DNA of 39,455 bases, taken from positions 15,606 through 55,060 of the forward strand of contig NZ_QAII01000038.1 in assembly GCF_003060965.1 (NCBI RefSeq). Direction: 5' to 3'. This DNA is from Caulobacter sp. HMWF025 (GTDB lineage: Bacteria; Pseudomonadota; Alphaproteobacteria; Caulobacterales; Caulobacteraceae). Under the pieces are notes generated by a model. That model worked only from the letters and a program-made list of their open reading frames with translations. It searched no databases and was not told the DNA's origin. The position numbers and the translations under genes were made by a program. Below are positions 1-39,455 of the stretch, piece after piece. Position 1 is the first letter of the stretch, and each line of letters starts with the position of its first letter.

Positions 1-1268
1 TCGCGGGTGGCGCGAGCCCCCAGCGAGACCTTGAACTTCTCGCTCAGATTGGCGCTGAAGTCGAAGAAGGCCGCGAAGCTCTGGGTTCTGACCTTGCCGC
101 CGTTGGCGATGGCCAGGCCGAGATTGCCGGCGATGGTGTCGAACTCGCCCGAGGCCTGGCTGTTCATGTAGTAGAGACCGAACACGCCCTGGACGTTTTC
201 GTCCGAATAGACGGCCTGCAGTTCCTGCGAGAACGAGCGGTCGTCATAGGTGGCCGGGACGTCCAGGGTCGGCATCGGCGTGCCGTCGAAGTCGATGACC
301 GTGGTGGTGTGGCCCTTACGGCTGGCCGTGATCGACTTGAAACTCAGATGGTCGGTCGCATCATACTGACCGGTCAGAGACAGGCCCTCGGTCTCGACCG
401 TGTTGTCGTCGCCCAGGCCCGCCTGGGTGTCATAGACGTCCAGAACCTTGTAGCCGCCGACCAGGGCCGGCAGTTCGCGGTGACCGTGACGCGGGTTGGA
501 GTCGTCCTGCACCTTGTCATAGGCCAGGCGGAAGAACAGGTCCTCGTTCGGCGCATATTCGGCGCTGAGACGGATGGCCTGGACGTCCTTGTTGTAGTGC
601 TCGGCACCGGTGGTCAGGTTCTTGCCGAAACCGTCGCGCTTGTAGAGCGCATAGGCACCGCCCACCGACAGGCCGCCGGCCACCGGGGTCTGGCCCGAGA
701 CCAGCAGGTCGGTCTGGTTATAGCTGCCGTAGGTGCCCCGGATCTTGCCGTGGGTTTCGTCGCCGAGGCGCTTGGTCACGTACTTGATCGCGCCGCCGAT
801 GGTGTTGCGGCCATACAGCGTGCCCTGCGGGCCGCGCAGCACTTCGATGCGCTCGATGTCGAACACGTCCAGCACCGCGCCCTGCGGGCGATGGACATAG
901 ACATCGTCGACATAGAGGCCGACGCCGGGCTCATAGCCCCATAGCGGGTCCTGCTGGCCGATGCCGCGGATGTAGGAGATCAGGGTCGAGTTCGAACCGC
1001 GAGCGGTCTGAACCGTGATGTTGGGAGTGGTCTGCTGCAGGACGGTGATGTCCGCGCCGCCCTGGCGGGCCAGGGTCTCGCCGCTGTAGGCCGAGACGGC
1101 CACCGGCACGTCCTTCAGGCTTTCCTCACGGCGGCGGGCGGTGACGACCACTTCTTCAACCGACAGGCCGGCCTGGTCGGCGGCCGGAGCCTCCTGGGCC
1201 GAAACGACCGTCGCGGCTGCACTCCATGCCGCGCCAGCCAGCAGCGCAGCCTTCCACATCGATGTCAT
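1..1268 (-). CDS. TonB-dependent outer-membrane receptor (N-terminal part)
   Basis: The N-terminal ~422 residues of a TonB-dependent receptor; the 3' end lies beyond the left edge. Residues 1-24 form a signal peptide (cleavage probably after VSA). A TonB-box-like EEVVVTARR follows at about 38-46. The plug domain comes next, with the family signatures YIRGIG, LYVDDVYV, IERIEVLRGPQGTLYGRNTIGG and AIKYVTK. The start of the beta-barrel runs to the window edge. Such receptors import siderophores, vitamins, sugars or other large solutes using TonB-ExbB-ExbD energy. The substrate cannot be told from what is visible. A GGGAGGGG ribosome site lies 8 nt before the ATG. A TetR gene lies just upstream on the same strand and is a plausible local regulator. 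Confidence 0.93.
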   Translation of the reverse strand, partial: MTSMWKAALLAGAAWSAAATVVSAQEAPAADQAGLSVEEVVVTARRREESLKDVPVAVSAYSGETLARQGGADITVLQQTTPNITVQTARGSNSTLISYIRGIGQQDPLWGYEPGVGLYVDDVYVHRPQGAVLDVFDIERIEVLRGPQGTLYGRNTIGGAIKYVTKRLGDETHGKIRGTYGSYNQTDLLVSGQTPVAGGLSVGGAYALYKRDGFGKNLTTGAEHYNKDVQAIRLSAEYAPNEDLFFRLAYDKVQDDSNPRHGHRELPALVGGYKVLDVYDTQAGLGDDNTVETEGLSLTGQYDATDHLSFKSITASRKGHTTTVIDFDGTPMPTLDVPATYDDRSFSQELQAVYSDENVQGVFGLYYMNSQASGEFDTIAGNLGLAIANGGKVRTQSFAAFFDFSANLSEKFKVSLGARATR

Positions 1269-1398
1269 GGGGTTTCCCCTCCCTTGTGTTCCGCCCTTCC
1301 GGTCCGGGTCCTTTTTGGACGCGTGACCGGAACCCGCGAATTCATCGAACCGCGAATTGAAGCACTGTTAACCAGACCGGCCGCTTGCGCCAGTCTTT

Positions 1399-1416
1399 TT
1401 TCATCAGGTGATGAAA
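1399..1416. promoter_or_regulatory. 18-bp palindrome between tetR and TonB receptor
   Basis: Perfect inverted repeat TTTCATCA-GG-TGATGAAA in the 166-bp gap between the tetR stop and the receptor start. Its size and symmetry suit a TetR-family operator, about 130 bp upstream of the receptor ATG. It could instead be a weak hairpin after tetR, but no U tract follows on the minus strand. The operator role is inference. Confidence 0.45.
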
Positions 1417-1434
1417 TGGTAATGTGAGGGCGGA

Positions 1435-2133
1435 TCAGGCCTTGCCGGCGCGGGCGATGACCGCCTCGAACCCGGCAGCGCAATAGGCAAACAGGCGGGC
1501 CCGGACCGCCTCCAGATCGCTGGAATGGCACTCGCCTTCCGACAGGGAGTCGATCCGTCCGGTCTCCGACAGGGTCAGCATCATCGAGCCGGTCAGGAAC
1601 TGGTAGCACCAGAAGAGATCGCGATACTCGGCCTCGGGACGGATGGTCTTCAGGGTCTCGACCAGGCGATGGACGACCGGGTCAAAGAACCGGGCCATGG
1701 TCTCGCCACCCCAGGCCGGGGTATTGTTGACCTGGGCCACGAGCACGAAATAGCTCTTCCAGCCCAACCCGCCGTCCTGGGAGATACGCAGCAGCGGGTC
1801 GATGAAGGCCCCGATCACCCCCTCGAGGGTCATGGCCGGGGCATGGGCCTTCACATAGGCGTCCATCGAGGCCAGTCGCGCCTGGTTGAGGATCTCGGCC
1901 CGGCGCAGGAACACCGCGTCGAACAGCTCGCGCTTGGCCCCGAAATAATAGTGGATCAGGGCCGTGTCGACCCCGGCCTCGGCGGCCACCTGGCGGGTCG
2001 TGACGCCATAGAAGCCATGGCGCGCGAACAGGCCCTCGGCGGCGTCGAGGATGGTTTCCTTCAGGTCCAGACCCTTGGCCTTGGACGGTCTTCCCCGCCC
2101 GCTGGCACGGGCGCGGGGCTTGGCTGCGGTCAT
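1435..2133 (-). CDS. TetR/AcrR family transcriptional regulator
   Basis: A 232-residue regulator. An Arg/Lys-rich N-terminus (about 1-25) leads into the TetR N-terminal domain. Helices about 26-42 (ILDAAEGLFARHGF) precede the helix-turn-helix at about 44-64 (TTRQVAAEAGVDTALIHYYF), followed by the typical K-RELFDAVF. The C-terminal two-thirds is the helical ligand and dimer domain, and its inducer is unknown. The ATG at 2133 opens MTAAKPRARA. The frame stays open upstream, but that stretch is low-complexity and lies in repeat DNA, so I do not count it as coding. The gene is on the same strand as the TonB receptor that follows 166 bp later, with an 18-bp palindrome between them. Local control of the receptor is likely but inferred. 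Confidence 0.9.
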   Translation of the reverse strand: MTAAKPRARASGRGRPSKAKGLDLKETILDAAEGLFARHGFYGVTTRQVAAEAGVDTALIHYYFGAKRELFDAVFLRRAEILNQARLASMDAYVKAHAPAMTLEGVIGAFIDPLLRISQDGGLGWKSYFVLVAQVNNTPAWGGETMARFFDPVVHRLVETLKTIRPEAEYRDLFWCYQFLTGSMMLTLSETGRIDSLSEGECHSSDLEAVRARLFAYCAAGFEAVIARAGKA

Positions 2134-2267
2134 TCGACTCTCTTGCCGGCCACGATGGCGCAGCCCCCGGATGGCGCATCCGGGCAGACGTGGCAAGGCG
2201 GATGAGGGATAGGGTGGCCCGGAAGCGGCTAGACGGCCACCGCCGCAGGCTCCCTCCTGACCGGCTT

Positions 2268-2360
2268 GCGCCGGTCGTCCTCCCCCCGTTCGGGGGGAAG
2301 ATGAGACTATCTTCCCCCTCTGGAGGAAGACGGTCGCGAAGCGATCCGTAGGGGGCGAGT
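2268..2360 (-). repeat. Extragenic hairpin cluster, type E copy 1
   Basis: A run of short G/C hairpins, for example TCCCCCC-gttc-GGGGGGA and CTTCCCCC...GGAGGAAG, plus a GGATCGC-ttc-GCGA motif when read on the minus strand. The minus-strand reading matches the block at 31294-31372 in order and sequence (TCGCCCCC, then CGGATCGCT, then CATCTTCCCC, then GGGGGAGGA). The two are copies of one extragenic palindromic family. No coding signal is seen here. The 2134-2267 stretch between tetR and this repeat holds nothing I recognise. Confidence 0.65.
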
Positions 2361-2389
2361 GCGGGGGATCAATAGAGCACCTTCTCCTT

Positions 2390-2494
2390 GTCATCCCGGA
2401 CGCGCGCAGCGCGAGCCGGGACCCAGGGGCAACTGCAGTGCGTCGACCCCTGGGTCCCGGCGCTCCCGCCCTCCGGGCGTCCGGCCGGGATGAC
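2390..2494. repeat. Extragenic palindrome, type A copy 1
   Basis: Nested inverted repeat. The outer arms GTCATCCCGG (2390-2399) and CCGGGATGAC (2485-2494) enclose a perfect 14-bp inner stem, CCGGGACCCAGGGG (2416-2429) with CCCCTGGGTCCCGG (2447-2460), and a 17-nt loop. A near-identical element occurs at 34361-34468. It lies in the long gap between tetR and the DUF2306 gene, just beyond the end of the long homologous block that starts at the DUF2306 stop. Confidence 0.85.
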
Positions 2495-2524
2495 AAGGGT
2501 TTTGGGCGTTTGAGAACGGGGATC

Positions 2525-3065
2525 CAGCCCGCTCAATCCCCGTAACCCCGCCGACAAACCCCAACCCGATCAACCCCTTACAAAAATCCCCATCGCGCCA
2601 ATCAAACGCGCTCAGAACCCCCCGCATAATCATCCCACCTCGTCGCGGGGAAGGGCGCTTGGCCAGCGACCGGAGCGGCGGCGGGGTGTGGTCGAGCGGG
2701 AAGCTCTATCGATGGCAGGAAGAGGACACTGTGCTCTTGGGCTGCCAACCCTGTCGTGTCTGGCGGCGGTCGGCCGTGGATCACAGAAACGACGTCACGG
2801 CAGGGGTCGGGCGAGCAGCAGGTGGGCCCGGAAGGGTTCACGGTCCGGGACGGGGTCGCGCCCCGGTCCGCCCGCCGGAGGCTTCAGGGCGGCGAGGCTC
2901 TAACAGGGCTCGAGCGCCGCACGCTTCCGACAGAACGATCACGCGGAGCGTTCAGACTTCGTCGAAACGGTATTCAAAAACTCTTCTTCCGGGCGAGGCC
3001 CGGACGCTCCGCAGCCCTTCCCACACCTTCAGCGGCCAAACCGCGTGAGGCGGAGACCTCATGTC
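2525..3065 (-). repeat. Long non-coding homology block, copy 1 (candidate structured RNA)
   Basis: Read on the minus strand, this block starts one base after the DUF2306 stop codon and aligns by eye over about 540 nt with 33568-34118. Shared islands include a GGTCTC...CACGCGG start, a closing stem GCGGAGCG (3012-3005) with CGCTCCGC (2950-2943), the motif TACCGTTTCG between its arms, and GCTTCCCGCTCGACCA (2704-2689). Hairpins at matching places differ in bases but keep pairing, for example TCCGGGC-ctc-GCCCGGA and CGGGG-cgcga-CCCCG. No credible reading frame spans it. It may be a structured RNA, a 3'UTR element or a decayed mobile repeat. The boundaries are approximate. Confidence 0.6.
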
Positions 3066-3066
3066 C

Positions 3067-3618
3067 CTAGCCGATGAAGATCCGCCACATCAGCCGACCC
3101 GGGAGGAAGGTGAACAGGCCGGCGATCAGCAGGCCGCCGACGAACATCCCCGTCATGCTGCGGCGGTGGGCCGCGACCTTGCCGCGCTTGATGGCGACGA
3201 TGGCCATCGGCAGGGCGATCAGGGTCCAGCCGCTGAGCAGGTGGATGAAGCTGAAGTGCCCGGGGTTGATGACCTTGATGAACAGCGAGCTGGCCGCCGT
3301 CAGGGCCATGGCCGCCACCCAGGTCCAGCCAAGGCGCTTGTGCAGGCCCGTCCCCTTGACCCCGGCCAGCAGGACGCAGCCGATCAGGAAGGCGGTCACC
3401 GCCCCGGCGACATGCAACTGGATGACCAGCGGCGCGGCGGCCAGCAATGACAGGTCCGGTGCCCGGGGGTACAGGCCAAGGCCGTTCAGGAACCGCAGGG
3501 GCGCGGCCATCAGACCGGGGCTGGCGGCGATGATCGCCAGGGTCGCCACAGTCAGGGCCGGAACGACGAAACGTCCGCTCTGGGCCCGGCGCTGCATTGA
3601 CATGTTTTGGTCGGCCAT
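3067..3618 (-). CDS. DUF2306 family membrane protein
   Basis: About 183 residues with four or five hydrophobic segments. One is at the N-terminus, followed by LVIQLHVAGAVTAFLIGCVLL, a helix after GLHKRLGWTW, one around HFSFIHLLSGWTL, and one near the C-terminus. The pattern matches the DUF2306 inner-membrane family, whose function is unknown. Histidines recur at helix edges (QLH, GLHKR, FIH, AHRRSM), a layout that could bind haem or metal; that is inference only. GAGGAG lies 6 nt before the ATG at 3618, whereas it nearly abuts the ATG at 3624, so the MADQN start is preferred. The gene is divergent from a membrane-anchored LytTR regulator 67 bp away, which suggests shared regulation. A long non-coding block begins one base after its stop. 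Confidence 0.75.
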   Translation of the reverse strand: MADQNMSMQRRAQSGRFVVPALTVATLAIIAASPGLMAAPLRFLNGLGLYPRAPDLSLLAAAPLVIQLHVAGAVTAFLIGCVLLAGVKGTGLHKRLGWTWVAAMALTAASSLFIKVINPGHFSFIHLLSGWTLIALPMAIVAIKRGKVAAHRRSMTGMFVGGLLIAGLFTFLPGRLMWRIFIG

Positions 3619-3685
3619 CTTCATCTCCTCGGTACCGGCGGTCTGCGTGTTTCGCCGATGCCTCAGTCCTGGAGCGGCCTGTCCC

Positions 3686-4501
3686 GTGCCTCAATCGCCG
3701 TTACGCCAGTCGCCGCTCCGGTTTCGTGAACGGCTGGCCGATGTCGTTCACGCTTCGCGAACGGCGCTGACCTCCCGCGAGGCCCGGCGCGGCATCGCGG
3801 TGTCGATGGCCGCCGGCGTGTTCCTGGCCCTGATCGGGGCCCTGGGTACGGGGGTGGTGTCACTGCCCATGCGGCTGGCCTACTGGGTGGGCCTCTGCCT
3901 GGGCGGCGGCATTGTCGGCACGGGCGTCAACCAGCTGATCGGCAAGGACGGTCGCGCCGACGATCGCCCCTGGCTCTATGGCAGCCTGCTGTGCCTCGGC
4001 ATCACCCTGCCCTTTACCGGCGTGGTCTGGCTGGTGACCGAGCTGCTGTTCGAGGACAGCCCGCGCCTGGCCGCCCTGCCCCACTATTTGGGTCCGGTCT
4101 TCGTCATCACGGCCGGCATGACCGGCCTGAACTTCCTGGTGCAGCGCAAGCCGCCCGAGACCCATGCCTCACCGGCCGGAGCCCCCGCTCCGCGCTTCCT
4201 CGACCGCCTGCCGCCGAGGCTGCGCGGTGCGACGATCCATGCCGTGGAAGCCCAGGACCACTATCTGCGCCTGCACACCTCGAAGGGACAGGACCTGATC
4301 CTGATGCGGCTGTCGGACGCTGTGGCCGAACTGGAAGGCATCGAGGGGGCCCAGACCCACCGCTCCTGGTGGGTGGCTAGGGGAGCCGTCGAGGACGCCC
4401 GCCGCACCGACGGCCGGGCCGTCCTGACCCTGACCGGCGGAGTCGAGGCCCCGGTCAGCCGCGCCTATGCCAGGGCCCTGCGGGAGGCGGGATGGTTCTA
4501 G
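3686..4501 (+). CDS. Membrane-anchored LytTR-domain transcriptional regulator
   Basis: A 271-residue protein with four predicted membrane helices (about 37-58, 63-84, 97-121, 131-153), a Pro/Ala-rich linker (154-171), and a C-terminal LytTR DNA-binding domain (about 172-271). That domain shows the family signature IHAVEAQDHYLRLHTSKG and the later HRSWWVAR. LytTR domains bind DNA through beta-strands. With no receiver domain, the membrane part probably senses the signal or holds a partner. Codons upstream in the frame are low-complexity. The GTG at 3686 is preferred because GGAG lies about 11 nt before it and the protein then begins just ahead of a typical amphipathic N-terminus. The DUF2306 gene diverges from the same short intergenic region and is the likeliest partner or target. 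Confidence 0.82.
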   Translation: MPQSPLRQSPLRFRERLADVVHASRTALTSREARRGIAVSMAAGVFLALIGALGTGVVSLPMRLAYWVGLCLGGGIVGTGVNQLIGKDGRADDRPWLYGSLLCLGITLPFTGVVWLVTELLFEDSPRLAALPHYLGPVFVITAGMTGLNFLVQRKPPETHASPAGAPAPRFLDRLPPRLRGATIHAVEAQDHYLRLHTSKGQDLILMRLSDAVAELEGIEGAQTHRSWWVARGAVEDARRTDGRAVLTLTGGVEAPVSRAYARALREAGWF

Positions 4502-4538
4502 GCCGCGATGATGCGAGCCAAATCCATCGGCTTCAGCT

Positions 4539-4668
4539 CCGCTCTCCCCGGCGAAAGCCGGGGCCCAGAGCCTGCCGAAGCGTTTGGTGATGACGCGCCT
4601 TCCGACCTTGCCAGAACGCTTTGGGTCAGGGGCTCGAACTGGACCCCGGCTTTCGCCGGGGAGAGCGG
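4539..4668. repeat. Extragenic palindrome, type B copy 1
   Basis: Perfect 25-bp arms: CCGCTCTCCCCGGCGAAAG plus CCGGGG at 4539-4563, and the reverse complement at 4644-4668. They are separated by 80 nt that hold a smaller AGCGTT/AACGCT pair. A second copy lies at 34554-34684. It sits between the convergent LytTR and GNAT genes, where a bidirectional terminator would be useful, but no U tract flanks it. Confidence 0.85.
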
Positions 4669-4703
4669 TTTCAAAGACAGATCGCGCGAAAACCCAGCTC
4701 GCC

Positions 4704-5249
4704 CTAGGCCCGCCGCGCCTGCCATTCGGCCCGGGTCTGGCCCCAGAGGTCGACCGGGTGGTCCTCATAGGGTGCAGGAAGCTTGCCCGGGCCGCGATTG
4801 ACCGAACCCAGCCGCCGGGCCACGGCCTGGGACGGGGTGTTGTCCGGGTCGATACAGTGGATGACCTCGTCCCAGCCCAGATGGTCAAAGACCCAGTCGA
4901 GGGTCGCCGTCGCCGCCTCGACCGCATAGCCCTGGCCCCAGGCGGCGCGGGTCAGTCCCCAGCCGACCTCGGTCCCGGGCCAGCCTTCCGGCTGCCAGGG
5001 TCCGACCCGACCCAGCCAGGCCCCGCTGGCCCGGTCGATCACCGAGAACATGCCGAAACCCTTGAGAACCCACGAGCCGGCCATCGAGGCCATGCCCCGC
5101 CAGGCTCCGGACCGCGCCTGGACGCCGCCGATATAGCGGGCGACTTCGGCGTCCGACATCATCTCGTCCCAGCCGTCGAGGTCCTCGGTCGCCGTGGGGC
5201 GCAGGATCAGGCGGGGGGTTTCCAAAACCGGTCCAGGGGCAACAGCCAT
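4704..5249 (-). CDS. GNAT family N-acetyltransferase (RimJ/RimL-like)
   Basis: 181 residues of the Acetyltransf_3 type. LETPRLILRPTATEDLDGW opens the fold. The central strands include GMFSVIDRASGAWLGRVG and EVGWGLTRAAWGQGYAVEAA. The last holds the acetyl-CoA pyrophosphate loop, here WGQGYA in place of the R/Q-x-x-G-x-G/A consensus, followed by IDPDNTPSQAVARRLG. It is likely to transfer acetyl from acetyl-CoA to an amine; the substrate is unknown. It starts 14 nt after the mtgA stop on the same strand, so the two probably share a transcript, but no functional link is evident. Confidence 0.88.
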   Translation of the reverse strand: MAVAPGPVLETPRLILRPTATEDLDGWDEMMSDAEVARYIGGVQARSGAWRGMASMAGSWVLKGFGMFSVIDRASGAWLGRVGPWQPEGWPGTEVGWGLTRAAWGQGYAVEAATATLDWVFDHLGWDEVIHCIDPDNTPSQAVARRLGSVNRGPGKLPAPYEDHPVDLWGQTRAEWQARRA

Positions 5250-5263
5250 CTCGGATCCTCTCT

Positions 5264-5938
5264 CTACAGAACGCAGGCCGCGAGACCGTCACGACGGACG
5301 GTCCCCGAGGCTGCGCCGATCTTGCGGGCCCGCTTTTTCACATACTTGCCCGGCTTGACCACCTTCCACTTCAGGGGGCTGGGCAGGATGGCGGCCAGAC
5401 GGGCGGCCTGGGGCCCGGTCAGCTTGTCGGCCCCGACCCCGAAATATCGCCGCGAAGCCGATTCGGCACCGTACAGGCCCGGGCCGAACTCGATGGAGTT
5501 CAGATAGACCTCCATGATCCGCTTCTTGCCCCAGCCGATCTCGATCAGGACCGTGAACCAGGCCTCAAGGCCCTTGCGGACATATGAGCGTCCCGGCCAC
5601 AGGAAGACGTTCTTGGCGGTCTGCTGGCTGATGGTCGATCCGCCACGGATCTTGCGACCCTTCTCGTTGTTCTCGTACGCCTTCTGCAGGGCATCAAGAT
5701 CAAAGCCGTGGTGGTCGCAGAACTTGGCGTCCTCGGCGGCGATCAGGGCGCGCGGCAAGGCGGGCGAGACCTCGTCGATCGGCCGCCAGCGATGGTCCAA
5801 TCCCTTGCCCTCGGTGGCCCGGATCAGCATCAGCGGCGTCACCGGCGGCGGCACGAAGCGAAACACCAACACCGCCAGGACCGGTCCCGCGACCAGCACC
5901 AGAAACAGGGCCAGCAGGATATTGCGAAACAGCTTCAC
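5264..5938 (-). CDS. mtgA: Monofunctional biosynthetic peptidoglycan transglycosylase
   Basis: A 224-residue GT51 enzyme that polymerises lipid II into glycan strands at the periplasmic face. One N-terminal membrane anchor spans about 5-27. The catalytic GT51 domain follows. Its motifs are [12 protein letters not shown] (about 69-80, first Glu catalytic), [12 protein letters not shown] (99-110), and [20 protein letters not shown] (second active-site Glu region, from about 138). No penicillin-binding transpeptidase domain is present, as expected for MtgA. The GTG at 5938 gives the family-typical short cytoplasmic start MKLFRN. An upstream ATG at 6022 would add 28 unrelated residues and run almost up to the nitroreductase ATG, so it was rejected. 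The GNAT gene follows 14 nt downstream. Confidence 0.93.
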
Positions 5939-6048
5939 CGATCGTCCCCCAATCGTCCCAAACCGACTTGTCTTGACGTTGCGTGCGGATGCTAACCAAG
6001 CCGACCGCCGTTGTCGCGGCACTTAAGGCCTGTGCCCAGGAGCGCAAC

Positions 6049-6711
6049 ATGAACGTTGTCGACGCCGTCAATCACCGCCTGTCCGTCCGGGCCTTCAAGC
6101 CGGATCCGGTCGATGCGACGGTCGTGAAGGGCCTCATTGAAGCCGCCGCGCGCTCGCCGTCCGGCGGCAACCTGCAGCCCTGGCGGGTCCAGGCCGTGAC
6201 CGGCGCGCCGCTGGAGGCGCTGCGCCAGACCATGCTCAAGCGCGTCGCCGCGCCCGACACCCCCGAATACGCCATCTATCCCGACAACCTCTGGGAGCCG
6301 CTGCGCAGCCGCCGGTTCCAGGTGGGCGAAGACCTCTATGCCTCGCTCGGCATTCCGCGCGAGGACAAGATGGCCCGCCTGCAGTGGTTCTCCCGCAACG
6401 GCCAGGGCTTCGGTGCGCCGGTGCTGCTGTTCTTCTCGATCGACCGCCGCTGCGGCCCGCCGCAGTGGAGCGACATCGGCATGTACATGCAGACCCTGAT
6501 GCTGCTGGCGGTCGAGCAGGGCCTCGACACCTGCGCCCAGGAGTTCTGGTCGCACTATCATCAGGTCGTGCACGACCATGTCGGCCTGCCCGAGGGGCAC
6601 ATGCTGTTTTCGGGCATGGCACTGGGCTATCGCGACGAGACAGCGCCGGTGAACAGCTGGCGCTCGCGCCGCGATCCGTTCGAGGCCTTTGCCGAGATGA
6701 AGGGCTTCTAG
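6049..6711 (+). CDS. Nitroreductase family FMN-dependent oxidoreductase
   Basis: 220 residues of the nitroreductase fold. It opens with DAVNHRLSVRAFKPDPVD, where the R-S-V-R region contacts FMN phosphate. Next come AARSPSGGNLQPWR (about 37-50), the family FMN-binding motif, and a C-terminal GMALGYRD and VNSWRSRRDP. Members are soluble dimers that reduce nitroaromatics, quinones or flavins with NAD(P)H. The physiological substrate here is unknown. CAGGAG lies 6 nt before the ATG at 6049, which decides it over the in-frame ATG at 5983. The gene diverges from mtgA, and its stop codon overlaps the stop of the opposing WD40 gene by two bases. Confidence 0.9.
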   Translation: MNVVDAVNHRLSVRAFKPDPVDATVVKGLIEAAARSPSGGNLQPWRVQAVTGAPLEALRQTMLKRVAAPDTPEYAIYPDNLWEPLRSRRFQVGEDLYASLGIPREDKMARLQWFSRNGQGFGAPVLLFFSIDRRCGPPQWSDIGMYMQTLMLLAVEQGLDTCAQEFWSHYHQVVHDHVGLPEGHMLFSGMALGYRDETAPVNSWRSRRDPFEAFAEMKGF

Positions 6712-7733
6712 AAGGTACGGGGGCCGCTCAGATCCGGAATCGCCAGCAAACCGGCCTCACCGGCCTCGTCGCCCCAGGCCAGCCAGCGGCCGTCGGGCGA
6801 AACCGACAGGGCGCTGATCGGCGCGCCCCGCTCGGCCTTGAGGGTCTCGATCCGGCCGGTCCGCATATGGGCCGTCCAGATCTTGCCGTTGTCCTGGCCG
6901 GCCAGGGCGACCGGCAGGGCCTCGACCCCGGCGACCTGAACGATCAGCGAGTCGCGGGCAAAGCCGATCTCGGCGGCTTCCTTGCCCATCGGACCACTGG
7001 CCCCGGCAAACGGCCAGACCACCGCGCCGTTCGCCCCGGCGGTGACCAGCAGATTGCCCTTGTCGAAGAAGGCCACGCTGCGGACCTTGGCCGGATAGCC
7101 GCCCATCCGCATGTCCTTGCTGTCCGACAGGCGCCAGCCGTGCAGCTGGTTTTCCTGCATGGACGAGACCAGGAACTTGCCGTCGGGGCTGAAGGTCACG
7201 GCGATATGGCTGCCGGCCCATTTGAGGATCTGCGGCTTCTGCTCGGCGATCTTCGCCCACCACAGCTGCGTGCCCCCGTAGCTGGCCGTGGCCAGACGCC
7301 GGCCCTTGGGATCGAAGGCCAGACCGGAAACGGTCTTTTCGTGGGTGAAGATCCGCGCAAAGGCCGGATCGGCCGCATCAAGCACGCGGGCCTCGCGACC
7401 GGCGGTGAAGGCGATCAGGCCCGAGGCCGGGCTGGCGGCCAGATGCTCGATCCAGCGGCCCTTCACCTCGGCCAGCACCGTGGCGACCACCTCTCCGCCG
7501 TCGATTCGGCTCCAGACCACCCGGCCGTCGTCGCCGCCGGTGACGATGCCCTGGCCCGAAGGATGGCCGACAGCGCTGAGGACTGCGCCGCCCAGCGGGC
7601 CGCCATGGGCCTCGACCGTGACGTAACCTTCGTCGCTCTGCAGCCGCACGGTTCCATCGCCGAGAGCGAAGGCGGCACGACCGGCACGGTCAAAAAGGGC
7701 TGCGGTGACAAAGGCGTCGAAGGAGAAAATCAT
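6708..7733 (-). CDS. WD40-repeat protein
   Basis: 341 residues forming serial beta-propeller repeats. Recognisable blades include TGGDDGRVVWSRIDGG, VSGLAFDPKGRRLATASYGG followed by QLWWAKI, IAVTFSPDGKFLVSSM, VRSVAFFDKGNLLVTAGANG, and a final ISALSVSPDGRWLAWGDEAGE. No signal peptide is evident, so it is probably cytoplasmic. No enzyme domain is attached, so it is best read as a protein-binding scaffold of unknown partner. The ATG at 7733 begins MIFSFDAFV, and the open frame before it has no family character. The stop overlaps the nitroreductase stop on the other strand, leaving no room for a terminator between the convergent genes. Confidence 0.85.
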   Translation of the reverse strand: MIFSFDAFVTAALFDRAGRAAFALGDGTVRLQSDEGYVTVEAHGGPLGGAVLSAVGHPSGQGIVTGGDDGRVVWSRIDGGEVVATVLAEVKGRWIEHLAASPASGLIAFTAGREARVLDAADPAFARIFTHEKTVSGLAFDPKGRRLATASYGGTQLWWAKIAEQKPQILKWAGSHIAVTFSPDGKFLVSSMQENQLHGWRLSDSKDMRMGGYPAKVRSVAFFDKGNLLVTAGANGAVVWPFAGASGPMGKEAAEIGFARDSLIVQVAGVEALPVALAGQDNGKIWTAHMRTGRIETLKAERGAPISALSVSPDGRWLAWGDEAGEAGLLAIPDLSGPRTF

Positions 7734-7956
7734 GAGCGGGCCATACCAAGCGCAGGCCCGGGCGCCTAGCCGGAGGGCATCGCCGCACACGGGGTGCCCT
7801 GACGGATGCGAACGCTGTTCGCCACAAAGAGTCAAAAAGGGGCTTGCCATTGCGCTGCGTCGTCGGGCTTTACTTCCGAGCCCGTCTGCGCCAGACGTGG
7901 CGTCGTAACGAAATCCAGGCACGCGACGTACGCGGCCTTTGGGAGACAGTCAGGCT

Positions 7957-8403
7957 ATGGCGGCTAAACTCTCCGGTGGTGGCGGTGGTCGCTACTCGCT
8001 GAACCAGAACTCCGAGATCAACGTCACGCCGTTCGTGGACATTCTGCTCGTTCTGCTGATCATCTTCATGGTCGCCGTGCCGATGGCCACCGTGGCGATC
8101 AAGGTCGACCTTCCCCCGGCCATTCCGAACCCGGAAAACATCAAGCCCAAGGAACCGGTGTTCATCTCGATCCAGAAGTCGGGCGCGATCTTCATCGCCG
8201 ACAAGCAAACCAGCCTCGACAACCTCGAGATTGATCTGGACGCCAAGTTCACCGCGACCGGTCAGGCTGGCCCGAAGGACGACCAGCGCGTGATGATCCG
8301 CGCCGACGCCGACGTGCTGTATGCCGACTTCATGGGTGTGCTGAACCAACTGCAGACCGCCGGCTGGTTCAAGGTCGGCCTGATCAACGAAGACATCCAC
8401 TAG
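7957..8403 (+). CDS. exbD: ExbD/TolR family biopolymer transport protein
   Basis: 148 residues. A Gly-rich N-terminus (LSGGGGG) precedes NVTPFVDILLVLLIIFMV, the single membrane helix carrying the essential Asp of ExbD/TolR proteins. A periplasmic domain follows, with PVFISIQKSGAIFIADK and the C-terminal VLNQLQTAGWFKVGLI. With ExbB and TonB it uses the proton gradient to power outer-membrane receptors such as the one at the left edge. GGGAG lies about 11 nt before the ATG at 7957; an upstream TTG at 7939 is in frame but less likely. It is followed by its own terminator, then a second exbD. No exbB or tonB is present in this window. Confidence 0.93.
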   Translation: MAAKLSGGGGGRYSLNQNSEINVTPFVDILLVLLIIFMVAVPMATVAIKVDLPPAIPNPENIKPKEPVFISIQKSGAIFIADKQTSLDNLEIDLDAKFTATGQAGPKDDQRVMIRADADVLYADFMGVLNQLQTAGWFKVGLINEDIH

Positions 8404-8429
8404 GATCCTTCGACGATCATCGAAAATCA

Positions 8430-8460
8430 GGGGCCGGGCGGTTTGTCCGGCCTCTTTTTT
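8430..8460 (+). terminator. Intrinsic terminator after first exbD
   Basis: Stem GGCCGG (8432-8437) with CCGGCC (8447-8452), a 9-nt loop, then TCTTTTTT. It lies 28 nt after the first exbD stop, so the second exbD is probably transcribed from its own promoter in the AT-rich 8461-8550 stretch. Confidence 0.85.
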
Positions 8461-8566
8461 GCATTCTATTTTTTACGGATGTAGTTTTTAACTTTACAGT
8501 CCGCAGAAGTCAGTCAAGCTACAACTGTAACTTCAAGCGCCCCGAGGGGCGATCCGGGAGGCAGTC

Positions 8567-9004
8567 ATGGCGGCGAAACTCGCAGGCGGCGGTGGCGGAG
8601 CCTATGCACTCAAGCAGAACGCCGAGATCAACGTCACGCCTTTCGTCGACATCCTGCTGGTGCTGCTGATCATCTTCATGGTCTCGGTGCCGATGGCCGT
8701 GACCTCGATCAAGGTCGACATGCCGCCGGCGGCTGACCTGCCCGCGCCCCGGCCACCGGTATTCATCTCCATCCAGACGTCGGGAGCCCTGTTCCTGGGC
8801 AACCAACCGACACGGCTGGAGACCCTGGGTCGCGACCTGGGGTCCCGGTTCGCCTCAGACGGCCAGACCGGACCCCGGCGCGAGCAGAAGGTCATGATCC
8901 GCGCCCAGGCCGATGTGCCCTATGAAGCCTTCATGGCCGTGCTCGACCGGGTCCACGCCCTGGGCTGGACGCGGGTCGGGGTCATCAACGAGGAGATCCG
9001 CTAG
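8567..9004 (+). CDS. exbD: ExbD/TolR family protein, second paralogue
   Basis: 145 residues, a tandem paralogue of the preceding gene. The N-terminus (MAAKLAGGGGGAYALKQNAE), the membrane helix with its conserved Asp (NVTPFVDILLVLLIIFMV) and the VPMA...IKVDMPPA junction are almost the same. The periplasmic domain has drifted but keeps PVFISIQTSGALFLG, RAQADVPYEAFMAVLD and the VINEEIR end. GGGAGG lies 5 nt before the ATG. Many alphaproteobacteria carry two ExbD types in one TonB system, perhaps to form mixed dimers; that is inference. It converges with the COG0523 gene, with only 11 nt between the stops. Confidence 0.92.
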   Translation: MAAKLAGGGGGAYALKQNAEINVTPFVDILLVLLIIFMVSVPMAVTSIKVDMPPAADLPAPRPPVFISIQTSGALFLGNQPTRLETLGRDLGSRFASDGQTGPRREQKVMIRAQADVPYEAFMAVLDRVHALGWTRVGVINEEIR

Positions 9005-9015
9005 ACGGACGACCC

Positions 9016-10131
9016 TCAGGCCGCCGTCGCCTCGAACCCGGCCTTCAGTTCGGCCTCGTCAAGGTCGCGACCGATGAAGACCATGCGGCTGTAGCGCTTG
9101 TCGCTGTCCAGCCAGGGCCGCTGGAAGTCGCCTTCCAGGATCATGTGGACGGCCTGGAAGACCAGACGGCGGTTCTCGCCCTGGACATCGATGATGCCCT
9201 TGGCGCGCAGGATGTCGGGACCGCGGCGGGCCAACAGGTCGTTCAGCCAGGCCGTGATCTTCTGGCCGTCGACGGGCCGGTCGAGGGTCAGGGAGATACC
9301 CTTGACCCCGTCGTCATGGATGGCGCTGGCATGGCCGTGGTCGTGCGCATGGTCATGTCCATGATGGTCATGCCCGCAGTGCTCGTCGTGGACATGGTCG
9401 TGATCATGATGATGGTGATGGTCGTGACCGCAGTGCTCGTCATGCACATGGCCGGGCTCGCCGTGGGCCGGATTGAGGAAGTCCGGCTCCAGCTCGGTGA
9501 TCCGCTCCAGGTCGAAGCTGTGCTTGCCGATGATGGCGCTGAGCGGGACGTTCGAGCGCTGGGCGCGATGGATCGGAGCCAGCGGGTTGATGCGCTTGAT
9601 GCGGGCCTCGACGTGCCGAAGATCGTCTTCCGAAACCAGATCCGTCTTGTTCAGAACAATCTGGTCGGCGAAAGCGATCTGCTCGACGGCTTCCCTGCTG
9701 TCACCGAGCCGCAGCAGGATGTGCTTGGCGTCGACCAGGGCGGTGACCGAGTCCAGATAGGTGCGAGCCTTGACGTCTTCGTCGACGAAGAAAGTCTGGG
9801 CCACCGGGCCCGGATCTGCCAGGCCGGTGGTCTCGACGATGATGGCGTCGAAGCCGCCCTTACGCTTCATCAGGCCCGACAGCACCCGGATCAGGTCGCC
9901 GCGCACCGTGCAGCAGACGCAGCCGTTATTCATCTCGAACACTTCTTCATCGGCTCCGACCACTAGGTCGTTGTCGATCCCGACCTCGCCGAACTCATTG
10001 ACGATCACGGCATAGCGCTTGCCGTGCGCCTCGGTGAGGATGCGGTTGAGCAGGGTGGTCTTGCCGGCGCCGAGATAGCCGGTCAGCACGGTGACGGGGA
10101 TCTTGCCGGAGGACGATGCGGTCTGGGTCAT
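9016..10131 (-). CDS. COG0523 (CobW/ZNG1-type) GTPase metallochaperone
   Basis: 371 residues. The P-loop GYLGAGKT is at 18-25, the metal-binding CVCC (CxCC) at 71-74, [12 protein letters not shown] follows, and NKTD is the guanine-recognition motif. A very His-rich linker (about 222-265) repeats [16 protein letters not shown] units. A CobW C-terminal domain ends the protein. Family members hydrolyse GTP to deliver metal, usually zinc, to client enzymes; the His-rich linker fits zinc binding or storage. The gene lies 45 nt downstream of a membrane-protein gene on the same strand, and that pair sits behind a perfect Zur-like palindrome. Zinc-starvation control is the natural reading, but the metal is inferred. 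Confidence 0.92.
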
Positions 10132-10176
10132 GGGGGCTATTTAGGCGGTCTCTGGCCCCAGCGAAAGCACCCGGCC

Positions 10177-10806
10177 TCAGGTCTTGAAGAAGGCGACCGC
10201 GATACCGACCAGGATCAGGGCTGCGCCGAGGATGGTTTCCTCATAGCGCTCCACCCAGTCGAGGCCCAGCCGCTTGAACCCGGCGAGGCTGAGTCCCGTG
10301 AACAGCAGCATGCCGGCCGAGGTCGCGACCATCAGAACAAGGCTCAGGGCAACAAAGGCCTGCCACCCATGCTCCATGCCCGCGAGAAAATAAGGGAGAA
10401 AGGCCTCGCAGGGCGAAAGGGTCAGAAGGGTCACCAGCGCCAGGACGGCGGCGCGGTCGGATGCATAGGGCGCACGCCCAGTTTCAGCGCCTGAGTGGCT
10501 GTGGCGCCCCCTGAGGACATAGAAGAGGCCGACCGCGACCATCAGCCCGCCAACGATCCAGTGGAAGATCCCGCCGATGTGAGGCTGGAGCGCCAGACCG
10601 GCCAGCACGAGGGCCAGGCCGAGAACGATCGTCAGACCGACATGGCCCAGGCCGGCCAGAAAGGTCACGCCCAGCGTCCTGCCCGTCGACCATTTCTGCG
10701 CACGACCCACCAGCACAAACGGCAGCCAGTGCGTGGGCAGCGCCGCATGCAGGAAGGCCACGGCAAAGCCCGTGGCGGCGATCGAGGCGAAGAAGGTTGA
10801 CGTCAC
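10177..10806 (-). CDS. Polytopic membrane protein, possible metal transporter
   Basis: 209 residues with about six membrane helices. Helix 1 carries FLHAALPTHWLPF, with two His flanking a Pro. A short His-containing loop (RGRHSHSG) lies mid-protein, and a later helix holds LTLSPCEAFLPYF. This His-in-helix-1 layout recalls NicO/RcnA/UreH-like metal transporters, and SPC recalls CcdA-like helices. I cannot assign the family firmly. The start is a GTG at 10806, 17 nt downstream of a Zur-like palindrome. The COG0523 metallochaperone gene follows 45 nt later and is probably co-transcribed, which supports a metal-related role. Confidence 0.7.
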   Translation of the reverse strand: MTSTFFASIAATGFAVAFLHAALPTHWLPFVLVGRAQKWSTGRTLGVTFLAGLGHVGLTIVLGLALVLAGLALQPHIGGIFHWIVGGLMVAVGLFYVLRGRHSHSGAETGRAPYASDRAAVLALVTLLTLSPCEAFLPYFLAGMEHGWQAFVALSLVLMVATSAGMLLFTGLSLAGFKRLGLDWVERYEETILGAALILVGIAVAFFKT

Positions 10807-10823
10807 GGCGGGAGCTATAGACT

Positions 10824-10836
10824 GTTACATTGTAAC
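10824..10836. promoter_or_regulatory. Zur/Fur-like operator upstream of metal gene pair
   Basis: Perfect palindrome GTTACA-T-TGTAAC, 17 bp before the GTG of the membrane gene. It fits the GTTAYAnTRTAAC pattern typical of alphaproteobacterial Zur sites. Read on the minus strand it contains TACAAT, a plausible -10 box, so a bound repressor would block the promoter. Assignment to Zur rests on site shape and the COG0523 neighbour. Confidence 0.6.
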
Positions 10837-10915
10837 GTTCCAGCCTGAATCGTCGCCCCGATCGCGCTTGCAATCCTCTCGGACCGGGAATCTGGCGAAC
10901 AGGCCCTGCAGGCCG

Positions 10916-10943
10916 TTGACTCAAGGACGGTCGGCTGTATAAG
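10916..10943 (+). promoter_or_regulatory. Likely housekeeping promoter of rplU-rpmA
   Basis: TTGACT (10916-10921), a 16-bp spacer and TATAAG (10938-10943) form a good sigma-70-type promoter about 75 bp before the rplU ATG. It would give a leader of about 70 nt that contains the hairpin at 10954-10978. Confidence 0.6.
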
Positions 10944-10953
10944 TCCGCCCCCT

Positions 10954-10978
10954 CGCCCGCCGGGTTTCCTTGCGGGCG
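10954..10978 (+). promoter_or_regulatory. Hairpin in rplU 5' leader
   Basis: A 7-bp stem CGCCCGC (10954-10960) with GCGGGCG (10972-10978) and an 11-nt loop, followed by TTCCCTATTTT. It lies in the predicted rplU leader. Leaders of L21 operons are autoregulated in other bacteria; whether this one binds L21 or attenuates transcription is not shown. Confidence 0.4.
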
Positions 10979-11019
10979 TTCCCTATTTTGCGAACGCACG
11001 TTTCTTAAGGCGCTAACCT

Positions 11020-11526
11020 ATGTACGCGGTGATCAAAACCGGCGGCAAGCAGTACCGGGTCCAAGCCGGCGATCTGCTGGTGGTCGAAAAGCTCGACGGT
11101 GAACCGGGCGCAGCTGTCGCCTTTGGCGAAGTCCTGATGCTGGGCGAAGGCGAGGCCGTGACGGTCGGCGCCCCCACGGTGGACGGCGCTGTCGTCTCCG
11201 GCACCCTGATCGAAACCCGCAAGGGTGAGAAGGTGAAGATCTTCAAGAAGATCCGCCGTCAGGGCTATCGCCGCACCCGCGGTCACCGCCAGACCGAGTC
11301 GGTCGTGCGCGTGACCTCGGTCGCTGGCGCAGGCAAGGAAATCAAGTGGGACGGCGTCATCGACCTGACCCCCAAGGTGATCCTGAACGCCCGGGCCCGT
11401 GGCCTCGGCGACGCCGCCGTGCCCTTCACGATCCCGGTCGCTGCGGCACCGGTCGCTGAAGCCGCCCCGAAGAAGAAGGCCGCCCCGAAAAAGGCCGCCG
11501 CCACCCCGGAAGACGGCGAAGCCTAA
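11020..11526 (+). CDS. rplU: 50S ribosomal protein L21
   Basis: 168 residues. The L21 core, about residues 1-105, begins MYAVIKTGGKQYRVQAGD and includes the RNA-binding stretch KVKIFKKIRRQGYRRTRGHRQ. L21 binds 23S rRNA in the large subunit. The protein is about 60 residues longer than the usual ~103. The extra C-terminus is Ala/Pro/Lys-rich (APKKKAAPKKAA near the end), an extension common in alphaproteobacteria. It leads the rplU-rpmA operon, with rpmA 34 nt downstream. Confidence 0.97.
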   Translation: MYAVIKTGGKQYRVQAGDLLVVEKLDGEPGAAVAFGEVLMLGEGEAVTVGAPTVDGAVVSGTLIETRKGEKVKIFKKIRRQGYRRTRGHRQTESVVRVTSVAGAGKEIKWDGVIDLTPKVILNARARGLGDAAVPFTIPVAAAPVAEAAPKKKAAPKKAAATPEDGEA

Positions 11527-11560
11527 GCGGCTGCGCCTCTCAAGGATTTAGGAGAGCAAG

Positions 11561-11830
<270 letters not shown>

Positions 11831-11895
11831 AGCGAACTCGACTTTCTCGGGTCGCGCTTCTCGGAAGAGAAGACGATCCGGACAGACGAACCGAA

Positions 11896-11934
11896 GCGGG
11901 GAGTCCGGAACGCCGGGCTCCCCGCTTTTGTTTT
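11896..11934 (+). terminator. Intrinsic terminator of rplU-rpmA
   Basis: 8-bp stem GCGGGGAG (11896-11903) with CTCCCCGC (11918-11925). The loop can add CCGG/CCGG pairing, and TTTTGTTTTG follows. It lies 65 nt after the rpmA stop. Confidence 0.85.
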
Positions 11935-12018
11935 GTCCAACGCCGCCCTGAAGCAGGATCGCCACGGCGGCGTCACGGTCCCCGTCCAAAGAGGGATCGA
12001 GAAACCGGGAGGCGCCAG

Positions 12019-12552
12019 ATGTGCGTCATCGACACCAGTCCCATAATTGAGACGCGGCGCATCACGCTTCGGGCTCCCGCACCGTCCGATGCCCAACGGC
12101 TTTGTGCGCTGGGTAGCGAGCGGGAGATTGCGCGCATGACCACCCGCATGCCCTGGCCCTACGGCCGACACGACGCCGAAGCGTTCATCAGCCGCTGTCA
12201 GACCCAGGATCGTCGCCGCGACAATACCTTTGTCATCGACCTCGAGAACGAGGGCGTTGTCGGCGTTCTGGGCCTCTTCACTCCACCGGATTCAGCCCTG
12301 GAAACGGGCTACTGGATCGGCAAACCCTATTGGGGCCGGGGTCTTGCCACCGAGGCACTTCAGGGAGCCCTGAACTGGGTGAAGCAGGGCTGGCGGCGTC
12401 GGCTGGTCACAGCGGGCCACTTCGCCGACAATCCGGCGTCCGGGCAGGTGTTGATCAAGGCCGGGTTTCTTTACACCGGTCGGGTCGAGATGAAGCCATC
12501 GCTGTCGCGGGGCGAAGCTGTGGCCACACGCATGATGGTCTGGCTGGCCTGA
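12019..12552 (+). CDS. GNAT family N-acetyltransferase
   Basis: 177 residues of the RimJ/RimL-like Acetyltransf_3 type. IETRRITLRAPAPSDAQRL opens the fold. The acetyl-CoA loop region is ETGYWIGKPYWGRGLATEAL (GRGLA is the core). NPASGQVLIKAGFLYTGR closes it. The substrate is unknown. A GNAT gene between rpmA and obgE recurs in Caulobacteraceae and might modify a ribosomal protein, but nothing in the sequence proves that. It ends 30 nt before the stop of the opposing hypothetical gene. Confidence 0.88.
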   Translation: MCVIDTSPIIETRRITLRAPAPSDAQRLCALGSEREIARMTTRMPWPYGRHDAEAFISRCQTQDRRRDNTFVIDLENEGVVGVLGLFTPPDSALETGYWIGKPYWGRGLATEALQGALNWVKQGWRRRLVTAGHFADNPASGQVLIKAGFLYTGRVEMKPSLSRGEAVATRMMVWLA

Positions 12553-12582
12553 CCGGGTCCCCCCTAGCCAAACGGCAGAGTA

Positions 12583-15931
<3,349 letters not shown>

Positions 15932-15935
<4 letters not shown>

Positions 15936-16954
15936 CGCTCGAACCCGCCACGTCCCGGACCCGCGAATGGCACAATGTCGATCGCACAGTCTTTCGCGAC
16001 CAGATCATTCCGTCCGAGCGACCTGCGATCCTTCGCGGTCTGGTGAAGGACTGGCCGGCTGTCGCGGCCGGTAGAGCTTCGGACGAGGCGATGGCGGATT
16101 ATCTGCTGGCGCTCGACGCCGGCAGGCCCGTCACGGTGCTGCATGGCGGCCCGGAGATCGACGGGCGCTTCTTCTATACTGACGACCTGACAGCGCTCAA
16201 TTTTCGCCGCAGGAGCGTTCCATTGACCGAGGCGCTGTCGGCGCTCCTGTCATTCCGCACCGACCCGACACCGCCGGCGATTGCCGTGCAGTCCACGCCG
16301 ACCGAAGGGGCCTTTCCCGCCTTCGCCGCCAACAATCCCCAACCCCTGCTGGACCCATCAGTCGGTCCGCGGATGTGGATCGGCAACGCCATCACCACAG
16401 CCACCCATTTCGACATGAGCTACAATGTCGCCTGTGCGGTGGCCGGGCGCCGGCGCTTTACACTGTTCCCGCCGCACCAGCTGAAGAACCTCTATCTGGG
16501 CTCCCTGGAGTTCACGCCTGCGGGCCCGCCCGTCAGTCTCGTCGACATCGCCAAGCCGGACCTGGCCCGGTTTCCGCGCTTTGAGGAGGCCTGGGCGACG
16601 GCGGAAGTCGCCGAACTCGAACCCGGCGACGCGCTCTACATCCCCTATTTCTGGTTCCACAATGTCGAGTCACTCGATCCCTTCACCGTACTGGTGAACT
16701 ACTGGTGGACAGAGCCCCGCCCCACCCTGGGCCGGCCGCTGGAAGCCTTGCTGCACGCGATGGCCACCATCCGGGAGCTCTCACCGGGTGAGCGGGAAAT
16801 CTGGCGCGAGGTTTTCGATCACTTCGTTTTCCAGACCCACGGCGATCCGGTGGGCCATATCCCCCCGGCCATGCGCGGCTCGCTCGGAGAGATGACCCCG
16901 CAGAACATCGCCCGGATCCGGAAAATCCTGGTCGGGGCCTTGAACCGGGCCTGA
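15932..16954 (+). CDS. Cupin-like JmjC-type Fe(II)/2-oxoglutarate oxygenase
   Basis: 340 residues of the Cupin_8/JmjC-like group. [16 protein letters not shown] and [14 protein letters not shown] are the typical opening. The iron triad is H159 and D161 (in THFDMSYN) plus H243 (in [12 protein letters not shown]). The phrase [12 protein letters not shown] matches the second cupin motif. Relatives hydroxylate proteins, including ribosomal proteins, or small molecules; the target here is unknown. The ATGA overlap with proB means it is translated in the obgE-proB unit. Placement beside ribosome genes makes a ribosomal or translation-factor target worth testing, but this is inference. Confidence 0.85.
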
Positions 16955-17112
16955 GACATCCGCAGGTAACGGCCTGAAGTCTCGGCCCTGGCAGGGCTTG
17001 TGGATTCGCTTCGGCATAGTCGAAGCCATCAAGGGATCTGTCACCGGCCCGGGTCAAAGATTCCCTCCGACCTGAAAAGTCCCTAGGGTCGCGCGTCTAT
17101 CGAGGAGTTCCC

Positions 17113-18645
17113 ATGGCCTATCGTTCGTTGCGTGAGTTCATCGACGTTCTGGAGGCCAAGGGCGAACTGGTTCGGGTGACCGAGCCGGTCTCCAGTGTTC
17201 TCGAAATGACCGAGATCCAGACCCGCCTGCTCGCCACCGGCGGTCCGGCCGTGCTGTTCGAGCATGTGCTGATGGCCGACGGCACCCGCTCGGCCATGCC
17301 GGCCCTGGTAAACCTGTTCGGCACCGTCAAGCGCGTGGCCATGGGCGTCACCCTAGGCGGCGAGCCGCGCGAAACGGCAGCCGAACTGCGCGAAGTCGGT
17401 GAGCTCCTGGCCTTCCTCCGCCAGCCCCAGCCCCCCAAGGGCCTGAAGGACGTCATCGACATGCTGCCCCTGGCCAAGACGGTCATGGCCATGCGTCCGG
17501 GGACGGTGAAGAAGGCTCCCGTGCAGGAGATCGTCCTGACCGGCGACGACATCGATCTGTCGAAACTGCCGGTGCAGACCTGCTGGCCGGGCGAGCCGGC
17601 CCCGCTGATCACCTGGCCGCTGGTCGTCACCAAAGGGCCCGGCAAGGACCGCGAGGACGACTTTAACCTGGGCATCTACCGCATGCAGGTGCTGGGCAAG
17701 GACCGCTGCATCATGCGCTGGCTGGCCCATCGCGGCGGGGCCCAGCACTATGCCCGCCACAAGAAATCCGGTACCCGCGAGCCTCTGCCCGCCTGCGCCG
17801 TGCTGGGTGCCGACCCGGGGACGATCCTGGCCGCCGTCACGCCGGTGCCTGACACGCTTTCGGAGTACCAGTTCGCCGGTCTGCTGCGCGGGGCCAAGGT
17901 CGATCTGGTTCCGGCCAAGACCGTGCCCCTGATGGTCCCGGCCCATGCCGAGATCGTCATCGAGGGCTATGTCCTGCTCGACGAGTACGCCGACGAGGGC
18001 CCCTATGGCGACCACACCGGCTATTACAACAGCGTCGAGAAGTTCCCGGTCTTCCAGGTGACGGCCATCACCATGCGCAAGGACCCCATCTACCTGACCA
18101 CCTTCACCGGCCGGCCGCCGGATGAGCCCTCGGTGCTGGGCGAGGCCCTGAACGAGGTGTTCGTACCGCTGATCCGCCAGCAGTTCCCGGAGATCGTCGA
18201 CTTCTGGTTGCCGCCCGAGGGCTGCAGCTATCGCATTGCCGTGGTCTCGATGAAGAAGGCCTATCCCGGCCACGCCAAGCGGGTGATGCTGGGCGTCTGG
18301 AGCTATCTGCGCCAGTTCATGTACACCAAGTGGGTGATCGTCGTGGACCACGACATCAATGCCCGCGACTGGAAGGACGTGATGTGGGCCATCTCCACCA
18401 AGATGGACCCGGCCCGGGACATCACGGTGATCGAGCACACGCCCATCGACTATCTCGACTTCGCCAGCCCCGAGAGCGGCCTCGGCTCCAAGATCGGCCT
18501 CGACGCCACCGACAAGTGGCCGCCCGAGACCAAGCGCGAATGGGGCGAGGAAATCCGCATGGACCAGGCCGTGGTCGACAAGGTCAGCGACATGTGGGGC
18601 CGGCTTGGCCTGCCGGGTGACGGCAAGCCGATCTGGAAGGCATGA
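17113..18645 (+). CDS. ubiD: UbiD family decarboxylase (3-octaprenyl-4-hydroxybenzoate carboxy-lyase)
   Basis: 510 residues, full UbiD length. It begins [20 protein letters not shown]. The prenylated-FMN site includes [12 protein letters not shown], the [12 protein letters not shown] stretch with Arg, and the catalytic Glu in [12 protein letters not shown] (E295). The C-terminal [15 protein letters not shown] and [12 protein letters not shown] are also typical. UbiD removes the carboxyl group of the ubiquinone precursor and needs prenylated FMN made by UbiX; no ubiX is visible here. GAGGAG lies 6 nt before the ATG. Its stop overlaps the start of the M14 peptidase gene, so the two are coupled. 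Confidence 0.95.
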
Positions 18646-20492
18646 CCCGGCTGAGCGGGACGTTGAGAATGCGGAACCTGACCCTGGCGGCCCTCGCCGC
18701 CGCCCTGACAGCGAGCACGAGCATGGCCCAGACCCCTCCTGTGAAAGCCCCCTGGGACGAAGCCTTCCTGCCGCCCGCGCCGCCGTGGCAGGGGGCCAGC
18801 CAGGCGCTGATCCGTGACAACGCTGATCCCTGGGTGACGGCTTTCGAGGCCGATCCGGAGCACAACTTCTCGCCGACCTATGTCGACACCCGCAAGTGGT
18901 TCGACAGGCTGGACGCGGCCAGCCCGCTGATCCGGATCGAGGCTTTCGGGACATCGCCCGAGGGCCGCGAGATCTATGCGGTGATCGCCTCCAAGGACGG
19001 CGCGAAGCTTGATCCCAAAAAGCCGCTGCTGCTGGTCCAGGCGGGCATCCATCCCGGCGAGATCGATGGCAAGGACGCCGGCATGATGCTGCTGCGCGAC
19101 ATCGCCTTCCACGGCAAGGACGGCCTGCTCGACAAGGTCAACCTCGTCCTGATCCCGATCCTGTCGGTCGACGGCCACGAGCGGGCCAGCGCCTATTCGC
19201 GCCCCAACCAGAGGGGCCCGCGCATCCAGGGCTGGCGCAATACGGCGACCAACCAGAACCTCAATCGCGACTTCATGAAGCTGGACCAGCCGGAGATGCA
19301 GGCGCTGAAACGCCTGCAGGCCCAGTACAGGGCCGATCTCTATGTGGACGTGCATGTCACCGACGGCATGGATTACCAGTACGACGTCACCTACGGCTTC
19401 AACGGCGAGAACGGGGTCTGGAACCGCTCTCCGGCCATCGCAAAGTGGCTGGACGGCGTCCTCAAACCGGCGATGAACACCAGCCTTGAGGCCCAGGGCC
19501 ATATCCCCGGCGAACTGGTGTTCGGCATCGACGAGCACGACCCCAAGGCCGGCTTCTCGGACGGGGGCCTGGGTGAGCGCTTCTCGAACGGCTGGGGCGC
19601 GGCGGCCCACGTCCCGACCATCCTGATCGAGAACCACAGCCTCAAGCCCCATGCCCAGCGGGTGCTGGGGACCTATGTGTTCATCGAGACCGCCCTGAAG
19701 CTGCTGGCCGAAAAGGGCGGCGACCTCCGCGCGGCCATCGCCGCTGACAGCGCCCTGCGCCCGGCCGAGATCCCCGCCAATTTCATCGCCGATCCCAAGC
19801 CGGCCTACACCCGCGCCTTCAAGGGCATCCGGTACGAGACCTATGACAGCCCCGCCTCGGGCCGGAAGGAAGTCCGTTGGCTGGGCGAGCCGGACCCCGA
19901 CCTCTGGCAGGTGCCGTTCTATGGCTCAAAGCCGTCCCTGACCCTCAAGCGGCCCACCGCCTACTATGTCCCCAGCTATCGGGCCGATCTGATCGAACGG
20001 CTCAAGCTGCATGGCGTGACAGTCGAGCCCCTGTCCGCCGCCAGGACCCTGCCGGTCGAGATGCTTCGCCTGACCGATCCCAAGCTGGCGCCCCGCGCCA
20101 ATGAGGGTCACGTCCAGATCACCGTCACCCAGGTCAAGGCCGAAAGGCGCGACTGGACCTTCCCGGCCGGCTCGGTGCGGGTGCCGACCGACCAGCCGCT
20201 GGGCGATCTCGTCGTGCTGCTGCTGGAGCCGCAGTCCAGCGAGAGCTTCTTCGCCTGGGGCATGGTGCCCGAGGTGCTGAGCCGTGTGGAATACATCGAG
20301 CCCTATGCCATCGCCCCCCTGGCCGAGAAAATGATGGAGGCCGATCCGAAGCTGAAGGCCGAGTTCGAGGCCAGACTAAAGGCCGAACCCGCCTTTGCTG
20401 CTGATCCGGACGCGCGGCTGGCCTGGTTCTACAGGCGCACGCCCTTCTACGATGATCACCACCTGCTGTACCCGATCGCCCGGGAAAACTAG
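18642..20492 (+). CDS. Secreted M14-family metallocarboxypeptidase-like protein
   Basis: 616 residues. The signal peptide is about 1-29 ([13 protein letters not shown], cleavage near SMA). The M14 domain keeps the full site: H137 and E140 in [12 protein letters not shown] bind zinc, NQNLNRDF gives the substrate Asn/Arg, H238 in DVHVTDG is the third zinc ligand, and the Glu of ILIENHSL is catalytic. A C-terminal domain of about 250 residues, with no family I recognise, ends the protein. It is expected in the periplasm or outside the cell, trimming peptides or cell-wall fragments. The ATGA overlap with ubiD suggests coupled translation; an in-frame ATG at 18669 would shorten the signal peptide by nine residues. 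No metabolic link to UbiD is obvious. Confidence 0.87.
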
Positions 20493-20589
20493 CCGAACCG
20501 GGGGCAGTCGCGTGACCGATGATTGCGGTTGCCATCCCCGCGCAAGACTGGCCCATATGGGGTACGCCTCGCTGCCTTGAAGGATAGAT

Positions 20590-20991
20590 ATGGATACCGC
20601 CGCCTCGGGTCACGCCGCAGCCCTCTGGGTTGGGCTGCATGTGTTTCTGTTGCTGACCCTGTCGCTGCTGGTTGTACGCCTGCGTCAGAAGCACAAGGTC
20701 GCCCTGGGCGATGAAGGCATTCCTGAGCTCGCTCGGGCCATCCGGGCCTTTGGCAATGCGGCCGAGTATATCCCGACCGGGCTGGCGGCGATCGCTGTCC
20801 TGGCCCTGGTCGGTGCGCCGCCCCTGGCGCTTCACCTGGTGGGCCTGATGCTGTTTGCCGGCCGTCTCAGCCATGCCATCGGCCTGTCCAACAGTGGCGG
20901 CGCGTCCATTCCCCGTGCCGTTGGCATGGTCTGTACGTGGCTGGCCTATATCTTCTCGGGCGTGGCCCTGCTGTTCTACGCCATCGGCTGA
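20590..20991 (+). CDS. MAPEG family membrane protein
   Basis: 133 residues with four membrane helices, matching the MAPEG superfamily of the YecN type. The loop after helix 1 reads RLRQKHKVALGDEGIPELARAIRAFGNAAEYIP; RAxxNxxEYxP is the family signature (glutathione-contacting in enzymes). Bacterial members have no proven substrate. AGGA lies 5 nt before the ATG. It stands alone between the M14 peptidase and pmbA, all on the same strand. A second, more distant MAPEG gene is at 32778-33182. Confidence 0.85.
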   Translation: MDTAASGHAAALWVGLHVFLLLTLSLLVVRLRQKHKVALGDEGIPELARAIRAFGNAAEYIPTGLAAIAVLALVGAPPLALHLVGLMLFAGRLSHAIGLSNSGGASIPRAVGMVCTWLAYIFSGVALLFYAIG

Positions 20992-21039
20992 GGTCAGGGC
21001 GGCCTTGCCCGCCCCCGCCCCCCTCGTCCATAAGACCCC

Positions 21040-22371
21040 ATGGACGATAATCTGCTGAACGACGTGGTCTCGGCCGCGCTCAAGGCCGGGGCCGATGCGG
21101 CCGAGGCCGTCTTTGCCGAACGGCAATCGCTTTCCGTCAGTGTCCGGCTGGGCGAGCTGGAAGAGGTCGAGCGCGAAGAGGCTCGCGACCTGGGCCTGCG
21201 GGTCTTTATCGGCCAGCGGAGCGCTACGGTGTCCGGCTCGGACATTTCCAGCCCGGCACGGGCCCGGCTGATCGAGCGGGCTGTCGCCATGGCGCGCCTC
21301 GCCCCTGAAGACCCCTATGCCAGCCTCGCCCCGCGCGACAGGTTGGCCACGGGCCCCTTCCCCGACCTTGATCTGGTGGACGCCTACGAGCCCTCCGCCG
21401 AAGCTCTGGAAGCCACCGCCCGCGCCACCGAAGAGGCGGCCCGCGCCGTCGCCGGCGTAACCAATTCCGACGGCGGATCGGCCAGCTGGAGTTCAGCCCG
21501 CTGGAGTCTTGCCACGAGCGACGGTTTTCTGGGTTCGCATGCGGCCACGGGCCATTCGCTGTCCTGCTCGGCCATCGCCGGTGAGGGGGCCGGGATGGAG
21601 CGGGGCGGCGAAGGCCGCTCGGCCCGCCACTTCGCCGACCTGCCCGGGGCCGAGGCCATCGGTGCCGAGGCCGGCCGACAGGCCGTGGCGCGCCTGAATG
21701 CCCGCAAGATTGCCTCGACCACCGCCCCGGTGATCTTTGAAAACCGTCTGGCCATGTCCCTGATCGGCCCGCTGCTGGGTGCGATCTCGGGCCCGTCCAT
21801 TGCGCGCGGCAGTTCGTTCCTGAAGGACAAGCTCGGTCAGGCCGTTTTCGCAAAGGGCGTCAGCCTGATCGAAGACCCGCACCGGGTCCGGGGCCTCGGC
21901 TCGGCCCCCTTCGACGACGAAGGGGTGGACACCCAGCGTCGAGCCCTCATCGATGATGGCGTCCTGACCACCTGGCTGCTCAACACCAGCTCGGCCAGGC
22001 AACTGGGCCTGGCCACCACCGGCCACGCCTCTCGCGGGCTGGCAGGGCCTTCCGGCGTTTCGACCGCGAACCTGACCCTGTCGACCGGCGAGCGCGATCT
22101 GGCCGGGATGATGGCCGATGCAGGGACCGGCCTGCTGGTCACCTCGATGTTCGGCCCCTCGCTGAACGGCAATACCGGCGACTGGTCAGTCGGCTGCTCG
22201 GGCCTGTGGTTCGAGAACGGCGAGATCACCGGTCCCGTCACCGAGATCACCGTCGCCGGCAACCTGATCGATATCTATGCCCGCCTGGTCCCCGGCTCGG
22301 ACCTGGTGTTCCGGGGCGCGAACAACGCCCCGTCCCTGCTGGTCGACGGCCTGGCGATCGCCGGCAAATGA
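21040..22371 (+). CDS. pmbA: TldE/PmbA-type metalloprotease subunit
   Basis: 443 residues of the TldD/PmbA family. LGELEEVEREEARDLGLRVFIG is the typical N-terminal domain. The C-terminal domain has PVIFENRLAMSLIGPLLGAI, DDEGVDTQRRALIDDGVL, and an ending with ITVAGNLIDI. It lacks the HExxxH-type zinc motif of TldD, which fits the TldE/PmbA partner that forms a TldD-TldE heterodimer cleaving unfolded peptides. No tldD is in the window. The stop overlaps the start of the next gene (ATGA). Confidence 0.92.
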   Translation: MDDNLLNDVVSAALKAGADAAEAVFAERQSLSVSVRLGELEEVEREEARDLGLRVFIGQRSATVSGSDISSPARARLIERAVAMARLAPEDPYASLAPRDRLATGPFPDLDLVDAYEPSAEALEATARATEEAARAVAGVTNSDGGSASWSSARWSLATSDGFLGSHAATGHSLSCSAIAGEGAGMERGGEGRSARHFADLPGAEAIGAEAGRQAVARLNARKIASTTAPVIFENRLAMSLIGPLLGAISGPSIARGSSFLKDKLGQAVFAKGVSLIEDPHRVRGLGSAPFDDEGVDTQRRALIDDGVLTTWLLNTSSARQLGLATTGHASRGLAGPSGVSTANLTLSTGERDLAGMMADAGTGLLVTSMFGPSLNGNTGDWSVGCSGLWFENGEITGPVTEITVAGNLIDIYARLVPGSDLVFRGANNAPSLLVDGLAIAGK

Positions 22372-23147
22372 CCGATCTGGACCTGATCCTCGACGCGGCA
22401 AGGGAAGCAGGCGAACTGGCCCTGAAAGCCCGCGCCGGCGGCCTGAAGATCTGGTCCAAGGAAGGCGGTTCGCCAGTCACCGACGCCGATCTGGCGGTCG
22501 ATACCCTGTTGAAGGAGCGGCTGCGCGCGGCCCGGCCCGACTATGGCTGGCTGTCGGAAGAGACGGCCGACGATCCGTCACGGCTGACCACGACCCGCCA
22601 GTTCGTGGTCGACCCCATCGACGGCACCGTCGCCTTCATGAAGAACAAGCCCTGGTTCGCCGTCTCGATCGCCGTGGTCGAGAACGGCCGCCCCATCGCC
22701 GGCGTCGTCCATGCCCCGGCCCTCAGCGAGACCTATGCCGCCCGGCGCGGTGAAGGGGCCACCCTGAACGGCACGGCCATCTCACCCAGCGATACCGAGG
22801 ATCTGGAAGACGCCGCCATGCTGGGCGACGCCAAGATGTTCGTGCATCCCGCCTGGACCACGCCCTGGCCAGCCATGCGGGTCGAGAGCCGCAATTCCAT
22901 CGCCTACCGGGTTTGCCTTGTCGCCGCCGGAGCCTTTGATGCTGCGGTCGCCCTGTCGCCGAAGAGCGAATGGGACGTGGCCGCCGCCGACCTGATCCGC
23001 TCGGAGGCCGGCGCCTGCCTGACCGACCACAAGGGCCGCGCTTTCAGCTATAATCGCCCCATTCCGCTGGTTCCGAGCCTGGTTTGCGCCAACGCGGCGC
23101 TTGCGCCATTGATCCTTAACCGCGTCGGGCATATCGACCTCCCATAA
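22368..23147 (+). CDS. Inositol monophosphatase family protein (CysQ-like 3'(2'),5'-bisphosphate nucleotidase)
   Basis: 259 residues. Metal-dependent phosphatase motifs are complete: LSEETADD (first Glu pair, about 62-69), DPIDGTVAF (82-90), and EWDVAAADLIRSEAG (about 203-217). The KEGGSPVTDADLAVDTLL opening is also typical. CysQ proteins hydrolyse 3'-phosphoadenosine 5'-phosphate; other members use inositol or histidinol phosphate, so the substrate is only probable. Translation is coupled to pmbA by an ATGA overlap. DUF4170 follows 30 nt later, and pmbA-cysQ-DUF4170 is a recurring alphaproteobacterial cluster as I recall. Confidence 0.9.
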   Translation: MTDLDLILDAAREAGELALKARAGGLKIWSKEGGSPVTDADLAVDTLLKERLRAARPDYGWLSEETADDPSRLTTTRQFVVDPIDGTVAFMKNKPWFAVSIAVVENGRPIAGVVHAPALSETYAARRGEGATLNGTAISPSDTEDLEDAAMLGDAKMFVHPAWTTPWPAMRVESRNSIAYRVCLVAAGAFDAAVALSPKSEWDVAAADLIRSEAGACLTDHKGRAFSYNRPIPLVPSLVCANAALAPLILNRVGHIDLP

Positions 23148-23177
23148 TCAATATTCCTCGCAGGAACGTGCTCACCC

Positions 23178-23402
23178 ATGCCCGACAAGCAGCTTCTCCA
23201 TCTCGTCATCGGCGGCGAACTGAAGGATGTTTCCGACATCGAGTTCCGCGATCTGTCGAAGGTTGAATTCGTCGGAGCCTATGCCAGCTATGCCGAGGCC
23301 CATGTGGCCTGGAAGGCCAAGGCCCAGGCCACCGTCGACAACGCCCATGCGCGCTATTTCATCATCCATGCCCACAAGCTGATGGATCCCAGCCTGGGCT
23401 AG
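23178..23402 (+). CDS. DUF4170 family small protein
   Basis: 74 residues matching the DUF4170 family of alphaproteobacteria: LHLVIGGELKDVSD, VEFVGAYASYAEAHVAWKAKAQ, TVDNAHARYFIIHAHKL. No membrane or signal segment. The function is unknown. It ends the pmbA-cysQ-like unit, 30 nt after the previous stop. In many alphaproteobacteria I recall a Kdo transferase (waaA) next. Here the convergent truA follows instead. Confidence 0.85.
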   Translation: MPDKQLLHLVIGGELKDVSDIEFRDLSKVEFVGAYASYAEAHVAWKAKAQATVDNAHARYFIIHAHKLMDPSLG

Positions 23403-23429
23403 GCGACGCGCGGCGGCCGGGGCCCGGCC

Positions 23430-24173
23430 TCAGTCGCCGTAGCCGACCCCGACCAGATAGAGCCCGTCGGACGGGGCAACCGGCCCGCAGGCCGTGCGGT
23501 CCCGCGCCGCCAGGGCCTCTTGGACGTCGTCCGGCGACCAGCGCCCGATCCCGACCTCGACGAGCGTGCCCGTCATCGACCGCACCTGGCGGTGCAGGAA
23601 CGACCGCGCTTCGAAATCCAGACAGACCTCATCCCCGACCCGCCGCACCCGGGCCACGTCCAGCGTCTTCAGCGGCGACTTGGCCTGGCAGTGCATGTCG
23701 CGGAAGGTCGTGAAGTCATGCAGGCCGACCAGATGCTGCGCGGCGGCGTTCATGGCCTCGGCATCCAGCGGCTTCTTGACGTGCCAGACCCGGCCCTTGT
23801 CCAGGGCCGGCGGGGCCGGGCGGTTGAGGATGCGGTAGAGATAGCGCCGCTCATTGGCCGAGAAGCGGGCGTGCCAGTCGCCCTCGGCGACCTCGCAGGA
23901 CAGGATACTGACCGCCTCGCGGGTCAGATGGGCATTCAGCGCATTCAGCACCGTGCGGGCCGGCCAGTCGCGCTCCAGATCGACATGGACCACCTGGCCG
24001 GTGGCATGGACGCCGGTATCGGTCCGCCCGGCCGCCGCGATGCGCAGGTCCTGGCCGCAAAAGGCCTTCACCGCCGCCTCGATGGCCCCCTGCACGGACG
24101 GCAGGGTCGCCTGGGCCTGAAAGCCGCAATAGGGCCGGCCGTCATACTCGACGAGGAGGCGGTAACGGGGCAT
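23430..24173 (-). CDS. truA: tRNA pseudouridine(38-40) synthase
   Basis: 247 residues. TruA converts uridines 38-40 of the anticodon stem-loop to pseudouridine. It begins [19 protein letters not shown]. The catalytic Asp is D52 in [29 protein letters not shown] is the second conserved block. The ATG shares its A with the fmt stop codon (TGATG), so the genes are translationally coupled. The order fmt-truA is common in alphaproteobacteria; the usual upstream def is not seen here. Confidence 0.97.
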
Positions 24174-25099
24174 CAGGCCAGGATCGTCCCGGCCGGGATC
24201 GAGAAGCCGCGCACGAAGACCTCGGCGTCCTGCGCCCCCTTGCCCTCGCGCTGGGCCTTGAGCAGGCGCACCGCACCGTCGCCGCAGGCGATCAGCAGGG
24301 CGTCATCCAACACCGCGCCCGGGGCCCCGGCCGCGTCCTCGACCGTTGACAGCAACGCCTTCACCCGCACCGGACCCTTGTCCGACGGGGCCTCGAACCA
24401 GGCCCCGGGGAAGGGCGAGAGGCCACGGATGTGGGCGTCGACCTCGCCAGCGGGGCGGTGCCAGTCGATGCGGGCTTCGGCCGACCTGATCTTTTTGGCA
24501 TAGGTCACCCCCTCGGCGGCCTGCGGCGTCTCGCGGGCCCCGCCCCGCTCGATGGCCCCGAGGGCCACGGGCAGCATCCGCGCGCCGACGGCCGCCAGCT
24601 TGTCGTGCAGGCTGCCGGCGGTCTCGAAGCGGTCGATCCGCACCTGCTCGGACATCAGGATCGGCCCTTCATCCAGGCCTTCGCTCATCCGCATGACCTG
24701 GACCCCAGTGACCGGATCGCCGGCCATGATCGCCCGCTGGATCGGCGCGGCGCCGCGCCAGCGGGGCAAGAGGCTGGCATGCAGGTTGAAACAGCCTTCG
24801 CGGGGGGCCTCCAGCACCTCGCGCACCAGGATCTGGCCGAAGGCGACGACGACGGCCGCGTCCAGATCCAGCGCCCGGAAGGCTTCGATCTCGTCGGCCG
24901 CCTTCATCGAGACCGGGGTCCGGACCGGCAGGCCCAGGCCTTCGGCAAAGGCATGGACCGGCGACGGCTTCAGATCCTGGCCCCGGCCGCGCGGGGCCGG
25001 CGGCTGCGAATAGACACAGGCGATCTCGTGGCCGGCGGCGACCAGTTCGGCCAGGCAGGCGACGGCGAAATCAGGGGTTCCAAGAAAAGCGATGCGCAT
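24173..25099 (-). CDS. fmt: Methionyl-tRNA formyltransferase
   Basis: 308 residues. It formylates initiator Met-tRNA with 10-formyl-[16 protein letters not shown] opens the Rossmann-like domain. Catalytic N105, H107 ([15 protein letters not shown]) and D143 (GLDEGP) are all present. A C-terminal OB-like domain follows the [12 protein letters not shown] stretch. It is divergent from the small lipoprotein gene 100 bp away and overlaps truA by one base. Confidence 0.97.
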
Positions 25100-25199
25100 G
25101 GGCGCGGTTTAGACCTCCCGGACGTCCGGGGAAAGTCGAAGTCGGAACCTTGGCCGTCAGGCCCCGTTATCAGGACCAGCCAACCCCTGGAGCACCCCC

Positions 25200-25553
25200 A
25201 TGCGTTCCCCCCTGATCCTTGCCGCCTTCGCCGCCCGGTCGCTGGGGGCCTGCTCTGCTGAACACGCCGGCGAAATCAAGGCGGGCGGCAAGGCCGTCGC
25301 CAGTGACGTCAAGGATGCTGCCAAGACGATTGCGAGCGATCCCGACGTCAAGGAAGCCGGAACCGCCATCAAGGACAGCACCCGGGAAGCCGGGGCCGAC
25401 CTGAAGGATGCGGCCGGCGACGCGACCGAAGCCATGAAGAGCGCCGGCACGAAGGTCGGCCAAACAGCGAAGACCGCCGGGGCTGATCTCAAGGCCGGTG
25501 CGAAGAAGGCCGGCGAGGACACCAAGGCCGAGATCCATGAAGCGACGCGCTAG
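25200..25553 (+). CDS. Small Ala/Lys-rich lipoprotein, LEA-like helical repeats
   Basis: 117 residues. A short signal (MRSPLILAAFAARS) ends in the lipobox LGAC, so Cys18 is probably lipidated. The mature part is one long amphipathic region of 11-residue-like repeats: DVKDAAKTIASD, TAIKDSTREAGADLKDAAGD, KVGQTAKTAGADLKAGAKKAGED. This recalls LEA-type or YtxH-like proteins and would be helical, perhaps on the periplasmic side of a membrane. Function is unknown; desiccation or envelope-stress roles are only suggested by composition. The ATG follows TGGAGC by 6 nt. It converges with glmM, 21 nt apart. Confidence 0.78.
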   Translation: MRSPLILAAFAARSLGACSAEHAGEIKAGGKAVASDVKDAAKTIASDPDVKEAGTAIKDSTREAGADLKDAAGDATEAMKSAGTKVGQTAKTAGADLKAGAKKAGEDTKAEIHEATR

Positions 25554-25574
25554 GGCATCATCGGCCCGCAGGAA

Positions 25575-26921
25575 TCAGGCCGCCTTCACAGCCGCCGCGA
25601 TCGACCGGACCACCTTCTTGACCAGGGCCGGGTCATCGCCCTCGGCCATGATCCGGATCAGGGGCTCGGTGCCGGAGGGGCGCACCACGATCCGGCCCGA
25701 GCCGTTCAGCTGGCTTTCGCCGTCGGCGATGGCCTGCTTGACGCTCGCGGCCTCCAGCGGCTTGCCCCCGGCGAAGCGGACATTCTCGAGCAGCTGCGGC
25801 ACCGGCTCGAACTGACGGGCCAGGGCGCTCATCGGCAGGTCGGTTTCGATCATCACCGCCAGCACCTGCAGCGCCGCGATCATGCCGTCGCCGGTCGTCG
25901 AGAAGTCCGACAGGATCAGGTGACCCGACTGCTCGCCGCCCAGGTTGAAACCGCCTTCACGCATCCGGGCCATGACATAGCGATCGCCGACGCTGGTGCG
26001 TTCCAGGGTCAGCCCCTTGTCGGCGAGGAAGCGTTCGAGACCCAGATTGGACATCACGGTGGCCACGACACCGCCGGCCTTCAGCTTGCCGGCCTTGGCG
26101 TAGGCGTCGGCGATGATGGCCATGATCTGGTCGCCGTCGACCACCAGGCCCTTTTCGTCGCAGATCACCAGCCGGTCGGCATCGCCGTCCAGGGCAATGC
26201 CGATGTCGGCCCGGTACTCGCGCACCAGCTTGGCCATGGCCTCCGGGTGGGTCGAGCCGCACTCGGCGTTGATATTGCTGCCGTCGGGGTCGACCCCGAC
26301 GGTAATCACCTCAGCGCCCAGCTCGTAAAGTGCCGTCGGCGCGACCTTGTAGGACGCGCCATTGGCGCAATCGATGACGACCCGCAGGCCCGACAGGCTG
26401 AGATGGCGCGGGAAGGTAGCCTTGACGATCTCGACATAGCGGGCCTGGGCATCGTCGATCCGCTTGACGCGTCCAAGGCCGCGCGGCGGGGCCAGACCCT
26501 CCTGCAACCCCTCATCCATCAGGGCCTCGATCTTCAGTTCCTGGGCATCTGACAGCTTGTAGCCGTCCGGTCCGAACAGCTTGATGCCATTGTCGGCGAA
26601 GTCGTTGTGCGAGGCCGAGATCATGACGCCCAGATCGGCCCGCATCGAGCGGGTCATCATGGCCACGGCCGGGGTCGGCAGGGGGCCGAACAGCCGCACG
26701 TCCATGCCGACACTGGCAAAGCCCGCCACCAGGGCCGGCTCGATCATGTAGCCCGACAGCCGGGTATCCTTGCCGATCACGACCAGATGCCGACGATCAT
26801 CCTGTGAGCGGAACAGCTTGCCGGCCGCCAGACCGACCCGCAGGGCGACCTCCGCAGTCATCGGGTGCTGGTTGGCCTGGCCGCGGATGCCGTCAGTCCC
26901 AAAATAGGTGCGCTTGCTCAT
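25575..26921 (-). CDS. glmM: Phosphoglucosamine mutase
   Basis: 448 residues. It interconverts glucosamine-6-P and glucosamine-1-P on the route to UDP-GlcNAc. The opening is [12 protein letters not shown]. The phosphoserine is S104 in MISASHN. The metal loop is ALDGDADR, the sugar loop contains GGEQSGH, and the phosphate-binding end is [14 protein letters not shown]. It is divergent from glmS across 162 bp, so the enzyme before it in the pathway may be co-regulated from one intergenic region. No glmU is present. Confidence 0.97.
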
Positions 26922-27083
26922 GGTCTTGGTGTCGTCTCTTTTAGGCCATCACCGGACCGCGAAACGATCCGAAATGCAGATTTATGAGAGGCCGCTTCGC
27001 ACGAATGCTAAAGCCCAGCCTCAAGATTTTCCGTGTCGACAGCAATAGTCTCCGGCGACACGTTCTACAAAGGATCATGGCTC

Positions 27084-28904
<1,821 letters not shown>

Positions 28905-28927
28905 CCTCCGGCCGCCGGTTTCGGAGG
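28905..28927 (+). promoter_or_regulatory. Hairpin masking the TsaA ribosome-binding site
   Basis: CCTCCG (28905-28910), directly after the glmS stop, pairs with CGGAGG (28922-28927). That right arm contains the Shine-Dalgarno of the next gene, 7 nt before its ATG. Ribosomes ending on glmS would open it, so this could couple the two genes. Confidence 0.5.
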
Positions 28928-28934
28928 CGACAGC

Positions 28935-29396
28935 ATGACCATCAGCATGACCCCGATCGGCCGGGTCGACGGCGGCCGTGAGCAGCCCGAGGATGACAAC
29001 TGGGGCCAGAGCCGGGCCCGGATCCTGCTGGACCCCGCGCAGTTCGACGCCGAGGCCCTGATGGGCCTGGACAGCTTCAGCCATGTTGAAGTGGTCTATG
29101 TGTTTGACAGGGTGACCGACGACCAGATCGTCAGCGGTGCCCGGCATCCGCGCGGCAACAAGGCCTGGCCCAGGATCGGCATCTTCGCGCAGCGCGGCAA
29201 GAACCGGCCCAACCGGATCGGCATCACCGTCTGCCGCATCGTCGCGGTGGAAGGCCTCAGCCTTGAGGTTGAGGGTCTCGACGCCATCCACGGCACGCCG
29301 GTGCTGGACCTCAAGCCGGTGATGGCCGGCTTTGCGCCGCGCGGCCCGCACCGCGAGCCGGACTGGGCCCGCGAGATCATGGCCGCCTACTGGTAG
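28935..29396 (+). CDS. TsaA/TrmO-type tRNA methyltransferase domain protein
   Basis: 153 residues of the TsaA (UPF0066) fold, a SAM-using beta-barrel. Signatures are GLDSFSHVEVVYVFDRV, ARHPRGNKAWPRIGIFAQRG and KNRPNRIGITVCRIV. E. coli TrmO, which N6-methylates t6A37 of tRNA-Thr, is about 235 residues because of an extra C-terminal domain. This protein has only the core, so its exact substrate is uncertain. It lies 30 nt after glmS and is probably co-transcribed. Its ribosome site is in a hairpin with the base after the glmS stop. Confidence 0.85.
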   Translation: MTISMTPIGRVDGGREQPEDDNWGQSRARILLDPAQFDAEALMGLDSFSHVEVVYVFDRVTDDQIVSGARHPRGNKAWPRIGIFAQRGKNRPNRIGITVCRIVAVEGLSLEVEGLDAIHGTPVLDLKPVMAGFAPRGPHREPDWAREIMAAYW

Positions 29397-29403
29397 GGCC
29401 GCC

Positions 29404-30039
29404 TCAGGCCCCCAGCATGCCCCAGCAGATCCCGACCTGGCCGCCCCAGTAGAGGAACCAGATGGCCCAGGCCGTCAGGCGCGGCGAGCCGAGCAGCTTG
29501 GTCCCCTTGAACAGGTCAAACGACAGGATGGCGTCCGAAGCCATGAAGGCCAGGGCCCCGACCGTGGCCGGCCAGAAGCGCGGCGGCAGCAGCAGGCCTG
29601 CGGTGACCATGCAGACTATGGCGACCACATAGGCCACGACCGGCAGTTTCAGCGCACCCAGCGAGGCCCACAGGGCCCGCAGCATGAAGCCGGCGGCGGC
29701 CAGCACCGCGAGGGCGCAAACCCAGAACACCGGACCCGGCGAGGCCCCGTGCGATCCCAGCAGGGGGGCATAGGCCACGTGGCCGAGCAGGAAGGCCGCC
29801 AGTCCGAACGGCAGCCAGCGCTTGGGATCCCCGGCCAGAAAGGCGTCGCCGACCGTGCACAGGGTCAGGGCCAGGGCCAGAAGAACGCTGCCGCCTTCGA
29901 GATAGGCAATCACCGCCAGCGGCCCGACCGCCAGACACTTGATGATCGTGCGCAGGGCCGATGACGGCCGGTCGCTGAACACCAGGCCATAGGCCAGGGC
30001 CGCGGCCGCCGAGGCCCCCCAGAGCCAGGTCTCAGTCAT
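29404..30039 (-). CDS. Lysoplasmalogenase (YhhN family)
   Basis: 211 residues with about seven or eight membrane helices, matching YhhN/TMEM86. The conserved acidic motifs are LCTVGDAFLAGD and GALAFMASDAILSFDLF. Family members cleave the vinyl ether bond of lysoplasmalogens in eukaryotes; in bacteria that do not make plasmalogens, the true substrate is uncertain. It overlaps the DUF1232 gene upstream by 8 bases and is transcribed with it. It converges with the TsaA gene, only 7 nt between stops. Confidence 0.85.
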   Translation of the reverse strand: MTETWLWGASAAAALAYGLVFSDRPSSALRTIIKCLAVGPLAVIAYLEGGSVLLALALTLCTVGDAFLAGDPKRWLPFGLAAFLLGHVAYAPLLGSHGASPGPVFWVCALAVLAAAGFMLRALWASLGALKLPVVAYVVAIVCMVTAGLLLPPRFWPATVGALAFMASDAILSFDLFKGTKLLGSPRLTAWAIWFLYWGGQVGICWGMLGA

Positions 30040-30436
30040 CCTGGGCCAGCCTTTTCAGGAAGGCCTGGGCGGCTTCCTTGTGGCGCGATTTCAGGTTCTT
30101 GCCGACAATGGCGATGACGGCCGCGATCACGGCCGCATCGTCGGTCATGCCGAGGGCCGGCAGCACGTCGGGGATCACATCGGTGGGCAGGATGAAATAG
30201 GCCAGGGCCGCCATCATCATGCCCTTGGCGGCGGCGGGGGTGTCCTTGTCGCGGGCACACCACCAGACCGACAGCACGTCCGCGGCGAAGGGAATGCTCG
30301 CCGCGACCTTGCGGATCTTGGGCAGAAAGCCGCGTGCAACCTTTTCCTCATTGACCCGCACGGTGGCCGGGACGAGAGCCTTTGCGGGATCAAGGATCTG
30401 GTTGACGTCGGGGGACGGTTTGGCGTCGGCGCTCAT
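30032..30436 (-). CDS. DUF1232 (YkvA-like) membrane-associated protein
   Basis: 134 residues. The DUF1232 core is about 60-110: VWWCARDKDTPAAAKGMMMAALAYFILPTDVIPDVLPALGMTDDAAVIA. The L-P-x-D-x-I-P-D phrase is the family signature. One or two hydrophobic stretches suggest membrane contact. Function is unknown. It overlaps the lysoplasmalogenase gene (8 bases), giving a two-gene operon. It is divergent from the SDR gene with 54 bp between starts. Confidence 0.85.
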   Translation of the reverse strand: MSADAKPSPDVNQILDPAKALVPATVRVNEEKVARGFLPKIRKVAASIPFAADVLSVWWCARDKDTPAAAKGMMMAALAYFILPTDVIPDVLPALGMTDDAAVIAAVIAIVGKNLKSRHKEAAQAFLKRLAQDD

Positions 30437-30490
30437 CGGTTTAAACCCTTCTTCAACGCGAACTTAAACGCAAACCGCGAGGGAACGTCC

Positions 30491-31273
30491 ATGAAACTCG
30501 ACAACACAGTCTCGGCCGTCGTCACCGGGGGCGCTTCGGGCCTCGGCGAAGCCACCGCCCGCGCCCTGGCCGCCCACGGCGTCAAGGTCGCCATCTTCGA
30601 CATGAACGAGGCCACCGGCGAAGCCGTCGCCAAGGATATCGGTGGCGTGTTCTGCAAGGTCAATGTCACCAGCGACGCCGATGTCGACGCCGGCTTCGAA
30701 AAGGCCCGTGCCGCCCACGGCCAGGAGCGCATCCTGGTCAACTGCGCCGGCACCGGCAATGCGGCCAAGACCGCCAGCCGCGACAAGACCACCGGCGAGA
30801 CCAAGCACTTCCCGCTCGACGCCTTCGACCGCATCATCCAGATCAACCTGGTCGGCACGTTCCGCTGCATCGCCAAGTCGGCCAAGGGCATGCTGGACCT
30901 GGCCCCGCTGGAAGACGGCCTGCGCGGCGCGATCGTCAACACCGCCAGCGTCGCCGCTGAAGACGGCCAGATGGGCCAGGCGGCCTATTCGGCCTCGAAG
31001 GGCGGCGTGGTCGGCATGACCCTGCCGATCGCCCGCGACCTGATGAGCGACGGCATCCGCGTCAACTGCATCCTGCCGGGCATCTTCAACACCCCGCTGA
31101 TGAACAATGCGCCGGAAGCCGTGAAGGCCGGTCTGGCCGCTTCGGTGCCGTTCCCCAAGCGCCTGGGCAATCCCGAAGAATATGCCCACCTGGCCCTGAC
31201 CATGATCACCAATGACTATTTCAACGGTGAAGACGTGCGTCTGGACGGCGGCATCCGTATGGCCCCGCGCTGA
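30491..31273 (+). CDS. Short-chain dehydrogenase/reductase (HSD10 / 3-hydroxyacyl-CoA dehydrogenase-like)
   Basis: 260 residues, classical SDR. Cofactor motif TGGASGLG is at 12-19, NCAG at 84-87, catalytic S153, Y166 and K170 (YSASK). An insert at about 90-110 (ASRDKTTGETKHFPLD) resembles type-2 3-hydroxyacyl-CoA dehydrogenase. D37 after the second strand (AIFDMNE) favours NAD over NADP. It probably acts in fatty-acid or branched-chain acyl-CoA oxidation, but the substrate is inferred. The ATG at 30491 is the natural start; the frame before it runs antisense through DUF1232. A dense hairpin cluster begins 7 nt after the stop. Confidence 0.9.
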   Translation: MKLDNTVSAVVTGGASGLGEATARALAAHGVKVAIFDMNEATGEAVAKDIGGVFCKVNVTSDADVDAGFEKARAAHGQERILVNCAGTGNAAKTASRDKTTGETKHFPLDAFDRIIQINLVGTFRCIAKSAKGMLDLAPLEDGLRGAIVNTASVAAEDGQMGQAAYSASKGGVVGMTLPIARDLMSDGIRVNCILPGIFNTPLMNNAPEAVKAGLAASVPFPKRLGNPEEYAHLALTMITNDYFNGEDVRLDGGIRMAPR

Positions 31274-31280
31274 TACGACA

Positions 31281-31395
31281 GTGGGGGCGATCACTCGCCC
31301 CCACCGGATCGCTCCGCGATCGTCCGCCCCCATAGGGGGCGGATGGATCATCTTCCCCATCCGGGGGAGGAGCGCGTAGCGCGGAGGGGGCAAGT
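31281..31395 (+). repeat. Extragenic hairpin cluster, type E copy 2
   Basis: Consecutive hairpins: GTGGGGGCGA-tcac-TCGCCCCCAC (31281-31304, 10-bp stem), CCGCCCCC-ata-GGGGGCGG (31324-31342), and a CTTCCCC/GGGGGAG pair near 31352. It matches 2268-2360 read in reverse. It begins 7 nt after the SDR stop and probably doubles as its transcript end, though there is no U tract. Confidence 0.7.
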
Positions 31396-31414
31396 CACCG
31401 CCCCCGAGCGATTT

Positions 31415-32008
31415 CTAGCTCTTCGGCGTCGGCAGGACGATGCTGCTGGCCAGGTTGGTCATGATCTCGCGGGCATCATAGGCCCGGGGATCGCCTTCGG
31501 GCTTCTTGCCCTTGTGCAGGACGATTTCGGCGCCGGCTTCAAACTTCTCGATGGTCCGGACCTCGGCGCGGTCGGCGAAGAAGGGGTCACCCCAGTAAGG
31601 GTCCCAGCTGCGCCAGCCCAGGCGCGGGCCGAAATAGCGCCAGGACGGGCGCCAGAAGCCATAGTCGTAGCCATAGCCGAAGCCCGGACGGGCCAGGGGA
31701 TCAGTATCGACGACCGTGCGGCTGGTCCGGTCGGTCCGGCGGTCGGCCGTCTCGAACCAGTCATAGCCCTGCTGAACGGTCAGTTCCGCCGCCCGATAGA
31801 GCAGGTAGCGCTCGACCGTCTCGCGCGAGGTCAGGCTGTTGCCGGCGAAGGCGACCCGGTAACGGTCGCCCTCAAGCTTCTGCTCGGAGAAGCCGCCGGT
31901 GACCGCCCCGGACGTCACCCTGGGCTGATAAGGCGTGGCGGTCGCACAGGCCGAAAGGCCCGCCGTCAAAACAAGGGCCCCGACGAGGGCGAGTTTCCTG
32001 AAAGACAT
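31415..32008 (-). CDS. CC0125/CC1285-like family lipoprotein
   Basis: 197 residues. The signal with lipobox LSAC (Cys21) predicts a lipid-anchored protein. The mature part begins near ATPYQPRVTSGAVTGGFSEQKLEGDRYRVAFAGN, which together with the later RYLLYRAAELTVQQGYDWF resembles the Caulobacter CC0125/CC1285 family. A middle Tyr/Trp/Phe/Gly-rich segment (about 100-145, GFGYGYDYGFWRPSWRYFGP) is low complexity. Function is unknown; family assignment is by recall, not alignment. Confidence 0.75.
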   Translation of the reverse strand: MSFRKLALVGALVLTAGLSACATATPYQPRVTSGAVTGGFSEQKLEGDRYRVAFAGNSLTSRETVERYLLYRAAELTVQQGYDWFETADRRTDRTSRTVVDTDPLARPGFGYGYDYGFWRPSWRYFGPRLGWRSWDPYWGDPFFADRAEVRTIEKFEAGAEIVLHKGKKPEGDPRAYDAREIMTNLASSIVLPTPKS

Positions 32009-32104
32009 CTTGGCGCTCCTTGGCGCGGCGTCGTGAGCGTACGAACCCTGACTTTGGCGAGGCTTTATGGTTTCGCCAAGGCGTTTGCGTAACGCGGCTG
32101 CAAC

Positions 32105-32734
32105 TCAGCCCCGGGAAACGATCAGCACCGCCGCACTGATCAACAGAACGCCGACCGCCAGCGCAAAGATCCTTCGAAAGCCCGGCTCATTCATGCGGGC
32201 TGACAGGGCCGCGCCGCCCAGGCCGTAGGCGCTCATGCTGATCAGGTCCATGCCGATGGTGGCGCAGGCGAACATCGCCAGCTGCGGCGGCAGCGGCCGG
32301 TTGACGTCAATGAACGGCGGCAGCACGGCGGTGAAGAACAGCAGGGCCTTGGGATTGGCGATCTGCACGGTAAAGCCGTCGACCAGGGCCGAGCGCCCGG
32401 CCTTCACCGTCGCCGTGGCCTGACTTTCGGCATTGCGGATCCCGGCGAGGATCGACTTGAGGCCCAGCCAGACCAGATAGGCCGCGCCGGCCAGGGCCAG
32501 GACATGAAAGGCGGCCGGAAAGGCGATGATCAGGGCCCCGAGGCCGAGGGCCGAACCGGCGAACCAGATCAGGGTGGCGCAGTTCATGCCCACCACGCCC
32601 AGCAGGGCCGCGCCCTTGCCCTTTTCCATGCCGGTGGCGATGGCGAACAGGTTGGCGGGTCCCGGTGTGATGGCCATGACGAACATGGTGGCCAGGAAGG
32701 CTCCGTAGCGGGCGGGATCGACGGGCAGGGTCAT
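32105..32734 (-). CDS. LysE/RhtB family amino-acid exporter
   Basis: 209 residues with about six helices. MFVMAITPGPANLFAIATGMEKGKGAALLGVVGMN matches the N-terminal LysE/RhtB signature (TPGPxxxxx...G...G). VQIANPKALLFFTAVLPPFID is the second. Members export amino acids or homoserine lactones; the substrate is unknown. It lies 43 nt after the MAPEG gene and probably shares its transcript. Confidence 0.9.
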   Translation of the reverse strand: MTLPVDPARYGAFLATMFVMAITPGPANLFAIATGMEKGKGAALLGVVGMNCATLIWFAGSALGLGALIIAFPAAFHVLALAGAAYLVWLGLKSILAGIRNAESQATATVKAGRSALVDGFTVQIANPKALLFFTAVLPPFIDVNRPLPPQLAMFACATIGMDLISMSAYGLGGAALSARMNEPGFRRIFALAVGVLLISAAVLIVSRG

Positions 32735-32777
32735 GGTGCCGCTTTAAACAGAACCCCTGCCCGCCGAGAAGTCCGGA

Positions 32778-33182
32778 TCAGGCGCCGACCGTCACCAGCA
32801 TCCAGATCGCCCGTCCGAGGGCGCCGAACAGCAGGATCGCCGTCGCGGCCATCTGGATCATGAAGCCCAGCTCGCGCTTGTCGGCGGCCTGGGCATAGCC
32901 GAGAGCATAGAGCACCCGCCCGACGATCCAGACCACGCCGAGCCCGGCCGCGATCATGTCGCCCCAGTAGAGGGCAAAGAGCCACAGCGAGGGCAGGAAG
33001 ATCGGCAGCCATTCCAGCGTATTGGCCTGGACCCGGATGTGGCGCTCCAGCTCGGGATCGCCGGTCATGGCCGGGGCCGGGATGCCGGCCTTCCTGCGGG
33101 CTCCGCCGACGCGGGCCCCCATCCAGATATAGGCGAGCAGGGCCATGAGGGTGACGATCGTCACCCAGGAATGAGGTTGCAT
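32778..33182 (-). CDS. MAPEG family membrane protein
   Basis: 134 residues with four membrane helices. The MAPEG signature is RHIRVQANTLEWLPIFLPSLWLFALYWGD (N and E in the RxxxNxxE pattern). The Lys/Arg-rich loop ARVGGARRKAGIPAP precedes it. No substrate is known for these bacterial forms. It is upstream of the LysE-type gene on the same strand; the 32735-32777 gap is too short to hold a separate promoter with confidence. Confidence 0.85.
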   Translation of the reverse strand: MQPHSWVTIVTLMALLAYIWMGARVGGARRKAGIPAPAMTGDPELERHIRVQANTLEWLPIFLPSLWLFALYWGDMIAAGLGVVWIVGRVLYALGYAQAADKRELGFMIQMAATAILLFGALGRAIWMLVTVGA

Positions 33183-33368
33183 GCGTGTTTTCTCCCCGTT
33201 TCGCGAACCGCTTTTTGCGCCAGCGCAAGGCCGGTTCGTCCTGAAGGCCCTAAACCACCATCAATCGCGGCGCGAGGCCAGAGCCCAGTCCCGCCGGATC
33301 GGGGAACCCGATCGGGCGTCCGCTCGCTCTGACCGCAACGCGACCCCATCGCGCGGAGGCCTGGAGCC

Positions 33369-33569
33369 ATGCGAGTTCAGTCCACAGCGATCACCCTGAT
33401 CGACTACCAGCCGGAACACGGCAAACTCTTCGTCACGTTCCATGACGGGGATGAGTACGTCTATGTCGGCGTGCCCGAACGGGTGAGCCGAGCCTTTGCC
33501 CGCTCGGCCTCAAAAGGGCGCTTCTTCCAGCGGATCATCTGCGACCGCTATCCTTACAATCGCGTCTGA
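33369..33569 (+). CDS. KTSC-domain small protein
   Basis: 66 residues consisting of one KTSC domain (named from the lysyl-tRNA synthetase C-terminus). It shows LIDYQPEHGKLFVTFHDGDEYVYVGVPERV, then AFARSASKGRFFQRII and the ending RYPYNRV. The function of stand-alone KTSC proteins is unknown; RNA or nucleic-acid binding has been supposed. GGAGG at about 33356-33360 precedes the ATG by 8-9 nt. Its TGA stop overlaps the start of the long non-coding homology block. Confidence 0.85.
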   Translation: MRVQSTAITLIDYQPEHGKLFVTFHDGDEYVYVGVPERVSRAFARSASKGRFFQRIICDRYPYNRV

Positions 33570-34118
33570 CACGGGGTCTCGACTTCACGCGGGCGGCCCG
33601 CTGAAGGGTGGGGAGGCGGCGGAGCGTCCGGGCCAGACCCGGATGATATTGTTTTGGAGTACCGTTTCGGCCTGGGCCGGAGCGCTCCGCGTGACCGATT
33701 TTCCGGTGAGCCCTCGGGGCGCGGGGTTTTAACCCGCTCCCGACAGAGGCCCCCGACGGGCGGAGGGGGATGCGTCCCCTCCGGACCGCGCGGGCGATTT
33801 CAGCCCGCGCCTGCAGCGCCTGCCGGGACCCTCGCGGGTTTCTCGCCTTCGTCCCGGTTTTTCAGGGAGCCCGGTGGAGATCCGTTGCGAGCGGCGGTCA
33901 TCCAAGACCCACCGACGAGCGCTTCCCGCTCGACCACCCCCGCCGCGCGTTCGGTCGCCAGCTTCGCGCCCTCCCCTGCGACGGGGCGAGGAGAAGTATG
34001 GGGCCGGTCCGGCAGGGGCGGACATGTTTCTGATCGCGACGCTGCTGACGAGGGTCAGGGCGTTGATTTTGCTGGGATCGGGGTATGGATTTGCCCGTGG
34101 GGGAACGGGGATAGACGG
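33568..34118 (+). repeat. Long non-coding homology block, copy 2 (candidate structured RNA)
   Basis: It starts at the KTSC stop codon on the same strand and matches 3065-2525. Islands: GACACGGGGTCTC then CACGCGG, closing stem GCGGAGCG (33619-33626) with CGCTCCGC (33683-33690), GAGTACCGTTTCG between, hairpin GGAGGGG-gatgcgt-CCCCTCC between conserved CGGGCGGA and GGACCG, hairpin CGCGGGC-gatttca-GCCCGCG, and GCTTCCCGCTCGACCA (33921-33936). Pairing is kept where bases differ from copy 1. Several frames run open here only because of the G+C content. Whether it is transcribed beyond the KTSC message is unknown. The end is approximate. Confidence 0.6.
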
Positions 34119-34360
34119 CGCTAGGGGCCTCCCTTCCCCATTTGATGGGGGAAGGGTCGGGGATGGGGGTGACAGAGGGTCCGGATGGGGCACGGCCGGC
34201 CTCTCCTCCCGAGGACTCCAACCGACAGGACGGCTGGCGCCATTCGAACGATCCCGTCTGCCAAGCCTCGAGTGGCCGAAAAGCGCACGCCATTGACGTC
34301 TGTGCAGGGTGGGGGGCAGCCGGTCAGACCGGCCCGCGCTTTGCCCGTCCCAATACCCTT

Positions 34361-34468
34361 GTCATCCCGGCCGCAGCGTAGCGGAGAGCCGGGACCCAGG
34401 GGCCGCCGCACTGCACTTGCCCCTGGGTCCCGGCGCTCCCGCCCTCACGGGCGTCCGGCCGGGATGAC
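34361..34468. repeat. Extragenic palindrome, type A copy 2
   Basis: Outer arms GTCATCCCGG (34361-34370) and CCGGGATGAC (34459-34468). Inner 14-bp stem CCGGGACCCAGGGG (34389-34402) with CCCCTGGGTCCCGG (34420-34433). Nearly the same as 2390-2494. The stretch from 34119 to 34360 between the long block and this element holds no gene I can support. Confidence 0.85.
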
Positions 34469-34553
34469 AAGATTTTTGGCTGTGAGATGGAAGCCCCCAC
34501 AGCCGACCTTTCGAGCGGCGGCAATGGGTGGAAAGCGGACCTAGCCCGCATCT

Positions 34554-34684
34554 CCGCTCTCCCCGGCGCAAGCCGGGGTCCAGATCGAGCCCCGAACGCT
34601 GAAAGCGCTCGGCCAGGCGCATAGGCGCATCATCCCCGGAGGCTCAGGCTGAATCTGGGCCCCGGCTTTCGCCGGGGAGAGCGG
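34554..34684. repeat. Extragenic palindrome, type B copy 2
   Basis: 25-bp arms at 34554-34578 and 34660-34684 with one mismatch (CGCAAG against CGAAAG in the paired arm). Same family as 4539-4668; the central 81 nt differ more than the arms. Confidence 0.85.
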
Positions 34685-34750
34685 ATGAGAAGAGCCCAGT
34701 GCAGACCCAGGCCGCGTCTGAAGGGGATGGGTAGGCGACGATACAAGCCC

Positions 34751-34864
34751 CGTCATCCCGCGCTTTAGGCGCGGGACCCATTCGTCTGCCGCAGGTGCGG
34801 TGCGGCGTGGATCTCTCAGGTGGAAGCCGAACCATGGGTCCCGCGCCTAAAGCGCGGGATGACG
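34751..34864. repeat. Extragenic palindrome, type C, 31-bp perfect arms
   Basis: Left arm 34751-34781 (CGTCATCCCGCGCTTTAGGC then GCGGGACCCAT) is perfectly complementary to 34834-34864, with a 52-nt spacer. Only one copy is in the window. It shares GTCATCCCG and GGGACCCA with type A and may be a subtype. The 34865-35113 stretch after it holds no supported gene. Confidence 0.85.
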
Positions 34865-35113
34865 GATTGTTTGCTTTTGAAAGTGAACTTCCAAGCGTCC
34901 GGCTCGAGTCGAGACCAGAAACCAGCCCGCCGCCCGAAATCGGACCTTCGCAGCGCCCCGCCGCCTGATCATCCGAGGGCCGCTGGCTGAAACCAGGCCG
35001 GCACCCGAGCCGCACCGCAGACGCCTCATGGTCAAAAGGCTGCAAAATCAGGGCCTCTCGGCCGGCGGTGTAACCTCTCACCCTCCCATCCCGGCCTTGC
35101 CGGGACGGGCCCC

Positions 35114-35136
35114 TCCCTCTCTCAAAGAGAGAGGGA
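35114..35136. repeat. Short hairpin near the end of the second island
   Basis: TCCCTCTCT (35114-35122) with AGAGAGGGA (35128-35136) and a 5-nt loop. A CCCGGC-ctt-GCCGGG hairpin lies just before it. It sits next to the argG terminator, outside any gene. Confidence 0.6.
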
Positions 35137-35154
35137 ATCATCACACCCCCAAAC

Positions 35155-35189
35155 GAAAAAGGCGCCGCGAGTTGCCCCGCGACGCCTTT
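35155..35189 (-). terminator. Intrinsic terminator of argG
   Basis: Minus strand: AAAGGCG-t-CGCG, loop, CGCG-g-CGCCTTTTT. The stem is about 11 bp with one mismatch and ends in a T tract, 22 nt after the argG stop. Confidence 0.88.
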
Positions 35190-35210
35190 CGAGCCTGGGC
35201 TCTGAACCGC

Positions 35211-36437
35211 CTAGCCGCGCTTGTCGCGCTTGGCCAGGACGCGCAGGCGCAGGGCGTTGAGCTTGATGAAGCCGCCGGCGTCGCGGTGGTCATAGGCGAC
35301 CTTGCCTTCCTCGAAGGTGACGAGGTCCTGGTCATACAGGCTGTAGGGGCTGGTGCGGCCGATGACCGTGACATTGCCCTTGTAGAGCTTGACCCGCACC
35401 TGGCCCGAGACCTTGGTCTGGCTGTAGTCGATGGCCGCCTGCAGCATCTCGCGCTCGGGGCTGAACCAGAAGCCGTTGTAAACGAGCGAGGCATATTTCG
35501 GCATCAGTTCGTCCTTCAGGTGCATGGCACCCCGGTCCAGCGTGATGCTCTCGATGCCACGGTGGGCGGCCAGTAGGATGGTGCCGCCGGGGGTCTCGTA
35601 GACGCCGCGCGACTTCATGCCGACGAAGCGGTTTTCGACGAGATCCAGACGGCCGATGCCGTTGTCGCGACCCAGCTCGTTCAGCTTGGTCAGCAGGGCG
35701 GCAGGCGACAGGGCCACGCCGTCGATGGCAACGGGGTCGCCCTTCTCGAAGTCGATGGTGATGACGGTCGGGGCGTCGGGCGCGGCCTCCGGCGAAATCG
35801 TGCGCATGTGGACGAATTCGGGGGCCTCGACGGCCGGGTCTTCCAGCACCTTACCTTCAGACGAGCTGTGCAGCAGGTTGGCGTCGACGCTGAACGGCGC
35901 TTCGCCGCGCTTGTCCTTGGTGATCTGGATCTGGTGCTGCTCGGCGAACTCCAGCAGGGCTTCGCGGGACTTGAAGTCCCATTCGCGCCAGGGGGCGATC
36001 ACGGTGATGTCGGGCTCGAGGCCGTAATAGCCGAGCTCGAAACGGACCTGGTCATTGCCCTTGCCGGTCGCGCCATGGCTGACGGCGTCGGCGCCCATCT
36101 TGCGGGCGATCTCGATCTGCTTCTTGGCGATCAGCGGACGGGCGATCGAGGTGCCCAGCAGGTACTGGCCCTCATAGACCGTATTGGCCCGGAACATCGG
36201 GAAGACGTAGTCGCGGACGAACTCTTCGCGCACGTCCTCGATGAAGATGTTTTCCGGCTTCACGCCCGCTGCCAGGGCCTTGGCCCGGGCCGGCTCGATT
36301 TCCTCACCCTGGCCGAGGTCGGCGGTGAAGGTGATGACCTCCGCGCCATACTCGGTCTGCAGCCACTTGAGGATGATCGAGGTGTCGAGACCGCCCGAGT
36401 AGGCGAGCACGACCTTCTTCACGGACTTGTTGGCCAT
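35211..36437 (-). CDS. argG: Argininosuccinate synthase
   Basis: 408 residues. It joins citrulline and aspartate using ATP in arginine synthesis. The N-type ATP-pyrophosphatase motif AYSGGLDTS is at 12-20. [16 protein letters not shown] is the citrulline/aspartate site, and the typical [12 protein letters not shown] block follows later. Full length. It has a clear terminator; argH is not in the window. The 36438-36516 gap separates it from the kup-linked gene, so argG probably has its own promoter there. Confidence 0.97.
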
Positions 36438-36516
36438 GAGCAGGGTCCTTCATCGAGGAAACACAGAGTTTGGCGCGTTCAAGGGCGCCGGGGCCCCGGG
36501 GTCAAGTCTTAATGAC

Positions 36517-36879
36517 CTAGAGCCGCCCTTCGTCATGCAAGGTTCGCAGGGCAAACCGCAGGTGGAAGGTCTGGGCCAGCGCCATCAGCGCCGCAAGGGT
36601 GGCCCGGACGCAGAGCAGCATGATCGCATCCAGACCCCGGGTCGTGAAGGTCAGGCCGCTGAGCGTGAACGCAAAGATCATCAGGGTCGCCAGGACCGGA
36701 ATGATCAGCAGCCCCAACAGCTTGGGGGCCCGCCAGCTCGGCGTGCCGTCCCGACTCCACAGCATCGGTACCGCCAGACCGCGCGGAACCCGCTTCCAGG
36801 CGGTCAGGGCGGTCGAGGAAATGATCGCCAGGGCCGCGATCGACAGGCCGTCGCCGACGATGCGGAGCGCGCTTTCCAT
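36517..36879 (-). CDS. Small membrane protein of unknown family
   Basis: 120 residues with three hydrophobic helices: about 10-25, 52-72 and 84-104. Between the first two lies VPRGLAVPMLWSRDGTPSWRAPKLLG, which weakly recalls the P-x-H-x-x-x-x-G-x-P-D-x-x-x-x-K loop of DUF1648/SdpI-like proteins; not certain. It starts 2 nt after the kup stop on the same strand, so it is probably translated from the kup message. A role with potassium uptake is possible only by position. Confidence 0.7.
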   Translation of the reverse strand: MESALRIVGDGLSIAALAIISSTALTAWKRVPRGLAVPMLWSRDGTPSWRAPKLLGLLIIPVLATLMIFAFTLSGLTFTTRGLDAIMLLCVRATLAALMALAQTFHLRFALRTLHDEGRL

Positions 36880-36881
36880 GG

Positions 36882-38858
36882 CTAGACGGTCACCTGGGCG
36901 CCCAGTTCGACAACCCGGCCCGGCGGAATCTTGAAGAAGTCCGTCGGATTGGCGGCATTGCGCATCAGGTAGATGAAGACCCGGTCCTGCCAGAGCGGCA
37001 TGCCGCTATTGGCCGAAGGCACGATCGAGCGGCGTCCGAGGAAGAAGCTGGTGGCCATGATGTCGAACTTCAGACCCTGCTTGCGACAGACCGCCAGCGC
37101 CTTGGGAAGGTTGGGACTTTCCATGAAGCCGTAGGTGATGACCACCTTTTTGAAGTCGTCATTGACCTTCTCGATGGCCACGCGGTCGTCATCATTGACG
37201 CGCGGCGTCTCGGCGGTCCGCACGGTGAGGATGACGTTGCGCTCATGCAGAACCTTGTTGTGCTTGAGGTTGTGCATCAGGGCCACGGGCGTCATGTCGA
37301 GGTCCGAGGTCAGGAAGATCGCCGTGCCGGGGGCGCGGTGCGGGGCCCGGGCCCGCAGGATCTCCATCAGGTCGACCAGCGGCACGCTGTCGCGACGGGT
37401 CTTGTCGGTGAGGATCTGAGAGCCGCGCACCCAGGTGGCCATGACGGTAAACAGGGCCGCGCCGATCAGCACCGGCAGCCAGCCGCCGGTGAAGAACCGC
37501 AGGGCATTGGCGCTGAGGAAGACGATATCCAGCGCCAGGAACGGAATGAGGAAGCACAGCGCCACCGGCAGGCTCCAGTTCCACAGCTTGCGCATGACGA
37601 TATAGGCCATGCAGGTGGTCACGACCATGGTGCCGGTGACGGCCAGCCCATAGGCATGGGCCAGGGCCGACGACGTCTGGAAGGTGAACATGATCGCCAG
37701 CACGCCCAACAGCAGCATGGTGTTGAGCTGCGGCACGAAGATCTGGCCCGACTGGGTCTCGGAGGTCCGGCGCACGTCCATGCGCGGCAGCAGGCCCAGC
37801 TGGATGGCCTGCTGGGTCAGGGAGAAGGCTCCGGTGATCACGGCCTGGCTGGCGATGACGGTGGCCGCGCCGGCCAGCAGCACCAGCGGCAGGCGCAGGT
37901 TGGCCGGGGCCATCTCGAAGAACCAGTTGAGCTCGGGGAAGGGCACACCGGCCTTTTCCGCGGCGTCAAAGGTCGCCAGGGCGAAGGCACCCTGGCCCAG
38001 ATAGTTCATGGCCAGACACGGCAGGACGAAGAACATCCAGGCGGCCTGGATCGGCCGCTTGCCGAAATGGCCCATATCGGCCGACAGGGCCTCGGCCCCG
38101 GTGACGGTCAGGAACACCGCGCCCAGTACCACGAAGCCGGTCAGGCCGTGGCCGGCCAGGAACTGCGCCGCATAGAAGGGGCTGACGGCCATCAGGATGT
38201 CGGGGTGCTTGACCAGATGGAACGCCCCCAGGGCGAACATGACGCCAAACCAGAGGGCGCAGATCGGGCCGAACAGCCGGGCGACCAGGGCCGTCCCGCG
38301 GCTCTGGATGAAGAACAGGGCCAGCAGCATGATCGTGGCGATCAGCAGCACCACCTGGGTCGTTACGTGGGATTCCAGCGCGGGAATGGTCCGCAGACCC
38401 TCAACCGCCGACAGCACCGAGATCGCCGGGGTGATGACGGCGTCGCCATAGAACAGCGCCGCACCGGCCACACCGAGCGCGAAGACCAGCATGGTCCGGC
38501 GACCCAGGGCATGCTGGGCCAGGGCCATCAGGGACAGCACGCCGCCCTCACCCTTGTTGTCGGCCCGCATGATGAAAAACACGTACTTGATCGTCACGAT
38601 GAGGATCAGCGCCCACAGGGCCAGCGACACCACGCCGAAGATTTCCGGCCGGGTCACCCCGTCATGCGAAGCGGCCGCCAGGGCTTCCTTGAAGGCATAG
38701 AGCGGACTGGTGCCGATATCGCCGAACACGACCCCGACCGAGCCTAGGGCGAGCGCAAAGAAGCCGTGCCCCTTCAAATCGGGTCCGTGCTGTTTCGGAA
38801 TGTCGGAAGTGCCAGGTGCGCAATCCTCGGCGGGGGCGCTGGAGGCTTCAGAAGCCAT
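36882..38858 (-). CDS. kup: KUP/HAK/KT family potassium uptake protein
   Basis: 658 residues with about twelve membrane helices and a C-terminal cytoplasmic part. The K+ pathway motif GDIGTSPLYAFKEAL is at 46-60. FGDAVITPAISVLSAVEGL-like text (read as YGDAVITPAISVLSAVEGL) and GAEALSADMGHFGKRPIQ are further signatures. These carriers take up K+ with H+ and work at low pH or with poor K+. A small membrane-protein gene follows almost at once. The 38859-39152 gap (294 bp) to the divergent Rrf2 gene should hold both promoters; I saw no riboswitch-like structure in it. Confidence 0.96.
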   Translation of the reverse strand: MASEASSAPAEDCAPGTSDIPKQHGPDLKGHGFFALALGSVGVVFGDIGTSPLYAFKEALAAASHDGVTRPEIFGVVSLALWALILIVTIKYVFFIMRADNKGEGGVLSLMALAQHALGRRTMLVFALGVAGAALFYGDAVITPAISVLSAVEGLRTIPALESHVTTQVVLLIATIMLLALFFIQSRGTALVARLFGPICALWFGVMFALGAFHLVKHPDILMAVSPFYAAQFLAGHGLTGFVVLGAVFLTVTGAEALSADMGHFGKRPIQAAWMFFVLPCLAMNYLGQGAFALATFDAAEKAGVPFPELNWFFEMAPANLRLPLVLLAGAATVIASQAVITGAFSLTQQAIQLGLLPRMDVRRTSETQSGQIFVPQLNTMLLLGVLAIMFTFQTSSALAHAYGLAVTGTMVVTTCMAYIVMRKLWNWSLPVALCFLIPFLALDIVFLSANALRFFTGGWLPVLIGAALFTVMATWVRGSQILTDKTRRDSVPLVDLMEILRARAPHRAPGTAIFLTSDLDMTPVALMHNLKHNKVLHERNVILTVRTAETPRVNDDDRVAIEKVNDDFKKVVITYGFMESPNLPKALAVCRKQGLKFDIMATSFFLGRRSIVPSANSGMPLWQDRVFIYLMRNAANPTDFFKIPPGRVVELGAQVTV

Positions 38859-39117
38859 AAAATGTCTCCGGGCGTCCCCACTCGCAAAATGCGACTGACG
38901 GGCCCATATCGATCAAGCGCGGCGCGATACACCCAATTCGAGCCGGGTTCAATCGTCCCTCTACGTTCGTCTGTGGGACAATCACGTCCAACGGAAACAT
39001 CCAGCAGGCGAAAGTCCGGCAGGCCGCAGGGAAACCCGGGTCTGGGCAGACATCACCCCGCGCAGCGACGACCCGCAGGGCGGGGCCGTCATTTCATCGA
39101 ACAGCGAGTTTTTGATT

Positions 39118-39132
39118 GAACGCCCGGCGTTC
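39118..39132. promoter_or_regulatory. 15-bp palindrome upstream of Rrf2 gene
   Basis: Perfect GAACGCC-C-GGCGTTC, 20 bp before the Rrf2 ATG. TTGATT lies directly before it and overlaps its first base region. A repressor bound here would cover a likely promoter, which fits autoregulation, as Rrf2 genes often do. Inference from position and symmetry. Confidence 0.5.
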
Positions 39133-39152
39133 GTCCTTAGGTTCCCAGAGAC

Positions 39153-39455
39153 ATGTCCGACAGCCAGAAATTCCCCGTTGCGGCCCACGCCCTCGCCTAT
39201 CTGGCGCACAAGCAGGCGTTCTCGGCAGAGAAGGCCGTGGCGAGCGCCGAACTGGCCGCGTCGGTGCCGACCAATCCCGTCGTGGTCCGGCGGGTCACGG
39301 CCATGCTCGGCAAGGCCGGTCTGATCGGGGCCCGGGCCGGGGCCAGCGGCGGGGCCTGGCTGCTGAAGCCCGCCGAGCAGATTACGCTCGACACCGTTCT
39401 GCGCGCCGTTCACGGCTGTGCCCACCTCGGTGTCGCCCCTCCGGGGGTCAAGGGC
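39153..39455 (+). CDS. Rrf2 family transcriptional regulator (N-terminal part)
   Basis: The first 101 residues; the right edge cuts the gene. KFPVAAHALAYLAHKQ, then the winged helix-turn-helix SAELAASVPTNPVVVRRVTAMLGKAGLI and the wing GASGGAWLLKPAEQITLDTVLRAV are standard Rrf2. One Cys is seen (HGCAH, about residue 90). The three-Cys cluster of IscR/NsrR types would come just here and is not evident, so it may be a YwnA-like member without an Fe-S cluster; the missing end prevents a firm call. It is divergent from kup. Confidence 0.88.
   Translation, partial: MSDSQKFPVAAHALAYLAHKQAFSAEKAVASAELAASVPTNPVVVRRVTAMLGKAGLIGARAGASGGAWLLKPAEQITLDTVLRAVHGCAHLGVAPPGVKG

Follow-up and report, generated by a model that had tools for sequence, protein, structure and literature searches.

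A dispersed non-coding element of Caulobacter and Brevundimonas with a conserved fold and a putative structured RNA core

Here we report that two non-coding blocks within one stretch of Caulobacter sp. HMWF025 DNA (39,455 nt, hereafter the window) are copies of a repeated non-coding element found in Caulobacter, at up to 50 copies per genome, and in Brevundimonas. The original prediction had presented these blocks as a pair; they are instead two of dozens of copies of a repeat that is dispersed and mobile-like. On balance, we lean towards a reading in which this is a non-autonomous dispersed element of the Caulobacteraceae whose core, as judged from the sequences, would be a structured RNA of ~400 nt that is under selection and lies on the opposite strand from that of the original prediction.

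Copy 1 occupies window positions 2525-3065 on the minus strand and copy 2 about 33568-34118 on the plus strand. As predicted, the two are homologous: they align over their full length with MAFFT and match in blastn, in which copy 2 is 80% identical to copy 1 over query positions 359-428 and 71% identical over positions 1-225, a degree of divergence in the first 225 nt that places it in a different subfamily; the middle part between the two is unmatched (loci L021 and L027). The stem GCGGAGCG/CGCTCCGC (8 bp) and the inner segment TACCGTTTCG do not differ between the copies, and three hairpins keep their pairing with different bases, both as had been described. A stop codon precedes or overlaps each block: that of a DUF2306 gene lies one base before the start of copy 1, and that of a 66-codon KTSC gene is overlapped by copy 2 (both genes assigned by Pfam). 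This start at a stop codon, true of both window copies, does not extend to the family as a rule, since 9 of 73 copies have a co-directional ORF of at least 100 codons that ends within -13 to +3 of their start, or 10 when copy 2 is included; adjacency to the stop codon is incidental. Beside copy 1, positions 3074-4501 of the plus strand hold an ORF with a C-terminal LytTR DNA-binding domain, whose listed start overlaps the DUF2306 gene and whose true start is probably further in.

The element is abundant in its own genome (3.96 Mb in 176 contigs), where copy 1 as query gave at least 50 matches at E<=1 and at least 33 at E<=1e-3, itself included, a similarity that is therefore far beyond chance; the search scored 40 of its 83 first-look candidates, and some matches are pieces of a single copy. 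The best of the other copies is 92% identical to copy 1 over query positions 3-541, and eight copies other than copy 1 are 86-92% identical to it across 485 to 539 nt of the query. A covariance model (R1), built from 60 sequences of the region that comprises hairpin HP1 and stem-loop P3 (see below), revealed many more copies in related genomes: at E<=1e-6, and with scoring limited to 54 candidates per genome, it matched 49 of 61 Caulobacter genomes 1 to 50 times each (25 in the own genome), and found nothing in the other 12. Within the Caulobacteraceae, 39 of 149 genomes from 4 of 22 genera were positive (21 Caulobacter, 15 of genus g12 and 3 others). The 8 positives in a sample of 60 genomes from the order were all Caulobacteraceae, and R1 had no match in any of the 47 genomes that represent the order's other families. 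The matches listed from a loop-and-stem pattern scan (80 of 115 stretches) came from Caulobacter, Brevundimonas and Caulobacterales, and also from a few less precisely named alphaproteobacterial bins; this pattern fixed one arm of P3, so its pair counts are biased for that helix. Searches of plasmids, phages and viral contigs gave zero matches with copy 1 or one exact pattern as query, so divergent copies there could be missed. In two genomes, a pair of R1 matches lies on the same strand within about 340 bases (G074:C7:742530-742868 and G051:C23:262322-262632), suggesting that the HP1/P3 part is repeated there in tandem.

What these copies have in common, in addition to sequence, is a predicted fold. 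The hairpins reported originally do pair; the strongest features, which had gone unmentioned, are two long-range helices, P1 and P2, with about 360 and 240 nt, respectively, between their arms. In copy 1 the structured core, read as the proposed RNA, spans 2635-3056 on the plus strand and is included with homologous copies in our alignment A3. There, P1 would be formed by GGGAAGGG (2648-2655) and CCCTTCCC (3015-3022), and P2 by GTGGTCG (2688-2694, adjoining a conserved TCGAGCGGG) and CGATCAC (2936-2942). The arms of P3, GCGGAGCG and CGCTCCGC, lie at 2943-2950 and 3005-3012, and enclose the conserved loop segment CTTCGTCGAAACGGTA (2957-2972) and the hairpin TCCGGGC/GCCCGGA (2988-3004); the terminal hairpin region HP1 follows at 3027-3050. 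The core of copy 2, also in A3, runs on the minus strand from 33577 to 33989, with P1 arms at 33970-33976 (GGGGAGG on the minus strand, CCTCCCC on the plus) and 33610-33616 (GGGGAGG on the plus strand), P2 arms at 33931-33937 and 33691-33697 (CGACCAC and GTGACCG on the plus strand), P3 at 33619-33690 (arms 33619-33626 and 33683-33690) and HP1 at 33583-33607.

Several measures bear on whether this pairing has been kept. Alignment A3 holds 30 of 69 cores, and a second alignment, A2, 60 of 105 candidate sequences. A Watson-Crick-only scan of A3 on the proposed RNA strand compared 8-column windows separated by 200 columns or more; among the 18,205 pairs, P1 came top together with its shifts by one or two columns, and P2 followed. 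With the P3a columns excluded from the count, as they are shifted in half of the rows, P1, P2 and P3 are paired in 97.2% of 689 cells, against 94.0 ± 0.4% in shuffled alignments (0 of 500 shuffles) and 40.0-53.0% when the helices are slid, a control over which the structure is favoured because it was derived from these same sequences. Cells changed on both sides number 37 against 13.4 ± 3.6 in shuffles (0 of 500), and the covariation score is 0.227 against 0.159 ± 0.008 (0 of 500). A weaker measure, pairs with a double change, gave 6 against 4.0 ± 1.0 (31 of 500), and covariation is not supported by the number of further pair types (17 against 19.2, with 500 of 500 shuffles at least as high). 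The arms of P1 change in step between groups, reading GGGAAGGG/CCCTTCCC, GGAAAGGG/CCCTTTCC, GGAGAGGG/CCCTCTCC and GGGGAGG/CCTCCCC, with GGAGGGCT/AGCCCTCC in one Brevundimonas group, as read from its consensus fold; several inner pairs have G-C swapped for C-G, or A-U for U-A. Taken together, these comparisons make a predicted fold with base pairs kept through both-side changes well supported.

In agreement with the expectation that the blocks match no known Rfam family, the Rfam covariance models gave no match in the window at gathering score, and in eight loci ten matches reached E<=1, each of them under its gathering score. Thus, of the proposal of a new structured RNA family, the further copies, the both-side pair changes and the lack of an Rfam match speak in its favour; it has to be amended in that the blocks are a dispersed repeat and the other strand is likelier. 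A coding origin was rejected, as no coding-scored ORF is centred in the first 300 nt of the element in 73 copies; an earlier, cruder ORF caller had given one 56-codon ORF in L052. A start codon after a GAGGTG-like motif near the tail was likewise dropped because the G002 and G006 copies have ATA there.

Does this fold act as RNA or as DNA? Mismatches within the helices bear on this question, and since G-U was forbidden in the folds used for the counts by group, neither strand was favoured by them. In three Caulobacter groups, mismatches that read A-C on the strand first reported, and hence G-U on the other, outnumber the reverse by 48 to 15 (21 to 10 by column type), and in two Brevundimonas groups by 14 to 6 and 15 to 9; on the proposed strand, P1 and P2 in A3 contain 42 G-U cells against 10 A-C. 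These counts weigh on the possible, if doubtful, alternative of a BIME- or MITE-like DNA repeat, whose hairpins would act as cruciforms or single-stranded DNA in transposition, replication or protein binding, any RNA product being irrelevant. Such a repeat would account for an element that is dispersed, modular, lineage-specific and often adjacent to other palindromic repeats, and for copy 1, at which neither a sigma-70 promoter consensus nor a T-tailed terminator was found. However, RNA is a better fit than a symmetric DNA structure for helices whose arms are 240-360 nt apart and change on both sides, and for the excess of G-U over A-C on one strand.

Folding energies point to the same strand as the mismatches. 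The consensus folds of the five groups reach -146, -107 and -145 kcal/mol on the proposed strand against -97, -83 and -104 on the strand first reported (n = 29, 17 and 21), and -129 and -167 against -98 and -136 kcal/mol in the other two (n = 14 and 11); on A3 the values are -53 and -25. For the 431-nt element, the proposed strand is lower in energy in 58 of 63 copies, and in comparison with shuffled sequences the mean z of 12 copies is -2.07 there against -0.74 on the other strand, with the proposed strand lower in 10 of the 12. The two exceptions are both window copies (L001 and L021), copy 1 alone having a z of -1.03 on the proposed strand and -1.66 on the strand first reported. HP1 by itself folds better on the latter in 160 of 185 sequences, and across the 136-nt HP1/P3 region the strands are even (94 against 89 of 185). 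Given that an RNA exists, its strand is thus probably the opposite of the one first reported, and each copy would therefore read toward the gene's stop codon. An RNA in the sense direction of the upstream gene, as originally proposed, would be a structured 3' untranslated element of that gene; we consider this unlikely. It draws on the window copies themselves, both of which follow a stop codon directly in that direction and have their better z there, and on the preference of HP1. Against it, the consensus fold and the imbalance between mismatches point to the other strand in each of the five groups, most individual copies fold better there in energy and in z, and such a stop adjoins the element in just 10 of 73 copies.

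On the proposed strand, just 5' of the core, 68 aligned copies have in common a box composed of AAACC, a run of C/G and then YATAMT, upstream of which the sequence falls into different modules; a similar box was seen by eye in one Brevundimonas consensus. Its YATAMT part reads CATAAT in copy 1 (2625-2630, plus strand) and CATACT in copy 2 (33995-34000, minus strand). The box resembles a -10 element, although copy 1 gave no match to a sigma-70 promoter; we offer it as a candidate promoter and a lead only.

In the reading that we prefer, a putative RNA would be made from the strand opposite to the first-reported one, beginning near the promoter-like box and ending near HP1. P1 would close it, and the nested helix P2 would sit beside P3, the stem-loop that bears the conserved CUUCGUCGAAACGGUA segment. 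The fold would be retained because a partner, either a protein or an RNA, recognises it; as a non-autonomous mobile element, it would spread from one intergenic site to another and be overwritten where copies recombine with or convert one another. As for its mover, neither a Y1 transposase (PF01797) nor a reverse transcriptase (PF00078) had a match in the own genome, and both a RAYT and a reverse transcriptase were rejected on this ground. Among the Caulobacter genomes, Y1 transposases occur in 9 of 49 with the element and 7 of 12 free of it, and reverse transcriptases in 14 of 49 and 1 of 12, respectively. A more specific version, in which a protein-free mobile element has as its core a folded RNA of ~400 nt with its own promoter and is moved by a host function that is neither of these enzymes, strikes us as improbable, and we put it forward tentatively.

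The sites occupied by the element turn over. KTSC is present in 54 and DUF2306 in 55 of 61 genomes, and in the best 30 loci of each, own genome included and weak background matches below 50 bits ignored, no copy adjoins the gene in 29 of 29 KTSC loci and 28 of 29 DUF2306 loci of other genomes. In the closest relative, G054, an element fragment lies 92 nt beyond the DUF2306 stop and runs into the contig end (L117), and two DUF2306 loci have tail-end fragments about 0.8 kb off (L127 and L134). These insertions are lineage-specific. Some sites, among the matches listed, are common to different species. G001 and G056, which are 93.8% and 90.5% identical at two loci, have several occupied sites in common, and the pair L146/L149 is 85% identical across 3.3 kb. 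Where only the upstream flank is shared, flanks are 94.7% (L156/L155) and 93.8% (L160/L153) identical and the elements about 82-83%; in L165/L161 the flanks are 98% and 94% alike and the elements between them differ. L158 combines the upstream flank of L151 with the element and downstream flank of L155, the gene-order break being about 140 nt from the element; the G001/G056 breaks adjoin copies here, the arrangement that would arise if repeats had recombined and brought different flanks together. Seven further G001 sites were compared with G056: the element is absent from the stretch read opposite L164, an HP1-like remnant is kept opposite L154 and L162, a very divergent copy faces L163, and for L148, L150 and L152 similarity stops 87-158 nt short of the element. 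Past a shared upstream flank, L292 of G056 has a very divergent copy with P1-like GGGGAGG/CCTCCCC and a P3-like stem, and so belongs to an older layer of the family that simple searches miss.

These comparisons also bear on a multi-copy family of host RNA genes, useful to the cell, in concerted evolution by gene conversion and with little true mobility, a reading that we regard as quite improbable. Sites common to different species, the greater likeness of copies within a genome than at shared sites, and the conservation of fold and loop across two genera speak for it; a copy number of 1 to 50, the 12 of 61 Caulobacter genomes that have no match at E<=1e-6, and the lineage-specificity of most tested sites argue against it.

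The copies are modular, with variants of HP1, central parts and tails in free combination, as seen by eye. Similarity between sites ends at the HP1 end of the element in L154/L293 (+1) and L164/L291 (-9), but repeats in the flanks obscure the exact site, and the opposite end of the element is modular. The neighbouring genes are unrelated: ten proteins were assigned by Pfam to DUF2306, KTSC, LytTR, class II tRNA synthetase (twice), MFS, M20 peptidase, histidinol dehydrogenase, AMP-binding enzyme and flavin reductase. Relative to the strand first reported, the upstream/downstream neighbours of 73 copies are +/- in 24, -/- in 19, +/none in 11, +/+ in 9, -/none in 6 and -/+ in 4, a tally that is indicative only since the codon-usage caller made ORFs too long and assigned copy 1, at least, wrongly; copies between divergent genes look rare. 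A second palindromic repeat (CTTGTCATCCCGG ... CCGGGATGACAAG) lies past the tails of both window copies, at about 2387-2499 and 34357-34472, and past those of L002, L004, L005, L006, L015 and L016. One copy at a contig end (L012, G000:C50) adjoins clearly A+T-rich DNA, like the edge of a genomic island.

The element has likenesses to several known systems. REP and BIME elements, which go with RAYT (Y1) transposases, are dispersed, modular, palindrome-rich and mostly outside genes, as is the element described here; in contrast to them it is much longer, has a global RNA-like fold and lies in a genome with no Y1 transposase match. HEARO is a large orphan structured RNA with a mobile-like spread. 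As in HEARO, hundreds of nucleotides with a conserved fold occur in many copies that have no protein gene; unlike it, no Rfam family was found at cut-off in the window and eight loci, and no associated ORF was seen. The MITEs Correia, RUP and ERIC, according to PMC2229807, are ~100-200 bp long and mostly have terminal inverted repeats. Our element is likewise non-autonomous, multi-copy and intergenic with stable folds, but has no established terminal repeats or target duplication.

The CIR repeats, attributed to Chen and Shapiro (2003), are found in the same genus. In our literature search, confined to open-licence papers, the element was described in none of the titles and abstracts listed, which is weak evidence of absence, and CIR were the only known Caulobacter intergenic repeats met in it, in the review PMC2229807. 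That review describes CIR of Caulobacter and Brucella as intergenic, multi-copy and hairpin-rich repeats suspected of mobility by a mechanism that is not known. The main text of a C. crescentus transcriptome study (PMC4117421) does not contain the word 'repeat'. That the element is a long form of these CcrM-associated repeats is very improbable: both are intergenic and multi-copy in Caulobacter with two hairpin arms, but CIR, as described in PMC2229807, are ~110 bp with a conserved GANTC in the hairpin loop, against a core of ~400 nt with long-range helices, and any GANTC occurs in the first 440 nt of 17 of 83 copies, at differing positions, and in the first 500 nt of 0 of 30 own-genome loci.

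In Caulobacter, a leading model for the bacterial cell cycle, a genome can thus hold as many as 50 copies of a large RNA-like fold that is conserved and for which no family match was found, and copies adjoin gene-order breaks between species, as between G001 and G056. If transcribed, the core of this element would represent a new family of large structured RNAs that is dispersed and replaced in the manner of a mobile element and could be studied in tractable laboratory strains.
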